From positions 1,798,001 to 1,862,000 of the forward strand of contig NZ_CP044231.1 of assembly GCF_008727755.1 (NCBI RefSeq): 64,000 nt of DNA, written 5' to 3'. Origin of the DNA: Microbacterium caowuchunii. Lineage in GTDB: Bacteria > Actinomycetota > Actinomycetes > Actinomycetales > Microbacteriaceae. Both the position numbers and the translations under genes were made by a program. This document shows, piece by piece, positions 1 to 64,000 of this stretch (positions within the stretch are counted from its first letter, which is position 1; the number at the start of each line of letters is the position of its first letter). The notes beneath the pieces are model-generated. The model did no database searches. It saw only the letters and a program-made list of their open reading frames with translations, and had not been told where the DNA came from.

Positions 1-294
1 GATCACGACGGCCGCCAGCAGGGCCCAGCCGATGCTGTCGAACAGCAGCATGAACGCCGCGGTCACCAGCACGGCCGCAGCGGTCTCGGAGAGCACGCGG
101 ATGAAGTTGACCGCGTTCGCGTGCGCCTCGGGGTCCGCCGCGATGCGCGAGAGCATCCGTCCGTCGCGACTGGAGTTGCCGAGCTCGACGAGGTCGCTGC
201 GGCTGGTGACCCCCAGCGCCGCGTCGACGGCCGCCATCAACGCCCCGAAGGCGATCAGCAGAGCGGCCCCGACGAGCAGGAGGACTGCGGTCAT
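1..294 (-). CDS. CNNM/CorC-type (hemolysin-family) membrane protein, N-terminal part
   Basis: This is the first 98 codons of a gene that runs out of the left edge of the window. The ATG at 294 overlaps the ybeY stop in an ATGA junction, so the two are translationally coupled. The visible part has a hydrophobic segment (about residues 3-28), a polar stretch containing SRSDLVEL, and a second hydrophobic stretch from about residue 72. This resembles the DUF21 membrane domain of CNNM/CorC proteins, which are linked to Mg2+/Co2+ export. The CBS pair and CorC_HlyC domain would lie outside the window. The family call rests partly on synteny, because this gene often follows ybeZ-ybeY in actinobacteria. 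Confidence 0.75.
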   Translation of the reverse strand, partial: MTAVLLLVGAALLIAFGALMAAVDAALGVTSRSDLVELGNSSRDGRMLSRIAADPEAHANAVNFIRVLSETAAAVLVTAAFMLLFDSIGWALLAAVVI

Positions 295-767
295 CCTCGA
301 GACCTGCGGCGCTCCGCGACGGAGAACGCCAGGATCAGATCGCGCTGCAGGCCGAACATCTCGGCGGCCTCGTCGGGCTCGGCGTGGTCGAACCCGAGCA
401 GGTGCAGCAGACCGTGGGTGGTGAGCATCACGAGTTCATCGGTGAGCGAGTGCGACGGCGTGGCCTCCCGGGCCTGCGTCTCGGCCACCTGCGGGCAGAG
501 CACGATGTCGCCGAGGAGACCCGGCGGGGTGGGGGCGTCCTCCGTGCCCGGACGCAGCTCGTCCATCGGGAAGCTCAGCACGTCCGTGGGTCCGGGCTCG
601 TCCATCCACTGGACGTGCAGGGCCTCCATGGCACCCTCGTCGACCAGGAGGATGGCGACATCCGCCTCCGGGCTGACGTTCAACTCGGCGAAGTTGCTCT
701 CCATCAGCCGCAGGAAGACGGTCTCGTCGACCTCGACGCCGGACTCGTTGGTGATCTCGATCGTCAT
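291..767 (-). CDS. ybeY: Endoribonuclease YbeY (rRNA maturation factor)
   Basis: Single-domain zinc endoribonuclease of the UPF0054 family, 158 residues, close to the usual length. It takes part in 16S rRNA 3'-end maturation and 70S quality control in the cytoplasm. The zinc triad is visible as H118-x3-H122-x5-H128 in HGLLHLLGFDHAEPDE. DVLSFPMDE near residue 62 is the other conserved block. The ATG at 767 overlaps the phoH stop (ATGA) and the stop overlaps the next start, so it is the middle gene of a coupled trio. Confidence 0.96.
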   Translation of the reverse strand: MTIEITNESGVEVDETVFLRLMESNFAELNVSPEADVAILLVDEGAMEALHVQWMDEPGPTDVLSFPMDELRPGTEDAPTPPGLLGDIVLCPQVAETQAREATPSHSLTDELVMLTTHGLLHLLGFDHAEPDEAAEMFGLQRDLILAFSVAERRRSRG

Positions 768-1834
768 GGTCGTCCTCGCTTGGGTAGATGATCGCGCGAC
801 TGCGAGCGGCGCTCGGTGCGATTCGCGAACTCGGCGGCCTCGTCGCGCTCGCGACGGCCGGCCAGACGTCGCTCGTCGTACTCGCTGTAGGCGTCGACGA
901 TGCGGCCGACGAGCGTGTGACGCACGACGTCGTCGCTCGTCAGAGTCGCGAAATGGATGTCGTCGATCTCCTTGAGCACCCGGGTGACGAGCCGGAGCCC
1001 CGACGCGCCCTGCGGCAGGTCGACCTGGGTGATGTCGCCGGTGACCACCATCCGGGTGCCGAAGCCGAGCCGCGTGAGGAACATCTTCATCTGCTCGGGC
1101 GTGGTGTTCTGCGCCTCGTCGAGCACGACGAAGGAGTCGTTCAGGGTGCGCCCGCGCATGTACGCGAGCGGTGCGACCTCGATCGTGCCGCTCGCCATCA
1201 GCTTCGGCACGAGCTCCGGGTCGAGCATCTCGTTCAGCGCGTCGTACAGCGGGCGGAGGTACGGGTCGATCTTGTCGGTGAGCGTGCCGGGGAGGAAGCC
1301 CAGACGCTCCCCCGCTTCCACGGCCGGACGGGTCAGGATGATGCGGCTGACCTCCTTGCGGTGGAGCGCCTGCACGGCCTTCGCCATGGCGAGGTAGGTC
1401 TTACCGGTACCGGCCGGGCCGATGCCGAACACGATCGTGTTCTCGTCGATGGCGTCGACGTAGGCCTTCTGGCCCAGGGTCTTGGGGCGGATGACTTTGC
1501 CGCGGGACGTGAGGATCGCCTCCCCCATCACCTCGGACGGACGCATCCCGGTGTCGCCCCGCAGGATGCGGTTCGAGGAGGAGACATCGGCGGGACCCAG
1601 GTCGTGCCCCTCGCGTGTCATCAGGAGAAGCTCGTCGACCAGGGTCTTCGCGGCGGCGACGTCGGCGGAGGGGCCGGAGAGGGTGATCTCGTTGCCGCGC
1701 ACGTGGACGTCCACGCCGGGGTGCTCCTGCTCGACGACCCGAAGCAGGCGGTCCTGTGGTCCGAGCAGCTGGACCATCGCGATGCCGTCGGCGAGGATCC
1801 GCTCGACCGCCTGTCCTTCGTCGGGGTCAGTCAC
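764..1834 (-). CDS. ybeZ: PhoH family ATPase (YbeZ-like)
   Basis: Cytoplasmic P-loop NTPase of the PhoH family, 356 residues. Walker A is GPAGTGKTY and Walker B is VVLDEAQN, followed by the ITQVDLP sensor region. The N-terminal ~100 residues look like the KH-like RNA-binding part typical of YbeZ. YbeZ partners YbeY in RNA processing, and the ATGA overlap with ybeY fits this. I chose the GTG at 1834 (V-T-D-P-D-E), which overlaps the HIT gene by 8 bp. The frame stays open upstream to 1963, but that part is the HIT gene read in another frame. Confidence 0.93.
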   Translation of the reverse strand: MTDPDEGQAVERILADGIAMVQLLGPQDRLLRVVEQEHPGVDVHVRGNEITLSGPSADVAAAKTLVDELLLMTREGHDLGPADVSSSNRILRGDTGMRPSEVMGEAILTSRGKVIRPKTLGQKAYVDAIDENTIVFGIGPAGTGKTYLAMAKAVQALHRKEVSRIILTRPAVEAGERLGFLPGTLTDKIDPYLRPLYDALNEMLDPELVPKLMASGTIEVAPLAYMRGRTLNDSFVVLDEAQNTTPEQMKMFLTRLGFGTRMVVTGDITQVDLPQGASGLRLVTRVLKEIDDIHFATLTSDDVVRHTLVGRIVDAYSEYDERRLAGRRERDEAAEFANRTERRSQSRDHLPKRGRP

Positions 1835-2174
1835 CCACGGTCTCCTCTTCCAGTCCGCCTGCGAGCACGTGCGCGTGCACGTGGAAGACGGACTGCCCGG
1901 CCCGCGCACCGGTGTTGAACACCAGCCGGAAGTCCCCGTCCGAGTGCTCGGCCGCGACGTCACGGGCGACGGCCACCATCTCGGCCAGCAACGACGGGTC
2001 GCCTTCGGCCAGGGCGACGACGTCCCGGTACTGCTCCGTCTTCGGGATCACCAGAAGGTGGATGGGTGCTCGGGGGTGGATGTCGCGGATGACGAACACT
2101 CGCTCGGTCTGAGCGAGGATCTCTCCCGGGATCTCTCCCTGGAGGATGCGCGTGAAAACGGTCGGCTCACTCAT
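1827..2174 (-). CDS. HIT family hydrolase (histidine triad protein)
   Basis: Small nucleotide hydrolase/transferase, 115 residues. The signature H98-V-H100-A-H102-V-L-A-G-G matches HxHxHxx, and FNTGARAGQSVFH before it is the usual family block. HIT proteins hydrolyse nucleoside phosphoramidates and similar bonds; the true substrate is unknown. The ATG at 2174 is preferred because homologues start MxxPTVFxRI and the frame further upstream is low-complexity shadow. A TAGACT hexamer sits 7 nt before the ATG. It overlaps phoH downstream and probably shares its transcript. Confidence 0.93.
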   Translation of the reverse strand: MSEPTVFTRILQGEIPGEILAQTERVFVIRDIHPRAPIHLLVIPKTEQYRDVVALAEGDPSLLAEMVAVARDVAAEHSDGDFRLVFNTGARAGQSVFHVHAHVLAGGLEEETVGD

Positions 2175-2181
2175 GCCGTCC

Positions 2182-2187
2182 AGTCTA
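2182..2187 (-). promoter_or_regulatory. -10-like hexamer TAGACT before HIT gene
   Basis: TAGACT on the minus strand ends 7 nt before the ATG at 2174. This spacing would give a leaderless mRNA. No -35 box is evident. Confidence 0.4.
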
Positions 2188-2199
2188 CCGGGGACGCCC

Positions 2200-2943
2200 T
2201 CACCACCGGCCGAGGCATACCTCCACGGCCGCGAGGGCGGCCGGTCCTGCCGTCGAGGTGCGCAGGACGCTCTCCCCCAGCCGCACGGGGAACGCCCCGG
2301 CAGCGGTGAACTCCGCGATCTCCCGAGGGTCGATCCCGCCCTCCGGCCCGACGACGAGGAGGATCTCCGCATCCCCGGTCGGGGGCAGGGCACGGACCCG
2401 GTCGCTCAGCCGTTCGGATGCGGTGGGCTCGAGCACGAGCACGACGGATGCGGCGGCGCGAGCGGCGATCTGCGCCGTGCTCGCGACCGTCTCGACCTCG
2501 GGGATCCACGCCCGGTGCGCCTGCTTCGCCGCCTCACGGACGATCCCGGCCCAGCGGGTGCGCCCCTTCTCCGCCTTCGCGGCATCCCAGCGGGAGACGC
2601 TCCGCGCCGCCTGCCAGGGCACGATCGCATCCACGCCCAGCTCCGTCGCCGCCTGGACGGCGAGCTCGTCGCGGTCGCCCTTCGCGAGCGCCTGGACGAG
2701 CACGAGGCGAGGGGTGCGCGCCGGCACCTCGCGGCGCGTCGTCACCCGCACCGATACCTCGCGGGGCGCAGCCGCTTCGACCACGCCCTCCGCCCACAGG
2801 CCACGGCCGTCGCCGACCGTCACCTGCTCGCCGACGCGCACCCGTCGAACGGTCGCGGCATGGTGCGCCTCGGCGCCGGTGAGCACGACGACGTCCCCCT
2901 CGGCGACCTCAGCGGCGTCCTCCACGAGGAAGTGCAGGGCCAC
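2200..2943 (-). CDS. rsmE: 16S rRNA (uracil1498-N3)-methyltransferase RsmE
   Basis: SPOUT-class SAM-dependent methyltransferase, 247 residues, acting on U1498 of 16S rRNA in the 30S subunit. The N-terminal ~70 residues form the PUA-like RNA-binding part (HHAATVRRVRVGE). The C-terminal knot carries VVGPEGGIDPREIAEF and LGESVLRTSTA, the SAM-binding loops. In many RsmE proteins the last motif reads LRTETA; here Ser replaces Glu. The start is GTG at 2943, only 3 bp after the dnaJ stop, so the gene is almost certainly cotranscribed with hrcA-dnaJ. Confidence 0.95.
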   Translation of the reverse strand: MALHFLVEDAAEVAEGDVVVLTGAEAHHAATVRRVRVGEQVTVGDGRGLWAEGVVEAAAPREVSVRVTTRREVPARTPRLVLVQALAKGDRDELAVQAATELGVDAIVPWQAARSVSRWDAAKAEKGRTRWAGIVREAAKQAHRAWIPEVETVASTAQIAARAAASVVLVLEPTASERLSDRVRALPPTGDAEILLVVGPEGGIDPREIAEFTAAGAFPVRLGESVLRTSTAGPAALAAVEVCLGRW

Positions 2944-2946
2944 GGG

Positions 2947-4068
2947 TCATCCGTTCCGGAAGCGGTCGCGGAGCTTCGCGAACAGTCCCTGCTGGAACTC
3001 GGCCAGGCGCGGGGCCGGGGCCTTCGTGCGCCGCTGGAACTCCTCGATGAGGGCACGTTCCTTGCCGTCGAGCTTCGTCGGCGTGACGACGTGCACGCCG
3101 ACCCGCAGGTCGCCGCGCTGGGTCCCGCGCAGCGGAGTGATGCCGCGGCCCTTGATCGTGAGCACGTCGCCGGCCTGCACTCCCGGGCGCAGTTCCAGGT
3201 CGACCGGGCCGTCCAGGGACTCGATGCGGGTGGTGGTGCCGAGGATCGCGTCGGGCATCGACACGTCGAGGGTCGCGAGCAGGTCGTCGCCGTCGCGGCT
3301 GAACACGTCGTGCGGCGCGACCGTGATCTCGAGGTAGAGGTCGCCGTGCGGACCGCCGGCGGGTCCCACCTCGCCGGAACCGGGCAGCTGCAGGCGCAGC
3401 CCGCTCTCGACGCCGGCCGGGATGTCGACCGAGACGGTGCGACGCGCGCGCACCCGTCCCTGTCCCTGGCAGGTCGCGCAGGGGTAGGGGATCGTCGTGC
3501 CGTACCCCTGGCATGTGCCGCAGGGTGCGCTGGTCACGACGTTGCCGATGAGGCTGCGGACGGTGCGCTGGATGTGGCCGGTGCCGTGGCAGATGTCGCA
3601 GGTCACCGGGGACGTGCCGGGCTGGCAGCATCCGCCCTCGCACGTCGCGCAGAGCACGGCCGTGTCCACCTCGAGGTCGCGGTGGACGCCGAAGACGACG
3701 TCGCCGAGCTCGAGGTCGACGCGCACCAGCGCATCCTGACCACGCTCGGCGCGAGAGCGGGGACGCGAGCGTCCCCCGCCTCCGCCGGCACCGCCGCCGC
3801 CGAAGAACGTCTCGAAGATGTCGCCGAACCCGCCGAAGCCCGCGCCGCCGCCGCCGAAGCCGCCGGTGTCCCCCATGTCGTAACGACGGCGCTGCTCCGG
3901 GTCGCTCAGCACGTCGTAGGCATGGGTCACGAGCTTGAACTTCTCGGCCGCGTCCTCACCCGGATTCACATCCGGGTGCAGCTGCCGTGCCAGCTTGCGA
4001 TAGGCACGCTTGATCTCGTCCGGCGTCGCTTCCCGCGACACGCCGAGTACTTCGTAGTGGTCCGCCAC
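2947..4068 (-). CDS. dnaJ: Chaperone protein DnaJ
   Basis: Type I Hsp40 co-chaperone, 373 residues. The J domain (1-70) has HPD at 31-33 to stimulate DnaK. A Gly/Phe-rich linker spans ~69-100. Four zinc-binding Cys pairs follow at 140/143, 157/160, 183/186 and 197/200, then the C-terminal substrate-binding domains. The first finger reads CATCEGGC, so its last Gly position is Cys; the other three are the normal CxxCxGxG type. It starts at GTG 4068, 45 bp after hrcA, and lacks dnaK/grpE neighbours, as in the second (HrcA-linked) actinobacterial DnaJ. Confidence 0.96.
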
Positions 4069-4113
4069 TTTCGCCTTCCCGTCCGCGCCGCGCGCGGGAT
4101 CATGTGCGAGCGC

Positions 4114-5151
4114 TCAGCGCGCCCGTTCGTCTTCGTCGAGCAACCGGCTCAGGTAGTGCGCCACGGCGCGTACCGCGGCCAGGTTGCTGGAGTAGTCCAT
4201 CCGTGTGGGGCCGAGCACGCCGACCCGGGCCTGCCCGACGGTCGCCTCGTAGTCGCTCGCGACCACCGACGCCTCCGCGAGCCCGAAAGGTGCGTTCTCC
4301 CGGCCGATGGATGCGGCGAGCCCGTGCTCGTCCGCCACCATCTCCGTCATGAGTCGCAGCAGCGTGACCTGCTCCTCGATCGCCTCGAGAAGCGGGTAGA
4401 TGCTGCCGCGGAAGTCCGACACGGTGCGGGCGAGGTTCGCCGCACCCGCCATCACGAGCCGGTCCTGGCGGAACTCGTCGAGCTCCTCGCCGACGACCCG
4501 GAGGAGTTCGCGGTACGCGCCGTCGGCTCCCGCGGGGGTGACCGCCTTCGCCAGTGCCTGCTCGACGCGGAGGGTTCCCTGCCGGACGGACTGCCCGGTC
4601 ACCAGCACGGACACCCGAGCCCGCAACTGGGCGACATCCGCCTCGTCGACCTCATCCGGCACGGTGGCCAGACGCTGCGAGACGCGACCGGTGTCGGTCA
4701 CGACGATCACGATGATGCGGGTGCCACCGAGGTGGACGAGCTCGACGTGCGTGACGTTCGCGCGTTCGAAGGACGGGTACTGCACGAGGGCGACCTGGCC
4801 GGTGAGCTGGGTCAGCGCGCGCACCGTGCGGGCGAGGAGGTCGTCGAGGTCGGCGGGGCCGTCGAGGAAGGCGGTGATCGCGTTGCGCTGCGCGGTGGTG
4901 AGGGGACGGAGCTCGGCGAGGTGATTGACGAAGACGCGGTAGCCCTTGTCGGTGGGAACGCGGCCGGAGGAGGTGTGCGGCGCCGCGATGAGTTCCTCGT
5001 CCTCGAGGAGCGCCATGTCGTTGCGGATCGTCGCGGCCGAGACGCCGAACGAATGCCGCTCGACGATCGCCTTGCTGCCCACGGGTTCGCGCGTCTCGAC
5101 GTAGTCCTGCACGATCGCACGCAGGACATCGAGTCCACGTTCGCTGACCAT
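4114..5151 (-). CDS. hrcA: Heat-inducible transcription repressor HrcA
   Basis: Winged-helix repressor of class I heat-shock genes, 345 residues. The N-terminal ~75 residues hold the DNA-binding region (VGSKAIVERHSFGVSAATIRNDM); the GAF-like and dimerisation parts follow. The start is decided by the ribosome-binding site: the minus strand reads AGGAGGG, six bases, then ATG at 5151 (MVSERGL). A GTG at 5169 is in frame but lies inside the CIRCE operator and before the Shine-Dalgarno sequence, and the ATG at 5157 abuts it. The gene is therefore autoregulated through the CIRCE and probably controls dnaJ downstream. Confidence 0.96.
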   Translation of the reverse strand: MVSERGLDVLRAIVQDYVETREPVGSKAIVERHSFGVSAATIRNDMALLEDEELIAAPHTSSGRVPTDKGYRVFVNHLAELRPLTTAQRNAITAFLDGPADLDDLLARTVRALTQLTGQVALVQYPSFERANVTHVELVHLGGTRIIVIVVTDTGRVSQRLATVPDEVDEADVAQLRARVSVLVTGQSVRQGTLRVEQALAKAVTPAGADGAYRELLRVVGEELDEFRQDRLVMAGAANLARTVSDFRGSIYPLLEAIEEQVTLLRLMTEMVADEHGLAASIGRENAPFGLAEASVVASDYEATVGQARVGVLGPTRMDYSSNLAAVRAVAHYLSRLLDEDERAR

Positions 5152-5162
5152 GCTCATCCCTC

Positions 5163-5189
5163 CTGGCACTCGAGTTCCCAGAGTGCCAA
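5163..5189 (-). promoter_or_regulatory. CIRCE operator (HrcA binding site)
   Basis: On the minus strand TTGGCACTC, nine bases, then GAGTGCCAG. The arms match the CIRCE consensus TTAGCACTC-N9-GAGTGCTAA with two changes per arm, and both changes keep the pairing largely intact. It ends 11 bp before the hrcA ATG and overlaps the 5' side of the leader. This is the expected place for HrcA autorepression. Confidence 0.93.
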
Positions 5190-5239
5190 TTCTAGCCCGT
5201 CCAACCTCATGCGAGCCGTGAGCGCCGCACCATCCCGCG

Positions 5240-5301
5240 GTCGACTCGCCACGTTCTGCGGGTGACGGCGCCGCCGGATCCGCAAAACGTGGCGAGTCGA
5301 C
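5240..5301. repeat. 22-bp-arm inverted repeat 3' of hemW
   Basis: The left arm (5240-5261) and right arm (5280-5301) pair at 21 of 22 positions around an 18-base spacer that is itself partly self-complementary. The arms read GTCGACTCGCCACGTT(C/T)TGCGG. It lies 24 bp beyond the hemW stop and upstream of hrcA, so it may end hemW transcripts. No T-run follows on either strand, so a different role (an intergenic repeat family) is possible. Confidence 0.7.
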
Positions 5302-5325
5302 GGGCCTGCGGGACGGAGAAGGGGG

Positions 5326-6540
5326 CTAGTCGGTCAGGGCACGGACCACGGCGTCGGCCAGCAGACGACCGCGGCGGGTGAGGACGACGCGGCCCCGCAC
5401 GGCGTCGGCGCCCTCGACGAGACCGTCGGCGATGAGGCCGGCCACCTGCGGGCGCCGTGAGGCCGGCACCAGGTCGACCGGCAGGCCCTCCCGGATGCGG
5501 GACTGCAGCAGCACCCGCTCCAGGGTCGTGGCATCGGCATCCGGGATCTCGCGGGCCGCGGCGGGCGAGATCCCCTGTGCGAGGCGCTGCGCGTACGCGG
5601 CGGGGTGCTTCACGTTCCACCACCGCACGCCGGAGACGTGGCTGTGCGCGCCGGGACCGAAGCCCCACCAGTCGGTGCCCCGCCAGTAGGCGAGGTTGTG
5701 GCGGGAGCGGTGCGACTCCCCCCGCGCCCAGTTCGAGACCTCGTACCAGTCGAACCCCGCCGCGCCCGCCAGATCGTCCACGAGCTCGTACATGTCCGCC
5801 TGCAGGTCGTCGTCGGGGGCGGGGACCTCACCGCTGCGGATGCGGCGGGCGAGCTTCGTGCCGTCCTCGATGATCAGTGCGTAGGCGGACAGGTGGTCGG
5901 GCTCCAGCGCCAGCGCCGTCTCCACCGAGGTGCGCCAGTCCGCGAGGCTCTCCCCCGGTGCGCCGTAGATCAGGTCCAGGCTGACGTCGAGGCCGGCTTC
6001 CCGCGCCGCCGCCACCGCGCTGCGCACGTTGGCGGGATCGTGCGTCCGGTCCAGCGCGGCGAGCACGTGGGGCACCGCGGACTGCATCCCGATCGATACG
6101 CGCGTCACCCCCGCTGCGGCGAGCTGTCGCAGGGACTCGACGGTGACCGTGTCGGGGTTCGCCTCCACCGTGACCTCGGCGCCGTCGGCGATGCCGAACG
6201 CCTCCCGCACGTCTTCGAGCATGCGCGTGAGCGCCGCCGCGGGGAGGAGGGTCGGGGTGCCGCCCCCGAAGAAGACCGTGCGTGCCGGACGCGGGGTCCC
6301 GCCGAGCACCCGCGCCGCGAGCGCGATCTCCCGTGCGACGGCGTCCGGGTAGTCCTCCCGGCGTTCGCCGCGCAGCTCCTCGGCCGTGTACGTGTTGAAG
6401 TCGCAGTACCCGCACCGCACGCGGCAGAACGGGATGTGCAGGTAGACGCCGAAGTCGGCGTCCGCATCCGGCATGACGCCGAGCGGAAGCGAACCGTCGG
6501 CGGGAGCGGGATCGCCGTCGGGGAGAGCGGAAGGGGCCAT
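5326..6540 (-). CDS. hemW: HemW-like radical SAM protein (coproporphyrinogen III oxidase family)
   Basis: Radical SAM protein of the HemN/HemW family, 404 residues. The [4Fe-4S] motif C39-x3-C43-x2-C46 is seen in IPFCRVRCGYCDFNTY, with GGGTPTLL as the SAM-binding glycines and EANPDT after it. HemW proteins bind heme and are thought to act as heme chaperones rather than as true oxidases. Position in the lepA-hemW-hrcA block supports HemW over HemN. The ATG at 6540 overlaps the DUF1990 stop (ATGA). A later ATG (MPDADADFG) is possible. Confidence 0.92.
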   Translation of the reverse strand: MAPSALPDGDPAPADGSLPLGVMPDADADFGVYLHIPFCRVRCGYCDFNTYTAEELRGERREDYPDAVAREIALAARVLGGTPRPARTVFFGGGTPTLLPAAALTRMLEDVREAFGIADGAEVTVEANPDTVTVESLRQLAAAGVTRVSIGMQSAVPHVLAALDRTHDPANVRSAVAAAREAGLDVSLDLIYGAPGESLADWRTSVETALALEPDHLSAYALIIEDGTKLARRIRSGEVPAPDDDLQADMYELVDDLAGAAGFDWYEVSNWARGESHRSRHNLAYWRGTDWWGFGPGAHSHVSGVRWWNVKHPAAYAQRLAQGISPAAAREIPDADATTLERVLLQSRIREGLPVDLVPASRRPQVAGLIADGLVEGADAVRGRVVLTRRGRLLADAVVRALTD

Positions 6541-7190
6541 CAGGAGGACGACGTGTACATCGGCGACATCGCACGCAGGTAACGGTTGTAGAGGGCGTGC
6601 CGGCGGCGGCGGGTGAGAACGGGGAAGACCCGGTACAGGAACGCCGCGGGGGCGTCGAACGCCCGCACCGTGAACCACACCTCGTCGTTCGCGTACCAGT
6701 CGACCATGAACGACTCCTCGCCACTGACGACGGAGCCGCCCACCGTACCGAGGGCGAATCCGATGCGGCGCTTCTCCTCCACGGTGAAGATCACCCGCAC
6801 CTCCGCATCCGCGTTGTGTCCACGCGCGCGTCCGTGCAGGCGGAGCGTCATGCCGGCGCCGACGTACGGGGTGCCGTCCGCGTCGAACCGCTGGTCCGCT
6901 TCGAGGCGGGTGGGGGCGATCGGCTGCCCCTCCTCGTCGAAGCTCACACCCGTGTAGGCGGGACCGGATGCCGGCCGCACGTCCTGCAGGGCGAGCCCGG
7001 CTTCCCGCTGCACGTGCCAGGACAGGAGCATCTCCCCGGCGGCACGGAAACGCTCCTCACCGCTGCCGATCTTCCACGACTGGTGGGAGGGGATGCTCCG
7101 CTCGGGCGGGTACTGCAGCAGATCGGCGGCCTGCGTCGCCCCGACGGCGGCGTAGTCGACGGTGTCGTCCCGAAAAGTCCCGCGGCGCAT
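6540..7190 (-). CDS. DUF1990 family protein
   Basis: 216 residues matching the DUF1990 family: YPPERSIPSHQSWKIGSGEERF near the N-terminus, then FTVEEKRRIGFALGTVGGSVVSGEESF. The fold is thought to be beta-rich and cytosolic; the function is unknown. A TAGGCT hexamer sits 7 nt before the ATG at 7190, so it may head its own leaderless transcript with hemW, to which it is joined by an ATGA overlap. Confidence 0.85.
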   Translation of the reverse strand: MRRGTFRDDTVDYAAVGATQAADLLQYPPERSIPSHQSWKIGSGEERFRAAGEMLLSWHVQREAGLALQDVRPASGPAYTGVSFDEEGQPIAPTRLEADQRFDADGTPYVGAGMTLRLHGRARGHNADAEVRVIFTVEEKRRIGFALGTVGGSVVSGEESFMVDWYANDEVWFTVRAFDAPAAFLYRVFPVLTRRRRHALYNRYLRAMSPMYTSSS

Positions 7191-7197
7191 GGGTCCC

Positions 7198-7203
7198 AGC
7201 CTA
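7198..7203 (-). promoter_or_regulatory. -10-like hexamer TAGGCT before the DUF1990 gene
   Basis: TAGGCT on the minus strand with a 7-nt spacer to the ATG at 7190, consistent with a leaderless transcript. Confidence 0.4.
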
Positions 7204-7235
7204 GATCGTGCCCGGCGGTGTCGCCTGGGAGTCCG

Positions 7236-9089
7236 TCATTTCTTGTCCTTGGTCTCCACGTCGCCCGAGAGCGCGGCGATGAACGCCTCCTGGGGGACCT
7301 CCACGCGACCGACCATCTTCATGCGCTTCTTGCCCTCCTTCTGCTTCTCGAGGAGCTTGCGCTTGCGGCTGATGTCGCCGCCGTAGCACTTGGCCAGCAC
7401 GTCCTTGCGCATGGCACGGATGGATTCGCGGGCGATGATCCGCGCGCCGATCGCGGCCTGGATGGGCACCTCGAACTGCTGGCGCGGGATGAGCTTCTTC
7501 AGGCGCTCGGTCATGAGCACGCCGTACGCGTAGGCCTTGTCCCGGTGGACGATGGCGCTGAACGCGTCGACCGGCTCGCCCTGCAGCAGGATGTCGACCT
7601 TCACCAGGTCGGCCTCCTGATCGCCGCTCGGCTCGTAGTCGAGCGACGCGTACCCCGCGGTCTTCGACTTCAGGTGGTCGAAGAAATCGAACACGATCTC
7701 GCCGAGCGGCATCGAGTAGCGGATCTCGACGCGGTCTTCGCCGAGGTACTCCATGCCGAGGAGCGTCCCCCGGCGGGACTGGCAGAGCTCCATGATCGTG
7801 CCGACGTAGTCCTTCGGCGCGAGGATGGCGGCCTTGACCATGGGCTCGGTCACGCTCGCGATCTTGGTGCCCGAGGGGAACTCGCTGGGGTTCGTGACGG
7901 TGAAGCTCTTCTTGTCGTCCGTGACGACCTCGTAGGTCACCGACGGCGCGGTCGAGATGAGGTCGAGGCCGAACTCGCGCTCGAGCCGCTCCGTCACGAT
8001 CTCCAGGTGGAGCAGGCCCAGGAAGCCGCAGCGGAACCCGAAACCGAGCGCCACGGAAGTCTCCGGCTCGTAGTTGAGCGAGGCATCCGACAGCTTCAGC
8101 TTGTCGAGTGCCTCGCGCAGCACCGGGTAGTCGCTGCCGTCGATCGGGTACAGCCCGGAGAAGACCATGGGCTTCGGGTCCGTGTAGCCGGGCAGCGGCT
8201 CCAAGGAGGGCTTCTGTGCGTTGGTCACCGTGTCGCCGACCTTGGACTGGCGGACGTCCTTCACCCCGGTGATCAGGTAACCGACCTCACCGACGCCCAG
8301 CCCCTTGGTGGGGGTCGGCTCCGGCGAGGAGACGCCGATCTCGAGGAGTTCGTGCACGGCACGGGTGGACATCATCTGGATGCGCTCGCGCGGCTTGAGC
8401 GAGCCGTCCACCATGCGCACGTAGGTGATGACGCCGCGGTAGGCGTCGTAGACGGAGTCGAAGATCATGGCGCGCGACGGCGCATCCGGGTCGCCCTTCG
8501 GCGCCGGGATCTGCGCGACGACATGGTCGAGCAGCTCCTCGACGCCCATGCCGGTCTTCCCGCTGACGCGCAGCACGTCCTCCGGCTTGCCGCCGATGAG
8601 GCCGGCCAGTTCCTTGGCGTACTTCTCCGGGTCCGCCGCGGGCAGGTCGATCTTGTTCAGCACCGGGATGATCTGCAGGTCGTTCTCGAGCGCCAGGTAC
8701 AGGTTCGCGAGCGTCTGCGCCTCGATGCCCTGGGCGGCGTCGACGAGCAGGATCGCCCCCTCGCAGGCGGCCAGGGAGCGGCTGACCTCGTAGGTGAAGT
8801 CGACGTGACCGGGCGTGTCGATCATGTTGAGCGCGAACGTGCCCTCCGCGGTGGACCACGGCATCCGGACCGCCTGCGACTTGATCGTGATGCCGCGCTC
8901 GCGCTCGATGTCCATCCGATCGAGGTACTGCGCACGCATGTCGCGGTCGGAGACCACGCCGGTGATCTGCAGCATCCGATCGGCCAGCGTCGACTTCCCG
9001 TGGTCGATGTGGGCGATGATGCAGAAGTTGCGGATCAGCTCGGGCGGGGTCGCACTCGGCTGCAGAGGGTGGAGGGCGCGCGGTGACAT
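7236..9089 (-). CDS. lepA: Elongation factor 4 (LepA)
   Basis: Ribosome-dependent translational GTPase, 617 residues, the normal EF-4 length. G1 is [10 protein letters not shown]3 is DTPGHVDF, G4 is NKID. Domains II, III and V follow, and the C-terminal LepA-specific domain contains [17 protein letters not shown] and [29 protein letters not shown]-4 acts on stalled or misassembled ribosomes. A TAGAAT hexamer lies 9 nt before the ATG, in the short divergent region shared with the plus-strand hydrolase. Confidence 0.98.
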
Positions 9090-9137
9090 GTCCCGTCGAT
9101 TCTATGGGTGACGGCGACCGATCGAAGCCCCGCTCTC

Positions 9138-9143
9138 TACGCT
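9138..9143 (+). promoter_or_regulatory. -10-like hexamer TACGCT before hydrolase
   Basis: TACGCT with exactly 6 nt (GAGGAC) before the ATG at 9150. The GAGG in the spacer could alternatively serve as a weak ribosome-binding site. Confidence 0.4.
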
Positions 9144-9149
9144 GAGGAC

Positions 9150-9884
9150 ATGACGGCGCAGATCGTTCTCGTGCACGGCATCCGTACGTCCGCATCGATG
9201 TGGCGCGCACAGCTGCGGTATCTGTCCGAGCGGGGCGTGCCCGCCGTGGCCGTCGACCTCCCCGGACACGGCACCCGGATGGCGGAGAGGTTCACCCTCG
9301 AGGGCGCGTTCGACACGATCGACGGCGCCGTGCGCGACGCCGCGCGCCGTGGCCCCGTGGTGCTGGTCGGGCACTCGATGGGCGGCCTCCTCTGTCTCGA
9401 GTACGCGGGGGCGAGGACCCCTCCGCCGATCGCGGGACTCGTGGCGGCATCCTGCACGTCGATCCCCCGCGGCGCGGGACTGACCTTCTACCGCGTGCTC
9501 GCGCGCGGCTTCGACCGCCTCCCGGATCGGGGGATGTGGCTGACGCAGCGGATGCTGACCGCCACCCTGCCGGAGCACACCCGCTCGGACTTCGGCGCAG
9601 GCGGCTACGCCTTCGACACCCAGGACCTGGCCCTCGGCCTGTTGTCCACGCTGGACATCGCCGCCGCCCTCCCCCGCATCCGCGTGCCGCTGTGGTTCGT
9701 GAACGGACAGTACGATCAGCTGCGGCTGAACGAACGCCTGTTCACCCGGCTCGCCCCGCACGGTGAACTGCTCGTCGTCCCGAAGACCTCGCACCTGGTC
9801 AGCGCCATGCGCCCCGACGTGTTCAACGCCCTGCTCGGACTCGCCGTGGCCCGTATCGACGCGGGAGACGAGGCGCCGACCTGA
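9150..9884 (+). CDS. Alpha/beta hydrolase
   Basis: Serine hydrolase of the alpha/beta fold, 244 residues. An oxyanion-hole-type segment VLVHGIRTSASMW opens the protein. The nucleophile elbow is GHSMGG near residue 79, an acid is likely in NGQYDQLR and the His in SHLV near residue 217. The order resembles small esterases or C-C hydrolases; the substrate cannot be told. It is divergent from lepA and upstream of rpsT, with which it shares no clear functional link. The start at 9150 is chosen over an upstream ATG at 9108 because homology-like sequence begins at TAQIVLVHG. Confidence 0.85.
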   Translation: MTAQIVLVHGIRTSASMWRAQLRYLSERGVPAVAVDLPGHGTRMAERFTLEGAFDTIDGAVRDAARRGPVVLVGHSMGGLLCLEYAGARTPPPIAGLVAASCTSIPRGAGLTFYRVLARGFDRLPDRGMWLTQRMLTATLPEHTRSDFGAGGYAFDTQDLALGLLSTLDIAAALPRIRVPLWFVNGQYDQLRLNERLFTRLAPHGELLVVPKTSHLVSAMRPDVFNALLGLAVARIDAGDEAPT

Positions 9885-9890
9885 TAGACT
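9882..9890 (+). promoter_or_regulatory. Probable rpsT promoter, extended -10 (TGATAGACT)
   Basis: TGATAGACT fits the extended -10 form TGnTAnnnT and overlaps the end of the hydrolase gene. It would start an rpsT transcript with a leader of about 105 nt. No convincing -35 box is visible. Confidence 0.5.
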
Positions 9891-9905
9891 CGGTGTTTGG
9901 CTTGC

Positions 9906-9929
9906 ATGTAGGGATTCCCCATCCCTCAT
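9906..9929 (+). promoter_or_regulatory. Stem-loop in rpsT leader
   Basis: AGGGAT-TCCCC-ATCCCT forms a 6-bp stem, extended by ATG/CAT with one bulge. It lies in the presumed rpsT 5' leader, about 75 nt before the start codon. It may take part in autoregulation by S20, but I do not recognise it as a named leader family. Confidence 0.35.
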
Positions 9930-10003
9930 GACCGCCGGAAAGCGCCCTCTTCGCCGACCGGCACAAACCGTGATCACTCCCAAACGAAAGTCCGACGACA
10001 CAC

Positions 10004-10264
10004 GTGGCAAACATCAAGTCGCAGATCAAGCGCAACAAGACCAACGAGAAGGCGCACGAGCGCAACAAGGCTGTGAAGAGCGAGCTCAAGAGCGCTGTTC
10101 GCCGCACGCGCGACGCCATCGCCGCAGGCGACAAGGCCGCTGCGGAGAAGGCGCTCATCACGGCGACCAAGAAGCTCGACAAGGCCGTCAGCAAGGGCGT
10201 CATCCACGAGAACCAGGCGGCGAACCGCAAGTCTGCGATCGCCAAGAAGGTCGCGGCTCTCTGA
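10004..10264 (+). CDS. rpsT: 30S ribosomal protein S20
   Basis: 86-residue Lys/Arg-rich helical protein that binds 16S rRNA early in 30S assembly. It begins [21 protein letters not shown] and ends [11 protein letters not shown], a full match to the family. The start is GTG at 10004; the nearest purine-rich stretch (GAAAG) lies 12-17 nt upstream. It is monocistronic, with a promoter-like extended -10 upstream and a strong terminator 15 bp after the stop. The location next to holA and the comE genes is common in bacteria. Confidence 0.98.
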
Positions 10265-10279
10265 GTCCGTCTCTCGATC

Positions 10280-10307
10280 GAAAGCCCGTCGTCCGCGACG
10301 GGCTTTC
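10280..10307 (+). terminator. rpsT intrinsic terminator
   Basis: A perfect 12-bp stem (GAAAGCCCGTCG / CGACGGGCTTTC) with a 4-nt TCCG loop, followed by GTCGTTTCC. A good Rho-independent terminator for a high-GC genome. Confidence 0.9.
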
Positions 10308-10339
10308 GTCGTTTCCGGGGCACTGAGCCGTCGCCGCGA

Positions 10340-10345
10340 TACTCT
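10340..10345 (+). promoter_or_regulatory. -10-like hexamer TACTCT before acetolactate decarboxylase
   Basis: TACTCT, then CGCACC, then GTG at 10352: a 6-nt spacer, with no ribosome-binding site, which suggests a leaderless mRNA. Confidence 0.45.
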
Positions 10346-10351
10346 CGCACC

Positions 10352-11095
10352 GTGACGGATGGACAGCTGATCGCGGAGACCGCGGTGACCCAGTTCGCGG
10401 TGCTGGACGCCCTCCTCGCGGGCGCATACGAGTCGGGCATCCCGGTGGCCGACGTGCGGAGTCTCGGCGATTTCGGGATCGGATGCTGCGAAAGCCTCGG
10501 CGGTGAGGTGATCGTCCTGGACGGCGAGGTGTTCGAGTGCACCGTCGGTGAGCGTCCCGATCGCATGAAGGACGGTCAGATCCTCCCGTTCGTGGATGTC
10601 TGCCGGTTCCCGGCGACGCCGGGACGGTCGATCGAGCGGACGGACCTTCCGGCCTTCACCTCGCGCGTGGAGGCGAGCCTGGTCAGTCGCAACCTCTTCC
10701 ACGCGGTCCGTGTGGACGGCGTCTTCACGGCCCTGCGCGTGCGGGTCACGCAGCGGCAGGAGCATCCGTTCCGCCCGCTCCCCGAGGTGACGAACGAGCA
10801 GATCGAGACGGTCCTCGCGGACGTCCCCGGCACGCTGGTGGGGTTCTGGGCGCCGGCGATCTACCAGGGGATCACCGTCGCGGGGCTGCACCTGCACTTC
10901 ATCGCGGAGGATCGCAGCATCGGCGGGCACGTCCTGGACGTGATCATCGGTTCGGGCGAGTTGCGACTCGCCGCGTACTCCCGCTTCGACCTCCGGTTAC
11001 CGATGGACGAGCACTTCCTGCGCACGGAGCTCACGCACAGCGAGGATCACCGCATCGTGGCCGCGGAAGGCGGAGCCGTGGCACCGGCCCGCTGA
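10352..11095 (+). CDS. budA: Alpha-acetolactate decarboxylase
   Basis: Predicted zinc enzyme converting (S)-2-acetolactate to (R)-acetoin plus CO2 (EC 4.1.1.5), 247 residues. Family marks are GGEVIVLDGEVFEC near residue 50, then GTLVGFWAPAIYQGITVAGLHLHFIAEDRSIGGHVLD in the second half, whose HLH and the later GGH supply the metal ligands. The gene stands alone; no acetolactate synthase or butanediol dehydrogenase lies nearby. It may drain acetolactate under high pyruvate, as the pathway does elsewhere. It converges on holA across an inverted repeat. Confidence 0.9.
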   Translation: MTDGQLIAETAVTQFAVLDALLAGAYESGIPVADVRSLGDFGIGCCESLGGEVIVLDGEVFECTVGERPDRMKDGQILPFVDVCRFPATPGRSIERTDLPAFTSRVEASLVSRNLFHAVRVDGVFTALRVRVTQRQEHPFRPLPEVTNEQIETVLADVPGTLVGFWAPAIYQGITVAGLHLHFIAEDRSIGGHVLDVIIGSGELRLAAYSRFDLRLPMDEHFLRTELTHSEDHRIVAAEGGAVAPAR

Positions 11096-11105
11096 ACCGG
11101 CTGCC

Positions 11106-11188
11106 GCCGACCCACCCCTATCGCCGCGACCCACCCCTGTGCCGACCGCGGTCACCGGGGTCGCTCGGCGATAGAGGGGTGGGTCGGC
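11106..11188. terminator. Long inverted repeat between convergent budA-like gene and holA
   Basis: The left arm (11106-11126) and right arm (11166-11188) pair over 21 positions with a 2-nt bulge. The left arm reads GCCGACCCACCCCTATCGCCG. The CGACCCACCCCT block is repeated inside the loop (from 11127) and can pair with GGGGTCGC, so the whole element can fold into one long hairpin. Its place between convergent genes suits a bidirectional terminator, though neither side has a T-run. Confidence 0.65.
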
Positions 11189-11196
11189 GAGGAACC

Positions 11197-11226
11197 GGGG
11201 GGGTGGGGGTGGGGGTGGGGGCGGGG
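11197..11226 (+). repeat. G-run tract (G-quadruplex motif) abutting holA stop
   Basis: Five runs of four to seven G separated by single T or C bases, on the plus strand. It satisfies any G3+N1-7 quadruplex pattern. It ends directly against the holA stop codon, so the holA mRNA carries the C-rich complement and the read-through of the plus-strand gene would carry the G-rich form. Confidence 0.8.
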
Positions 11227-12252
11227 TCAGGCGGCGTAGGGGGCTCGGGTGGCGATCACCGTCACCAGACGCTCGAGGGCGAAGACGGCGTCCCGGGAAC
11301 CGCCCTTGACGTCGGCGTCCGCGCGCGCGGCGGCCTGGATCGCCAGACCCAGCGACTCCTGGTTCCAGCCGGCGAGGTCCCGGCGGGCACGGTCGACCTG
11401 CCAGTCCTTCATGCCGAGCCGGGCGGCGAGGGCACCGGAGGGCTCCCGGGTGCCGGCCACGCGCGCCATCGTGCGCAGCTTCATCGCGATCGCCGCCACC
11501 ATGGGAACGGGATCGGCGCCGGAGGCGAGCGCCTGGCGCAGGCTGACCAGCGCGTCGCCGTAGCGGCCGGCGATCGCGGTGTCCGCGACCGTGAACGCGG
11601 ACGTCTCGACCCGCCCGCCGTAGTACCTCTCCACGATCTGCTCGGTGATGTCGCCCTCGACATCGTTGATCAGCTGCTGGCAGGCAGCGGCCAGCTCCGT
11701 CAGGTCGTCCGCGAACGCGCCGGTGAGCGCTCGCAGGGCAGCGGGCGCGATGCGGCGGCCCGCCTCCCGGAACTCGCCCGCCGCGAAGTCGTAGCGGTCG
11801 GAGTCCCGCTTGATCGCGGGGCAGGCGATCTCGATGCCGCCGCCCTGGCCGGAGCGGATGGCCTCCAGTAGCTTCTTGCCGCGCACACTGGCGCCGGTGT
11901 GACGCAGGACGATCGTGGCGCCCTCCTGCGGCGCGGCGACGTAGGAGATCGCCTCGGCCAGGAAGGCGTCCGAGCATTTCTCGACGCTGCCCACCCGCAC
12001 AAGTCGCGGCTCGCCGAACAGCGACGGCGCGCTGACGGCCAGGAGGGTTCCCGGCGCGTAGTCCGCCGCGTCGATGTCGGAGATCTCGAGGCTCGGGTCC
12101 TCGGCGCGCAGATAGTCGCGCAGGCGCGCGCCGGCACGCTCCGCGCAGACGTCCTCCGGACCGGAGACCAGCACGATCGGTGCGGGACGCGGCTCGCGCC
12201 AGGACACCTGGGGGATGGCGGACCGAGGTGCGGACGGTCGACGGGCTGCCAT
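11227..12252 (-). CDS. holA: DNA polymerase III subunit delta
   Basis: Clamp-loader delta subunit, 341 residues. It opens the beta sliding clamp within the DnaX complex at the replication fork. The N-terminal part has VLVSGPEDVCAERAG and SLFGEPRLVRVGSVEKC, the degenerate P-loop and the clamp-contact region. The C-terminal helical domain has GRYGDALVSLRQALASGADPVPMVAAIAMKLR, typical of HolA. Its neighbours comEC and comEA are the classical ones. A TAGGCT hexamer lies 6 nt before the ATG, and GGAGG overlaps the spacer, so both leaderless and leadered starts are possible. Confidence 0.95.
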   Translation of the reverse strand: MAARRPSAPRSAIPQVSWREPRPAPIVLVSGPEDVCAERAGARLRDYLRAEDPSLEISDIDAADYAPGTLLAVSAPSLFGEPRLVRVGSVEKCSDAFLAEAISYVAAPQEGATIVLRHTGASVRGKKLLEAIRSGQGGGIEIACPAIKRDSDRYDFAAGEFREAGRRIAPAALRALTGAFADDLTELAAACQQLINDVEGDITEQIVERYYGGRVETSAFTVADTAIAGRYGDALVSLRQALASGADPVPMVAAIAMKLRTMARVAGTREPSGALAARLGMKDWQVDRARRDLAGWNQESLGLAIQAAARADADVKGGSRDAVFALERLVTVIATRAPYAA

Positions 12253-12258
12253 GCCTCC

Positions 12259-12264
12259 AGCCTA
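12259..12264 (-). promoter_or_regulatory. -10-like hexamer TAGGCT before holA
   Basis: TAGGCT-GGAGGC-ATG on the minus strand: a 6-nt spacer that also contains GGAGG. It overlaps the comEC stop region (comEC ends at 12262), so holA may have its own promoter. Confidence 0.4.
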
Positions 12265-14598
12265 CTCAGCCCCGCCGACCTCGGCGGGCGCATGCTCGCG
12301 CCACACCGTGACGCGCGCGCCCCGGCCCGTCGCCGTCAGCCCGGCCAGGACCAGACCATGCCGATCGCTGCGGGCGATCGCCGCCCCGCCCCGGCTCGCC
12401 ATCCCCAACGCCTCGTCGCGCGGGTGTCCGTAGTCGTTGTCCGCGCCGACCGGGATGAGGACGAGGGATGCGCCGAGGGCCGCGTAGAGCGCCGCTTCCT
12501 GGTCGGCCGAACCGTGGTGGGCGAGTTTGACGACCTGGTAGGGCGGCTGGAGCACACCGGACGCGAGCAGCGCCCGCTGCGCGCCCGCGCCCAGGTCGCC
12601 GAGCAGCAGCGTCCGCGGAAGGCCCGGTCCGCTGAGCTCGACGACGACGCTGGCGTCGTTGCCCGCGGGGAACGCCGCACTGTCGGCAGGCCACAGCACC
12701 CGCCAGGTCGCCTCGCCGAGCCCACCCCGCATCCCGGCCGTCGCCGACACCACCCGGTCCGCCGAGATGCGCCGGATGTCCCGTTCATCGCCCTCATCGG
12801 TCGCGGGACCGTGCAGGAGCAGTCCGACGCGTCCGGTCACCGCCTCCAGGCCTCCGACGTGGTCCAGATCGAAGTGGGTGAGCACGAGCACGTCGACCCG
12901 CTCGACACCGAGACGGTCGAGGCATCCGGCGACCGGCTCCGGCTCGGGCCCCGTGTCCACCAGCATCGTCGCGTCGCCGGAGCGCACGAGAACGGCATCT
13001 CCCTGACCGACGTCGCACATCGCGATGCGCCAGTCGTCCGGGGTCGACAGCGGGATCACCACGGCGGTCACCGCGAGCGCCCCCAGCGCGACGCCAGCGG
13101 CGATCGTGGTGACGCCCGCGCCCAGGACCCGGACGAGGCGGGCCGGACCCCTCCGGGCCCCCGGGACGAGGAGCACGGCTACCGCCCCTCCGACCACGGC
13201 CAGCAGGACGACTCCGACCGGCCCCTCCGCCCAGGGCACGGTGCGGACCGGGAGCGTCGAGACCAGCTCGGCGGTGGCCGCCACCCAGGCCGAGGGGAAC
13301 CAGGCGAGTGCCGCGAGTCCCGCCTGCAGCACCGGCAGCGGTGCGGCCAGGCAGGCCGCGAGTCCCACCACGGTGGCGATCGGCGCGGCCGGCGCGGCCA
13401 GGACGTTCGCCACCACCCCGTAGGCGGCGACGCCGGGATCGATGAGCACGATCAGCGGACCGCAGGCGATCTGCGCCGCCAGCGGTACCGCGATGACCGC
13501 CGCGAGCGGGCGCGGCAGGTACCGCGACATGCCGGCGGCGAGCGGCGCGGCGAGCACCAGCAGAGCGCCCGTGGCCGCGACCGACAGGGCGAAGCCGAGC
13601 GACAAGGCCAGCCACGGATCCAGGGCGAGGAGGACGGCCACGGCCAGGCTGAGCACCGCCAGCCCGGCGCTCCGTCGGCCGAGCAGCAGCGCCAGCATCG
13701 CGATCGCGGCCATGGTGGCCGCGCGCACCACGCTCGGCTCCGGGGTCACCAGGATGACGAAGCCGATGAGTGCCGCACCGCCGATGACCACGCGGAGCGC
13801 TCGGGACGCTCCGCACGCCGCCGCGAGCAGGAAGGCCAATCCCACCACGATGGCGCAGTTCGCCCCGGACACGGCGGTGAGGTGGGACAGCGACGCGGTC
13901 TTCATCCGCTCGTCCAGCCGGTCGTCGACCTGGGCGGTGTCCCCCACGGCGAGCCCCGGGATGAGGTCCGCTCCCGGCCCGGGCAGCGTCGAAGCGGCGG
14001 CGGCCAGCGAGCCCCGTAGCCACGCCGCCGTCCCCAGCACGCCCGTGGCCGGCTCGATCGTCCCCGGTGTGTCGCTGATGCGCACCACCAGCACCGACCG
14101 CTCCCCCGGGTCGGCCCGGAACGCCGTCGCGTCGGCACGTATCCGCGCACCCAGGTCGATCCCGGTGGCGTCCTCGAAGAGGATCGTCACCGGCACGCCG
14201 GCGGGCAGTACCCGCTCCCCCGCGTGCAGCCGCTGCAGAACCGCATCGGCACGGTAGCCGACGGCCGTGCGCTCCACCTTCCCGGTCACCAGCGCGACCA
14301 CCTCCAGCGCCCGCCCGGGCGCACCGGATGCCGCGGCCTCCCGGACCGGTGCGGCGAAGGATGCCGTGGACGCCGCGGCGGCGGCGAAGACGAGAGCGAC
14401 CGTGATGACCGTCCGCACGGACGCCGCCCGGCGCCCCATCGGCACCCCGCAGACGGCGACGGCCACCGCGACCGCCGCCCAGGTCCCGACCGCGATCGGC
14501 TGCGCCCAGGCCGGGGAGAACGTGGTCAGAGCAGCCGCCGCCCACGCCGACGCAACGGCGGGAGCCAGTCGCCAGCATCGGCGATCCGGCCCGCTCAC
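12262..14598 (-). CDS. comEC: ComEC/Rec2 family DNA uptake channel protein
   Basis: Polytopic membrane protein of 778 residues. In order: N-terminal membrane segments, an OB-like DUF4131 region (~90-190), a multi-helix Competence domain with HLTAVSGANCAIV and PEPSVVRAATMAAIA (~230-500), and a C-terminal metallo-beta-lactamase-like domain with LTHFDLDHVGG and LAHHGS. The last is the candidate nuclease that degrades the non-transforming strand. The metal ligands look intact. The GTG at 14598 overlaps the comEA stop (GTGA). Whether the strain is competent cannot be judged, because no pilus genes are in view. Confidence 0.95.
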   Translation of the reverse strand: MSGPDRRCWRLAPAVASAWAAAALTTFSPAWAQPIAVGTWAAVAVAVAVCGVPMGRRAASVRTVITVALVFAAAAASTASFAAPVREAAASGAPGRALEVVALVTGKVERTAVGYRADAVLQRLHAGERVLPAGVPVTILFEDATGIDLGARIRADATAFRADPGERSVLVVRISDTPGTIEPATGVLGTAAWLRGSLAAAASTLPGPGADLIPGLAVGDTAQVDDRLDERMKTASLSHLTAVSGANCAIVVGLAFLLAAACGASRALRVVIGGAALIGFVILVTPEPSVVRAATMAAIAMLALLLGRRSAGLAVLSLAVAVLLALDPWLALSLGFALSVAATGALLVLAAPLAAGMSRYLPRPLAAVIAVPLAAQIACGPLIVLIDPGVAAYGVVANVLAAPAAPIATVVGLAACLAAPLPVLQAGLAALAWFPSAWVAATAELVSTLPVRTVPWAEGPVGVVLLAVVGGAVAVLLVPGARRGPARLVRVLGAGVTTIAAGVALGALAVTAVVIPLSTPDDWRIAMCDVGQGDAVLVRSGDATMLVDTGPEPEPVAGCLDRLGVERVDVLVLTHFDLDHVGGLEAVTGRVGLLLHGPATDEGDERDIRRISADRVVSATAGMRGGLGEATWRVLWPADSAAFPAGNDASVVVELSGPGLPRTLLLGDLGAGAQRALLASGVLQPPYQVVKLAHHGSADQEAALYAALGASLVLIPVGADNDYGHPRDEALGMASRGGAAIARSDRHGLVLAGLTATGRGARVTVWREHAPAEVGGAE

Positions 14599-15185
14599 AC
14601 GATGACCAGGTCGCGGAGACTCGCGAGCATCTTCTCGCCGATGCCGGGCACGGCGAGCAGGTCGTCGACGCTGGTGAACCCCCCGTTCGCCTCACGCCAC
14701 GCGATGATCCGTTCCGCGATGGCAGGCCCGATCCTGGGTAGTTCGTCCAGCGCCGCCGCATCCGCCGTGTTGAGGTCGACTCTGCCGTCCGCGCGCGTCC
14801 CCTCGGCGGCGGCGGGCGTCTCCCCCACGAGCGGGACGCGCACCTGTTCGCCGTCCGTGACCGGGCGGGCGAGGTTGACGGCCTCGGCATCCGCGCCCTC
14901 GACCAGACCTCCGGCCGCCGCGACCGCGTCGAAGACCCGCGCCCCGGCAGCCAGCCGGTAGAGACCGGGGTCAGCGACCGCTCCGGAGACGTGCACGAAG
15001 AGATCCGCGGCGGAGACCTCTTCCGTCTCCAGGGTCGGGTTCGCGGCGAGCACCTCGGGCGCACCCGCCGAGCGCACCATCCCGACCGCGACCGTGACGG
15101 CCAGCGCGACGAGGACGATCACGACCACCGCACCGGCCCCCAGCCGGGAACGCGTCCGCTCCGGATGGTCTTGCGCGCTCATCAC
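14595..15185 (-). CDS. comEA: ComEA family helix-hairpin-helix DNA-binding protein
   Basis: 196 residues with one N-terminal membrane anchor (~17-37), a SLBB-like middle (FVHVSGAVADPGLYRL) and a C-terminal double helix-hairpin-helix (DLNTADAAALDELPRIGPAIAERI and FTSVDDLLAVPGIGEKMLASL). It binds incoming double-stranded DNA at the outer face of the membrane and hands it to ComEC. The reading starts at GTG 15185 immediately followed by ATG 15182. A TAGCGT hexamer exactly 6 nt before the GTG favours 15185 and a leaderless mRNA. Confidence 0.94.
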   Translation of the reverse strand: MMSAQDHPERTRSRLGAGAVVVIVLVALAVTVAVGMVRSAGAPEVLAANPTLETEEVSAADLFVHVSGAVADPGLYRLAAGARVFDAVAAAGGLVEGADAEAVNLARPVTDGEQVRVPLVGETPAAAEGTRADGRVDLNTADAAALDELPRIGPAIAERIIAWREANGGFTSVDDLLAVPGIGEKMLASLRDLVIV

Positions 15186-15191
15186 CCGGCC

Positions 15192-15197
15192 ACGCTA
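15192..15197 (-). promoter_or_regulatory. -10-like hexamer TAGCGT before comEA
   Basis: TAGCGT-GGCCGG-GTG on the minus strand. The 6-nt spacing fits a leaderless comEA-comEC transcript separate from leuS. Confidence 0.42.
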
Positions 15198-15213
15198 GGA
15201 CGGGCCCCCGCAC

Positions 15214-15263
15214 GCGAAACGGCGCGCACCGTGTGCTGTGCACAGGCGGGGCGCGCCGTTCGC
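15214..15263 (-). terminator. Stem-loop downstream of leuS
   Basis: GCGAAACGGCGCGC and GCGCGCCGTTCGC can pair (13 bp with one bulge) around a loop that has its own short TGTGC/GCACA stem. It begins 8 bp after the leuS stop, so it probably ends the leuS transcript before comEA. The T-run is poor. Confidence 0.6.
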
Positions 15264-15271
15264 TGGGGAGA

Positions 15272-17851
15272 TTACTTGGTGCTGAAGCTGACGACCTTCG
15301 GAGGACGGACGACGGCGCGGACGATCGGCCGGTCACCGAGCGCACGCTGCACCCGCGAGTCCGCGCGCGCGAGGCGCTCGAGTTCCTCGCCGTCGATCCG
15401 GGCGGGGACCTCCAGCGTGGCGCGCACCTTGCCGTCGATCTGGACGATCGCGGTGATCGTCTCCTCCACGAGCAGCGTCGCGTCGGGCTGACGCCACACG
15501 GCGATGCCCGCCGATGTGTCGTAGCCGAGGAGCGACCACATCTCCTCCGCCGTGTGCGGGGCGAACAGGTCGAGCACCATGGCGACGGCCTCCGTCGCCT
15601 CGCGGACAGCGGGGTCAGCCGCACCGGCACCGGTGTCGATGGTCTTCCGGATGGCGTTGACCAGCTCCATCAGGCGGGCAACCACGACGTTGAACTTGGT
15701 CTGCTCGATCAGCGTCGGGGCATCCGCCCACAGCCGGTGCGTGACGCGCCGGAGCGCGGCATCGCCCTCCGCCCAGATGACGTCGGCCGGGCTCGACACG
15801 TCGTGCGCGACGCGCAGCGCACGCGCGAGGAACTTGGTCGCGCCGGTGGTCGACACGTCCTTCCAGTCCTTGTCGTCCTCCACCGGTCCGGCGAACGCCA
15901 GCGCGACGCGCAGCGCGTCCGCGCCGTGGGCGTCCAGCTCCTCCTGGAACAGCACGAGGTTGCCCTTGCTCTTGGACATCTTCGCGCCGTCCAGGATCAC
16001 CATTCCCTGGTTGATCAGGCTGGAGAAGGGCTCGGTGAAGTCGACGTGGCCCATGTCGTACAGCGCCTTCGTGATGAAGCGCGCGTACAGCAGGTGCAGG
16101 ATGGCATGCTCCACACCCCCGATGTAGAAGTCGACCGGCGCCCACTTCTGCGCCTCACGGGCGGAGAAGGGCTCGGTCGTGTCTCCCGGCGACAGGAACC
16201 GCAGGAAGTACCAGGAGCTGTCCACGAACGTGTCCATCGTGTCCGGGTCCCGCAGGGCCGGCTCGCCCGTCTCCGGGTCGGTCGTGGTGACCCACTCGGT
16301 CGCACCGCCGAGCGGGGAGGTGCCCTTGGGGGTCAGGTCCAGACCGCTCGGGTCCGGCAGGCGCACCGGCAGCTCCTCGTCGGGGACCGGGACGATGCGC
16401 CCGTCCTGGGTGTGCACCATCGGGATGGGCGTGCCCCAGAAACGCTGGCGGGAGATCAGCCAGTCGCGCAGGCGATAGGTCTTCGCCGCCCGGCCGGTAC
16501 CGGCCTCCGTCAGCTCGGCGATGACCCGCGCGATCGCGTTGCGCTTGCTCAGCCCGTCGAGGGAGCCGGAGTTGACCATCCGCCCCTCGCCGGTCAGGGC
16601 GACACCCGTCCGGGCGGGGTGGAGCTCGTCCAGTTCCGGCTGCCCCTCGAACGGATCGATGGGGTTGCCCTCGTCGTCCAGTTCGATCACCGGGATCGCC
16701 CCGGTCATCGGCGCCGTGGTGTCCACGACGACCCGGATGGGGAGGTCGAAGGCACGGGCGAAGTCGAGGTCGCGCTGATCGTGGGCGGGGACGGCCATGA
16801 CGGCGCCGTGCCCGTAGTCGGCCAGCACGTAGTCGGCGGCCCAGATGGGCAGACGCTCACCGTTGACCGGGTTGATGGCGTAACGGTTCAGGAACACGCC
16901 GGTCTTCGGGCGATCGGTCGCCTGACGCTCGATGTCGGTGGCCTGCCGGACCTGGGCGAGATACGCCTCGAAGCGCTCGAGCGCTTCGTCGCCCGCGCCT
17001 GCGGCCAGCTCGGCGGCCAGGTCGGAGTCCGGCGCGACGACCATGAAGGTGGCCCCGTGCAGGGTGTCCGGACGCGTCGAGAAGACGGTGATCTTCTCCG
17101 CGCGACCCTCGATCTCGAAGTCGATGTCGGCGCCGATGGAACGGCCGATCCAGTTGCGCTGCATCTGGATGACCTTCTGCGGCCAGCGCCCCTCCAGCTG
17201 GTTGAGGTCGTCCAGCAGACGGTCGGCGTAGTCGGTGATCCGGAAGTACCACTGGGTCAGCTTCTTCTTGACGACCAGCGTGCCGCAGCGCTCGCAGTGT
17301 CCGTCGACGACCTGCTCGTTCGCGAGCACCGTCTGGTCGTGCGGGCACCAGTTGACCGGGCTCTCCTTGCGGTAGGCCAGGCCGCGTTCGAACAGCTGCT
17401 GGAACAGCCACTGGTTCCAGCGGTAGTACTCCGGGTCGCTGGTGTGCAGGACCCGGTTCCAGTCGAACGAGACGCCGTAGGCGCGCAGGCTCTCCTTCTG
17501 CTGGGCGATGTTGTCGTAGGTCCACGTCACCGGGTTGGCGCCGCGCTTGATGGCGGCGTTCTCGGCAGGCAGCCCGAAGGAGTCCCAGCCGATCGGGTGC
17601 AGGACGTTGTAGCCCCGGTGGCGCCAGAAGCGCGCCACGATGTCGGAGTAGAGGTAGTTCTCGGCGTGCCCCATGTGCAGGTCGCCGGACGGGTACGGGA
17701 ACATCGCGAGCACGTACTTGCGCGGGCGCGTGTCGTCATCGCCGCCCGCACGGAACGGGTCCTCGGCGGCCCATCGCTGCTGCCACTTCGCCTGGATGGC
17801 GTGCACGTCGAAACCGGTCTCGGAGGGAGCGGTGGGGACTGTCTCGGACAC
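15272..17851 (-). CDS. leuS: Leucine--tRNA ligase
   Basis: Class I aminoacyl-tRNA synthetase charging tRNA-Leu, 859 residues. The HIGH box is [15 protein letters not shown] and the KMSKS box is KMSKSKGN. The CP1 editing domain lies between them, and a zinc-type [14 protein letters not shown]...CERCG segment (~residues 168-192) is present. The anticodon-binding and C-terminal domains follow. It is bacterial LeuRS of normal length. The start at GTG 17851 gives [14 protein letters not shown]; the 64-bp gap to pabB can hold a promoter. Confidence 0.98.
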
Positions 17852-17915
17852 GTGAAGACCAATCGATGGAGTCGGGAAGGTGCGCGATGCGCATCGTTCA
17901 GGTTACCTGACCGGG

Positions 17916-19208
17916 CTAAGCCCAGTCTGACGGAAGCTCCGCGCCGATCGCGCGCAGCGGCGTCGACGCCTTCAACGCCACCTCGGCGACCTCCGCCTCG
18001 GGCACGGACGCCCAGGTGATCCCGCCGCCCGCGCTCACGTACGCGCCGCCCGGGTGCGTCACGATCGTGCGGATCGTCATCGCCAGGTCGAGTCGTCCGT
18101 CGTCGCCGACCCACCCGAAGCATCCCGAGAACGCGCCGCGCGCGGAACGTTCGAGGCTGTGCAGGATCGTCATCGCCGAGAGCTTGGGGGCGCCGGTCAT
18201 ACTGCCCGCCGGGAAGGCCGCCGTCCACAGGTCGCCGACGGTCGTCCCCGGTCGCACCCGTCCGGCGATCGTGCTGACCAGCTGATGCACCGTGGCGTAG
18301 GTCTCCACATCCCAGAGCCGCTCGACCGTGACCGTCGCGGGGTCGCAGACGCGCGCGAGGTCGTTGCGCATCAGGTCCACGATCATCACGTTCTCGGCGC
18401 GTTCCTTGGGGTCCGCCCTGAGATCCGAGATCCGCGCGGCGTCCTCCTGTGCGGTCGCCCCGCGCGGACGGGTGCCCTTGATCGGGTGGGTGCGCACCAG
18501 CCCGTCCGAGGCCTCGAGGAAGCGTTCCGGGCTGGCGCTGATCAGCGCCACGTCACCGGTCCGGATGAGCGCGCCGTGGTGAGAAGGGGATGCCGCCCGG
18601 AGCGCCGCGTGCGCGGACACCGGGTCGATCTCGCCGGACACGCTGAACCTGGTCGTGAGACACAGGAGGTAGGCGTCCCCACGGCGGATGGCCGCGCGGC
18701 ACGAGCGGATGAGGTCGGCGTACTCCCCCGCCCCCACGCGCGCCGCGGCCACGGCGCCCGCGGCGGGCGGCGTTCGCGGAGCGGGCTCGGGCAGCGCCCG
18801 CAACCGGGCCGCCACCGCGTCCGGCTCATGCCCGGTGACCCACACGCGGCGCGCGGCGTGATCGAAGGCGACGACGGTATCGACCCGCATCCATCGCTCC
18901 GCGGGAAGGGGCCCGTCCGAGGCGACGGGTGCGCCCGCATCCGCGGCCCCCCGCTCGTAGCCGATCCAGCCCACCCAGCCGCCCTGGAACGGCCCGGACG
19001 GGGCGACGGCGCCCGGCTCCCGCGAGACCGGGACGGCGCGGACGGCCGCCGGATCCGCGACGGTGCCCGTTCCCATCCAGCTCCAGCCGGTCCGGGCGTC
19101 GGGTCCGGCATCGAGCCAGAAGGAATCCGGTTCCTCCGCGAACAGGGCGTACGCCCGGGCCGGGTCTATCCAGGCGTCGACGGGCACGGTCGTGGCATCG
19201 GCGGGCAC
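17916..19208 (-). CDS. pabB: Aminodeoxychorismate synthase component I (PabB-like)
   Basis: Chorismate-binding enzyme, 430 residues. It has the C-terminal signatures THPIKGTRPRG, DLRADPKERAENVMIVDLMRNDL and FPAGSMTGAPKLSAM. The PIKGT Lys marks the ADC synthase (PabB) type rather than anthranilate synthase. With a PabA amidotransferase it would make 4-amino-4-deoxychorismate for folate. folC is present 40 kb away in this window. No PabA or PabC is fused or adjacent. Anthranilate or salicylate synthase remain less likely alternatives. A TAGCCT hexamer sits 6 nt before the GTG start. Confidence 0.88.
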   Translation of the reverse strand: MPADATTVPVDAWIDPARAYALFAEEPDSFWLDAGPDARTGWSWMGTGTVADPAAVRAVPVSREPGAVAPSGPFQGGWVGWIGYERGAADAGAPVASDGPLPAERWMRVDTVVAFDHAARRVWVTGHEPDAVAARLRALPEPAPRTPPAAGAVAAARVGAGEYADLIRSCRAAIRRGDAYLLCLTTRFSVSGEIDPVSAHAALRAASPSHHGALIRTGDVALISASPERFLEASDGLVRTHPIKGTRPRGATAQEDAARISDLRADPKERAENVMIVDLMRNDLARVCDPATVTVERLWDVETYATVHQLVSTIAGRVRPGTTVGDLWTAAFPAGSMTGAPKLSAMTILHSLERSARGAFSGCFGWVGDDGRLDLAMTIRTIVTHPGGAYVSAGGGITWASVPEAEVAEVALKASTPLRAIGAELPSDWA

Positions 19209-19214
19209 TCTCCC

Positions 19215-19220
19215 AGGCTA
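19215..19220 (-). promoter_or_regulatory. -10-like hexamer TAGCCT before pabB
   Basis: TAGCCT-GGGAGA-GTG on the minus strand, with a 6-nt spacer. GGGAG within it could alternatively be a ribosome-binding site placed too close to the start. Confidence 0.42.
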
Positions 19221-19238
19221 GTCACCCCGCGCCGGCCA

Positions 19239-19244
19239 TATGCT
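19239..19244 (+). promoter_or_regulatory. -10-like hexamer TATGCT before dedA
   Basis: TATGCT-CATGCC-GTG, with a 6-nt spacer and no ribosome-binding site, divergent from the pabB hexamer 20 bp away. Confidence 0.45.
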
Positions 19245-19250
19245 CATGCC

Positions 19251-19931
19251 GTGAACGATGTGCTCACATGGATCCTCGACGCGGTCGGCAGCGTCGATCC
19301 CGTCCTGCGCATCGTGCTGGCCGGGATCGCCATCATGCTGGAGACGAGCGTGCTGGTGGGTCTCGTCGTTCCCGGCGACACGATCGTGATCGTGGCGGGC
19401 ACGGCGATCGCCGGACCGCTCGAGGGCCTGTTCCTCGGGCTCGCCGTCGTCGTCGGCTCCCTGGCCGGCGAGAGCATCGGCTATCTGCTGGGCCGCCTCC
19501 TCGGACCGCGCATCCGGCGCTCGAAGCTCGGGCGACGGATCGGCGAGGCGAACTGGGCACGATCGGAGCGTTACCTCGAGCGGCGCGGCGGCGTCGCCAT
19601 CTTCATCTCCCGCTTCCTGCCGGTCCTCCACTCGCTGGTACCGCTCACCGTGGGGATGAGCGGGTACTCGTACCGGCGTTTCCTCGCCTGGACCGCCCCC
19701 GCATGCGTGCTCTGGGCGACGCTGTACATCTCGATCGCCGCCGCTGCCGCCGGCACGTACCGGGAACTGGCCGACCGCATCCATTTCGCCGGCTACATCT
19801 TCGTCGGCATCATCGTGGTGTTCCTCGTCCTGATCTTCGTCGCGAAGAAGATCATCGAGCGGGTGGAACGCCGCCACATGGCTCCGCCCGAGTCCGAGCA
19901 GACATCGGACACGGCGGACGTGGAAGACTGA
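19251..19931 (+). CDS. DedA family membrane protein
   Basis: 226-residue inner-membrane protein of the DedA (SNARE-associated/VTT) family, implicated in lipid-carrier (undecaprenyl phosphate or phospholipid) translocation and envelope homeostasis. Family marks are the first membrane segment with LVGLVVPGDTIVIVAG, then GRLLGPRIRRS, and the conserved FISRFLPVLHSLVPLTVGMSGYSYRRF with the functional Arg. About five hydrophobic segments are visible. The GTG at 19251 is used. The gene ends 4 bp before the App1-like gene and forms an operon with it. Confidence 0.92.
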   Translation: MNDVLTWILDAVGSVDPVLRIVLAGIAIMLETSVLVGLVVPGDTIVIVAGTAIAGPLEGLFLGLAVVVGSLAGESIGYLLGRLLGPRIRRSKLGRRIGEANWARSERYLERRGGVAIFISRFLPVLHSLVPLTVGMSGYSYRRFLAWTAPACVLWATLYISIAAAAAGTYRELADRIHFAGYIFVGIIVVFLVLIFVAKKIIERVERRHMAPPESEQTSDTADVED

Positions 19932-19935
19932 GGAG

Positions 19936-20985
19936 GTGGCCGTCTCCCCCCGTTCGACCCCGCCCGTGAAGATCCTGTGGCTCGCCCGTCTCGAACGCCG
20001 AGCCCATTCGTGGCGCGAACGGCGCGCACGTGCACGGGGGCTGAAGCCCTCGGTCGCCGCGTTCCCGGGGTACGGCTCGGAACGCTGGGTGCGGGTGCTC
20101 GGGCGTGTCCTCATCGCCCCGGCCGGGGCGGAGAAGAAGGCGGGCGAGTACGCGGGAGTGCGCGGATGGCGCAGTTTCGCGGCCGTCCCGGTGGGCTACG
20201 CACAGGTCACCGTGACGATCGACGGGGTCTCGCACGAGGTGGTCGCCGACCGCGGTGGCATCGTCGACACGGTGCTCCCCGCCCGTCTCGCACCGGGGTG
20301 GCGCGAGGTGCGCGCCGCGGTGGAGGGCGGCGAGCCGACCATCATGCGCGTCCTCATCATCGGCGACGACGCCCGCTTCGGTGTCGTCTCGGATGTCGAC
20401 GACACGGTCATGGTCACGGCGCTCCCGCGCCCCTTCCTCGCGGCGTGGAACTCGTTCGTCCTCAACGAGCACGCCCGGCAGCCGGTGCCGGGGATGGCAG
20501 TGCTCCTCGAACGCGTCGTGCGCGAGCACCCGGCCGCCCCGGTCGTCTACCTCTCGACGGGGGCGTGGAACATCGCGCCGACCCTCACCCGGTTCCTGCG
20601 CAGGCACCTGTTCCCGGCGGGAGCGATGCTGCTCACGGACTGGGGTCCCACGCACGACCGCTGGTTCCGCAGCGGGCAGGATCACAAGCACGACAACCTC
20701 GAGCGGCTCGCGCGCGAGTTCCCTCAGATCACCTGGCTGCTCATCGGCGACGACGGCCAGCATGACGACGAGATCTACACGTCGTTCGCCGTCGAGCACC
20801 CGGACCAGGTCGCGGCCGTCGCCATCCGCCGACTCACCCCGGCGGAGGCGGTACTTGCCGGTGGGCGCACCGTCGTGGACGATCACTCCGCCGCCACGGT
20901 GCCGTGGGTGACCGGCGACGACGGCGCCGAGCTCCTCGACCGGCTGGCCGAGGTGGGGGTCCTCCGGGGCCCGCACAGCTCGTAG
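19936..20985 (+). CDS. App1-family (DUF2183) phosphatase domain protein
   Basis: 349 residues with the HAD-like DxDxT motif SDVDDTVM (~157-164) and later STGAWN, WGPTHDRWF and LIGDDGQHDDEIY. This is the APP1 catalytic-domain pattern found in yeast phosphatidate phosphatase App1 and many actinobacterial proteins. A phosphatidate phosphatase role would fit its pairing with a DedA protein, but this is inference. The start is GTG at 19936 after GAGGAG, directly downstream of dedA. Confidence 0.86.
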   Translation: MAVSPRSTPPVKILWLARLERRAHSWRERRARARGLKPSVAAFPGYGSERWVRVLGRVLIAPAGAEKKAGEYAGVRGWRSFAAVPVGYAQVTVTIDGVSHEVVADRGGIVDTVLPARLAPGWREVRAAVEGGEPTIMRVLIIGDDARFGVVSDVDDTVMVTALPRPFLAAWNSFVLNEHARQPVPGMAVLLERVVREHPAAPVVYLSTGAWNIAPTLTRFLRRHLFPAGAMLLTDWGPTHDRWFRSGQDHKHDNLERLAREFPQITWLLIGDDGQHDDEIYTSFAVEHPDQVAAVAIRRLTPAEAVLAGGRTVVDDHSAATVPWVTGDDGAELLDRLAEVGVLRGPHSS

Positions 20986-20988
20986 GCT
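20983..20988 (+). promoter_or_regulatory. -10-like hexamer TAGGCT before SRAP gene
   Basis: TAGGCT-GAGCGC-ATG, with a 6-nt spacer. It overlaps the stop of the App1-like gene, so the SRAP gene may be transcribed on its own without a leader. Confidence 0.45.
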
Positions 20989-20994
20989 GAGCGC

Positions 20995-21714
20995 ATGTGT
21001 GGTCGATTCGTCGTGGCGAACGTCGGCTCCGAGCTGGTCGGCGCGCTGCGCGTCGACGTCGAGAACCCGGACCTGCCGCCCCCGTCCTTCAACATCTCGC
21101 CGATGAGCACCGCAGCGATCGTGCTCGACTCGGCCAAGACGGATCCGCCCACCCGCCGTCTCGAGCCCGCACGGTGGGGGCTCGTCCCCGGATGGGCCAA
21201 GGATCCCAAGATCGGGGCGAAGGCCTTCAACGCGCGGTCGGAGGAGCTCGAGGAGAAGCCGATGTTCCGTCAGGCGCTCGTCAAACGGCGCGCCGTGGTC
21301 CCGGCGACCGGGTACTACGAGTGGAAGCGCGCGGGCGACACCAAGACGCCGCACTTCATCCATCCGGCGGACGGCTCGCCGATGTTCTTCGCCGGCCTGT
21401 ACGAGTGGTGGAAGGACCCCGCGAAGGCCGACGACGCCGCCGACCGATGGCTGCTGTCCTTCACGATCCTCACGCGTGACGCGATCGGTCCCCTCGGCTC
21501 CATCCACGACCGCATGCCTCTCTTCCTGGATGCGGACTTCGCGGATGCCTGGCTCGACACGGAGACCGACAACGTCGGGGATCTCCTGGACGCCGCGGTG
21601 GACGCCGCCCCCGATGTGGCGCGCACGCTCGAGGACCATGTCGTCTCCAGCGCCGTCGGGAACGTCCGCAACGACTCCCCCGATCTCATCGAGCCCGTGG
21701 CCGACGAGGGCTGA
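20995..21714 (+). CDS. SOS response-associated peptidase / SRAP (HMCES-YedK) protein
   Basis: 239 residues of the SRAP family. Cys2 (MCGRFV) is the residue that forms a thiazolidine crosslink with abasic sites in single-stranded DNA, so the initiator Met must be removed. Other conserved parts are NISPMSTAAIV, ARWGLVPGWAKDPK, NARSEELEEKP, VPATGYYEWKR and IHDRMPLFL, which include the DNA-contact Asn and Arg and the catalytic Glu and His. It shields abasic sites at replication forks. No LexA box was looked for beyond the short 10-bp gap. Confidence 0.94.
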   Translation: MCGRFVVANVGSELVGALRVDVENPDLPPPSFNISPMSTAAIVLDSAKTDPPTRRLEPARWGLVPGWAKDPKIGAKAFNARSEELEEKPMFRQALVKRRAVVPATGYYEWKRAGDTKTPHFIHPADGSPMFFAGLYEWWKDPAKADDAADRWLLSFTILTRDAIGPLGSIHDRMPLFLDADFADAWLDTETDNVGDLLDAAVDAAPDVARTLEDHVVSSAVGNVRNDSPDLIEPVADEG

Positions 21715-21723
21715 ACATCGCCG

Positions 21724-21729
21724 TATCCT
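21724..21729 (+). promoter_or_regulatory. -10-like hexamer TATCCT before glycosylase-like gene
   Basis: TATCCT-CGGGAG-GTG, a 6-nt spacer. GGGAGG directly against the GTG is too close to work as a ribosome-binding site. Confidence 0.42.
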
Positions 21730-21735
21730 CGGGAG

Positions 21736-22593
21736 GTGAGTCTCGCCCCCGGAACGGTCCTCCCGCGCGACGTCTGGAGCGCCCGGGAGAGCGCGCACGC
21801 GGCGCGGGCGGACGCGCTGACCGCCGGCCGACGCGAGCGTGCGGCCACGGGCCGGACGCATCCGGTCGACGATTTCCTCTTCACCTACTACTCGTACAAG
21901 CCCGGGCTTCTCCGCCGCTGGCATCCCGGCGCGGGCACGACCCTCGCGGATGCGTCCACGACCCCGCGCGCGGGGTGGCGCTGGTACACGGACGCGGGCG
22001 CGGGCTCCATCCGTGCGGACGTCGAGGCGTTCCGTGACGAAAAGGCACCGCTCCTGCGCGCCATCGGGGCCATCCTGCGCGGATCGCTCGATCGTCCCGC
22101 GTCGTACGGATGCTTCGGGATGCACGAATGGGCGATGGTGTACCGCGATGGCAGCACCCGTCACGCCGTCCCGCTGCGTCTGGGGGCACGCGGCACCGAC
22201 GAGGTCGTGGAATCGCACGACCTGCGCTGCACCCATTTCGATGCGTTCCGCTTCTTCACCCCCGAGGCGGTCCCGCGAAACCGCGAGTCGCTCGACCGCG
22301 CGTCGCAGGCGGCGCGGGAACAGCCCGGCTGCCTGCACGCCGGGATGGACCTCTACAAGTGGGCGGTGAAGCTCGGTCCGCTCGTCCCCGGCGACCTGCT
22401 CCTGGATGCCTTCGAACTGGCGCGGGACATCCGCGAGCTCGACATGCGCGCATCGCCGTACGACCTGACCGACTGGGGCTACAGCGCCGTGCCTGTGGAG
22501 ACGGCTGCGGGGAAAGCGGAGTACGTCGCGGCGCAGCGCCGGTTCACCGAACGCGCGCAGCCGATCCGACGTGCACTGTCGGACCTGATCTGA
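21736..22593 (+). CDS. Conserved actinobacterial protein, often labelled 3-methyladenine DNA glycosylase
   Basis: 285 residues. It resembles a conserved actinobacterial family starting with WxxRExAHxxRxDA and carrying HPVDDFLFTYYSYKPGLLRRWHPG. Members are often called 3-methyladenine DNA glycosylase, but I see no helix-hairpin-helix and cannot confirm any enzyme activity. The C-terminal half has CTHFDAFRFFTPEAVPRNRE and GMDLYKWAVKLGPLVPGDLLLD. It follows the SRAP gene by 21 bp, so a joint DNA-repair role is suggestive but unproven. Confidence 0.7.
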   Translation: MSLAPGTVLPRDVWSARESAHAARADALTAGRRERAATGRTHPVDDFLFTYYSYKPGLLRRWHPGAGTTLADASTTPRAGWRWYTDAGAGSIRADVEAFRDEKAPLLRAIGAILRGSLDRPASYGCFGMHEWAMVYRDGSTRHAVPLRLGARGTDEVVESHDLRCTHFDAFRFFTPEAVPRNRESLDRASQAAREQPGCLHAGMDLYKWAVKLGPLVPGDLLLDAFELARDIRELDMRASPYDLTDWGYSAVPVETAAGKAEYVAAQRRFTERAQPIRRALSDLI

Positions 22594-22596
22594 CCC

Positions 22597-23685
22597 TCAG
22601 ACGCCCACTGGTTCGTCCTCGGCCTGGATCAACGCCGTCACCTCGTCGGCGCTCGCCCCTGCGGCCGTCACCAGATCGTGCACGAAGCCGAGCTTGCGGG
22701 CGACGGGCGGGACGATCTCGAACGGATAGAGATCGCCGTGGCCCATCGACCGGTTGATGCGGTTGAACGCCTGCGACATCCATTCCCAGTCGGCGAGCAA
22801 CCGCTGCACCGGCTCCCGGGCGTACGACAGCAGCGGCACCACATCGGTGTCCCGCAGGTTCGTGACGCGGCTGTCCAACGACATCCCCACGGCCGCCGCG
22901 GTCTGCAGGGTCCCCGTGATGTGCAGATAGTGCGCGAACGTCTCGGCGAAGTCCTCCCACGGATGCATCGTGGAGTATTCGGAGATGTACGAGTCCGACC
23001 AGCCGGCCGGTGCGCCGGTGGAGTAGTGGCGCTGGAGCGCCTCCCGGTAGTCGACCCGCTCGTCGCCGAAGAACTCCCGGCACGTCTCCCAGGTCGCCTC
23101 GTCGGTGATGAGGACGTTCTGGAAGTAGTGGCCGACCTCGTGGCGCAGGTGCCCGAGCATCGTGCGGTACGGCTCGCCGAGCCGGGTGCGGAGCGCCTCA
23201 CGGTGGTCGTCGAGGCTCTCCGCGAGATCCAGCGTGATGATTCCGGAGGCGTGGCCGATCGTCACGGGGCGTCCGAGGGAGATGCTCGAGAGCAGGTCGA
23301 ACCCGAGGCCCTTGTTCCCCTCGTACCAGGGCTCCATCGGCAGCCCGAGATCCGCCAGCTGAAGGACGAGGCGGCGCTTGGACTCCTCGGTCTTGGCGAG
23401 CTTCTCGAGAGCGATCGTGTCCTGGGTGTCGGGCGTCTTGCGGGTCAGCCGGCACGAGAAGCAACGTCCCGACCCGGCGTGCTCGTGCACCAGCCAGTTG
23501 CATCCCCAGCCGCGCTGCGAGCAGGTGAACCATGTCTCGCCGTGGATGTCGGCCTTGCCGGCGCGCACGCCGAAGAACTGCCGAGTGCGGAGGTTGTAGG
23601 CGATCTCGGCACCGCACCGGGGACACTCCAGCTGGTCGAGGAAGACGAAGTGCCTGCAGTGCGGGCAGCGCGGCTGGGGTATCAC
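22597..23685 (-). CDS. Putative zinc-binding metallopeptidase with zinc ribbon
   Basis: 362 residues. The N-terminal ~75 residues hold a multi-cysteine zinc ribbon (CPHCRHFVFLDQLECPRCG, then CSQRGWGCNW and CFSC). The central part carries the gluzincin-type motif HLRHEVGHYFQ (HExxH), and a distant EDFAETFAHYLH supplies the Glu ligand. This is the zinc_ribbon plus zinc-peptidase architecture (formerly DUF2248). Its substrate is unknown and no signal peptide is seen. It is convergent with the glycosylase-like gene 3 bp away. Confidence 0.85.
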   Translation of the reverse strand: MIPQPRCPHCRHFVFLDQLECPRCGAEIAYNLRTRQFFGVRAGKADIHGETWFTCSQRGWGCNWLVHEHAGSGRCFSCRLTRKTPDTQDTIALEKLAKTEESKRRLVLQLADLGLPMEPWYEGNKGLGFDLLSSISLGRPVTIGHASGIITLDLAESLDDHREALRTRLGEPYRTMLGHLRHEVGHYFQNVLITDEATWETCREFFGDERVDYREALQRHYSTGAPAGWSDSYISEYSTMHPWEDFAETFAHYLHITGTLQTAAAVGMSLDSRVTNLRDTDVVPLLSYAREPVQRLLADWEWMSQAFNRINRSMGHGDLYPFEIVPPVARKLGFVHDLVTAAGASADEVTALIQAEDEPVGV

Positions 23686-23691
23686 CCCGTC

Positions 23692-23697
23692 ACCCTA
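23692..23697 (-). promoter_or_regulatory. -10-like hexamer TAGGGT before zinc peptidase
   Basis: TAGGGT-GACGGG-GTG on the minus strand, a 6-nt spacer and no ribosome-binding site at normal distance. Confidence 0.42.
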
Positions 23698-23741
23698 GCG
23701 GTACCGGCTCGGGCGTCGCGCCGAGATCCACAAGCCGCTTG

Positions 23742-23747
23742 TAGACT
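23742..23747 (+). promoter_or_regulatory. -10-like hexamer TAGACT before marR gene
   Basis: TAGACT-TGTCGG-ATG, with a 6-nt spacer and no ribosome-binding site. TTGTAG/TTGTCG repeats around it may belong to a regulator site. Confidence 0.45.
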
Positions 23748-23753
23748 TGTCGG

Positions 23754-24191
23754 ATGCCACCCCGCGAGGCTTCCTCCGCTCTGGCCGCCGAGCTCCTGGA
23801 AGCACTGCGCCCCCTGAGCGACCGTCTCGCGGCTGTGCGCACGCTCTCCGCCGGGAAGATCGGCATCCTCCGTCAGCTGGCGATCCGCGGCAGGGCGACG
23901 ACGTCGGACCTCGCCGGCGAGGTGCGCGTCAGCCAGCAGGCGGTGTCGCTCGCGGCGCGCGAACTCGAAGAGCTCGGGTACCTCGCCCGGTCCCCCGATC
24001 CGGACGACCGGCGCCGCACGTGGCTGTCCCTCTCCGAGGCGGGCCATCGCCGGCTGGCGGACGAACTGGCCGCAGGCAGCTCCTGGCTCGCGGCAGCGAT
24101 CGAGGACTCCCTGACCGCGGCACAGCGCCGCGAGCTGGCGGCGGCAGTGCCGGCCCTGCGTGCGCTGGGCCGGGCGAACGCCGATGACTGA
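23754..24191 (+). CDS. MarR family transcriptional regulator
   Basis: 145-residue winged-helix protein. ATTSDLAGEVRVSQQAVSLAARELEELGYLARSPDPDDRRRTWLSLSEAGHRRL (split over ~46-100) is the recognition helix plus wing, with the DDRR hairpin typical of MarR. Its gene overlaps the start of a decayed MFS drug-exporter gene (ATG at 24184), so it once controlled that exporter, as in many MarR-MFS pairs. The ligand is unknown. The regulator itself looks intact. Confidence 0.9.
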   Translation: MPPREASSALAAELLEALRPLSDRLAAVRTLSAGKIGILRQLAIRGRATTSDLAGEVRVSQQAVSLAARELEELGYLARSPDPDDRRRTWLSLSEAGHRRLADELAAGSSWLAAAIEDSLTAAQRRELAAAVPALRALGRANADD

Positions 24192-24660
24192 TCGCGGACG
24201 CCCGCTCGTCCCGGCGCTGATCTACGCGGCCCTGTCCACCGCGATCGTCAGCTCGCTCGGGATGCTGCGCGTGCCGTCGAGGAGCCGACCACACGGTTCG
24301 ATGTCACGGGTGCCGTCCTCCTGGCCGCGGGTCTCGGCGTCGGGATGGGCACGAGCTACGCGGCGATGCCGGCTCTCATCGCACGGGCGGTGGCGGAGCT
24401 CGGGAGTTCGGTCAGCTTCAACCAGGTCCTGCGCACCGTCGGCAGCTCCTTCGGCACGGCGATCTCCGGCGCTGTGATCGCGGTCAACCATTCGGCCGAC
24501 GGCCGTCCGACGGCGACGGGCATCTCCGCGACCTTCGGGATCGGCGCCAACGTCTGCCTCGTCGTCTTCGGCGATCTCCTGGCACACGCCGTCGTCGCCG
24601 GTCCGCGCTCCGACCCGGCAGGATCGTCCCGCTCATCGCATCGGCGACTCTCCCGGGCGC
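24184..24660 (+). pseudogene. Decayed MFS (DHA2/EmrB-QacA type) transporter
   Basis: The ATG at 24184 opens MTDRGRPLVPALIYAALSTA, a first membrane helix, and continues to MLRVPS (~24280). The reading then shifts by two frames to VEEPTTRFDVTGAVLLAAGLG, a loop normally after helix 6. It runs directly into VGMGTSYAAMPALIARAV and FNQVLRTVGSSFGTAISGAVIA, normally near the last helices. At least two internal deletions are therefore inferred, one of them out of frame. No stop ends the second frame before the glycosyltransferase gene. The end coordinate is approximate. Confidence 0.75.
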
Positions 24661-24701
24661 TGCCCGCCCCCCGCGCCCCGCAGCGCCTAGGCTGGCGCCC
24701 G

Positions 24702-25487
24702 ATGAGCAGGATCAGTGTGGTCGTCCCCTCGTACAACGATGCCCGGATGCTGGAGGTCTGCCTGACCGCGCTGGCGACACAGACCCGAGCCCCGGACGAG
24801 ATCATCGTCGTGGACAACGGCTCGACCGACGACACCGTCGAGGTCGCCCGCGCAGCCGGCGCACGAGTGGTGTCCGAACCGCGCCGCGGCGTGCTGCGCG
24901 CCACGGCGTGCGGCTTCGATGCGGCGGTGGGCGACATCATCGGCCGGCTCGACGCCGATTCCCGTCCCGGCCCGGAGTGGACGGCACGGCTCGAAGAGCT
25001 CTTCTCCGCCGACCCGACTCTCGACGCCGTCACCGGCACCGGCGCGTTCTACGGTCGCGGACCGGTCTGGCACTTCGTCGGGAGGTACCTGTACCTGGGC
25101 GGCTACTTCCTGTTCATGGGCGCCGCGATGGGGCATCGCCCCGTCTTCGGGTCGAGTTTCGCGCTGCGGCGCCCTGCCTGGCGCGACGTGCGCACGCGCA
25201 TCCATCTCGACGATCCGCGGATGCACGACGATCTCGACATCAGCTTCGCGCTCGGCCCGGAGATGGGGGTCGCGTACGACCCGGCCCTCACCGTCCTCGT
25301 CTCGGCCCGACCGTTCGACACGTTCTCCGGCTTCGTCCGCCGCGCGTCGTGGGGCTTCCACGTGGTCGCCGTGAACTGGTCGGACATCGGGTGGCTGCGC
25401 CGGCTGTGGCTCAGCGCTCAGGGACAGCGCCGCCGACGCGCACGGCGCCGGGTCATCGCCCGTAGTGCGTCAGCATCGCTTCCGTGA
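24702..25487 (+). CDS. Family 2 glycosyltransferase
   Basis: 261 residues, GT-A fold. ISVVVPSYNDARMLEVCL opens the protein, DNGSTDD binds nucleotide sugar, and RLDADSRPGP is the DxD metal site. GSSFALRRPAWRDV and HDDLDISF follow. It would transfer a sugar to an envelope acceptor; neither donor nor acceptor can be told. No membrane helices stand out apart from YLYLGGYFLFMGAAM (~127-142). The last 35 bp overlap the convergent hydrolase gene. A TAGGCT hexamer lies 8 nt before the ATG. The same frame is open upstream through the MFS remnant. Confidence 0.87.
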   Translation: MSRISVVVPSYNDARMLEVCLTALATQTRAPDEIIVVDNGSTDDTVEVARAAGARVVSEPRRGVLRATACGFDAAVGDIIGRLDADSRPGPEWTARLEELFSADPTLDAVTGTGAFYGRGPVWHFVGRYLYLGGYFLFMGAAMGHRPVFGSSFALRRPAWRDVRTRIHLDDPRMHDDLDISFALGPEMGVAYDPALTVLVSARPFDTFSGFVRRASWGFHVVAVNWSDIGWLRRLWLSAQGQRRRRARRRVIARSASASLP

Positions 25488-26364
25488 GCTGGTGCGGGGC
25501 CGACTCGCACGGACTGTGCCCCGTCTCGATCACGACCAGGGTCGCCCCCATGCGCTCCGCGAAGTCGCGGTGCAGCGCCACCGGCCAGATGTCGCCGCTC
25601 CCCGTGGCCAGTAGGATCGGCAGCCCGGTGGCCCGCAGTGCGTCCGCGAGGTCGGGCGTGTGCTTCATCAACCAGAAGATGTCGTCCACGCTCGCAGGAC
25701 GGGTGAGCGCGAAGCGCGCACGCACGAAGACGGCACGGTCGCGGGGACTGCGATGCAGGTTGTTCCGGACCCCCCACATCATCAGACGTGATTCGATGCG
25801 CGCCGGGATGGGGCCGCTGAACGGGCCCAGGATCTTGAAGGCGCGGAGCGCCTGGCCGGCGATCGGCGGGGCGGACAGGAGCGTGAGGCTGGAGAACAGT
25901 TCGGGGCGGGCCACGGCGGCAGCGGCGGTGACGGTGCCCGCGAAGGAGTAGCCGAGGACGTGGGCGGGCGTCGAACCGGTGGCGAGCACGGCGAACAGAT
26001 CGTTCACGAAGAGGTCGAGCGTGTAGTGCTTCTGCGGCGGATGCAGGTTCTCCGGCCCCGCGGCATGGGACTCGTACTGCCCGGCCATGTCGTACGCCTC
26101 GGCACGGTACCCCGCGGCGGACAGCAGCGGCAGCATCCGCACGAAGTCCTCCTTGGACCCGGTCACCCCGGGCACCAGGACCACCCTCTCGCCGTCGACG
26201 GGCCCCATCGAGATGCGGGCGAGTCTTCCGCTCGGAGCGTCCACGTCGTCGCGCTCCGCGCCGGGCGGGAGCACGCTCCAGTCGATCTCCTCCATGGCGG
26301 CATCGAGCCGCTCTGCCCGGCTCATGACGGCCGGAGCTCCCCCATCTTCCGCGGCTGCACTCAC
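25453..26364 (-). CDS. Alpha/beta hydrolase
   Basis: 303-residue serine hydrolase. The nucleophile elbow is GYSFAG (~139-144), LVPGVTGSKEDF gives the oxyanion region, the acid is likely in ATGSGDIWPV and the His in ETGHSPCES. DLFVNDLFAVL precedes the elbow as in many small esterases. The substrate is unknown. The start is taken at GTG 26364, which has a TAGGAT hexamer 7 nt upstream; an internal ATG at 26325 (MSRAERLD) is an alternative. The 3' end overlaps the convergent glycosyltransferase gene by 35 bp. Confidence 0.84.
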   Translation of the reverse strand: MSAAAEDGGAPAVMSRAERLDAAMEEIDWSVLPPGAERDDVDAPSGRLARISMGPVDGERVVLVPGVTGSKEDFVRMLPLLSAAGYRAEAYDMAGQYESHAAGPENLHPPQKHYTLDLFVNDLFAVLATGSTPAHVLGYSFAGTVTAAAAVARPELFSSLTLLSAPPIAGQALRAFKILGPFSGPIPARIESRLMMWGVRNNLHRSPRDRAVFVRARFALTRPASVDDIFWLMKHTPDLADALRATGLPILLATGSGDIWPVALHRDFAERMGATLVVIETGHSPCESAPHQLTEAMLTHYGR

Positions 26365-26371
26365 GTGAGGA

Positions 26372-26377
26372 ATCCTA
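26372..26377 (-). promoter_or_regulatory. -10-like hexamer TAGGAT before hydrolase
   Basis: TAGGAT with 7 nt to GTG 26364 on the minus strand. Confidence 0.38.
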
Positions 26378-26461
26378 GAAGGTCGGTGACCCGTCGCGCT
26401 GCGCCTCGCCGTGCTCCCGCGGTGTCACCGGCCGGCTCCGACGAAAGAGGATGATGGATCC

Positions 26462-26899
26462 ATGCCTGCCACCCACCGTCCCGGGCTGAGGGTCAGCGCA
26501 GCCCTCACCATCCCGGAGTCGGAGTTGACCTGGCGCTTCTCCCGGTCCTCCGGCCCGGGTGGACAGGGGGTCAATACGGCGGACTCCCGGGCTGAACTCG
26601 TGTGGGACCTCGGACGCTCCCGTGCGCTCTCCCCCGTGCAGCGTGACCGGTTGCGGGCACGTCTCGCCGGCCGCCTCGTCGATGACGCCCTCACCATCAC
26701 CGCATCCGAGCATCGCGCGCAATTGCGCAACCGTGATGCCGCACGGGCTCGGCTCGCCGCCGTGGTCGCGGACGCGCTGCGGGCGCCCTCGCCCTCCCGA
26801 CGTGCGACGAGGCCCACGCGTGGCGCCACCCAGCGGCGGCTGACCGCGAAGAAGCAGCGTACCGACGTGAAGCGTCTCCGCCGCCCTCCCACCGACTGA
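26462..26899 (+). CDS. arfB: Peptidyl-tRNA hydrolase ArfB (release-factor-like rescue protein)
   Basis: 145-residue stop-codon-independent rescue factor of the YaeJ/ICT1 type. The catalytic GGQ is at 33-35 in SSGPGGQGVNT. The C-terminal basic tail (RRLTAKKQRTDVKRLRR) would lie in the empty mRNA channel of stalled ribosomes. There is no stop-codon-recognition domain, which separates it from RF1/RF2. The ATG at 26462 is chosen because a GAGG sequence precedes it and family members begin about here. Confidence 0.93.
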   Translation: MPATHRPGLRVSAALTIPESELTWRFSRSSGPGGQGVNTADSRAELVWDLGRSRALSPVQRDRLRARLAGRLVDDALTITASEHRAQLRNRDAARARLAAVVADALRAPSPSRRATRPTRGATQRRLTAKKQRTDVKRLRRPPTD

Positions 26900-26976
26900 C
26901 CGTGCGGCCCTCCGCGCAGTGCTGTGGTTTCTCGTGCCGGTGTCCGATGGCCGGTGCGCGATCATCCCCGCGGAAC

Positions 26977-26982
26977 TAGGGT
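26977..26982 (+). promoter_or_regulatory. -10-like hexamer TAGGGT before small membrane protein
   Basis: TAGGGT with 7 nt to the GTG at 26990. This spacing supports 26990 rather than the in-frame GTG at 26981, which lies inside the hexamer. Confidence 0.4.
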
Positions 26983-26989
26983 GGCCCAT

Positions 26990-27187
26990 GTGAAGCGAAT
27001 CTGGCCCCTGCTCGTTGCCGGCGTGGTGCTCGGCGTGGTGGGCCTGGTCTGGACGCTCCAGGGTCTCGACGTGCTGCGCGGCTCGGTCATGAGCGGCTCC
27101 TCACTGTGGGCCGTTGTCGGTCCGATCGTCCTGCTCTGCGGCATCGTCCTCATCGGCATGGCGATCGCCCGGCGCCGTCGGCGTTGA
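26990..27187 (+). CDS. Small two-helix membrane protein
   Basis: 65 residues with two hydrophobic helices (~5-20 and ~38-57) joined by a short loop (GLDVLRGSVMSGSS) and a C-terminal ARRRRR that should stay in the cytoplasm. Similar short proteins are frequent in Microbacteriaceae, but the function is unknown to me. GTG 26990 (VKRIWPLL) is preferred on promoter spacing. It converges on the response-regulator gene. Confidence 0.7.
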   Translation: MKRIWPLLVAGVVLGVVGLVWTLQGLDVLRGSVMSGSSLWAVVGPIVLLCGIVLIGMAIARRRRR

Positions 27188-27200
27188 CCCGCTGCCCGGG

Positions 27201-27863
27201 TCAGGGCTGCACGATGCCCTCCCGGATGCCCCAGAGCACCGCCTGCAGGCGATCCCGTGAGCCGGTCTTCTGCAGGAGACCGGCGAGGTGGTACTTCACG
27301 GTCGTCGGTTCGACGAACAGGCGACCGGCGATCTCGGCGTTGGAGAGCCCCTCCGCGAGCAGCCGCAGCACTTCCTCCTCACGGTCGGTGAGGTCGCTCG
27401 ACCCGCGGTGCTGATCGGAGCGCGCCGCGCGGCCCCGGCGATGGGCGACGAACTCGTGCAGGATGCGGCGGGTGAGGCGCTGATCGAGGGTGCCCTCCCC
27501 TGCCGCCACCGACCGCACCGCCGACGCCAGGGTCTCCTCGTCCGCGCCCTTGAGCAGGAATCCCGCGGCGCCGGCATCGAGCGCGGCGAACACGTCGTCG
27601 TCGACGTCGAACGTCGTCAGGACGAGCACATCCACGTCGAGGTGGGGGTCCGCGGTGATCTCCCGTGTCGCGGCGATGCCGTCCATCACCGGCATCCGGA
27701 TGTCCATGCAGACGACGTCCGGGCGGAAGGCGCGCGCCAGGCGCACGGCTTCCGCGCCGTCGGCGGCCTGTCCCACGATCTCGATGTCCTCCTCCGCTCC
27801 GAGGATCACCGCGAGTCCGGTCCGGACGACCGCCTGGTCGTCCGCGATGAGGAGTCTGATCAC
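27201..27863 (-). CDS. NarL/LuxR family response regulator
   Basis: 220 residues. The receiver domain (1-120) has acidic D8/D9, phospho-acceptor D54 (VVCMDIRMPVMDG) and K near residue 105. The C-terminal LuxR helix-turn-helix has LTDREEEVLRLLAEGLSNAEIAGRLFVEPTTVKYHLAGLLQK. It works with the histidine kinase whose stop overlaps its start (GTGA). The adjacent ABC-2 transporter operon is a plausible target, since such pairs often control drug or peptide exporters. Confidence 0.95.
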   Translation of the reverse strand: MIRLLIADDQAVVRTGLAVILGAEEDIEIVGQAADGAEAVRLARAFRPDVVCMDIRMPVMDGIAATREITADPHLDVDVLVLTTFDVDDDVFAALDAGAAGFLLKGADEETLASAVRSVAAGEGTLDQRLTRRILHEFVAHRRGRAARSDQHRGSSDLTDREEEVLRLLAEGLSNAEIAGRLFVEPTTVKYHLAGLLQKTGSRDRLQAVLWGIREGIVQP

Positions 27864-29092
27864 GTCGCGTCTCCCTCGCGCTCCATGGGGATGGTGAGCC
27901 GGTTGCGCCAGCCGCCGTCCGGCCGGGGGCCGGTCTCCAGGCGCCCACCCACGAGGTCGGCGCGCTCCCGCATCCCGGCGATCCCGTACCCGGCCGCGGC
28001 ACCCGGCGATGTGGTCCGGGTCCGGCCCGGACCGTTGACGACGAGCAGCTCCACGCCCTCCGGCCGGTAGTTCACGCTGACCCGGCAGACGGTGCCGGGC
28101 GCGTGACGCGCCGCGTTCGCGAGCGACTCCTGCACCATGCGATACCCCGCGGTCTCCGCCAGTGGCCCGAGGGGCTCGGCCCGCCCGGTCTCCTGCAGCC
28201 GCACGTCCTGGCCACGCTCGCGGGCGGCGGCGGCGAGGGCGGGGATCTCCGCCAGAGCGGGGACGGTCCCCGGTGCCGCCCCCGGCGACGACTCCTCATC
28301 GTCGTCGCGGAGCAGCCCGACCGTGCGCCGCAGGTCCGCCAACGCTGTGCGGGCGTTCTGCTGCAGCGCGCGCAGCGTCTCGCGCGCCCGGTCGGGGTCG
28401 GTGCGTGTGAGCGCTGAGGCGGCCTGGGCACTGACGATGATGCCGCTGAGGTGGTGACCGGCGATGTCGTGCAGTTCACGGGCGAGGGCGGTCCGCTCGG
28501 CGCGGATCGTGCGCTCCGCCGCCGCGCTGCGCTCGCGTTCGGCCGCCTCCTCCTGGTCGCGCATCGCGCGCGCCAGACGTTCCCGCCCGACGACGTACTC
28601 GGCGGTCGCCGCGGGCAGCGCCGACAGCAGGACGAGGCGCGCCGCCGCGACCAGGAGGGTCGTCGAGAGGAGGTCCCCGCCCGACGCCATCGCGAAGGTC
28701 CCGACCAGTGCCGTGGCCACCGCCGTGCCGGCGACCGCGGCATAGGCGGTACCGCGGTGTCCGCCGTGCCGCACCGCACCGTAGGTGGCGACGGTGACCG
28801 CCAGTGCCCCGATGCCGAGCTGCCCGGCGCTCGTGGCGAGGATGACGAGATCCAGGAGCACGACGCCCGTCAGCACCAGGATCGGCGCGCGGCGGCGGAA
28901 CAGCAGAACGCCCGCCTGGAGGGCGACGATCGCGCCGTGCACCCCCGCGGGAACCGACGAGGGCGTGGGGTCGTCGCCCATCCCCCCGGACAGTTGCACC
29001 CCGACGTAGCCGATCCCCACCGCCAGGACGAGGAGGGGGACGAGCGCCGCACGGAAGGCGCCTGCGAGATCCGAGCGAGAGGGTCTGCGCAT
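27860..29092 (-). CDS. NarL-type sensor histidine kinase
   Basis: 410 residues. Five to six hydrophobic segments lie in ~15-165, with no large extracellular domain, so it senses at or in the membrane. The HisKA_3 dimerisation region has H208 in ALARELHDIAGHHLSGIIV. A HATPase_c domain follows, with ESLANAARHAPGTVCRVSV (N box) and AAGYGIAGMRERADLVGGRLE (G boxes). The start at ATG 29092 is preferred because residues read upstream are not protein-like. An inverted repeat at 29106-29150 separates it from the ABC operon. Confidence 0.93.
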   Translation of the reverse strand: MRRPSRSDLAGAFRAALVPLLVLAVGIGYVGVQLSGGMGDDPTPSSVPAGVHGAIVALQAGVLLFRRRAPILVLTGVVLLDLVILATSAGQLGIGALAVTVATYGAVRHGGHRGTAYAAVAGTAVATALVGTFAMASGGDLLSTTLLVAAARLVLLSALPAATAEYVVGRERLARAMRDQEEAAERERSAAAERTIRAERTALARELHDIAGHHLSGIIVSAQAASALTRTDPDRARETLRALQQNARTALADLRRTVGLLRDDDEESSPGAAPGTVPALAEIPALAAAARERGQDVRLQETGRAEPLGPLAETAGYRMVQESLANAARHAPGTVCRVSVNYRPEGVELLVVNGPGRTRTTSPGAAAGYGIAGMRERADLVGGRLETGPRPDGGWRNRLTIPMEREGDAT

Positions 29093-29105
29093 GCAGAGAG
29101 TAAAC

Positions 29106-29150
29106 CATGCCGGATGCGGCACCGCGTTGCGGTGTCCGGCATCCGGCATG
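29106..29150 (-). terminator. Inverted repeat between ABC operon and two-component operon
   Basis: Left arm 29106-29124 and right arm 29130-29150 pair with a 2-nt difference (CATGCCGGATGC... / ...GCATCCGGCATG). It starts 33 bp beyond the permease stop and ends 14 bp before the kinase start codon. It is a likely terminator for the ABC genes. It may also affect the kinase leader. Confidence 0.7.
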
Positions 29151-29182
29151 GCGGGGTGGGTGGAGGTTCTCGGCACGGTGGC

Positions 29183-30001
29183 TCAGATGTCCCGTCGACG
29201 GACGACCGCACCGGCCGCGATCAGGGCGACCGCCGTGATGCCGACGAGGATCCCCCCGGCCACGAGCGGCGGCAGGAGCGAGGGCGCCGTCCCGATGGCC
29301 GCGTTGGCCAGCGCGACCGGAAGCACCTGCGTCCAGACCGGCACCGTGCCGGCTGCCATCTGCGTCACCCCGGCCACGAGCGGCTCGGAGAGCATCACAG
29401 TGAGCACGATGAGGACGCCGGCCAGCTGGCTGCGGGTGAGGATCCCGATGGCCAGGCCCAGCAGCACGAGGCAGGTGACGACGATCGCGCCCCGGCCGAG
29501 CACGGCGGCGGCCTGCCCGATGTCGAGCGTGAACGGGGTACCGGACACGGCCAGGGTGACCAACAGGACCGCAGCACTGGTGAGGACCAGCACGGTGCCC
29601 AGGACGAGCCCCGAGATGCCGGAGGCGGCGGCCTTCGCGGTCAGGATCGGCCAGCGACGCGGCGCGGCGAGGGCCGCTCCGACGATGCCGCCGAAGCGGT
29701 AGTCGCTCGTGCCGGCGAGCACGCCGAAGATGGCGATCGCGAGGATGGCGATCCCCACCGAGCCGCCGCCCATGGAGGCACCGAGTGGGCTCAGCGCATC
29801 CAGCTGACTGGCCGCGGCGGAGAGGTCGAAGCCGCCCATCTCGTCAGCCGCGCCCTCGACACCACCGATGTCGCCTCGCACGATGGCGGGCAGGAGCGCC
29901 ACGAAGGCGAGCTGCGTGACGACCAGGCCGGCCAGGGCCAGGAGCGCGGTGACCTTCGCCGACGTGGTGCTGACGAGGTTCAGGAGTTCTGCGCGGACCA
30001 T
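29183..30001 (-). CDS. ABC-2 type transporter permease
   Basis: 272 residues with six predicted membrane helices, of which the first (~18-40) and the group from ~80 are clear. SDYRFGGIVGAALAAPRRWPILTAKA resembles the conserved loop of ABC-2 permeases that move drugs, lipids or peptides. It is cotranscribed with the ATPase: its ATG overlaps the ATPase stop by one base (TGATG). There is no substrate information in the sequence. Confidence 0.88.
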   Translation of the reverse strand: MVRAELLNLVSTTSAKVTALLALAGLVVTQLAFVALLPAIVRGDIGGVEGAADEMGGFDLSAAASQLDALSPLGASMGGGSVGIAILAIAIFGVLAGTSDYRFGGIVGAALAAPRRWPILTAKAAASGISGLVLGTVLVLTSAAVLLVTLAVSGTPFTLDIGQAAAVLGRGAIVVTCLVLLGLAIGILTRSQLAGVLIVLTVMLSEPLVAGVTQMAAGTVPVWTQVLPVALANAAIGTAPSLLPPLVAGGILVGITAVALIAAGAVVRRRDI

Positions 30002-30735
30002 CAGCGCACCCCCGTCCGGTCGCCGGCGACAGCGAGGTAGAAGCCCTCGAGGTCACCGTTCGATGCGGCGAGCGCCTCCTCCAGCGAGGACGCGGCCGCG
30101 ACACCGCCGTCGACGATCATCACGATGTCGTCGGCGATGTCCTGCACGTCCGCCAGCAGGTGGGACGAGAGCAGCACCGTGCCGCCGGCATCCGCGAACG
30201 AGCGCAGCCGCTGTCGGAGCCAGTGCATCCCGCTGGGATCCAGACCGTTCGCCGGTTCGTCAAGGACGAGGATCTCCGGGCTGCCGAGGAGCGCCGCAGC
30301 CAAGGCGATGCGCTGGCGCATCCCCAACGAGTAACCACCCGCGCGGCGGTCGGCGTCCGCGGTCATCCCGACTTCGGCGAGCACCTCCTCGATGCGGGAC
30401 GCGGGGATGCCGGCTCGGGCGGCGACGATACGCAGGTGCATGCGTCCCGACCGGGCCGGGTGGAGACCGCCCGAGTCGAGCACGGCACCGACCGTGCGAC
30501 CAGGCGACTCGAGTTCGCGGTAGGGACGCCCGAGGACGAGGGCGGATCCGGATGCGGGCTGGGCGAGGCCCAGCAGCATCCTGATGGTCGTGGTCTTGCC
30601 CGCACCGTTCGGACCGAGCAGGCCCGCGACGCGGCCTCGGCCGACGGAGAAGCTGACATCGTCGACGCGTACCTGGCCGCGGAAGCTCTTCCGCAGGGCA
30701 CGCACCTCGATCGGGGGTGAGTATGTCTTGTTCAT
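30001..30735 (-). CDS. ABC transporter ATP-binding protein
   Basis: 244 residues, DrrA/BcrA-like. Walker A is LLGPNGAGKTTT, the signature is YSLGMRQR, Walker B is ILVLDEPANGLDP, and the switch His is in SSHLLADV. It energises the adjacent permease. ATG 30735 is chosen because the frame upstream is antisense to the UvrA-like gene. The three bases before Walker-type sequence and GAGGCT 6 nt upstream resemble the leaderless pattern, but the first base differs. Confidence 0.92.
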   Translation of the reverse strand: MNKTYSPPIEVRALRKSFRGQVRVDDVSFSVGRGRVAGLLGPNGAGKTTTIRMLLGLAQPASGSALVLGRPYRELESPGRTVGAVLDSGGLHPARSGRMHLRIVAARAGIPASRIEEVLAEVGMTADADRRAGGYSLGMRQRIALAAALLGSPEILVLDEPANGLDPSGMHWLRQRLRSFADAGGTVLLSSHLLADVQDIADDIVMIVDGGVAAASSLEEALAASNGDLEGFYLAVAGDRTGVR

Positions 30736-30963
30736 GACCCCAGCCTCGCGGCCGCAGTCTTCCGGCGCCCCGGCCGGGGGGACAGTCACGACTGGCCGGA
30801 CGGACAGTCCGCCCAGTTGAGGGATGGCGGGCCGGGCGGGCGAACGTGGCCCTTTCCGGACTCTGGGGCGAGAATACCCAGCAGGGCAGCCGTCGGGTGC
30901 TCGCGCCGCCGGCGGACCTCCGTCTGCGGAACCGGTACCGGAGACGCTGACGAAGGAGTCACG

Positions 30964-33489
30964 ATGCCCGCTCCCCCCTCCCGCGAGCACAGCGCCCCTA
31001 CGGCCATCGCCGTACGCGGAGCGCGGGTGCACAACCTCAAGGACATCGACGTGGACGTCCCGCTGAACTCCCTCGTGTCCATCGCGGGCGTGTCCGGATC
31101 CGGCAAGTCGTCCTTGGCGCTCGGCGTCCTTTACGCCGAGGGGTCCCGGCGCTACCTGGCTGCACTGTCCACCTACACCCGGCGCCGGCTCACCCAGGCC
31201 GCCCGGGCCGAGGTGGATTCCGTGGAACACGTGCCCGCCGCGCTGGCGCTGCGGCAACGGCCGGGGATCCCGGGGGTGCGGTCCACATTCGGAACCTCGA
31301 CCGAGCTGCTGAACAGCCTGCGCCTCATCTTCTCCCGACTCGGCCGCCACGAGTGCCCGAACGGGCATCACCTGGAACCGACGATCGACGTCGCCCTGGA
31401 TCTTCCGCTCACGTGCCCCGTCTGCGGAGCGGTGTTCGCGCCGCCCAGCGCGGAGTCCTTCGCGTTCAACGGCGGCGGTGCGTGCCCGCGCTGCCAGGGC
31501 ACGGGCATCGTCCGGGAGGTGGATCCCACCGCGCTCGTCCCGGACGAGACTCTCAGCATCGCCGAGGGCGCGGTCGCTCCGTGGGGGATGTTCGGCCTCG
31601 CCGCCAACGCGCAGGCGGCAGCGGCGATGGGCGTACGCATCGACGTCCCCTTCGCCCGGCTCACCGATCGCGAACGCGACATCGTGTTCCACGGTCCGCC
31701 CGAGCAGCACCAGATCCTCTATCCGGCCAAGAACGGCAAGCTGTTCGACCTCACGGTGACGTACCGCAACGCCACCCTCGCCGTCGAAGAGGCGCTCAAG
31801 AAGGCCGCCACCGAGAAGGGGCTCGCCCGGATCGAGCGCTTCCTCCGCGTCCAGACCTGCCCGGACTGCCACGGCAGTCGGCTCTCCCGCCGCGCCCGCT
31901 CCACGACGGTGGACGGGATGGACCTCGCGCAGGCCGGCGCGCTGACGCTGGCGGAGCTGACCCACTGGGTGCCGAACATCCCGGCGACCCTTCCCACGAA
32001 CATGGTCGCGATGGCCGACAGCATCATCACCCAGCTGCAGGAGACCGCCCGGATGCTGTTGCGGCTCGGCCTCGGTTACCTCTCCCTCGATCGGGCGTCC
32101 GCGAGCCTCTCCACCGGGGAACGCCAGCGGGTGCAGCTCTCCCGTGCGGTGCGCAACCGCACCACGGGTGTGCTCTACGTCCTGGACGAGCCCTCCATCG
32201 GTCTCCATCCCTCGAACATCGACGGTCTTCTCGGGGTCGTGCGCACCCTGCTCGACGACGGGAACTCGGTGGTGATCGTCGACCACGACGTCCAGGTGCT
32301 GCGGGAATCGGATTGGATCATCGAGATCGGCCCGGGATCGGGGACGGAAGGCGGCCGCATCCTCGCCTCCTGCACCCTGGCCGAGCTGGCCGGCAACCCG
32401 GCCTCGAAGATCGCCGGGTTCATCGATCGCAGCGAGGAGGACGTCGTCCGCCACGCGTCCTCGGCCGAGGAGATGTTCGCCCACGGGCGGATCCACCTGG
32501 CCACCGCTCCTCTGCACACCGTCCGGGCGCTCGAACTCGATATCCCCCAGGGGCGACTGATCGCCGTCACCGGGGTCTCCGGCTCGGGGAAGACGACCCT
32601 GGTGCTGGAGAGCCTCGTCCCCGCGCTGGCGGCTCGAGCGGCCGGACGGCGCCTGCCCACGCACGTCAGGGACCTGGATGCCGGCGGGATACGGCGTGTC
32701 AGCGTCGTCGACGCCTCCCCCATCGGCATCAACGTCCGCTCCACGGTCGCGACCTACAGCGGCGTGCTGGACGATCTGCGCCGGGTGTATGCCGCGACCC
32801 CGGAAGCGAAGCGCCTCGGTCTCACCGCCGGCGACTTCTCCTACAACACCGGCAGCCTGCGGTGCCCCGAATGCGACGGCACCGCGCAGATCTCGCTCGA
32901 CGTGCAGTTCCTGCCCGACGTCGACATCGTCTGCCCCGCGTGCAGCGGTTCGCGCTACGCGCCTGCTGCGGACGGGATCCGCCGCCGTGCGCGTCACGCC
33001 CCGGAGGACGACCCCGGGCTGTCGCTGCCCGCGCTTCTCGCGATGACGGTGGAACAGGCGCTGACGCACGTCACCGATCTCAAGAAGGTGCACTCGAGGC
33101 TGCAGCTACTCGCGGATCTCGGCCTCTCGTATCTCACGCTCGCCGAAGCCACCCCGGCGCTCTCCGGCGGTGAGGCGCAGCGGCTGAAACTCTCCTCCGA
33201 CCTGGATCGCGACCAGCACGACACGCTGTTCGTGCTCGACGAGCCGTCGATCGGTCTGCATCCGCTCGACATCCGCGTCCTGCTCCGTGTGTTGCAACGC
33301 CTTCTGGACAACGGCGCGACCGTCATCGTCATCGAGCACGACATCGACATGATCGTCAATGCCGACTACCTGATCGACCTCGGCCCCGGGGGCGGCACCG
33401 CCGGCGGGCGGATCGTCGGGACGGGCACGGTGGACCAGCTCGCCGCCAACCCGGCGAGCATCACCGGTCGTTACCTGCAGGGCTCCTGA
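30964..33489 (+). CDS. UvrA-like ABC ATPase (excinuclease subunit A paralogue)
   Basis: 841 residues, shorter than housekeeping UvrA (~950). Two ABC modules are seen, each with Walker A (VSGSGKSS; VSGSGKTT) and signature/Walker B (LSTGERQRVQLSRA...YVLDEPSIGLHP; LSGGEAQRLKLSS...FVLDEPSIGLHP). Zinc-type Cys pairs are present (CPVCG, CPRCQGTG, CPDCHGS, CPECDG, CPACSG). Such class II UvrA/DrrC-like proteins are known from antibiotic producers, where they give self-resistance. A good ribosome-binding site (GAAGGAG) supports ATG 30964. The end overlaps the convergent HAD gene by 29 bp. Confidence 0.9.
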   Translation: MPAPPSREHSAPTAIAVRGARVHNLKDIDVDVPLNSLVSIAGVSGSGKSSLALGVLYAEGSRRYLAALSTYTRRRLTQAARAEVDSVEHVPAALALRQRPGIPGVRSTFGTSTELLNSLRLIFSRLGRHECPNGHHLEPTIDVALDLPLTCPVCGAVFAPPSAESFAFNGGGACPRCQGTGIVREVDPTALVPDETLSIAEGAVAPWGMFGLAANAQAAAAMGVRIDVPFARLTDRERDIVFHGPPEQHQILYPAKNGKLFDLTVTYRNATLAVEEALKKAATEKGLARIERFLRVQTCPDCHGSRLSRRARSTTVDGMDLAQAGALTLAELTHWVPNIPATLPTNMVAMADSIITQLQETARMLLRLGLGYLSLDRASASLSTGERQRVQLSRAVRNRTTGVLYVLDEPSIGLHPSNIDGLLGVVRTLLDDGNSVVIVDHDVQVLRESDWIIEIGPGSGTEGGRILASCTLAELAGNPASKIAGFIDRSEEDVVRHASSAEEMFAHGRIHLATAPLHTVRALELDIPQGRLIAVTGVSGSGKTTLVLESLVPALAARAAGRRLPTHVRDLDAGGIRRVSVVDASPIGINVRSTVATYSGVLDDLRRVYAATPEAKRLGLTAGDFSYNTGSLRCPECDGTAQISLDVQFLPDVDIVCPACSGSRYAPAADGIRRRARHAPEDDPGLSLPALLAMTVEQALTHVTDLKKVHSRLQLLADLGLSYLTLAEATPALSGGEAQRLKLSSDLDRDQHDTLFVLDEPSIGLHPLDIRVLLRVLQRLLDNGATVIVIEHDIDMIVNADYLIDLGPGGGTAGGRIVGTGTVDQLAANPASITGRYLQGS

Positions 33490-34165
33490 GCCGGGCGCCC
33501 ACCGGGCTCTCGTCCAGGCGTCGCAGTAGCTCGGCCACGTCGGCGTAGACCGCGATCGCTCCGGAGTCCGCGAGTTCCCGCTCCCCGCGTCCGCCGGTGA
33601 GGACCGCGATGGTGTCCACACCGGCCTTCCGCGCCGCCTCGACGTCCCAGCGGGTGTCGCCCACCATCAGGGCTTCCCCGGCGGCTACCCCGGCCTTCTG
33701 CAGCGCCACCGAGATGAGGTCCGGTTCCGGCTTGGCGGTCTCGACGTCGTCGCTGTTGGTCGTCGCGTCGATCAGCTCACCGGCGTCCAGGACCTCGAGC
33801 AGCATGTCGAGCTCCTCCTGCGGTGCGGAGCTGGCGAGCACGACCTTCAGCCCGCGCTCGCGCACCGCCCGGAAGAGTTCGTGGACGCCGTCGAAGCGGC
33901 GCAGTCGCTCGGCGGATGCCGCATAGTGCTCGCTGTGCAGCTCCTTCGCGCGCTGCACCGCGTCGCTGTCCGCGCGCTCGCCGAACAGGCGTTCCAGAAG
34001 CTTGCCCGAGTCGAGGCCGATGCCTTCGTGCACGTGCGCCGCCTGGGCGGACTCCCCCGCTTCCGTGATACCGCGCGTCCAGGCATCGACGTGCAGGTAG
34101 TTAGAGTCGACGAGCGTCCCGTCGATGTCGAAGAGGACGGCTTTCAGTCGTGGCGTCTCACTCAT
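33461..34165 (-). CDS. HAD family hydrolase (phosphatase, beta-phosphoglucomutase-like)
   Basis: 234 residues. Motif I is FDIDGTLVDSN (D13, D15), motif II is LASSAPQEEL, motif III K and motif IV GDTRWDVEAARKAGVDTIAV. A helical cap of about 60 residues after motif I puts it in subfamily I, like phosphoglycolate phosphatases. The substrate is unknown. A TAGCGT hexamer is 6 nt before the ATG, so it is likely leaderless and divergent from the osmC operon. Confidence 0.9.
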   Translation of the reverse strand: MSETPRLKAVLFDIDGTLVDSNYLHVDAWTRGITEAGESAQAAHVHEGIGLDSGKLLERLFGERADSDAVQRAKELHSEHYAASAERLRRFDGVHELFRAVRERGLKVVLASSAPQEELDMLLEVLDAGELIDATTNSDDVETAKPEPDLISVALQKAGVAAGEALMVGDTRWDVEAARKAGVDTIAVLTGGRGERELADSGAIAVYADVAELLRRLDESPVGARLRSPAGNDR

Positions 34166-34171
34166 GCCGAC

Positions 34172-34177
34172 ACGCTA
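34172..34177 (-). promoter_or_regulatory. -10-like hexamer TAGCGT before HAD gene
   Basis: TAGCGT-GTCGGC-ATG on the minus strand, a 6-nt spacer. Confidence 0.42.
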
Positions 34178-34340
34178 ACCAGGACGGGCCCCCGCCGCCC
34201 GGGGGTTGCATCGGCGCGAATTCCGGTGGACCTGAGACGGCTGGTCGGTGACATGAGAGTCGGGTCCCGGCGACACTCGTGAGTCCGCTCGCGCGTGACT
34301 GTTGCCCGTCCGGGCGCGGAGGTCGACATGACGCTGACAC

Positions 34341-34366
34341 TTCGGTACTCACCGAAAGACTTCGGT
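34341..34366 (+). promoter_or_regulatory. Operator-like TTCGGT repeats upstream of osmC operon
   Basis: TTCGGT (34341), ACTC, ACCGAA (34351-34356) makes an inverted repeat, and a third TTCGGT follows at 34361. The cluster ends 2 bp before a TATCGT -10-like hexamer. This is the natural site for the ArsR-type regulator encoded third in the operon. Confidence 0.55.
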
Positions 34367-34368
34367 CC

Positions 34369-34374
34369 TATCGT
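34369..34374 (+). promoter_or_regulatory. -10-like hexamer TATCGT before osmC
   Basis: TATCGT-CATGCC-ATG, a 6-nt spacer, placed directly behind the TTCGGT repeats. Confidence 0.5.
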
Positions 34375-34380
34375 CATGCC

Positions 34381-34827
34381 ATGACGACCCACACATATGA
34401 GAGCGCACTGAAATGGCGCGGACGGACACGAGACTACGAAGGATACGAGCGTCGCCACGATGTGACGATCGCGGGGACGGAGCTGGCGGTGAGCGCGGAC
34501 GCCGCGTTCCGAGGAGACGCGGTTCTTCCCAACCCGGAGCAGCTCATCGTCGCCGCGGCCAGTTCGTGCCAGCTTCTCTCCTTTCTGGCGGTGGCGGCCC
34601 TCGGCGGGGTCGACGTGGTCGAGTACCGGGACCGTGCCTACGGTGAGATGCCGGCGAGCGGAGACCCGATGCATCTGACTCGCATCGTCCTTCGTCCGCA
34701 CATCGCCATCGTCGGCGCGAGCGTCGCACGTGTCGAGCGGCTCGTCGGCATAGCGCATGCGCAGTGCTACGTCGCGAACAGCCTCATCACCGAGGTCGTC
34801 GTCGAACCGTCCGTCGAGGTGAGGTGA
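34381..34827 (+). CDS. OsmC family peroxiredoxin-like protein
   Basis: 148 residues of the OsmC/Ohr fold. The two redox cysteines are C63 (VAAASSCQLLSFLA) and C129 (GIAHAQCYVANS), at the positions used for organic hydroperoxide reduction. R17 may correspond to the activating Arg. It heads a three-gene operon with an ACT-domain protein (one-base overlap, TGATG) and an ArsR-type regulator. A dithiol system such as lipoamide or mycothiol would be the electron donor, by family knowledge. Confidence 0.88.
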   Translation: MTTHTYESALKWRGRTRDYEGYERRHDVTIAGTELAVSADAAFRGDAVLPNPEQLIVAAASSCQLLSFLAVAALGGVDVVEYRDRAYGEMPASGDPMHLTRIVLRPHIAIVGASVARVERLVGIAHAQCYVANSLITEVVVEPSVEVR

Positions 34828-35192
34828 TGTTCGATATCGAGGTATCCGTCCCGCGGGGTGCGGAATCGCTCGTGCAGATCGCGGACATACTCGGCGCCGC
34901 CGAGGTCGGGCTCGAAGGGGGTGGCATGTGGTCCGGGGTGGCGCACTATCTGATCGCAGAACCGGACGCAGCGACTCTCGCCCTCGCAGAGGCGGGATGG
35001 GGAGCCGCCATCGTCCGTCCGGTCGTCGTCGCCGAGCTGCATGCCGATGTTCCTGGCGCTTTGGGGCGGATGATGCGGGTGCTGGTCGATGCCGGCATCG
35101 CACTTCACGCGCAGTACAGCGATCATGACAATCGGAAGGTGCTCGTGGTCGACGACGTGGAGCGCGCCCGCAGGGCGCTGGGCGGAGGATGA
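34827..35192 (+). CDS. ACT-domain-like small protein
   Basis: 121 residues. The C-terminal half, VVAELHADVPGALGRMMRVLVDAGIALHAQYSDHDNRKVLVVDD, has the beta-alpha-beta-beta-alpha-beta pattern of an ACT regulatory domain. The N-terminal half (FDIEVSVPRGAESLVQIADILGAAEVGLEGGGM) may be a second, divergent copy. ACT domains bind amino acids or other small ligands. Standing alone it may be a sensor for the operon or an effector of the regulator. No catalytic motif is seen. Confidence 0.7.
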   Translation: MFDIEVSVPRGAESLVQIADILGAAEVGLEGGGMWSGVAHYLIAEPDAATLALAEAGWGAAIVRPVVVAELHADVPGALGRMMRVLVDAGIALHAQYSDHDNRKVLVVDDVERARRALGGG

Positions 35193-35196
35193 GAGC

Positions 35197-35913
35197 ATGG
35201 ATGGAGAGCCCGACATCGCGATACCGGCGCGCGCCCTGGGTGACACTGCGCGGGGCCTCATCGCCACTGCGCTGCTCGGCAACCGACAGATACCCGCGGG
35301 CGAGTTGGCGCGGACCGTCGGCGTCTCGCCCTCGACGGCGAGTGAGCATCTCCGGGCGCTTCGGGAAGCGGGCCTCGTCGAGGTGGAGCATCGCGGCCGC
35401 AACCGGTTCTACCGTCTCGCCAACCAGGACGTCGCGCGCGCTATCGAAGCTCTGCAAGCGATAGCGCCGACGAGCCGGGTTCGATCACTACGGCAATCGA
35501 CCATTTCGATGGATCTCCGAGTCGGTCGAACCTGCTATGACCACCTGGCCGGTGAAATCGGGCTGCGAATCACAGACCTTCTGGTGGTTGCCGCGGTTGT
35601 CCCCGCACTCACGGTGGGCGCCGTGGCGGAAGCTCCGCACCCGTTTCCCCGAGGCGCCACCGTAGAACGGCTCGGACTGCGCGCCCCAGAGGGGCGACGC
35701 CCGTGGGCACGGGGTTGCCTCGACTGGAGCGGACGACGCCCGCATGTCGGCGGACAGCTGGGAGCACAAGTCCTGGAAAGCCTCGAAGCCGACGAATGGG
35801 TGGTCAGGAGGAGGACCAGCCGAGCCGTGCGTCTCACCCCGCGCGGCGAGAGTGCCCTCGAGTCGCTGGAGAAACAGGTCGCGCGGCACACAGTCCGACG
35901 TTCGCCCGGTTGA
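35197..35913 (+). CDS. ArsR family winged-helix regulator with C-terminal effector domain
   Basis: 238 residues. The N-terminal winged helix (ARALGDTARGLIATALLGNRQIPAGELARTVGVSPSTASEHLRALREAGLVEVEHRGRNRFYRL, ~7-70) is ArsR type. The C-terminal half has RTCYDHLAGEIGLRITDLL and WVVRRRTSRAVRLTPRGESAL, as in larger actinobacterial ArsR relatives. The ArsR metal-binding ELCVCDL motif is absent, so the signal is probably not a metal. It has its own ribosome-binding site (GGAGG) 4 bp after the ACT gene and likely represses the operon through the TTCGGT sites. Confidence 0.87.
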   Translation: MDGEPDIAIPARALGDTARGLIATALLGNRQIPAGELARTVGVSPSTASEHLRALREAGLVEVEHRGRNRFYRLANQDVARAIEALQAIAPTSRVRSLRQSTISMDLRVGRTCYDHLAGEIGLRITDLLVVAAVVPALTVGAVAEAPHPFPRGATVERLGLRAPEGRRPWARGCLDWSGRRPHVGGQLGAQVLESLEADEWVVRRRTSRAVRLTPRGESALESLEKQVARHTVRRSPG

Positions 35914-35942
35914 GCCTCCGCCCGGATCTGACGGGTCTTCGG

Positions 35943-36015
35943 TGGACCTGAGGGGACTCGAACCCCTGACCCCCTGCATGCCATGCAGGTGCGCTACCAG
36001 CTGCGCCACAGGCCC
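35943..36015 (-). tRNA. tRNA-Ala (GGC), copy 1
   Basis: A 73-nt cloverleaf from 36015 to 35943. Acceptor GGGCCTG/CAGGTCC keeps the G3:U70 alanine identity pair. The anticodon stem CCTGC/GCAGG holds loop ATGGCAT with anticodon GGC, and the T arm is AGGGG-TTCGAGT-CCCCT. The discriminator is A; CCA is not encoded (ACCG follows). A TAGACT -10-like box lies ~35 nt upstream (36036 area). The sequence is identical to the two other copies in this window. Confidence 0.97.
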
Positions 36016-36144
36016 TGACGTGTGTTCAGAACACGGGAGTCAGTCTAGCGGGCACGCAGACCACCTGATCATGCACCTACGGCTCAGAACGGGCACAGGC
36101 AAGCCCGGTGCCCGGAGCGGGTCGCCCCCGTAGGCTCGCGTGCC

Positions 36145-37344
36145 ATGCGTACGAACGACCGGGATCACGACATCGTCCTGCTGGGCGCCACGGGCTTCGT
36201 CGGGCGGTTCACCGCCGAACACCTCGCCCGATCCGCTCCCGAGGGCGTGCGGATCGCCGTGGCCGGGCGGTCGGAGCGACGTCTGCGGGACCTCACGCGC
36301 GAACTCGGCGTCGAATGGCCGACGATCGAGGTGGATACGAGCGATGACGCGGGACTCGCCCGCCTCGCCGCATCGACGTCCGTCATCGCGACCACCGTCG
36401 GCCCCTATCTGCGCTACGGCCGAGGCGTCGCCTCCGCCGCCGCTCGTGCGGGGACCTCCTACGCCGATCTGTCCGGGGAGAGCATCTTCGTCGCGCGGAG
36501 CATCCGGGACAACCACGACGCCGCGCAGAAGAGCGGCGCGCGGATCGTCCATTCCTGCGGCTTCGACTCCATCCCGTCCGACCTCGCACTGGGGCTCGCC
36601 CATGCGGCCGCGGGCGGCGTGCCGGTCGTCTCGGCGACGCTGCGGGTGCGGTCCCTCCGCGGCGGCATCAGCGGCGGGACCATCGACTCGCTCCGTCAGC
36701 AGATGAGGGAAGCGCGGAAGGATCCCGCCGCCCGCCGCATCGTCGGCGACCCTTATGCCCTCACGCCGGGGCCGACCGTGCGCCTCCCCGGCGGCACCGG
36801 ACGCGGATGGGGAACGGAGCGCGGGGTGTGGCAGGCACCGTTCATCATGGGCGCGTACAACCAGCAGATCGTCCAGCGCAGCAACCACCTCACCGGATGG
36901 GGCTACGGTCAGCTCATGCGCTACCGGGAGGTCGTCGCCACGGGGCGCGGACTCCCCGGCTTCGCCCGGGCGGCGGGCGTCACCCTCGGGACGGCGGGTC
37001 TCGTCTCCGCCATGTCGTTCCCGCCGGCCGCCGCGATCCTCGACCGGGTGCTCCCGGCGCCCGGGACGGGTCCGGGCGCGGAGGCGATCGCGCGCGGTCG
37101 CTTCGTCCTCGACACCGATGTCTACCCTGTCGAAGGCCGCCCGGTGCGTACCCGCATCGCGGCCCCGTACGACCCCGGCTACGCCGGAACGGGTGTCATG
37201 CTGGGCGAGTCGGCGCTGAGTCTGGCCGTCGACGATCTCCCCGACCGTGCCGGCGTCCTGACGCCGATGGTCGCGATGGGCGAGCTGCTCGCCGAACGGC
37301 TGCGCGCACACGGGTTCACTCTGGAGACCCGCCCGCTGGGATGA
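36145..37344 (+). CDS. Saccharopine dehydrogenase-like NAD(P)-binding protein
   Basis: 399 residues. The N-terminal Rossmann motif is LLGATGFVGRFTAEHL (GxTGxxG), with AGRSERRL after beta-2. HSCGFDSIPSDLALGLA (~135-151) is the mark of the actinobacterial and eukaryotic SCCPDH-like (trans-acting enoyl reductase) group rather than true saccharopine dehydrogenase. In mycobacteria a member acts in phenolic glycolipid synthesis; the role here is open. It sits alone between tRNA-Ala copies 1 and 2. A TAGGCT hexamer lies 8 nt before the ATG. Confidence 0.88.
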   Translation: MRTNDRDHDIVLLGATGFVGRFTAEHLARSAPEGVRIAVAGRSERRLRDLTRELGVEWPTIEVDTSDDAGLARLAASTSVIATTVGPYLRYGRGVASAAARAGTSYADLSGESIFVARSIRDNHDAAQKSGARIVHSCGFDSIPSDLALGLAHAAAGGVPVVSATLRVRSLRGGISGGTIDSLRQQMREARKDPAARRIVGDPYALTPGPTVRLPGGTGRGWGTERGVWQAPFIMGAYNQQIVQRSNHLTGWGYGQLMRYREVVATGRGLPGFARAAGVTLGTAGLVSAMSFPPAAAILDRVLPAPGTGPGAEAIARGRFVLDTDVYPVEGRPVRTRIAAPYDPGYAGTGVMLGESALSLAVDDLPDRAGVLTPMVAMGELLAERLRAHGFTLETRPLG

Positions 37345-37361
37345 CCGACCGAAACGACGAC

Positions 37362-37386
37362 GTCGCCCCCTGATTCAGGGAGCGAC
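37362..37386 (-). terminator. Stem-loop downstream of tRNA-Ala copy 2 (and of the dehydrogenase)
   Basis: GTCGCCCCCTGA / TCAGGGAGCGAC pair at 11 of 12 positions around a 1-nt loop. It lies 28 nt beyond the 3' end of tRNA copy 2 on the minus strand and 18 nt beyond the dehydrogenase stop on the plus strand. It can thus serve both converging transcripts. Confidence 0.65.
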
Positions 37387-37414
37387 GCTCTCGACTCGCA
37401 ACTCATCACATTGG

Positions 37415-37487
37415 TGGACCTGAGGGGACTCGAACCCCTGACCCCCTGCATGCCATGCAGGTGCGCTACCAGCTGCGCCACAGGCCC
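37415..37487 (-). tRNA. tRNA-Ala (GGC), copy 2
   Basis: Identical over all 73 nt to copies 1 and 3, with anticodon GGC and G3:U70. The 5' flank (37488 onward, GATTTATGTCACGG) differs completely from those of copies 1 and 3 and is A/T-richer, and no clear promoter box is seen there. It may be the duplicated attachment-site copy of an integrated element and may not be transcribed from its own promoter. Confidence 0.95.
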
Positions 37488-38000
37488 GATTTATGTCACG
37501 GATACCCATAACCCCCCGGAATCCAGCTCTTCGGCTTCACTCCGGCGGGTGGTGTAGCCAGCATACGCGAACGTTCCTCGACCGATTTGGAGGCTCCTCG
37601 AGGAGTCTCGAGGCGATTCAACTGTCGACTAAATCACTACATCCCCAGTCCTCGCGTGGTGGGCGACAGGCGGATGGCCCGGGCGCTCAGCATGTCGTGT
37701 CGCCTCTCGCAGAGCACAACACGCAAGATCACCCCGCTCCGCACCCGCCTCGATCATTTCGGCAAGCAGCGACTCGATCAGCGCAGCAGTCCTGCGCCGT
37801 GACGGCCGCACACAAGCCACGGTCGACCTTCCACCCCATTGGATCGACCGTGGTGCGGAGCAATTCCCGCTCTGAGGTCATCCCTGCGCGGCGCTCCCCA
37901 GGGACGCTTACGGCGCCTGGACGTGCAGCCTCGGGCTGGCACCGGGCCAGCGGTCCTTCACGAGCAGGCGGGAGCCGACGGGGATCCCGGTCCTCGACGC
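37488..38000. other. Gene-poor left end of the putative element
   Basis: No open frame here looks like a real gene on either strand. Short frames exist, including a minus-strand stretch around 37630-37820 with ALIESLLAEMIEAGA, but none has a ribosome-binding site, a family resemblance or proper length. Base composition is more A/T-rich than the core genes. Palindromic CTCGAGGAG(T)CTCGAG-type repeats occur near 37590. It is best read as a decayed or non-coding end of the integrated segment. Confidence 0.55.
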
Positions 38001-38450
38001 TTATGGGTTGCTGCTCCACCGGGCGAGGATCCCTATCACGACGTAAGCCAGTCCTCCGATCGTGTGCATTCCGGCGAGGAGGAGACCTGTCGCGAGATCG
38101 TGCGCTCCGGCGAGGACGAACGGAATGCTGATCACTACGGGGACGGCGCCCGCACTGATCGCGAGAATCGTCCATCGAGGAAAGCGCCGCGCGACCAGCG
38201 CCAGCACAAGTGCACCGACGGCGAGGGGTACGGCGGTCTTCCATGCGACATCCCAGGGAACGATCACATGGTTGGGTTCACCTAGACCAGGATCTATCCG
38301 GAGAGCGGCGGCGGTCGCCCGTCCGATGGCATAGAGGCCGAGGTTCGTCGCAGTGGCTGCCCCGATACAGATCGCGCTCGCCAGCGCAAAGCTCCGCGAG
38401 GGCCACGCGCGCTCAGACGGCTTACCGATGCGGGCAGGTGAACCAGTCAT
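38001..38450 (-). CDS. DUF6069-like four-helix membrane protein
   Basis: 149 residues with four hydrophobic segments (~20-45, ~70-88, ~95-115, ~122-142). The block ATNLGLYAIGRATAAALRIDPGLGEPNHVI between helices 1 and 2 fits the DUF6069 family of small actinobacterial membrane proteins. The function is unknown. GGAGGAAG sits 3-9 nt before ATG 38450, a real ribosome-binding site. It lies 105 bp downstream of the ECF sigma gene in the same direction and may be one of its targets. Confidence 0.8.
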   Translation of the reverse strand: MTGSPARIGKPSERAWPSRSFALASAICIGAATATNLGLYAIGRATAAALRIDPGLGEPNHVIVPWDVAWKTAVPLAVGALVLALVARRFPRWTILAISAGAVPVVISIPFVLAGAHDLATGLLLAGMHTIGGLAYVVIGILARWSSNP

Positions 38451-38555
38451 GTCTTCCTCCAGATGAGGTCGGTAGCGACGCTGCTATCCGGGAGACAAGA
38501 CACGCTGGACGATTGTGACATCGCTCGCGCTTACGCGGCGCGGTGCGTTCGCGGC

Positions 38556-39479
38556 TTACTGAGGCTTGCGTGTTGCCGCGCGATACGCCTCGTGGACCGA
38601 CCAAGCATCAACCACGGGCCCGAGGTGGGCGAGTTTCTGCGGGTTGGTCACTGTGCGGATCGCCTGGATCCGCCCGGCGACGATGTCGAGCATGGTCACG
38701 CTCACGACCATTCCCGCGCTGTCGCGGAACAGCCCGCCCGGCTGGCCGTTGAATGAGCGCGCCTCCTGTGTGAGACCGATCTGCGTGAGCTGGGGCAGGA
38801 CCGACACCAGCAGCCTCGCGACCTTGTCCGCCCCGACAATGGTCCTGGGCAGACTTGGTGCTTTGCCACCGCTGTCCGAAGCGATCTCGACGTCGGCGGC
38901 CAGAAGCTCCCGCAGTCCAGCCACGTCCCCGTTCTTCAGCGCCGCGAAGAAGCGGGTGGCCAGCCGCTCATGTTCCCGAGGGTCGGCATCGAATCGGGGG
39001 CGGCCTTCGGCCATATGGTGCCGCGCCCGTACCGCCAACTGACGGCATGCGCCCTCAGAACGCTCGAGCATGGCGGCGATCTCTGCGAACGTGAAGCCGA
39101 ACACGTCCTGCAGGACGAACACGGCGCGTTCCAGCGGGCTGAGACGCTCCAGCAAGAGCAGGGCCGCGATCGACACGGATTCAGCGAGTTCAACGGCACG
39201 GTCCGGGTCCTGGTACGGATCCTCCAGCAACGGCTCCGGAAACCATGCTCCCACGTACTGCTCTCGGCGCGCCCGAGCCGAGCGCAACTCATTGATCGAC
39301 AACCGGGTCACGACGGTCGCCAGGAACGCCTTCGGCGATTCGGGTCGGCTGTCGGAAGCATCAGCCCGCAGCCACGCCTCCTGCACCACATCTTCGGCCG
39401 CGCCCACACTGCCCAGAATGCGATAGGCGATGGAAAACAACAGCGGCCGCAGTTCCTCGAACCTCTCGGCGCCGATCAC
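38556..39479 (-). CDS. ECF sigma factor of the SigJ/ECF41 type
   Basis: 307 residues. Sigma-70 region 2 (RFEELRPLLFSIAYRILGSVGAAEDVVQEAWLR) and region 4 (LSPLERAVFVLQDVFGFTFAEIAAMLERSEGACRQLAVRAR) are clear. A C-terminal SnoaL/NTF2-like domain of ~110 residues (RFFAALKNGDVAGLRELLAADVEI) follows. This fusion defines ECF41-type factors, in which the C-terminal domain controls activity in place of a separate anti-sigma factor. The start is GTG 39479 (VIGAERFEEL). Upstream are two 22-bp direct repeats that could be its own promoter region. Confidence 0.92.
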   Translation of the reverse strand: MIGAERFEELRPLLFSIAYRILGSVGAAEDVVQEAWLRADASDSRPESPKAFLATVVTRLSINELRSARARREQYVGAWFPEPLLEDPYQDPDRAVELAESVSIAALLLLERLSPLERAVFVLQDVFGFTFAEIAAMLERSEGACRQLAVRARHHMAEGRPRFDADPREHERLATRFFAALKNGDVAGLRELLAADVEIASDSGGKAPSLPRTIVGADKVARLLVSVLPQLTQIGLTQEARSFNGQPGGLFRDSAGMVVSVTMLDIVAGRIQAIRTVTNPQKLAHLGPVVDAWSVHEAYRAATRKPQ

Positions 39480-39488
39480 GAGGACAGC

Positions 39489-39533
39489 ATATCCGCGGCA
39501 ACTCGGGGAGGATATCCGCGGCAACTCGGGGAA
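39489..39533. repeat. Two tandem 22-bp direct repeats upstream of the sigma gene
   Basis: ATATCCGCGGCAACTCGGGGA occurs at 39489 and again at 39512, a 23-bp period. The copies agree at 21 of 22 positions and each contains the palindrome CCGCGG. They fill the space between the sigma start codon (39479) and the fucosidase promoter-like hexamer, so both divergent genes could be controlled from here. Confidence 0.85.
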
Positions 39534-39554
39534 GCGGATCCGCTAACCAGGCGG

Positions 39555-39560
39555 TAAAAT
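39555..39560 (+). promoter_or_regulatory. -10-like hexamer TAAAAT before fucosidase
   Basis: TAAAAT-TTCTGA-ATG, a 6-nt spacer and no ribosome-binding site. The hexamer is close to the sigma-70 -10 consensus and is preceded by the palindrome GCGGATCCGC (39535-39544). Confidence 0.5.
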
Positions 39561-39566
39561 TTCTGA

Positions 39567-41015
39567 ATGTCCCCCGGACCCGGTGTCGTCTCCAGGGAGC
39601 CCCCTGCGTGGTTTGCCGCTTCGAAGCTCGGGATATTCGTCCACTGGGGTTTGTACTCGATCCCGGCGTTCAGCGATGATCCTGACGGCGACTATCACGG
39701 CTACATGGGCGCCCTCATGGCCATGCGCGATACAAGGGGTAAGAATCCGTATGCCGAGTGGTACCTCAACTCGCTGAGAATCGAGGCCTCGCCCACAGCC
39801 GTGCATCACGCCCGGACCTACGGAACCGCGCCCTACTCTCACTTCCGGGAGGCGTTCGAGCGCAACGCCGATGAGGTTGACTTCTCGGAATGGGCCTCGA
39901 TCTTCTCCTCCGTTGGAGCCGAGTACGTGGTGATGGTCACACGTCACCTCGATGGATATCCGCTCTGGCCGACCGCAGTGCCCCATCCGCGACTGCAGGG
40001 TTACCACTCGAGGCGAGACCTCGTCGGCGACCTCACGGACGCCGTCCGCGCGAAGGGGATGCGGATGGGACTGTACTACGCCGGTGGCATCGACTGGACC
40101 GTCACCGACCGCCCGGTTCGCGTGATGACCGATCTCCTGGAGCAGCAGTCCAGTCGCCCCGAGTACACCGCATACGCTACAGCGCAGTGGCGAGAGCTCA
40201 TCGCGAGATATCGACCGTCGATACTCTGGAACGACATGGGCTGGCCCGCCGACAGTGACCCCCGAGAACTGTTCGAAAGCTACTACGATGCGGTACCCGA
40301 CGGCGTCATCAACGATCGATGGACCCAGGTGAGGCTTCCGCGTGGCAGGGTCCTGCGCCGCATCTACCTCGGCTTCCTCGGCTTCACGCTGAGGGCGTTC
40401 GCGCGAAGCGGTCGACCCGTTCCGCTGCAGCCATCCACGATTCCGTTCGACGTTCGCACCTTTGAGTATGAAGTGCCTGCAGAGCCGCCACCCGGGGCCT
40501 GGGAAGTCGCGCGGGGCATAGGCAACTCATTCGGATACAGCTCGATGGAGACCTCGGCAGTGCAGCTGACCGGCACGGAGCTCATCCATCTCTTTGTCGA
40601 CGTGGTCTCGCACGGGGGGCGGCTCCTGCTCAATATCGGTCCGGACGGCGAAGGGCGCATCCCGGAGGCGCAACAGCGCCCCCTCTCCGAGCTCGCCGGA
40701 TGGCTCTCGCATGCGAGCCCGGCCATTTTCGCTACTGGCCCCTGGACCACCATGGCAGCACAGACAGCCGACGGGGATGAGGTCCGGTTCACGCGCTCCG
40801 CCGACACGCTCAACGTGATCCTCCTGGCCGAGAAGCCCGGCAGGACTGTTCGTGTGCCCGGTATCCGGCTTCCAGAAGGGGCCACGGCCCGGATGCTTGA
40901 CACGGGGAAGAGGGTCAATTGGCAACAACTAGCCGACGATCTCGAGATCACCCTTCCGGCGGTCGCCCCCTCGCCCGCCCACATCATCACCTTTGAAGGC
41001 GGCGCCAGAGCATGA
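39567..41015 (+). CDS. Alpha-L-fucosidase, glycoside hydrolase family 29
   Basis: 482 residues of the GH29 fold. KLGIFVHWGLYSIPAF opens the barrel, VMVTRHLDGYPLWPT has the His and Asp of the substrate site, and the nucleophile is probably D223 in ILWNDMGWP. HGGRLLLNIGPDGEGRIPEAQ and the C-terminal beta domain (~400-480) follow. There is no signal peptide, so it likely acts on imported fucosides inside the cell. It is translationally coupled to a TetR regulator (ATGA overlap). No sugar transporter is nearby. Confidence 0.9.
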   Translation: MSPGPGVVSREPPAWFAASKLGIFVHWGLYSIPAFSDDPDGDYHGYMGALMAMRDTRGKNPYAEWYLNSLRIEASPTAVHHARTYGTAPYSHFREAFERNADEVDFSEWASIFSSVGAEYVVMVTRHLDGYPLWPTAVPHPRLQGYHSRRDLVGDLTDAVRAKGMRMGLYYAGGIDWTVTDRPVRVMTDLLEQQSSRPEYTAYATAQWRELIARYRPSILWNDMGWPADSDPRELFESYYDAVPDGVINDRWTQVRLPRGRVLRRIYLGFLGFTLRAFARSGRPVPLQPSTIPFDVRTFEYEVPAEPPPGAWEVARGIGNSFGYSSMETSAVQLTGTELIHLFVDVVSHGGRLLLNIGPDGEGRIPEAQQRPLSELAGWLSHASPAIFATGPWTTMAAQTADGDEVRFTRSADTLNVILLAEKPGRTVRVPGIRLPEGATARMLDTGKRVNWQQLADDLEITLPAVAPSPAHIITFEGGARA

Positions 41016-41608
41016 CCCGGCGACGCAGTTTCGGCGACACGGTTCGCCGCGATGAGATCACCTCAGCGGCGATTTCGCTGATCGCTGCCTCGGGGGCGTC
41101 TCGGGCGACGCTTGCCCGCATCGCCGAGGCCGCAGGTCTCAGTAACGCAGCCGTGTTGTACTACTTCCGCAGCAAGGGCGATGTCATCGACGCGGCATAC
41201 TCGCGGGTGATCGACGCAGTCGGAATGAGGGTGGGCGAGGCGATGAGCGCTGCCCCGAGCGGCAGGTCCGCCGTCGCGGCCTATGTACATTCGCTCATTT
41301 CCTACATGTCAGAGAACCCAGAGCAGCTGCGGCTGGTGATCGAGGTCGCCATCGCCGATCCGAAAAGGGCCGTTGAGGTGCCCGGTAAACCGCCGCGTTG
41401 GGCACCGCTCGCTGCCGCAATCGAACGAGGGCAACGGGAGAACGAGCTCATCGAGGTAGACGCCCGTACGACGGCGATCGCACTTGGCGGAGCCATCGAC
41501 GCGATATTCACTGAGGCAATGAACGATCCGACGTACGACCTTCGCACCGCCACAGGCATTCTGCTCGAACTCTTTCATCGCTCCACCGATGTCGAGACGG
41601 CAAGGTGA
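41012..41608 (+). CDS. TetR family regulator (fucosidase-linked)
   Basis: 198 residues. The N-terminal helix-turn-helix (EITSAAISLIAASGASRATLARIAEAAGLSNAAVLYYFRSKGDVIDAAY) is typical of TetR. The C-terminal ligand domain has LRLVIEVAIADPKR and TTAIALGGAIDAIF. It overlaps the fucosidase stop by 4 bp, so the pair is one operon and it probably controls the fucosidase in response to a sugar or metabolite. Codon use is looser than in core genes nearby. Confidence 0.88.
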   Translation: MTRRRSFGDTVRRDEITSAAISLIAASGASRATLARIAEAAGLSNAAVLYYFRSKGDVIDAAYSRVIDAVGMRVGEAMSAAPSGRSAVAAYVHSLISYMSENPEQLRLVIEVAIADPKRAVEVPGKPPRWAPLAAAIERGQRENELIEVDARTTAIALGGAIDAIFTEAMNDPTYDLRTATGILLELFHRSTDVETAR

Positions 41609-41710
41609 ACGCGTTGAGGCAGAGGAAAGCGACGTCGGGGCGCGGCATGCACGTCCCCTTTCATCGACGGTAACGACAGGAGCGTGAGCACTCACTCATC
41701 AGGAGGACCA

Positions 41711-42160
41711 ATGAGCAACCGCGCCCCGCTCCCCCTGATCGAACCGGAGCTATACGGCTTCCTCCACCTCGGTTTCCAGGCCGACGCGCCGCAGACGGCC
41801 CCGTTCTCGTATCACCGGCAGCGCGCGCAGGACACGCTCGCGTGCGCAGAACCAGCGACTCGTCAGCGACCGTTGGCACCGGAACCAACGCTTCGGTCAG
41901 CGACCGGCTTCCGGCCAGCTCCGCTCGGTGGCAAGGTGGCCGACATGAGGATCGCAGAGTGGTGGCCCCACCTGGATGCGGACGCGCAAGCTTGGCCGAT
42001 TGAGCACAACGGCGAGGCCGTCACCCCTGACGTGATGAGCAAGATCGTGGCAGTCGCCGGCTCCGTGTGGGAGGTCGGGGAGTCAGGACCAGACGGCGTG
42101 TTCCTCACGGACGAAGCGGTCGACTGGATCGAGACGACCGCGAACGACGAATCTGACTGA
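41711..42160 (+). CDS. Hypothetical protein, possibly chimeric
   Basis: 149 residues from ATG 41711, which has a strong AGGAGG ribosome-binding site. The first ~55 residues (SNRAPLPLIEPELYGFLHLGFQ...) look unlike the last ~72 (MRIAEWWPHLDADAQAWPIEHNGEAVTP...TDEAVDWIETTANDE), which resemble short accessory-region proteins of Microbacteriaceae. The residues between, rich in Arg, Pro and Thr, look like joined non-coding sequence. An internal ATG at 41947 could be the true start of the second part. No function can be given. Confidence 0.5.
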   Translation: MSNRAPLPLIEPELYGFLHLGFQADAPQTAPFSYHRQRAQDTLACAEPATRQRPLAPEPTLRSATGFRPAPLGGKVADMRIAEWWPHLDADAQAWPIEHNGEAVTPDVMSKIVAVAGSVWEVGESGPDGVFLTDEAVDWIETTANDESD

Positions 42161-42292
42161 ACCACGTCCGCCCGGGGATCGGTCGACGTCGCTCTGGCAA
42201 GGGAACAATTGACCCCCTGCTGATCGACGGCCATTCGCCCCCGATCCGAGTGAATGGGGTCTGCGGTCCTGGTCGGCCGCGGTCGCGCAGGT

Positions 42293-42868
42293 TTATGGCG
42301 TTGCTTGCGGCGGGATGACGGCCGCAACAAGTACGCGCGCACGGTCGGCGGCGTGAGGCACGGCGGTGAGTCCGTCGAAACACGCGAGGAATGCCGCTTG
42401 GAACGCTGCACCGACCAGCAGGGCGGCAACGGCCGCCGCGTCCAGAGCGGGGAGGTGCTGCCGGACGTATCGTTCGACGATGACCAGTGGCGTCTGCGGT
42501 CCCCCGCGACCGCGGGCGATGAGTTCCTCGCGCCAGGCGCGCAGCAGTTCGGGCGTGGAGAAGATCGATGCGGACATGGGAAACGACCCGACGTAGAACG
42601 CCATCAGCCGCTCGACGATGACGGCGAGGTCCGCTCGGGGATTCACGGTGGGGTCGGTGAGAATGTCCATCCCACCCAGACGCTCGGTCAGTACGCCCAT
42701 GTAGATCGCCTGCTGGTCATCGAAGTACTTGTAGAGCAGCGCGACGCTACAGCCCGCCTCATCCGCGATGGCTTTGATGGAGGCATTCCCGAGGCCCCGC
42801 TCACGCATCACCCGGGCGGCCGCATCCAGAATCCGCTCGCGGGTCGGGGGACTCGGCTGGGCGCTCAT
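42293..42868 (-). CDS. TetR family regulator (divergent)
   Basis: 191 residues. The N-terminal helix-turn-helix has RERILDAAARVMRERGLGNASIKAIADEAGCSVALLYKYFDDQQAIY. The C-terminal domain has RLMAFYVGSFPMSASIFSTPELLRAWREELIAR. AAGGAG 4 nt before ATG 42868 is a proper ribosome-binding site. It is divergent from a membrane-protein/NAD(P)-binding gene pair, with two GTGAACGATC-type sites between them, so it most likely represses both itself and that pair. Confidence 0.9.
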   Translation of the reverse strand: MSAQPSPPTRERILDAAARVMRERGLGNASIKAIADEAGCSVALLYKYFDDQQAIYMGVLTERLGGMDILTDPTVNPRADLAVIVERLMAFYVGSFPMSASIFSTPELLRAWREELIARGRGGPQTPLVIVERYVRQHLPALDAAAVAALLVGAAFQAAFLACFDGLTAVPHAADRARVLVAAVIPPQATP

Positions 42869-42889
42869 TCCACTCCTTGCACTTGACAG

Positions 42890-42938
42890 GTGAACGATCG
42901 CTAACCCTATCATTGTCGGGACATGAGTGATCGTTCAC
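42890..42938. promoter_or_regulatory. TetR operator pair in the divergent intergenic region
   Basis: GTGAACGATCGCT (42890-42902) and AGTGATCGTTCAC (42926-42938) are inverted copies, agreeing at 12 of 13 positions. The second contains the palindrome GTGA-TCGT-TCAC. A TTGACA at 42883-42888 abuts the first site and may be the -35 box of the plus-strand promoter, so repression by occlusion is easy to picture. Confidence 0.65.
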
Positions 42939-42958
42939 TCACCCAGGAAGGGGCTCCC

Positions 42959-43318
42959 GTGGAGATTCTGAGATATGCGATGCTCGTCGCTCATTTCGTC
43001 GGGCTCGCAGCCGTCATCGGCGGCTACATCCTGCAATTGCGCGCGCCGGGATCGTTGCGGCTGGCGCCCATGCTGACGGGAGCAATCGTCCAGCTCGTGA
43101 CCGGAGTCCTCCTGGTGTTCTCGCGGATCCGGCTCGATCTGGACGTGAACGAGGCGAAGCTCGCGGTGAAGCTCGGGCTCGCGGTGCTGGTGCTTCTCGC
43201 GGTGATCGGCGCGAGCGCCGCGCAACGGCGCGACCTGCGTTCCCCCACCCGCGTCCTGTTCCACGCGGCCGGCGTGCTCGCGATTGGCAACGTCGTGGTG
43301 GCGGTGGTGTGGTCATGA
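42959..43318 (+). CDS. Small integral membrane protein
   Basis: 119 residues with four hydrophobic helices (~3-25, ~36-54, ~65-82, ~98-117) and charged loops (RIRLDLDVNEAKLAVKLG). It resembles short uncharacterised actinobacterial membrane proteins. GTG 42959 is chosen because AGGAAGGGG stands at the right distance; an ATG at 42923 lies inside the operator. It is joined by an ATGA overlap to the NAD(P)-binding gene, and the pair is probably under the divergent TetR. Confidence 0.75.
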   Translation: MEILRYAMLVAHFVGLAAVIGGYILQLRAPGSLRLAPMLTGAIVQLVTGVLLVFSRIRLDLDVNEAKLAVKLGLAVLVLLAVIGASAAQRRDLRSPTRVLFHAAGVLAIGNVVVAVVWS

Positions 43319-43890
43319 CGCACGTCGCGGTGGTGGGCGCCAATGGCCGCACCGGGCGACTGCTCGCGATTGCCGCCGAGCGCGCGGGGTTCGCCGTGAT
43401 CCGGATCACTCGACACGAGGCGGACGCGACCGATGTCGCCGCGCTGCGAGCGTTCGTCGCAAAGGCGGACGTGGTCGTCTCGTGTGTGGGACCCGGCCCG
43501 CGCAGCGCCAACGGCGTCCTGCAAGCTTCCACCCGGGCGCTGCTCGGCGCCGGGGCGCGCCGGATCGTCAGCATCAGCGCGTCCGGCCCCTACACGGAGG
43601 GCGACGGCCTGTTCCTGGCCAGGATCGTCAAGCCTGTGCTCTGGCGCTTCCTCGGCGCCACGTGGCGGGACATGCTTGCGTCCGATCGGCTGCTGGCGGC
43701 CAGCGGGGCGGAGTGGACCTCGATGCGCCCGCCGCAGCTGACGGACGGTCCGGCCCGCGGCTACCGGCGCGCCCTCGGCCGCAACGTCGCACACGGAATC
43801 CGCATCACCCGAGCCGACCTCGCCCGAGCCATCGTGGATGCCATCGGCGATCCAGCCACGATCCGAACATCCGTGTCGGTGGCCAACTGA
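43315..43890 (+). CDS. NAD(P)H-binding (NmrA/SDR-like) protein
   Basis: 191 residues. VAVVGANGRTGRLLAIAAER is the glycine-rich GxxGxxG nucleotide-binding start; VVSCVGPGP and RIVSISASGPYTE follow, and WTSMRPPQLTDGPARGYRR ends the core as in NmrA-like atypical SDRs. A Tyr-x3-Lys catalytic pair is not evident, so it may sense or reduce quinones or act as a redox-linked regulator. ATG 43315 overlaps the membrane-protein stop. The original frame is open a little further upstream. Confidence 0.85.
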   Translation: MTHVAVVGANGRTGRLLAIAAERAGFAVIRITRHEADATDVAALRAFVAKADVVVSCVGPGPRSANGVLQASTRALLGAGARRIVSISASGPYTEGDGLFLARIVKPVLWRFLGATWRDMLASDRLLAASGAEWTSMRPPQLTDGPARGYRRALGRNVAHGIRITRADLARAIVDAIGDPATIRTSVSVAN

Positions 43891-43916
43891 TCGACCGCCG
43901 AATCAGCTCCGCACCC

Positions 43917-44129
43917 TCACATCTCGCGCCAGTGGTGATCTCGCCGAGCGAGAAATGTTCGAACTGCGGCCGCACGCGGAGGCGGAGATCGTCGCGGTAG
44001 TTCTTCTTCGCCCCGTAGGCGCCCGTCCGCATCACGAATGCGCGCCAGCGCGACGTACACCGTGCCGCGCGTGCTCACGCTGATGGTGCCGTACGAACCG
44101 ATCAGCGTGCGCGGCAGCCCGCCGTTCAC
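43917..44129 (-). pseudogene. Remnant of a tyrosine recombinase (integrase)
   Basis: GTG 44129 begins LPRTLIGSYGTISVSTRGTVYVALARIRDADGRLR, the usual N-terminus of actinobacterial phage-type integrases. The frame then jumps to a fragment read as YRDDLRLRVRPQFEHFSLGEITTG in another frame, which normally ends the core-binding domain. The middle is missing, the frame is broken, and the catalytic C-terminal domain is absent. It overlaps the excisionase stop (GTGA), as in an intact xis-int pair. Confidence 0.72.
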
Positions 44130-44358
44130 GAGTCGCCCCTGTAGTGGCGTTGCCCGTCGGCCAGCTCCATGCGCTGCACCCACGCGTCGATCTCGCTTCC
44201 GCGAATCGCAACTGCGTGCCGATCCGGACGCCTCGCGGTCCACGGCCCTTGGTCCGCAGGTCGTAGATGGTCTGGGCCGAAACCTGCAGCTGCTCGGCAA
44301 GCTCAGCCAGCGAGACATACTTTCCGTGTCCCGTATCCGAAGCGCCACCGCCATCCAT
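44126..44358 (-). pseudogene. Frameshifted excisionase/helix-turn-helix gene
   Basis: ATG 44358 reads KYVSLAELAEQLQVSAQTIYDLRTKGRGPRGVRIGTQLRF, the MerR-like helix-turn-helix of AlpA/Xis excisionases. Directly after this a one-base shift is needed to continue as GSEIDAWVQRMELADGQRHYRGDS and reach the stop at 44126. The length from ATG to stop, 233 bp, is not a multiple of three. It lies 160 bp from tRNA-Ala copy 3, the expected place for recombination genes. Confidence 0.75.
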
Positions 44359-44470
44359 ACCGCGAAGGTGCGCGTGAGCTACCGCGAGGCGTCCAGATAC
44401 TCCGACAAGCCCCGACATCGTGCCGGTACGAACCGGCGAAGTGTCCAGTAAACGACTACCAAGAATTCAG

Positions 44471-44488
44471 ACTCCCTGATCAGGGAGT
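44471..44488 (-). terminator. Perfect 18-bp palindrome downstream of tRNA-Ala copy 3
   Basis: ACTCCCTGATCAGGGAGT is fully self-complementary and is followed on the minus strand by CTGAATTCTT. It lies 30 nt past the 3' end of the tRNA and is a likely terminator. It could also be a recombinase arm site, given its place beside the excisionase remnant. Confidence 0.55.
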
Positions 44489-44518
44489 GAAGATTCGGTG
44501 CTTTACCGAGAGTTTTGG

Positions 44519-44591
44519 TGGACCTGAGGGGACTCGAACCCCTGACCCCCTGCATGCCATGCAGGTGCGCTACCAGCTGCGCCACAGGCCC
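44519..44591 (-). tRNA. tRNA-Ala (GGC), copy 3
   Basis: Identical to copies 1 and 2 over 73 nt, anticodon GGC, G3:U70. Its 3' end faces the recombinase remnants, the usual geometry for integration into a tRNA 3' end. Its upstream flank (44592 onward) is high-GC core sequence shared with the rsfS side and carries a TACGCT box on the minus strand. Confidence 0.97.
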
Positions 44592-44716
44592 TGACTCTGC
44601 TGCCCTCCCGGGCAACCACCCCAGCGTACTACACGCCCGCGACCACTCCGAAACCGGGCCGGATGTTCGCGCGTGTCGCCCGCTTCCCGGGCGCCGGACT
44701 CCCCTGTGCACGACGG

Positions 44717-44743
44717 AAAACCCCGGAACGCATGCTCCGGGGT
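44717..44743 (-). terminator. Intrinsic terminator of the nadD-rsfS operon
   Basis: ACCCCGGA / TCCGGGGT pair over 8 bp around an 8-nt loop (44720-44743), and the minus strand continues TTTTCCGTCG. A classical terminator 20 bp beyond the rsfS stop. Confidence 0.85.
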
Positions 44744-44762
44744 CTGGTCGTGCGCGGGGGGA

Positions 44763-45140
44763 TCAGTCGGCCGCGGCGGTCTGCGGGAGCTCGATGGGCA
44801 CCGTCGGGCAGTCCTTCCACAGCCGCTCGAGACCGTAGAACGTCCGCTCCTCCTCGTGGAAGACATGCACCACGAGGTCGCCGAAGTCGAGCAGGATCCA
44901 GCGCGACTCCTGACGTCCCTCCCGGCGCAGGCGCTTGATGCCCGCGGCGAGCAGCTGGTCCTCGATCTCGTCCGCGATCGCGGCGACGTTCCGCTCATTG
45001 CGGCCGGTCACGAGGAGGAAGATGTCGACGAGCGGGAGCGGCTCGGACACGTCGAGGGCGACGAGGTCTTCGCCGCCCTTCGCGTCGGCCGCGCGAGCGG
45101 CGATCTGCAGGGCGGTGATGCCCGCGGCTGAGGCCGTCAT
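44763..45140 (-). CDS. rsfS: Ribosome silencing factor RsfS
   Basis: 125 residues of the Iojap/RsfS family. Conserved parts are DLVALDVSEPLPLVDIFLLVTGRNERNVAAIADEIEDQL and LLDFGDLVVHVFHEEERTFYGLERLWKDCP. It binds L14 on the 50S subunit and blocks subunit joining in slow growth. The ATG overlaps the stop of the membrane-protein gene (ATGA). The order nadD-X-rsfS is conserved in actinobacteria. Confidence 0.96.
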   Translation of the reverse strand: MTASAAGITALQIAARAADAKGGEDLVALDVSEPLPLVDIFLLVTGRNERNVAAIADEIEDQLLAAGIKRLRREGRQESRWILLDFGDLVVHVFHEEERTFYGLERLWKDCPTVPIELPQTAAAD

Positions 45141-46180
45141 GAAAATACTCCTGTCGCCACGGCGAGGATGAGAACGCCCACCAGCGCGAGCGCGAGTGCG
45201 CCCGCCGTGATCGCGAGGGTGAGCATGAGCCGGCTGCCCTTTTCCGGAGCCGGCGGACGGATGATCTCGTCAGCCGTGCGCACCGTACTGACGGCGGCGC
45301 TCGCGGCGATCGGAGTCGGGGAGGACGAGGCCGGAAGCTCTCCGTCCATGAGGACGGCGTCGGCTTCCCTGCCGTCCGTGGTCCCGGGAGCATGGCCGCG
45401 TGAGCCGAGCCCCTCGGGAAGGTCGAAGGTGCCCGTGATGAGGATCTCGCCGGTCGAAGCGATCGGCGAGGTGAACGATCCGGTCGACGGGGTCTGCGAG
45501 AGGATGAGCGCGTTCGGAGTCATGATCGACCCGGTGGGCGAGCTCTCCCGGGAGAGCAACTGGTCGAACGACGGCGGCAGGGATACCTGCGGGGCGGGCC
45601 CGTCGATCAGCGCCGATCCCAGCTGGGGCGAGACGGTCGCGGCCGGCTCGGAGGCCGAAGACTCGTCCTCATCGTCCTGCAGCGCGGCCTCGGCGGTGCG
45701 CAGCGGCGTGTGCTCCGCCGGGTGCTCGTCCTCGGGAGCGGCGAAGAGCTCCGAAACGATCTCCTCCCCGGGTTGCTCCTGCTCCGTGCGCGCGGTCTCT
45801 TCCGCGTCCGGGGCCGGGGCCTCGGCGTCCGCGTCGGGCGCGGACACGGGTGTGGGGACGGGGTCCGGGGCGATCACCGGGATGGATGCGGTACGGATGC
45901 GCTCCTGCTCCCGCGCCTGCCGGCGGGTGAGCGGAGAGACGCCCAGATCGACGCTCGCGTCCGCGTGCGGAGCGGGCGGCACGATGGCGGGGACCACCGC
46001 TCGCGGCAGTGGCACGGGCGCCGGCTTCGGCGCCGCGGGCTTCGCCTTCTGGGCCGCCTTCTTCTCGGCGTCCTTGCGTTGCGCCTCCTGCGTCACGACG
46101 GGGGTGGATCCGGTGTTGCGGATCTCCCTGAGCTGACGCCGGGTCAGCGGCGGGGTGCTGGGCTGGTCGGGGTTGCTCAT
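45137..46180 (-). CDS. Hypothetical single-pass membrane protein with Pro/Ala/Glu-rich domain
   Basis: 347 residues. Most of the protein is low-complexity and acidic or proline-rich, so it is likely disordered. A motif is repeated near the N-terminus: [20 protein letters not shown] (~9-28) and [22 protein letters not shown] (~82-103). Later comes [16 protein letters not shown] and [16 protein letters not shown]. One membrane helix (~322-345) ends the chain, so the bulk is cytoplasmic or exported as a tail-anchored form. Coupled on both sides (ATGA overlaps) to nadD and rsfS. Function unknown. Confidence 0.8.
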
Positions 46181-46773
46181 GCCTTGCTCCGGTAGAGGTG
46201 GTGCTTCGCAATGTACTGGACGACACCATCGGGGACGAGGTACCACACCGGTTGTCCGCCACGTACGCGGTTGCGGCAGTCGGTCGAGGAGATCGCCAGC
46301 GCCGGAATCTCGAGCAGACTCACGTCGTCATCCGGCAGTCCCGCCGCGCTGAGCGGGTGACCGGGGCGGGATACGGCGACGAAGTGCGCGAGGTCCCATA
46401 GTTCATCATGGTCCCTCCAGCTGAGAATCTGCGCCACGGCGTCGGCACCCGTGATGAAGAAGAGGTCCGAATCGGGACGCTGCGACTTCAGGTCACGCAG
46501 CGTGTCGATCGTGTACGTCGGGCCCGAACGGTCGATGTCCACCCGGCTCACGCTGAAGTTGGGGTTGGATGCGGTGGCGATCACCGTCATCAGATACCGG
46601 TGCTCGGTGTCGGAGACCTTCGACTTCTGCCAGGGCTGACCGGTCGGCACGAAGACGACCTCATCGAGATCGAACGATGCGGCGACCTCACTCGCGGCCA
46701 CGAGGTGGCCGTGGTGGATGGGGTCGAACGTCCCGCCCATCACCCCGATGCGCGGGCGACGACCCTCGGTCAC
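46177..46773 (-). CDS. nadD: Nicotinate-nucleotide adenylyltransferase
   Basis: 198 residues. It joins nicotinate mononucleotide and ATP to make deamido-NAD in NAD biosynthesis. The nucleotidyltransferase motif [20 protein letters not shown] (~10-29) and the C-terminal [11 protein letters not shown] (SSTxxR) are both present. Length is normal. Start GTG 46773; a small membrane-protein gene ends 11 bp upstream. Confidence 0.97.
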
Positions 46774-46784
46774 CGCGGAGACCG

Positions 46785-47015
46785 TCAGTGGCCGTGCCCG
46801 TGTCCGGTCGGCTGGAGGTCCGCGGCATGCTGCTTCGCGTAGGCCTCAGCCTTCGAGGCGTGGCGGTTGGCCACGTTGCGGTACGACAGCGTCACGAGAC
46901 CGAGTGCCGTGAAGACGACGAAGGCCACGAGGCCGTATCCGAAGGTCTCGAGAGCGACGTTGCCGTGGTGCTCAGCCTCCTCAGCGGCCAAGGCGAGGAT
47001 CATGGCAAGGCTCAT
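46785..47015 (-). CDS. Small single-helix membrane protein
   Basis: 76 residues. A central hydrophobic helix (~26-44, [21 protein letters not shown]) separates a short acidic N-terminus from a basic C-terminal tail ending PTGHGHGH. The His-rich end might bind metal. GGAGAA stands before ATG 47015. Similar short genes sit beside nadD in related genomes, in my recollection; function unknown. Confidence 0.75.
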
Positions 47016-47067
47016 CGGTTCTCCGTTCGGTTCTGCAGGGCGCGTATGCGTCCCCCAGTCTAGTCAC

Positions 47068-48327
47068 TCAGCGCCGGACCTGCCCGGCGCCGCGCACGAC
47101 CCACTTCGTGCTCGTCAGCTCGCGCAGCCCCATCGGGCCGCGTGCGTGGAGCTTCTGGGTGGAGATGCCGACCTCGGCACCGAAACCGAACTCGCCGCCG
47201 TCCGTGAAGCGCGTGGAGGCGTTGGCCATCACCACGGCCGAGTCCACCTCGGCCAGGAAGCGTTCCAGGGACGCCGGATCGTCGGTGATGATCGATTCGG
47301 TGTGGTGCGTGGAATACCGGCGGATGTGCGCCATCGCCTCATCCAGGTCGTCGACCACCCGCATGGCGATGTCGAGGCTCAGGTACTCCGCAGCCCAGTC
47401 GTCCTCGTCCGCGGGGACCACGCCGGATGCGAGCGCTGCGACGGTCTCGTCGCCGTGGACGGTCACCCCCGCATCCTGCAGCGCCGCGACCACCGGCGCG
47501 ACGAGGCGTTCGGCCGCCGCGGAGTGGACCAGCACCGTCTCGGCCGCGTTGCAGACGCTGGGACGCTGGGCCTTGGCGTTCACGACGATCTCGCGCGCAC
47601 GGTCGACCGGTGCCGAGGCGTCGAGGTAGACGTGCACCACGCCCGCACCGGTCTCGATGACGGGCACGATGGACTCGGTGACGACGGTCTCGATCAGCTG
47701 CGCACTCCCCCGCGGTACGAGCACGTCGACGAGACCCCGTGCCTGCATGAGTTCCCTGGCACCGTCGCGCCCGAACTCGTCGAGCGTCTGGATCGCCTCG
47801 GGGTCGATCCCCTGGGTGGACAGGGCATCGCGCATGGCGCGCACGAGGGCGGCGTTCGTGCGTTCGGCTGCCGTCCCGCCGCGCAGGACGACGGCGTTGC
47901 CGGAGCGGAGGGCCAGCGCCGCGATGTCGACCGTGACGTTCGGCCGCGCCTCGTAGATGGAGCCGACCACCCCGAAGGGGACGGCGACCTTGGTCAGCTG
48001 CAGCCCGTTGTCGAGCGTGCGCTCCTCGAGCACCCGCCCGACCGGATCCGGGAGGGCTGCGACATCGCGCACGGCGGCGGCCAGCGCGGCGACGCGGTCG
48101 CCATCGAGCGTCAGCCGGTCCAGCAGCGACGTGGACAGCCCCGAGGTCCGTCCTCGTTCGAGGTCGTCCGCGTTGGCGGCGACCACGTCGGCCGCCGCGG
48201 CCTCGATCGCGTCTGCGATCGCGTGCAGGATCTCGCTCTTACGCGTGTCGTCCAGCCGGGCGATCTGCCGCGAGGCATCCTTCGCGCGCAGCATCCGCTC
48301 ACGGGCCGTCGTCGTCGCCACAGTCAT
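47068..48327 (-). CDS. proA: Glutamate-5-semialdehyde dehydrogenase (gamma-glutamyl phosphate reductase)
   Basis: 419 residues of the aldehyde dehydrogenase superfamily. It reduces gamma-glutamyl phosphate with NADPH, the second step of proline synthesis. PFGVVGSIYEARPNVTVD, the catalytic Cys in RPSVCNAAETVL, and ANASTRFTDGGEFGFGAEVGIS are the family marks. It follows proB by 9 bp. A TAGACT hexamer exactly 6 nt before the ATG suggests an extra leaderless transcript besides the obg-proB message. Confidence 0.97.
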   Translation of the reverse strand: MTVATTTARERMLRAKDASRQIARLDDTRKSEILHAIADAIEAAAADVVAANADDLERGRTSGLSTSLLDRLTLDGDRVAALAAAVRDVAALPDPVGRVLEERTLDNGLQLTKVAVPFGVVGSIYEARPNVTVDIAALALRSGNAVVLRGGTAAERTNAALVRAMRDALSTQGIDPEAIQTLDEFGRDGARELMQARGLVDVLVPRGSAQLIETVVTESIVPVIETGAGVVHVYLDASAPVDRAREIVVNAKAQRPSVCNAAETVLVHSAAAERLVAPVVAALQDAGVTVHGDETVAALASGVVPADEDDWAAEYLSLDIAMRVVDDLDEAMAHIRRYSTHHTESIITDDPASLERFLAEVDSAVVMANASTRFTDGGEFGFGAEVGISTQKLHARGPMGLRELTSTKWVVRGAGQVRR

Positions 48328-48333
48328 GGCGCC

Positions 48334-48339
48334 AGTCTA
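48334..48339 (-). promoter_or_regulatory. -10-like hexamer TAGACT before proA
   Basis: TAGACT-GGCGCC-ATG on the minus strand, a 6-nt spacer, overlapping the proB stop. It may be an internal promoter. Confidence 0.38.
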
Positions 48340-49164
48340 TCGACGGGTGAGCACCGGACCTGTCCGCGGTTCGTCCACCGGAGCCGGATTGGGGGCGAAC
48401 CAGGTACCCACCTGCTCTCCGGCGAGGGCTTCCGCGACGAGGTCCGCGCTGGTGACCAGAACGCCCACTCCGGATGCCGCCGCCACACGTGCCGCCGAGA
48501 CCTTCGTGGCCGCACCGCCGGTACCGACGCTGTTGACGACCACAGAGCCGAACTCGAAACCGGACAGATCGTCCCCGTAGTCCACGGACGCGATGGGGAG
48601 GGCGCCGGGCTCGTCCGGCGGACGCGTGTAGAGGCAATCGATGTCGCTGAGCAGGACGAGCGCCTCCGCCCCCACCAGACGCGCCACCAGCGCCGCCAGC
48701 CGGTCGTTGTCGCCGAAACGGATCTCGTGCGTCGCGACGGTGTCGTTCTCGTTCACGATGGGGAGGATGCGCAGGCCGAGCAGGCGTTCCATGGCCCGCC
48801 GGGCGTTCGAGCGCGAGGTGGCGTCCTCGAGGTCCCCGGCGGTGAGCAGCACCTGGCCGGCGACGATCCCGAAGGCGCGCAGAGCTTCCTGGTACCGGTA
48901 GATGAGCACGTTCTGGCCCACGGCTGCCGCAGCCTGCTGGGTCGCCAGGTCCGTCGGTCTGCTGTCCAGCGCCAGGAACGGCATCCCCGTCGCGATCGCC
49001 CCGGAGGAGACCAGCACGACCTCCGTGCCCCGGGCGTGCGCCGCCGCCAGTGCCTCGACGAGCGGCTGGATCTTCGCGGCGTTCTCGCCGCTGATGGAGG
49101 ATGACCCGACCTTGACGACCACGCGACGCGCGCGCGGAAGATCCGCGCGCTGGAGCGGCGTCAC
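48337..49164 (-). CDS. proB: Glutamate 5-kinase (without PUA domain)
   Basis: 275 residues. It phosphorylates glutamate in the first step of proline synthesis. [47 protein letters not shown] and [10 protein letters not shown] are the amino-acid-kinase motifs; [13 protein letters not shown] binds the nucleotide. The protein stops after the kinase domain, so the C-terminal PUA domain of E. coli-type enzymes (~367 residues) is missing. Feedback inhibition by proline may differ. The GTG start overlaps the obg stop (GTGA). Confidence 0.96.
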
Positions 49165-50651
49165 TCGCCTTCCCCGCGGATGCGCTCCGCATCCAGCTCG
49201 GCGCGCGCGGCGGCTTTGGCGTCCATCCGGTCGTGATAGCGCTCACGGCGCTGCGACGTCGTCCGGCGCGGGTTCAGGTCGAGACGCGGGTCGGTGCCGC
49301 GCGGCGCGGTCATCAGCTCCGCCGCGGAGGACAGCGCGGGATGCCAGTCGAAGACGACCCCGTCGCCCTCTCCGATCACGACGGTGGCCCCGGGCTCGGC
49401 GCCCGCACGGAAGAGTTCGTTGTCGACGCCCAGGCGATCCAGACGATCCGCGAGGAAGCCCACGGCCTCCTCGTTCTGGAAGTCGGTCTGCTGCACCCAG
49501 CGGACCGGCTTCTCGCCGAGGATGCGGTAGATGTTGCCGTAGGTGCCGCCCTCGACGCGTACCGAGAACTCCTTCTCCGAACCGCGCGGCCGGATCACGA
49601 TGCGCTCCGGGACGGGAGCGTCGGCAGTCTCCTGGCGGTGCTTCTCGACGATCTCGCCGAGCGCGAAGGACAGCTCACGCAGTCCGGTGCGCGCGACCGT
49701 GGAGATCTCGAAGACCCGGTAGCCACGCGCCTCCAGGTCGGGCCGGACGAGGTCGGCGAGATCCTTCGCCTCGGGCACGTCGATCTTGTTGAGCGCGATG
49801 ACCTGCGGCCGCTCGAGCAGCGGGGTCTGTCCCTCGGGCACCGGGTACGCCCCGAGCTCGCCCAGGATGACATCCAGGTCGCTGATCGGGTCACGGCCCG
49901 GTTCCAGGGTGGCGCAGTCCAGCACGTGGACGAGCGCCGTGCAGCGCTCGACGTGGCGCAGGAACTCGAGCCCCAGCCCCTTGCCCTCGCTGGCGCCCTC
50001 GATGAGACCCGGGACGTCGGCGATCGTGTAGCGGACGTCGCCGGCCTGGACGACGCCGAGGTTCGGGTGCAGCGTGGTGAAGGGGTAATCGGCGATCTTC
50101 GGCCGGGCCGCGGACATCGCCGCGATCAGGCTCGACTTGCCCGCCGACGGGAACCCCACCAGGGCGATGTCGGCGACGGTCTTCAGCTCGAGGAGGACGT
50201 CCCCGACCCAGCCGGGCGTGCCGAGCAGGGCGAACCCGGGCGCTTTGCGCTTCGGCGAGGCGAGCGACGCGTTGCCGAGACCACCGCGGCCGCCCGGGGC
50301 GACGACGAATCGCATGCCCGGTTCGATCATGTCGACCAACGGCGTGCCGTCGGCGTCCTTCACGACGGTGCCGACCGGCACCGGCAGCTCGAGCGTCTCG
50401 CCGATGGCACCGGAGCGGTGATCGCCCATGCCGAAGCCGCCGTTGCCGGCGGAGCGGTGCGGAGAGTGGTGGTACGACAGCAGCGTCGTGACCTGGGGGT
50501 CGGCCACCAGCACGATGTCGCCACCGTTGCCGCCGTTACCGCCATCGGGGCCGGCCAGCGGCTTGAACTTCTCACGCTTGACGGAGACGCAGCCGTTGCC
50601 GCCCTTACCCGCGCTCAGGTGCAACGTCACTCGATCGACGAAGGTGACCAT
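49161..50651 (-). CDS. obg: GTPase Obg (CgtA)
   Basis: 496-residue ribosome-associated GTPase. The Gly-rich Obg fold (1-158) has [16 protein letters not shown] and [21 protein letters not shown]. The G domain has G1 [11 protein letters not shown]3 DVPGLIEG and G4 NKID. The OCT domain (~345-430) is followed by a 65-residue basic tail. It works in 50S assembly and the stringent response. The start at ATG 50651 is chosen because the frame upstream is shadow of the rpmA region. It is downstream of rplU-rpmA as in most bacteria. Confidence 0.98.
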
Positions 50652-50683
50652 GTGTGTTGCTCCTGCTTTCCTGAAGATGACAC

Positions 50684-50709
50684 GAGGGGCGGGCCGAAGC
50701 CCGCCCCTC
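50684..50709 (-). terminator. Terminator/attenuator between rpmA and obg
   Basis: A perfect 11-bp stem (GAGGGGCGGGC / GCCCGCCCCTC) with tetraloop CGAA on the plus strand (TTCG on the minus strand), followed on the minus strand by GTGTCATCTT. It probably reduces read-through from the ribosomal-protein genes into obg. Confidence 0.85.
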
Positions 50710-50733
50710 GCAGACGTAGACGTCGGTGCGGGA

Positions 50734-50988
50734 TTACTCCGCGCCGACGATGTTGACGACCTTGCGGCCGCCCTTGGTACCGAACTCGACGGCACCGGCG
50801 GACAGCGCGAACAGCGTGTCGTCGCCGCCGCGGCCGACGTTGGCGCCGGGGTGGAAGTGGGTGCCGCGCTGGCGGACGATGATCTCGCCGGCGCTGACGA
50901 CCTGGCCGCCGAAACGCTTCACGCCCAGGCGCTGGGCGTTGGAGTCACGGCCGTTGCGGGTGGAGCTTGCGCCCTTTTTATGTGCCAT
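50734..50988 (-). CDS. rpmA: 50S ribosomal protein L27
   Basis: 84 residues. [29 protein letters not shown] and [21 protein letters not shown] are diagnostic. The N-terminus reaches the peptidyl transferase centre. There is no cleavable N-terminal extension of the Firmicutes kind. It lies 20 bp after rplU in the standard order rplU-rpmA-obg. Confidence 0.99.
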
Positions 50989-51008
50989 CTCTTCGTCTCT
51001 TCCTGGGC

Positions 51009-51317
51009 TTACTTGATGCCGGTGACCTTGACGCGCGTGAGGTCCTGACGGTGCCCCTGGCGCTTCTTGTATCCGGTCTTGTTCTTGAACTTCTGGATCA
51101 CGATCTTCGGGCCGCGCTCCTCGCCGATGACCTCGGCGGTGACGGTCACCTTCGCGAGCTTGTCCGCGTCGGTCGTCACGGCGTCACCGTCGACGAACAG
51201 AACGGCGGGAAGCTCGAGCGTCTCGCCGACCTTTGCCTTCTGGCGGTCCAGGACGACGATCGTGCCGACCTCAACCTTCTCCTGCCGGCCACCGGCGCGC
51301 ACAACTGCGTAAACCAC
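51009..51317 (-). CDS. rplU: 50S ribosomal protein L21
   Basis: 102 residues: [21 protein letters not shown] at the start and [21 protein letters not shown] at the end. It binds 23S rRNA. The start is GTG 51317 by family alignment, since the frame upstream to 51452 is leader sequence. The mRNA has a structured leader. Confidence 0.98.
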
Positions 51318-51460
51318 TTCACACCTATTTCGTCTGGGAGCGTACGGCTCCGAATTGTCTGGAGAGCCTCCACCTCGAGGAGGTGGAGAAGTCCTGGTGC
51401 GGTATCGGCTGGCGTACCGCATGGCACCGGCCCGGTGAAGGCTGAGCACCAAAGGAATAC
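51318..51460 (-). promoter_or_regulatory. Structured 5' leader of rplU-rpmA
   Basis: Three hairpins lie in tandem: 51398-51404/51415-51421 (TGCGGTA / TACCGCA), 51368-51375/51381-51388 (CTCCACCT / AGGTGGAG) and 51337-51351 (GGAGC-GTAC-GGCTCC, imperfect). A GGGTAAAGTATT box near 51455-51466 on the minus strand may be the promoter. The layout is that of an autoregulated ribosomal-protein leader (L21 type), but I cannot match it to a covariance model by eye. Confidence 0.5.
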
Positions 51461-51536
51461 TTTACCCGATGTTGGCCGATCCACGAAAAGGAACCCCGAG
51501 CGTGTCGAGCACCCCGTCGGACGGACCCCACCAGTT

Positions 51537-51542
51537 TAGGCT
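51537..51542 (+). promoter_or_regulatory. -10-like hexamer TAGGCT before DUF4031 gene
   Basis: TAGGCT-CTTCTG-GTG, a 6-nt spacer and no ribosome-binding site. Confidence 0.45.
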
Positions 51543-51548
51543 CTTCTG

Positions 51549-51821
51549 GTGACCATCCTGATCGACGAGCCCCGCTGGCCCGCGCACGGTCGCCTCTGGT
51601 CGCATCTGGTCAGCGACTCCGATCTCGATGAGCTGCATGCGTTCGCGGTGGCCAACGGCATCCCGCGGCGCGGCTTCGACCTGGACCACTACGACGTCCC
51701 GGATGACGCGCACGACCGCATGGTGGCTGCCGGGGCCACCCCCGTCGACGGCCACACCCTGGTGCGTGCCCTGATCGCGTCGGGGCTGCGCGTCACCGCC
51801 CGCGAACGACGCGGGCGGTGA
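51549..51821 (+). CDS. DUF4031 domain protein
   Basis: 90 residues, nearly all one DUF4031 domain: ILIDEPRWPAHGRLWSHLVSD, then ELHAFAVANGIPRRGFDLDHYDVP. The conserved Asp, Trp, His and Tyr suggest a small enzyme or nuclease-like fold, but the function is unknown. It stands between the rplU leader and the 3' end of rne, with which it converges 7 bp apart. Confidence 0.85.
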   Translation: MTILIDEPRWPAHGRLWSHLVSDSDLDELHAFAVANGIPRRGFDLDHYDVPDDAHDRMVAAGATPVDGHTLVRALIASGLRVTARERRGR

Positions 51822-51828
51822 CGCAGGC

Positions 51829-54327
51829 TCAGTCCTCGTCAGGCGTGTGCACGATCGGAGTGCCGGTGAGCGCCGCGGTGCTGACCCGACGGCGGCCGCG
51901 GCCCTGACCGGGCGCCTTCGGCTCGGGCAGAGCGCTGAGCACGGAGTCGAGCAGGAGGTCCTTCTCGGTCTTCGGCTTCGCCTCGTGCCGGGCCTTCTTG
52001 CGCTTGGGACGAGACCGCTCCTCGACCTGCTCCACGATCTCGACGGTCGCCGTGACGGCGACCTCGTCGGTCACGGCCTCGTCGGAGCTGTGGATGGTCG
52101 ATGCGGCGATCTGTGCGAGCGCGGACTTGACGCCCTCGGTGATCACATGTGCGCCGGCAGCGGGCGCCGCGGGGGCCTGCGGCTGCTGCTGCGGCTGGCG
52201 ACCCCGACGACCGCCGGCGTTGCTCCCGCCACCGTTGCCGCCGTTACCGCCGTTGCCACCGGAACGGTGCTTCACGACCGGGTCGTGGTGCACCACCACG
52301 CCGCGGCCCGCGCAGACCTCGCACGGCTCGCTGAAGGTCTCGAGGAGCCCCAGGCCGAGCTTCTTGCGCGTCATCTGGACCAGTCCGAGCGAGGTGACCT
52401 CGGCGACCTGGTGCTTCGTGCGGTCGCGACTCAGGCATTCGATGAGCCTGCGGAGCACGAGGTCGCGGTTGGACTCGAGCACCATGTCGATGAAGTCCAC
52501 GACGATGATGCCGCCGATGTCACGCAGCCGCAGCTGACGGACGATCTCCTCCGCGGCCTCGAGGTTGTTCTTGGTCACAGTCTCCTCGAGGTTGCCCCCG
52601 GAGCCGACGAACTTGCCCGTGTTCACGTCGACGACCGTCATGGCCTCGGTGCGGTCGATGACGAGCGAGCCGCCGGAAGGCAGCCAGACCTTGCGGTCCA
52701 GCGCCTTCTCGATCTGCTCCGTGATCCGGAAGTCGTCGAAGGGGTCGCCGTCGCTGTCGTAGCGCTCGACGCGCTCGAGCAGGTCCGGAGCGACGCCCGC
52801 GAGGTAGCCCTCGATCGTGCGCTGCGCATCCTCGCCCTGGATCAGCATCCGGGTGAAGTCCTCGTTGAACACGTCGCGGACGATCTTCACGAGGAGATCC
52901 GGCTCGGAGTGCAGCATCGCCGGAGCCTGCATGGTGGAGACCTGCTTGCTGATGTGGTCCCACTGCGAGGTGAGCCGCTGCACGTCGCGCGTCAGCTGCT
53001 CCTCCGTCGCGCCCTCCGCGGCCGTACGGACGATCACACCCGAGGACTCGGGGAGCACCTCTTTGAGGATGCGCTTCAGACGCGCGCGCTCGGTGTCGGG
53101 GAGCTTCCGCGAGATGCCGTTCATCGTGCCGCCGGGCACGTACACCAGGTACCGGCCGGGGAGGGAGATCTGGCTGGTCAGACGCGCACCCTTGTGTCCG
53201 ATGGGGTCCTTCGTGACCTGGACGAGCACCTTGTCGCCACTCTTGAGCGCGAGCTCGATACGGCGGGGCTGGTTGCCGGTCTCGACCGCGTCCCAGTCCA
53301 CCTCGCCGGAGTAGAGCACAGCGTTTCGCCCGCGCCCGATGTCGACGAAGGCCGCCTCCATGCTCGGCAGCACGTTCTGCACGCGACCGAGGTAGACGTT
53401 GCCGATCAGCGACGCGTCCTGATTGCGGGCCACGTAGTGCTCCACGAGGACGTTGTCCTCGAGGACGGCGATCTGGATGCGGCCGTTCTTGGAGCGGACG
53501 ACCATCACCCGGTCGACGGCCTCACGGCGCGCCAGGAACTCCGCCTCGGTGACGACCGGGCGGCGGCGGCCCGCGTCGCGCCCGTCACGGCGGCGCTGCT
53601 TCTTGGCCTCGAGGCGCGTGGATCCCTTGATCCGTTGCGGCTCGGTGATGAGTTCGACCGCCCGCTGACGCTGCGGTGCACGCTCACGTTCGCGCTCCCG
53701 CTCACGCGGTTCCGGCGCCTCGTGGGACTCCGCACGGTCCGAACCGCCACGGCGACGGCCACGACGCCGGTTGCTGCCGGAGGTGGGCGTGTCGTCCTCG
53801 TCCTCCAGCTCAGGAGCGGCGGGGGCGGGAACGAACGCCGGCGCATAGAAGTGCAGGGCCGTGGAGACCTCGGACACGAAGTTCTCCGGAAGCAGGCCCA
53901 GCGACACGGCGGTGGGCTTCTCGTCCCCCGTCTGAACCTCGGGCTCGGCGGGCTTCTCCGGCTCGGCGGGCCTCTCCGGCTCGGCGGGCTTCTCGGCCTT
54001 CTCCGGCTCGACCGGAACCTCGGGCCCCTGGGCGGCCTCCGCGTCCTCGGCAGGCTCGACCTGATCTGTCTGCTCCGCAGGTTCGGCCGGAACCTCGGGC
54101 TCCGCCTCCTGGACAGGCTCCGCCTCCTCGGCGGGCTGGACCTGATCGGCCTGCTCGGCGGGCTCGGCGGGAACCTCGGGCTCCGCGTCGTGCGCAGGCT
54201 CCGCCTCCTCGGCGGGAGCCTGGGGCTCCGTCTGCCCGGCGGGTGCCGTCGCCGTCTCGGCGTCGGGCGTCAGCGCCTCATCCAGGTCGTCACGGTTGTC
54301 GTTGCGTTCTGCGTCATCGGCTATCAC
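51829..54327 (-). CDS. rne: Ribonuclease E/G family endoribonuclease
   Basis: 832 residues. An acidic, Pro/Glu/Ala-rich disordered region (~10-180) contains imperfect repeats (EPEVPAEPAEQ-DQV-PAE). A basic stretch follows, then the S1 domain (GNVYLGRVQNVLPSMEAAFVDIGRGRNA). The catalytic DNase I-like part has VDVNTGKFVGSGGNLEETVTKNN and IIVVDFIDM with the Mg2+ Asp residues, and the Zn-link CEVCAGRG. A Gly/Asn-rich tail ends the chain. It initiates mRNA decay and processes rRNA. I take GTG 54327 (VIADDAERND); the frame further up appears untranslated. Confidence 0.93.
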   Translation of the reverse strand: MIADDAERNDNRDDLDEALTPDAETATAPAGQTEPQAPAEEAEPAHDAEPEVPAEPAEQADQVQPAEEAEPVQEAEPEVPAEPAEQTDQVEPAEDAEAAQGPEVPVEPEKAEKPAEPERPAEPEKPAEPEVQTGDEKPTAVSLGLLPENFVSEVSTALHFYAPAFVPAPAAPELEDEDDTPTSGSNRRRGRRRGGSDRAESHEAPEPRERERERERAPQRQRAVELITEPQRIKGSTRLEAKKQRRRDGRDAGRRRPVVTEAEFLARREAVDRVMVVRSKNGRIQIAVLEDNVLVEHYVARNQDASLIGNVYLGRVQNVLPSMEAAFVDIGRGRNAVLYSGEVDWDAVETGNQPRRIELALKSGDKVLVQVTKDPIGHKGARLTSQISLPGRYLVYVPGGTMNGISRKLPDTERARLKRILKEVLPESSGVIVRTAAEGATEEQLTRDVQRLTSQWDHISKQVSTMQAPAMLHSEPDLLVKIVRDVFNEDFTRMLIQGEDAQRTIEGYLAGVAPDLLERVERYDSDGDPFDDFRITEQIEKALDRKVWLPSGGSLVIDRTEAMTVVDVNTGKFVGSGGNLEETVTKNNLEAAEEIVRQLRLRDIGGIIVVDFIDMVLESNRDLVLRRLIECLSRDRTKHQVAEVTSLGLVQMTRKKLGLGLLETFSEPCEVCAGRGVVVHHDPVVKHRSGGNGGNGGNGGGSNAGGRRGRQPQQQPQAPAAPAAGAHVITEGVKSALAQIAASTIHSSDEAVTDEVAVTATVEIVEQVEERSRPKRKKARHEAKPKTEKDLLLDSVLSALPEPKAPGQGRGRRRVSTAALTGTPIVHTPDED

Positions 54328-54509
54328 CGGCGTGCTCCCAACCAGGCGACACCGCGCGTCGCCCGGCGAAATTCTCGTGCGGCGCCGCACCTGCGGTGCC
54401 GCGAACTCAGTCGGTCTGCAGCTGGCCCTCGGCTCGAGCTGCGGGGCGTTCATCGCCCGAAGTCTGCGTCGACGATCGGGCAGCGCGGCCGCTCGATACG
54501 TCGACATCC

Positions 54510-54518
54510 ATTATCGCA
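54510..54518 (-). promoter_or_regulatory. Probable rne promoter, extended -10 TGCGATAAT
   Basis: TGCGATAAT on the minus strand fits an extended -10 box. It predicts a start near 54503 and an untranslated leader of ~175 nt, in keeping with autoregulated rne genes elsewhere. The palindrome ATTCGCGAAT (54523-54532) lies just upstream. Confidence 0.5.
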
Positions 54519-54622
54519 CGTCATTCGCGAATAGCTAGGCATCTCTGCTGACCCTCGGCGCACCGACGGGCTGGACACCGTCTTTGTTCCGGTCCGACCG
54601 GCGACTCCCGGACAGGTGTCGA
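54519..54622. other. Divergent region between rne and VKOR gene
   Basis: The 310-bp gap between the start codons of rne and the VKOR gene holds the presumed rne leader on the left, then this segment, with no reading frame of merit. The only structures I see are the ATTCGCGAAT palindrome and two identical outward-facing TGCGATAAT boxes. Confidence 0.5.
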
Positions 54623-54631
54623 TGCGATAAT
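54623..54631 (+). promoter_or_regulatory. Probable VKOR-gene promoter, extended -10 TGCGATAAT
   Basis: The same 9-mer as in the divergent rne promoter, on the plus strand, with 6 nt (CCGAGA) to the ATG at 54638. This would give a leaderless transcript. Confidence 0.5.
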
Positions 54632-54637
54632 CCGAGA

Positions 54638-55240
54638 ATGGCCCTCGCACCCGTTCCCGCGCGCCGTACCGTCCTGGCAGCCTGGCTCATCGTCGCCGGG
54701 ATGATCGGGTGGTGGGCGGCGTTCTCGCTCACGATGGAGCGCTTCCACCTGCTGATGGACCCGAACGCGACGGCGGGGTGCGATTTCAGCGTGCTGGTGC
54801 AGTGCACGGCCAACCTCGAATCCGCGCAGGGCAGCGTCTTCGGCTTCCCCAACCCCATCCTGGGCCTGGCGGGATGGGTCGCGCCCATCGTCGTCGGCGT
54901 CGCGATCCTGGCCGGCGCGCGGTTCGCGCGGTGGTTCTGGGGCCTGTTCTGGGCCGGCCTCCTGTTCGCCTTCGTCTTCGTGTGCTGGCTGATCGCCCAG
55001 AGCATCTTCGTCCTCGGCACCCTCTGCCCGTGGTGCATGGTCACCTGGGCGGTGACGATCCCGACGTTCTACGCCGTCACCATCCATCTCCTGCGCGACG
55101 GGATCGTGCCCGTGGGCGAACGCGCCCGTCGCGTGGCCTCGGCTGCCCTGCCGTGGGTGCCGCTGATGGCGTTCCTCAGCTACGTCGTGATCGCGGTGCT
55201 GGCCGAAGTGCGCCTGGACGTGTTCTCCTCCCTGCTCTGA
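54638..55240 (+). CDS. Vitamin K epoxide reductase (VKOR) family protein
   Basis: 200 residues with five membrane helices. The loop cysteines are C48 and C56 (AGCDFSVLVQCTAN) and the active pair is C130-P-W-C133 (LGTLCPWCMVTW). In actinobacteria VKOR homologues re-oxidise a DsbA-like partner using menaquinone, which drives disulfide formation in exported proteins. No thioredoxin-like partner is fused or adjacent. The next operon encodes exported proteins, which might be clients, but that is inference. Confidence 0.94.
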   Translation: MALAPVPARRTVLAAWLIVAGMIGWWAAFSLTMERFHLLMDPNATAGCDFSVLVQCTANLESAQGSVFGFPNPILGLAGWVAPIVVGVAILAGARFARWFWGLFWAGLLFAFVFVCWLIAQSIFVLGTLCPWCMVTWAVTIPTFYAVTIHLLRDGIVPVGERARRVASAALPWVPLMAFLSYVVIAVLAEVRLDVFSSLL

Positions 55241-55340
55241 TCCCTCCGCTTCCTCTACCGCGGACCGCCGGTTGTCCACAAGCGCGGATCAGCGGATCCG
55301 CCGCGTGGCTACTGTGGACGCGAGCACGAGGGGGATGCCG

Positions 55341-55745
55341 ATGACGCTGGAGACGGACACGCTGGCCGCGCTGGAGGCCGCGCGCACGCGGGTGAGGGAA
55401 CAGACCGAGCGCGCACGGACCGCCGCGAGGGATGCGGCGAGGATGTCCGAGGATGTGCGCACGCTCACCCGTACTGCCCACTCCCCCGGAGGTGAGGTGT
55501 CGATCACCGCGCAGGCGAGCGGGGTGGTCGAGCGCGTGGAGCTCTCGCCGCGGGCACGGGAATGGGATGTCGCTGCGCTCTCCCGGCTCCTCACCGACAC
55601 GATCCGCGAGGCGCAGCGGTCGGCTTCGTACGCCGCCGTGGAGCGGATGACGGAGTCCCTTGGCGACGGGTCTCCCCTGGTGGCGGACATCCGTGGCCGG
55701 GTCGCGGCGCAGTACGGCACCGACCCCCGCACCGAGCTGCGTTGA
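55341..55745 (+). CDS. YbaB/EbfC family protein (first gene of the ESX-like operon)
   Basis: 134 residues. A long N-terminal helix (LAALEAARTRVREQTERARTAARDAARMSEDV) is followed by a beta part (GGEVSITAQASGVVERVELSPRA) and a C-terminal helix, the YbaB/EbfC pattern. Such proteins can bind DNA, and divergent ones occur beside WXG100 genes in actinobacteria. Codon choice: GAGGGGG then 6 nt to ATG 55341. The stop overlaps the next gene in TTGA/TGA. It may be a chaperone or substrate rather than a nucleoid protein. Confidence 0.8.
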   Translation: MTLETDTLAALEAARTRVREQTERARTAARDAARMSEDVRTLTRTAHSPGGEVSITAQASGVVERVELSPRAREWDVAALSRLLTDTIREAQRSASYAAVERMTESLGDGSPLVADIRGRVAAQYGTDPRTELR

Positions 55746-55753
55746 GCACCCTG

Positions 55754-56050
55754 ATGGACCATCTGGAAGTCACGCCCGCGCGCCTGCAGACGGCGGCTAC
55801 GGAGATCCGGCACGCGGCGAAGGCGATCGATGAGCTGGTCGCGCAGCTGGAGCAGGACGCCGCGGGCCTTCGTGCGCAGTGGGCGGGCGAGGCACACGAT
55901 GCCTTCGACACGGCGCAGGCCCGCTTCACGGAGCTCATGGCCTCGCGGACGGAGCTGGTGGGCACGATCTCCGCCGCCCTGGAGAATCTCGCCGTGGGCT
56001 ACTCCACCCTTGACCTGGAAGCGGCACGAGCATTGGGGGCGACGGCATGA
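55754..56050 (+). CDS. WXG100 family (ESAT-6-like) protein
   Basis: 98 residues of two helices around the W-x-G turn: HLEVTPARLQTAATEIRHAAKAIDELVAQLE, then LRAQWAGEAHDAFDTAQARF. Near the C-terminus YSTLD matches the YxxxD/E export signal of type VII secretion substrates. A TTG at 55742, overlapping the previous stop, would add 4 residues and is an alternative start. The next gene overlaps by ATGA. No EccC-type ATPase is in the window, so export would rely on a system encoded elsewhere. Confidence 0.9.
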   Translation: MDHLEVTPARLQTAATEIRHAAKAIDELVAQLEQDAAGLRAQWAGEAHDAFDTAQARFTELMASRTELVGTISAALENLAVGYSTLDLEAARALGATA

Positions 56051-56484
56051 TCCGACGACGTACAGGATGGCTCGCTCTCGGTGGCATGCTGGCTGCGCTC
56101 GCGCTGGGGGGCTGCTCGCAGGCGCCCGGCACGGACGACTCGTTCACGGAGCGCATCCCCGCGGCGCTCGAGCGCTCCGACCTCGGGGTCACCGAGTCAT
56201 GGGCAGACAAGGGCGTCGACGGGCTGACCACGTACCTGTCGGTCGGCGTGAGCCTCGACCGGGACGTGATCTCCGCCGGCGAGCTGCAGCAGCTCATCGC
56301 GATCGTGGTCGACGAGAACACGGTCTCCGTCCGAAATCTCCGCCTCTCCGTCGAGGACGAGGCAGGCGAGGACATCGATATCGTCCCGCTCCTGGAGCAG
56401 CTGGGGGCCGACCCGCTCGTGGGCACGTTCGTCAGCATCACGTTCGACGAGGCGACCGCCATCGCGGAGGGAGCGGCCTCATGA
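56047..56484 (+). CDS. Small exported lipoprotein
   Basis: 145 residues. RRRTGWLALGGMLAALALGGC is a lipoprotein signal with lipobox LGGC (C at ~23). The mature part (~120 residues) has ITVSVE-like beta stretches such as YLSVGVSLDRDVISAGELQQLIAIVVDENTVSVRNLRL; I do not recognise the family. It is coupled on both sides by 4-bp ATGA overlaps within the WXG100/lipase operon, so it likely sits on the membrane outer face and assists or anchors the secreted partners. Confidence 0.83.
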   Translation: MIRRRTGWLALGGMLAALALGGCSQAPGTDDSFTERIPAALERSDLGVTESWADKGVDGLTTYLSVGVSLDRDVISAGELQQLIAIVVDENTVSVRNLRLSVEDEAGEDIDIVPLLEQLGADPLVGTFVSITFDEATAIAEGAAS

Positions 56485-56804
56485 GCGGGACCGCCGCGAA
56501 CCAGCGGATCCGGCTCGACGGCGCGATCCTCTCACGTCAGGCCTCCATCCTCGGCGATGCGTCGAGGACGTTCGGGACGGTCTCCGCCCGCGTGGACGCG
56601 CCGCTGTCCGCTGACGCGTTCGGGGTCCTCTGCCAGGGGATCCTCGTGCCGGCCGTCACGACGCTGGCCGGCCGGTCACGGGAGCTGCTGGATTCCGCCC
56701 GCACCCTCAGCGACCGGATGTCGACCGCCACGGAGGCGGCCACCACGGCGTTCGCCGCGCTGGAGGACGAAGCGGTGCAGACGTTCTCGGGAGATCCCTC
56801 GTGA
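56481..56804 (+). CDS. Second WXG100-like helical protein
   Basis: 107 residues, predicted all-helical, in the size range of WXG100 and other ESX substrates. ILSRQASILGDASRTFGTVSARVDAPLS and LAGRSRELLDSARTLSDRMSTATEAATTAFAALEDEAV are two long amphipathic helices. There is no W-x-G at the turn and no YxxxD tail, so it could be the partner that lacks the signal, as CFP-10/ESAT-6 pairs also differ. It overlaps both neighbours by 4 bp. Confidence 0.75.
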   Translation: MSGTAANQRIRLDGAILSRQASILGDASRTFGTVSARVDAPLSADAFGVLCQGILVPAVTTLAGRSRELLDSARTLSDRMSTATEAATTAFAALEDEAVQTFSGDPS

Positions 56805-58336
56805 GCGCGGGCAGCGCGATCTGCGGGGAGATCCGGGGCGGCGGCTGGGCGAGCGGTCTTCCGACGAGCGGGCCGGGCGGGGATTCCTGCGCCGACATCC
56901 CGGGCATCGCCGGACTGCTTCTGGACTACGTCCGTCCGCTGCGGGACTGGTTCGATCAGCTCCTCGGGGATTCGGCCGGGGTGGCGGGATTCGCCGCGTC
57001 CTGGGAAGACTCGGAGCGGTCGTTGCTTCAGCTGCATCCCGAACTCGTCGCCGGCCGAGCGGCGCTGGCGGACCTCGACGGCCGCACGGTCCGGGCGCTC
57101 CGGGAACGCTACGAGGACCTGATCGCGCTCAGCCGGGATACCGCGGAGTGGACCGGGGCGACGGCTGCGGCACTGCGGACCGCGTCCCGCATCGTCGATG
57201 CGACGAGGTCCTTCGTCTGCGATCTCCTCGTACAGCTCTCCCGCTTCGCGGACGAGCTGTTCTCGTTCACGCTCAACCCCTTCGAAGCCGCCGACCGGGT
57301 GCGTGATTTCGCCGACGCGGCGTTCGATCTGGTGGAATCCGCCGGCCGGCTCGTCCAGGACCTGCTCGAAGCGCTGTTCGCGCTCGCCTCGCTCGTCCAG
57401 AAGCTCGTCCCGATCGTGGCGGAGGGGCTCGACCACCTGCGGGAAATCCTCGCCCAGATGGCACCGATCGTCGGGCTTCTGGGCGGACTCGCCCTCGGCG
57501 GGCTGCCCGGCGGGGTCGGCGGCCTGCTGCTCGGGGGCGCTGTCCAGAACCTCCTGCAGGGCTCCTCGGACGTGGAGGAGCTGGATCCGGACGCCCTCAG
57601 CGGAGATCGCCGGGAGGCGTGGGAGAGGTCGCAGAAGGTCACCGAGATCACGTCGCTCGCCGATCTCGTCGGGGTCAACGGCACCACGGACGGGATGGGC
57701 GGCGAGGACGCCACCGTCATCGATGTGAAGAAGGTGGTCGGTCCGGACGGCTCCGTGCACTACGTCGTGTCGCTCCCCTCGACGCAGGACTGGCAGCTGG
57801 GGGCGGACGCCGGGGCGATGAACGACCGGGATTCGAACCTGGCCCTCCTCATGGACAACCCGCTGCTGCGCAGCGCCTACGAGCGCGCCGTCCTGGAGGC
57901 GATGCAGGATGCCGGCGTCCCGGCCGGCGCGGACGTCGTGCTCACCGGGTTCAGCCAGGGCGGCATCATGGCCGCGAACCTCGCCGCCGACGGATCGTTC
58001 CCGTACAACACCGTGGGTGTCATCACCAACGGATCGCCGATCGACACCTTCGACATCCCGCCGCACATCCCGGTGTACGCGTTCCAGCACGCGAACGACC
58101 CGGTGCCGATGCTCGACGGCAGCGTCGTGGGGGGCACGCCGGCGAACGTGCACCAGATCGTCCTGCCGCCCGCGTCGGATCCCATCGCGGCGCACAACAA
58201 CGAGCTGTACACCAGCTCTGTACGCGACTGGGAGGAGCGCTACGCGACGACCCACGGCGCTCCCCCGCCCTGGCTGGACCTCTTCGGCGGTCAGGTGGTC
58301 GATCACAGCGTCTTCACGGCCGCCGAGGGCCGATGA
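56801..58336 (+). CDS. Large ESX-linked protein with C-terminal serine hydrolase (lipase-like) domain
   Basis: 511 residues. The N-terminal ~240 residues are mainly helical (DYVRPLRDWFDQLLGD, ELVAGRAALADLDGRTVRALRERYEDLIALSRD), then a Gly/Leu-rich hydrophobic stretch (~220-250). The C-terminal part has a nucleophile elbow G383-F-S385-Q-G-G, an acid candidate D433 (HANDPVP) and a His candidate H502 (VVDHSVF). This fits an alpha/beta-hydrolase lipase or cutinase. It ends the operon and starts at GTG 56801 overlapping the previous stop (GTGA). The helical front may be the export or pairing module; the substrate is unknown. Confidence 0.85.
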   Translation: MSAGSAICGEIRGGGWASGLPTSGPGGDSCADIPGIAGLLLDYVRPLRDWFDQLLGDSAGVAGFAASWEDSERSLLQLHPELVAGRAALADLDGRTVRALRERYEDLIALSRDTAEWTGATAAALRTASRIVDATRSFVCDLLVQLSRFADELFSFTLNPFEAADRVRDFADAAFDLVESAGRLVQDLLEALFALASLVQKLVPIVAEGLDHLREILAQMAPIVGLLGGLALGGLPGGVGGLLLGGAVQNLLQGSSDVEELDPDALSGDRREAWERSQKVTEITSLADLVGVNGTTDGMGGEDATVIDVKKVVGPDGSVHYVVSLPSTQDWQLGADAGAMNDRDSNLALLMDNPLLRSAYERAVLEAMQDAGVPAGADVVLTGFSQGGIMAANLAADGSFPYNTVGVITNGSPIDTFDIPPHIPVYAFQHANDPVPMLDGSVVGGTPANVHQIVLPPASDPIAAHNNELYTSSVRDWEERYATTHGAPPPWLDLFGGQVVDHSVFTAAEGR

Positions 58337-58380
58337 CGAAGGGCGCCGCGTCCGGGATCGGATGCGGCGCCCTTCGTCAG
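58335..58380. terminator. Bidirectional terminator between lipase operon and ndk
   Basis: A perfect 16-bp stem (58335-58350 with 58365-58380; TGACGAAGGGCGCCGC) around a 14-nt loop. It overlaps the last two bases of the lipase stop codon and ends 4 bp from the ndk stop. Confidence 0.9.
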
Positions 58381-58384
58381 GACG

Positions 58385-58801
58385 TCAGGAGAACCAGATG
58401 CCGAGCTCGCGCGCGGCGGACTCGGGGCTGTCGCTGCCGTGGACCAGGTTCTGCTGGACCTTCAGACCCCAGTCGCGCCCGTAGTCGCCACGGATGGTCC
58501 CGGGCGCTGCGGTCGTCGGGTCCGTGGTGCCCGCGAGGGAACGGAACCCCTCGATGACGCGGTTGCCGGCGAGGCGGATGGCGACCGACGGTCCCGACAT
58601 CATGAACTCCAGGAGCGGCTCGTAGAACGGCTTCCCCTCGTGTTCGGCGTAATGCTGCTCGAGGCGGCCGCGGTCGGGGTCGACGAGTCGGATGTCGACG
58701 AGGGCGTATCCCTTCGCCTCGATGCGGGCGAGGATCGCGCCGGTCAGGCCGCGTGCGACGCCGTCCGGCTTGACGAGGACGAGGGTTTCTTCGGTGGCCA
58801 T
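58385..58801 (-). CDS. ndk: Nucleoside diphosphate kinase
   Basis: 138 residues. It moves phosphate from ATP to NDPs through phospho-His H121 in NLVHGSDSPESA. LVLVKPDGVARGL at the start and MMSGPSVAIRL in the middle are diagnostic. Start ATG 58801; the DUF4233 gene ends 6 bp upstream and the group ileS-folC-DUF4233-ndk is one transcription unit. Confidence 0.98.
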   Translation of the reverse strand: MATEETLVLVKPDGVARGLTGAILARIEAKGYALVDIRLVDPDRGRLEQHYAEHEGKPFYEPLLEFMMSGPSVAIRLAGNRVIEGFRSLAGTTDPTTAAPGTIRGDYGRDWGLKVQQNLVHGSDSPESAARELGIWFS

Positions 58802-58807
58802 GAGGGT

Positions 58808-59212
58808 TCAGTCTCCGTTCACGAGGGGTTCCTGGGCGGCGAGGCGTGCGTTGCGCCGGTCGAGCGCCGCCCCCTTGATGGTCGCATACGCCCACATCCC
58901 GCCGAAAATGAGGGCGACCAGCAGGATGGCGGGCACGAGGAATCCGGCGAGGGCGAGGACCACCTGCATGATCCAGCCGACGGCGATCCCCCAGCGCCAG
59001 CGCACGGCGCCGCCGGTGAGGAGCATGAGCAGGGCGAAGACGGCACCGCCGACGATGCCCCACCACGGTTCGATCCCGGCCGGCAGCGCCTTCAGCCCGT
59101 AGACGACGAGGCCCGCGAGGAAGACGATGACCGACTCGAAGACGAGCACGATCTGGGCGAGGGATTCCTGTGCGCCGCGCCGGCGACGCACCCGCTGTGC
59201 GCGGTCGCTCAT
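58808..59212 (-). CDS. DUF4233 membrane protein
   Basis: 134 residues with four hydrophobic helices (~18-40, ~47-66, ~70-88, ~92-115). LAQIVLVFESVIVFLAGLVVYGLK and MLLTGGAVRWRWGIAVGWIMQ fit the DUF4233 family that follows folC in actinobacteria. Function unknown. ATG 59212 overlaps the folC stop (ATGA). Confidence 0.88.
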   Translation of the reverse strand: MSDRAQRVRRRRGAQESLAQIVLVFESVIVFLAGLVVYGLKALPAGIEPWWGIVGGAVFALLMLLTGGAVRWRWGIAVGWIMQVVLALAGFLVPAILLVALIFGGMWAYATIKGAALDRRNARLAAQEPLVNGD

Positions 59213-60573
59213 GCGGACCACCCGTCCTTCCACGACTCCGCGGCGGCGAGGGCGATGGCCTCGCCCGCGAGCACGACGGAGCCGGCGACGACCACGGCGC
59301 GCCGGTCGGATGCCGCGGCCCACTCGCGCGCCGCCTCCGCGGCGGTCGCGAGGTCGTCGTGCACGGTCACCCGGAGGTCCACCTCCTCCACGAGATCGGC
59401 GATGGAGTCCGCATCCGTGGCGCGCTCGGAGTCCGGAGCGGTCGCGAACACGTGCGTCGCGATCGGACGGAGCCCGGCGACGATCCCGCGCGCGTCCTTG
59501 TCGCCGAGGATGCCGAGGACGACACCCCACTCGTCGAAGTCGAAGGAGGCGCGCAACGCCTCGACGAGCGCCGTGATCCCGTGCGGGTTGTGCGCCGCGT
59601 CGACGACCACCGTGGGATTCGCGCCCACGAGCTGCAGCCTGCCGGGCGAGGTCGCCTGGGCGAAGCCCTCGGTGATGACGTCGTCGGACAGCGGCTGCGA
59701 GGCCCGCCCGATCAGCGATTCGACGGCGGCGACGGCGAGGGCGGCGTTGCGGCCCTGGTGGGCTCCGTACATCGGCAGGTAGAGCTCGGCATACGTGCCG
59801 GCGAGCCCGCGGATGTCGAGCAGCTGCCCGCCGACGGCCAGGCGCCCGTCGGTGAGGGCGAAGTCCTGACCTTCGAAGGCGATCGTGGCGCCGACCCGTG
59901 CGGCCTGGGCGCGCAGCACGGCCTCGACCTCCGGCGCCTGTGCGGCCGACACGGCCGCGGCATCCGGCTTGATGATCCCGGCCTTGACCGTCGCGATCTC
60001 GGCCAGGGTGTCGCCGAGCCGGTCGGCGTGGTCCAGCCCGATGGGTGCGATCACCGCCACGTCGCCGTCGGCCGTGTTCGTGGAGTCCCAGGACCCGCCC
60101 ATGCCGACCTCGACCACGGCCACGTCCACGGGCGCATCCGCGAAGGCGACGAACGCCAGCACGGTGAGCAGCTCGAAGAACGTGAGCGGGGCGTCACCGG
60201 CGCCGGCGAGCTCCGCATCGACCATGTCCACGAACGGCTCGATCTCGTCCCACGCGTCCGCGACGACCGCGTCCGCGATGGGCTCCCCGTCGATCATGAT
60301 CCGCTCGGTGAACCGCTCGAGGTGCGGGCTCGTGAACAGGCCGGTGCGCAGGCCCGAGGCGCGCAGGATGCTCTCCGCGATCCGACTCGTCGAGGTCTTC
60401 CCGTTCGTACCCGTGACGTGGACGACGCGGTAGGTGTGCTGCGGATCGGCCAGCAGCTCCAGCACGCGCCGGGTGCGCTCGACGCGCGGCTGCACCCACT
60501 GCTCCCCCTGACGGGTGAGGAGCGCCTCGTAGACGGCATCCGCGCGACGGCGGTCGTTCTCTGCCCCGGTCAT
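59209..60573 (-). CDS. folC: Bifunctional dihydrofolate synthase / folylpolyglutamate synthase
   Basis: 454 residues of the Mur ligase superfamily. The P-loop is [12 protein letters not shown] (~53-64), and [26 protein letters not shown] and [12 protein letters not shown] are the other motifs. It adds glutamate to dihydropteroate and then to folates. The ATG overlaps the ileS stop (ATGA). It completes the folate link with pabB at 18-19 kb. Confidence 0.96.
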
Positions 60574-63500
60574 GCGGTCGCTCCGATCCGGGTGACGCCC
60601 ACGGTGAACGCTCCCCTGTTCGCGTACGTGCCCGGCGCGACCGTGGCGGAATAGCCCGGGTCGCCTGCGGCGTCGAATGTGCTGCCGACCACGACGGCGC
60701 CGTCCACCGTGGCGCTGCGGGCGAGCGTCTCCCCCGCGATGTCGGCCGTGTCGAAGGCGGCACGGACCGCCTCGCCGTCCGCGGTGTCCTCGAAGGAGAG
60801 CGCGAGGGCGATCCGGTCGCTGACCTCGAATCCGGCGGCCTTGCGGGTGTCCTGCACCGCACGGATGACGTCGCGGGCGAGTCCCTCCGCCTCCAGCTCG
60901 GGCGTCGTCGCCGTGTCCAGCAGGACGAATCCGTCTCCGGACAGCACGGCCAGCGCCTCGCCCTCCGGCCGTCCGCTGGTCTCCAGCACGAGGGCGTACT
61001 CGGACGGTTCCAGGGCGATCCCGCCGGCGATCACGCGACCGTCCGTCTCCGACCAGTCACCCGCCTTCGCCGCCTTGATGACCTGCTGCACCTGCTTGCC
61101 CAGACGCGGACCCGCCGCCCTGGCGTTCACCGTCAGGCGGTGCGTGATCCCGTACTCCAGCGCGGTGCCGTCTTCCAGTTCCACGAGCTCGACGCTCTTC
61201 ACGTTGAGCTCGTCGCGGAGGATGTCGTCGAACTGTCCGAGCGCTGCGGCGTCGGGCACGACGACGGTCAGACGCGGCAGCGGCAGACGGACCCGCTTGC
61301 CCTCACGCTTGCGCAGCGCGTTGGCGACGGAGGAGACCTCGCGGACGGCGTCCATCGCGGTGCGGATGTCGGATGCGTCCGGGAACGCCTCGGCGTCCGG
61401 CCAGTCCTGCAGGTGGATGCTGCGTCCGCCGGTGAGCCCCTGCCACACGCGCTCGGAGACGAGCGGGATGAGCGGAGCCGCGACGCGGGTGAGCGTCTCC
61501 AGCACGGTGTACAGCGTGTCGAACGCCTCCGTGCTGAGCGGGTCCTCCGCGGACACGCCCTGCCAGAAGCGATCGCGTGAGCGGCGGATGTACCAGTTCG
61601 TCAGGACCTCGGCGAAGTCGCGCAGCTTGGCGGCGGCCGTCGTCGAGTCGAGCGCCTCGAGGTCCGCCGCCACGCCGCGAACGAGGTCGCCGGTGAGGGC
61701 CAGGATGTAGCGATCGAGCACATCGGTCGAGTCGGTGCGCCAGCTCGCCTGATAGCCGGATCCTTCCTCGCCGCCGGCCGCGTTCGCGTAGGTGGCGAAG
61801 AAGTACCACGTGCTCCACAGCGGCAGGAGGAACTCCCGCACCCCGGCACGGATGCCCTCCTCCGTCACCACGAGGTTGCCGCCGCGCAGCACCGAGCTCG
61901 ACATGAGGAACCAGCGCATGGCGTCCGATCCGTCACGGTCGAACACCTCGCTCACGTCCGGGTAGTTGCGCAGCGACTTGGACATCTTCTGCCCGTCGCT
62001 GCCGAGCACGATGCCGTGGCAGGAGACGCCGGTGAACGCCGGCCGGTCGAACAGCGCGCCGGAGAGCACGTGCATGACGTAGAACCAGCCTCGGGTCTGG
62101 CCGATGTACTCCACGATGAAGTCGGCGGGCGAGTGCGTGTCGAACCACTCGCGGTTCTCGAACGGATAATGCACCTGCGCGTACGGCATCGAGCCGGAAT
62201 CGAACCACACGTCGAAGACGTCCTCGATGCGCCGCATCGTGCTCCGCCCGGTCGGGTCGTCCGGGTTCGGCCGGGTGAGGTCGTCGATGTACGGACGGTG
62301 CAGATCCACGTTGCCCTCGGGGTCCCGGGGCAGGCGGCCGAAGTCCCGCTCGATGTCCTCCAGCGACCCGTACACGTCCACGCGCGGGTACTCCGGGTCG
62401 TCGCTCTTCCACACCGGGATCGGCGAACCCCAGTAGCGGTTGCGGCTGATGGACCAGTCGCGCGCGCCCTCCACCCACTTGCCGAACTGACCGTGCTTGA
62501 CGTTCTCCGGCGCCCAGGTGATCTGCTCGTTGAGCTCGATGAGCCGGTCTTTGATGTCGGTGACGCGCACGAACCAGCTGGACACGGCCTTGTAGATCAG
62601 GGGGTTCCGGCAGCGCCAGCAGTGCGGGTAGGAGTGCTCGTAGCTGGCTTCGCGGAGGAGACGACCGGCCTGGCGGAGCAGCCGGATGAGCGGACGGTTG
62701 GCGTCCATCCACAGCTCGCCCGCGACATCCGAGACCTGCGGCAAGAAGCGCCCGCCGTCGTCGAGACTGACGATCGTGGGCAGGCCCGCCGCATCCGCGA
62801 GGCGCTTGTCGTCCTCACCGAAGGCGGGCGCCTGGTGCACGATGCCGGTGCCGTCGGTGGTGGTGACGTAGTCGTCGACGAGGATGTGCCAGGCGTTCGC
62901 GGTGCCCCATGCCTCGGCGTCCGCGTAGTAGTCGAAGAGCCGGTCGTAGGCGACGCCCCCGAGCTCGGCGCCGGTCAGGGTCTGCTGCACGGCGTCGCGC
63001 GCCGCATCCACCGACTCGTAGCCGAGGTCCTTCGCGTACCCGCCGAGCAGGTCCTCGGCGAGCAGGTACCGGTGCGCCGACGCCTCGAGCAGGTCGTCCG
63101 CCGAGCCGTCCGGCGTGTGGTGCACGTCGGCAGCCCCCGCGGGTCCCGCGGGCAGGACGACGTAGCGGATGGCGGGGCCGACGGCCAGGGCGAGGTTGGT
63201 CGGCAGCGTCCACGGCGTGGTCGTCCAGGCGAGGGCGCGGACGCCGGTCAGGCCGAGCGACTCCGCCTTCGCTCCGACGAGGGGGAACGTGACCGTGACC
63301 GAGGGGTCCTGGCGCATCTTGTAGACGTCGTCGTCCATCCGCAGCTCGTGCGAGGACAGCGGGGTCTCATCACGCCAGCAGTACGGCAGCACCCGGTAAC
63401 CCTCGTAGGCGAGGCCCTTGTCCCACAGGCTCTTGAACGCCCAGAGGACGGATTCCATGTACCCCGTGTCGAGCGTCTTGTACCCGCGTTCGAAGTCCAC

Positions 63501-63965
63501 CCACCGCGCCTGGCGCGTGACGTACGCCTCCCATTCCTGGGTGTACTCGAGCACCGAGGAGCGCGCCTTCGCATTGAAGGTCGCGACCCCCATCCGCTCG
63601 ATCTCCTCCTTCTCGGTGATGCCGAGCTGCTTCATCGCCTCGAGCTCGGCCGGGAGTCCGTGCGTGTCCCAGCCGAAGACGCGGTCGACCTTCTTCCCGC
63701 GCATGGTCTGGAAACGGGGGAAGAGGTCCTTGGCGTACCCGGTCAGCAGGTGACCGTAGTGGGGCAGGCCGTTGGCGAAGGGAGGGCCGTCGTAGAACAC
63801 CCACTCCGGCGCGCCCTCACGCTGCTGGACAGAGGCCAGGAAGGTCTGGTCGGTACGCCAGAAATCCAGCACGTCGCGCTCGATGTCGGGGAACCGAGGG
63901 CTCGGAGTGACCGTGGGGACGGCGGCGGGGCCGAAGGCGGAAGGTCGGGGATAGGTCATCGTCAT
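60570..63965 (-). CDS. ileS: Isoleucine--tRNA ligase
   Basis: 1131 residues. HIGH box [25 protein letters not shown] box [26 protein letters not shown], and the class I editing domain between. The long C-terminal region (~800-1131) lacks the usual CxxC zinc pairs and resembles the eukaryote-like IleRS type (IleS2) that many actinobacteria carry and that tends to resist mupirocin. The residue assignment for that property is inference. ATG 63965 or 63959 (MTMTYP) may be used. The 35 bases after it to the window end hold no other feature. Confidence 0.96.
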
Positions 63966-64000
63966 CTCGCAGGGGAAGTCGAATGCGGCCTGCCGGGACG

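Follow-up and report, generated by a model that had tools for sequence, protein, structure and literature searches.

Gene content of the cassette

The analysed window is a 64,000-nucleotide stretch of the Microbacterium caowuchunii genome. Five open reading frames, all on the + strand, were found in it by the ORF check (5/5) at the positions given below. Flanking genes are named here, by inspection, rne, ndk, VKOR, purB, def and SDR. The first gene of the cassette (55341..55745, with a possible earlier ATG at 55335) encodes a 134-aa protein that matched the YbaB family PF02575 with 48.7 bits (cut-off 25.5). Its score against the nucleoid-protein equivalog TIGR00103 was 18.9 bits, below the cut-off of 49.45, and its identity as an ordinary YbaB/EbfC nucleoid protein was therefore rejected. 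The second gene (55754..56050, or from a possible TTG start at 55742) encodes a 98-aa WXG100 protein with a WAG turn and the C-terminal export-type motif YSTLD, which scored 56.4 bits against PF06013 (cut-off 27.3) and 55.3 bits against TIGR03930 (cut-off 44.85). YxxxD was present in 24/24 WXG100 copies from the cassettes examined, and WxG in 17/24. The third gene (56047..56484) encodes a 145-aa lipoprotein, the candidate immunity protein, with a clear lipobox LGGC. Its Cys23 (codon 56113-56115) was invariant in 34 aligned lipoprotein rows, and its AF2 model had a pLDDT of 86.8. No Pfam family, DUF576 included, matched the lipoprotein at E values of 1 or below, and its single NCBIfam match (E 0.1) was judged to be due to chance. 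The fourth gene (56481..56804) encodes a 107-aa protein that is helical by sequence inspection and matched no family in Pfam or NCBIfam, including no WXG100 model.

The last gene (56801..58336) encodes the 511-aa effector. In its AF2 model, an N-module of long helices (residues 1-252, 56801..57556; helices at 58-88, 95-153 and 160-252) comes first, and a lipase-like alpha/beta hydrolase domain (residues ~283-490, 57647..58270) comes last. All hydrolase matches of the effector in Pfam and NCBIfam were sub-threshold (e.g., PF02230 with 16.1 vs 23 bits). The C-terminal domain is predicted to adopt a class-3-like lipase fold with Ser-Asp-His candidates. The candidate nucleophile Ser385 (codon 57953..57955) lies in GFSQGG and was invariant in the effector alignment, and the putative acid Asp433 (58097..58099) and putative base His465 (58193..58195) were each at least 90% conserved. 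GFSQG was present in 118 of the 120 listed effector homologues, and the C-domain was highly conserved across the copies compared.

The first-pass annotation had named these products a YbaB-like protein, a WXG100 protein with a YxxxD-type tail, a lipoprotein and a helical/serine-hydrolase fusion, the last being its secreted-lipase candidate, and all four assignments were confirmed. Its second WXG100-sized helical protein agrees in size with the 107-aa product, which is not recognized by any WXG100 model. The 4-bp overlaps that it placed throughout were found at three of the four junctions (56047-56050, 56481-56484 and 56801-56804); the YbaB and WXG100 genes overlap by 4 bp only from TTG 55742 and are separated by an 8-bp gap from ATG 55754.

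A 21-bp hairpin (58334..58379; MFE -47.3 kcal/mol, z -8.3) is located between the effector gene and the convergent ndk-like gene, and is probably the transcription end for both. It was not called by the terminator scan because it has no long T run. A role in anti-phage defence was rejected, as none of the five proteins had a PADLOC match at E up to 0.1.

ESX machinery and distribution among relatives

ESX-type secretion machinery is best known from tuberculosis bacteria. An ESX locus is present in the same genome, 1.08 Mb from the cassette. The search for eccC elsewhere in this genome identified an EccC with 793.5 bits against TIGR03924, which excludes an orphan cassette in a genome without secretion machinery. 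EccB (178 bits) and EccD (110 bits) were both above cut-off, and two mycosins (235.8 and 82.7 bits) were both below the cut-off of 278.75. The earlier suggestion of a substrate cassette served by a distant type VII system was thereby upheld. With its WXG100 protein carrying the YxxxD signal, and with EccC and partners in the genome, the cassette has the sequence features of an ESX (T7SSa) substrate cassette, and export by this route would be expected.

A high-scoring ESX-type EccC was found in 50/198 same-genus genomes. Effector matches of at least 300 bits occurred in 22/198, all 22 of which have the high-scoring EccC; the cassette is therefore not unique to the source strain. The match lies in a single open frame in 20/22 genomes and is split over frames in the other two (G007 and G076). 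None of the conditions under which the first-pass annotation would have been refuted was borne out. In three relatives (G127, G149 and G076), the cassette lies within ~6 kb of an ESX-type EccC. Sites without the cassette exist in relatives, the cassette site is accessory, and the cassette is a small gene set that has been gained and lost. Its absence from most genus genomes, including 28/50 with the ESX-type EccC, argues against the possibility that the lipase remodels the producer's own membrane or helps ESX to cross the envelope, with the lipoprotein as its regulator. The exchange of toxin domains on the N-module argues against it as well. Such a role would be consistent with the strong conservation of the C-domain, whose profile matches 196/297 genomes of the order, and with a related hydrolase that recurs with a small partner gene, and without the lipoprotein, beside purB-like genes in several genera. 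On balance, we regard it as improbable.

The components of the cassette were counted among relatives as six-frame HMM matches. These replaced the gene calls of a simple caller, which misplaced some starts in the relatives' regions and was unusable at L168, L169 and L176. At the 25 loci having both effector halves, YbaB and the homologue of the 107-aa helical protein were present in all 25, WXG100 in 24, and a lipoprotein HMM match in 22. Because the components recur across these loci, the association of the five genes is not due to chance. At the 27 N-module loci with other C-termini, YbaB was found in 19 and the helical-protein homologue in 20.

Exchangeable C-termini and the lipoprotein partner

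A TNT domain was found on a related N-module in four proteins (L093, L103, L110 and L112), and an ADP-ribosyltransferase domain in one (L113). Judged from these domain matches, the N-module is a conserved carrier with exchangeable toxin C-termini, as in polymorphic toxins. The lipoprotein HMM matched beside 34/38 lipase-type loci, vs 0/27 other N-module loci, and detected no lipoprotein at the TNT and ADP-ribosyltransferase loci that use the N-module. The position of the lipoprotein gene varies among loci, tandem arrays occur, and the lipoprotein is the fastest-diverging component of the cassette. At one effector-free site, where relatives retain the whole cassette, a solitary lipoprotein was found. 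From its sequence distribution, the lipoprotein appears to be a partner of the lipase domain that moves independently, duplicates and at times stands alone. Its varied position, its tandem and solitary copies and its linkage to the lipase domain fit the pattern of a toxin-immunity pair.

The cassette had initially been read as an exported lipid- or polymer-degrading unit, which gained no support from an N-module that swaps TNT and ADP-ribosyltransferase domains and a lipoprotein that moves, duplicates and may stand alone. A nutritional exoenzyme, i.e., an ESX-exported lipase that breaks down lipids or polyesters in the environment and has the lipoprotein as its surface anchor or cofactor, would agree with the lipase/esterase fold, for which the Foldseek matches listed included a cutinase (E 0.04) and PETases (E 0.06 or higher), and with the presence of a lipoprotein partner. 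It also has a parallel in mycobacterial LipY, in which a triglyceride lipase domain follows a PE domain and which reportedly reaches the cell wall by export (PMC4536007). The toxin domains on related delivery genes, the tandem and solitary lipoproteins and the accessory site all speak against this explanation, which we consider unlikely.

The group-3 loci, which have another, non-lipase C-terminus, carry a lipoprotein that was missed by the lipoprotein HMM and that is probably a remote relative of the cassette lipoprotein. The lipoprotein of L070 is probably such a relative too (probability 93%), and that of L072 showed no relation to it (probability 4%). In G164, a lipoprotein match of 44.6 bits was not recovered by the lipoprotein HMM in L100. 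Because the group-3 lipoprotein is probably related, we gave less weight to toxin-immunity and more to the alternative of a toxic lipase whose lipoprotein belongs to the export route, for docking or as a foldase, with immunity located elsewhere or unneeded. The further conserved ~210-aa gene 3' of the lipoprotein at loci with a different N-half also fits an export-route lipoprotein. The lack of lipoprotein at the TNT and ADP-ribosyltransferase loci with the same N-module and the persistence of the solitary lipoprotein at an effector-free site are opposed to it, and we hold this alternative to be of low probability.

A putative ESX toxin cassette and its analogues

Antibacterial killing by type VII systems has been documented mainly for Bacillota, and actinobacterial ESX work has dealt mostly with virulence. 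The cassette probably encodes an ESX-exported lipase toxin and its lipoprotein immunity protein, which would make it a polymorphic toxin cassette belonging to an ESX-type (T7SSa) system. Lipase relatives without the lipoprotein, and the probable distant lipoprotein relative beside a non-lipase effector, count against toxin-immunity. In the proposed toxin-immunity mechanism, YbaB as an effector-specific chaperone or targeting factor, WXG100 and the 107-aa protein as a co-targeting partner would direct the N-module to the distant ESX machine. The exported C-domain would act as a class-3-like serine lipase or phospholipase on membrane lipids of neighbouring bacteria, and the lipoprotein, on the outer face of the producer membrane, would bind the lipase and protect the producer. 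A broader proposal, for and against which we see equal chances, is that the N-module, together with YbaB and the helical protein of ~105 aa, forms a general, undescribed carrier of actinobacterial ESX systems. Its antibacterial cargo would be exchangeable and could be a membrane lipase, an NAD glycohydrolase or an ADP-ribosyltransferase. YbaB would then be the effector-specific chaperone, and immunity would be sited where the toxin acts, with a lipoprotein for the lipase and a lipobox-free protein for TNT. If the toxin reading is correct, ESX secretion machinery would here have an antibacterial use. The cassette pairs a putative antibacterial ESX effector with a matching candidate for immunity, in a compact form open to experiment and in a genus that includes culturable environmental strains.

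The closest analogue is the Staphylococcus aureus T7SSb cassette TslA-TilA-TlaA1-TlaA2, which likewise combines a T7SS-linked lipase-fold toxin, a helical targeting domain, small helical partners and a lipoprotein gene, with tandem and toxin-free lipoprotein copies (PMC10730906). The class-3-like domain with its Ser-Asp-His candidates is a further likeness. TslA has its lipase first and its helical domain last, TilA is a DUF576 lipoprotein, and the staphylococcal cassette is described as comprising four genes without YbaB (PMC10730906). In contrast, the effector here has the reverse order, the lipoprotein matches no Pfam family, a YbaB gene is present, and the EccC is of ESX type. By the tests made, the cassette would be analogous to TslA-TilA and not a member of its family, and the pairing of lipase and lipoprotein in both would be convergent solutions.

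Among T7SS polymorphic toxins, LXG toxins included, the lipase-like toxin domains Tox-ABhydrolase-1 and 3 have been predicted, and these toxins have a conserved helical N-domain, a swappable toxin C-domain and an adjacent immunity gene (PMC3482391, PMC11217815). The first two features are shared by the effector here, and the third would have its counterpart in the candidate lipoprotein. Unlike in LXG toxins, no LXG model was among the Pfam matches to the 511-aa protein, the system is an actinobacterial ESX and YbaB belongs to the unit. EspL, a YbaB-domain protein of ESX-1, stabilises the substrates EspE/F/H and has been proposed as a chaperone; it is one component of ESX-1 (PMC6319747), whereas effector cassettes here have their own YbaB gene. 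The cassette is therefore a place to examine whether YbaB acts in ESX secretion as a chaperone or a DNA binder, the question that stands for EspL. In the literature searched, with most subscription journals outside its scope, no work joining YbaB, type VII secretion and toxin was found, and results for Microbacterium with type VII secretion and toxin were off-topic by title.

PE/PPE hydrolase proteins (e.g., LipY and PE-PPE domain proteins) also join a helical ESX targeting region to a serine hydrolase domain. That layout is not known to include a lipoprotein or a YbaB partner. Unlike these hydrolases, the five cassette proteins contained no PF08237 hydrolase and no PPE domain above cut-off in Pfam, and PPE similarity was weak, sub-threshold and present only in relatives (21.5 vs 26 bits in L105).

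The cassette, its site and the ESX machinery

The cassette (55341..58336) consists of five plus-strand ORFs encoding YbaB (55341-55745), a WXG100 protein (55754-56050), a lipoprotein (56047-56484), a helical protein (56481-56804) and an effector (56801-58336) with a helical N-module and a lipase-like C-domain. It lies in a 3.26 Mb single-contig genome, and the named close relatives are Microbacterium and Microbacteriaceae. The YbaB and WXG100 identities proposed in the first-pass annotation were borne out above cut-off by Pfam and, for WXG100, also by NCBIfam; the lipoprotein, helical protein and effector had no above-cut-off family in either database. The 4-bp overlaps described there as present throughout were found at three of the four junctions; at the first, an overlap requires translation to begin at a TTG codon. 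Just beyond the final stop codon of the cassette lies a hairpin of 21 bp.

Of 59 genomes, 56 contain a match to the protein encoded at 54638-55240. Among its best 30 loci, 24 were cassette-free between ndk- and rne-like genes, and the cassette was on the ndk side in three and on the rne side in three. The cassette was therefore probably gained or lost in this neighbourhood more than once.

The distant type VII system expected by the first-pass annotation has a counterpart in the same genome, where a full EccC was found at C1:2939397-2941415 (TIGR03924, 793.5 bits). Near it are EccB (178 bits; cut-off 154), EccD (110 bits; cut-off 94.95) and two WXG100 gene pairs, along with a pair of mycosin-like proteases that score below the cut-off of 278.75 (at 235.8 and 82.7 bits). 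Among 198 genomes of the genus, effector matches of at least 300 bits occurred in 22, own genome included (divided between frames in G007 and G076), and EccC matches of at least 770 bits in 50 (52 rows, with G073 and G150 appearing twice). All 22 effector genomes have such an EccC (hypergeometric 1e-15), although the genomes are related and the counts are therefore not independent events. Among the matches listed, 23 of 24 genomes that include an N-module match lacking the lipase have this high-scoring EccC, the exception being G064. In G127, G149 and G076, the cassette and EccC are within about 6 kb, with EccD- and mycosin-like genes there by inspection.

The L017 region carries a further WXG100 gene (G000:C1:2567007-2568982; L017:7008-8983) beside an EspC-like gene (PF10824, 22.9 bits; cut-off 23.5) and 161-aa and 254-aa genes; this set forms a second orphan ESX substrate cassette of the genome. 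A third orphan WXG100 cassette is located at G000:C1:2485440-2487396 (L018:9441-11397), its 151-aa and 403-aa neighbours having no NCBIfam match.

Modularity of the effector and its partners

Regions around effector matches (40, then 20 more) and five named loci were fetched and their genes called. Components were scored with six-frame HMMs built from the window genes and extended on the fetched regions, and were counted if a match of >17 bits lay in the same orientation and no more than 5.5 kb away. The lipoprotein HMM match adjoined 34 of 38 lipase-type loci (from 40 rows, after removal of L019 and L020, which repeat L054 and L059), or 32 of 36 when L098 and L101, fetched for their lipoprotein, were left out. 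A lipobox protein missed by this HMM is present at L068, L070 and L072; that of L070 is probably a remote relative of the window lipoprotein, and comparison of that of L072 with it showed no relation. The second lipase copy of L076 is without lipoprotein and of the purB type. At 27 N-module loci with other C-termini, the lipoprotein HMM matched none, YbaB was present at 19 and the helical protein at 20. At 12 further loci of the lipase type (L077-L086, L098, L101), the N-half joined to the lipase domain is a different one and the small partner is also of another kind, yet all 12 have a lipoprotein match (just 19.7 bits at L083). Thus, YbaB and the helical protein track the N-module, and the lipoprotein mainly tracks the lipase domain.

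The other C-termini include TNT (four proteins) and an ADP-ribosyltransferase exotoxin (one) by Pfam; 14 relatives with N-module or lipase were scanned, and in the remainder no toxin family scored above cut-off. The TNT loci L093, L103 and L112, as well as L105, which has no TNT match, are accompanied by genes of 99-124 aa that are homologous to one another (35-63% identity); no counterpart was seen at TNT locus L110. Four of the 27 loci (group 3, L087-L090) encode a lipoprotein of 188 aa, probably one remotely related to the window lipoprotein. Their effectors (L087:6233-8099, L088:8973-10839, L089:6583-8449, L090:6946-8803) share a conserved ~170-aa C-terminus on the N-module, a candidate new toxin domain for which no Pfam family was found in L087.

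A different FtsK-type ATPase, of ~1500 aa (TIGR03924, ~300 bits), is near at least 4 of the 12 different-N-half loci (L077, L078, L084, L086). At loci with a different N-half, a ~210-225-aa protein opening with an LPGxW-type motif is encoded 3' of the lipoprotein (L077:10669-11343, L080:6663-7322, L084:11126-11752, L178:6373-7050), with no Pfam match above cut-off; L077 also has a similar-looking 185-aa protein beside a non-lipase effector. Two Saccharopolyspora loci (L022, L023) have YbaB, helical partner and N-module in unchanged order, and the carrier therefore extends beyond Microbacteriaceae. Two effectors are split into two reading frames, G007:C1:648665-650189 (L071) and G076:C21:59776-61175 (L069), so that either the genes are broken or the assemblies are in error; both have a lipoprotein next to them.

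Lipoprotein position, copies and divergence

The lipoprotein gene is upstream of the effector in the window, L054, L055, L058, L060, L061, L062 and L071, and downstream at other loci. Multiple copies occur in G127 (3), G150 (4-5), G073 (4), G176 (2) and G129 (2), and copies without an effector in the fetched region in G020, G085 (two), G146 and G089. In G020, the solitary copy shares 75% identity with one of the G150 copies; its right neighbour has 94-95% identity in G150, G084 and G073, its left neighbour a match in G073 only (79%), and genes farther away 78-95% matches. At the 21 of 25 loci with all parts, the lipoprotein was the most divergent (mean pairwise identity 0.36, versus helical protein 0.44, WXG100 0.46, YbaB 0.47, N-module 0.52 and C-domain 0.65). 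Its distance correlation with the C-domain (0.74) was not above that with the other parts (0.69-0.79), so the distances give no evidence of co-evolution.

Proposed function and reach of the lipase-like domain

We infer export, toxicity and immunity for the cassette as follows. YbaB would chaperone the effector N-module, in line with the chaperone role proposed for the YbaB-domain protein EspL (PMC6319747). The N-module would act with the helical partner and the WXG100 protein for export by ESX, the exported lipase may attack the membrane of a neighbour cell, and the lipoprotein may shield the producer. TslA of Staphylococcus aureus is a phospholipase A that the lipoprotein TilA binds with nanomolar affinity (PMC10730906). 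The cassette resembles this pair in its proposed pattern of lipase toxin and protecting lipoprotein, but the order of the domains differs, the lipoprotein belongs to another family and the secretion system is of another type. T7SS lipase toxins (PMC10730906) and lipase-like polymorphic toxin domains (PMC3482391, PMC11217815) are already known. The literature searched yielded no link between a YbaB cassette and a T7SS toxin and no actinobacterial ESX lipase with lipoprotein immunity.

Within the order, the C-domain profile found matches at E ≤1e-20 in 196 of 297 genomes and 64 of 94 genera, most rows among the matches listed covering only about residues 298-480. Of 20 wider relatives fetched, 17 were readable; a lipoprotein was beside the hydrolase in 7 and absent in 10. 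Given this spread and the lipoprotein-free relatives, the lipase-like domain reaches wider than the toxin reading. Six of the seven lipoprotein-bearing relatives share their small partner and a ~215-aa LPGxW gene with the different-N-half loci. A purB-like gene adjoins six of the ten lipoprotein-free ones. Such lipoprotein-free hydrolases next to purB-like genes occur in several genera (L164:7441-9047, L166:7493-9066, L167:7872-9463, also L171, L173 and L175), and upstream of most of them is a partner gene of only ~80-130 aa.
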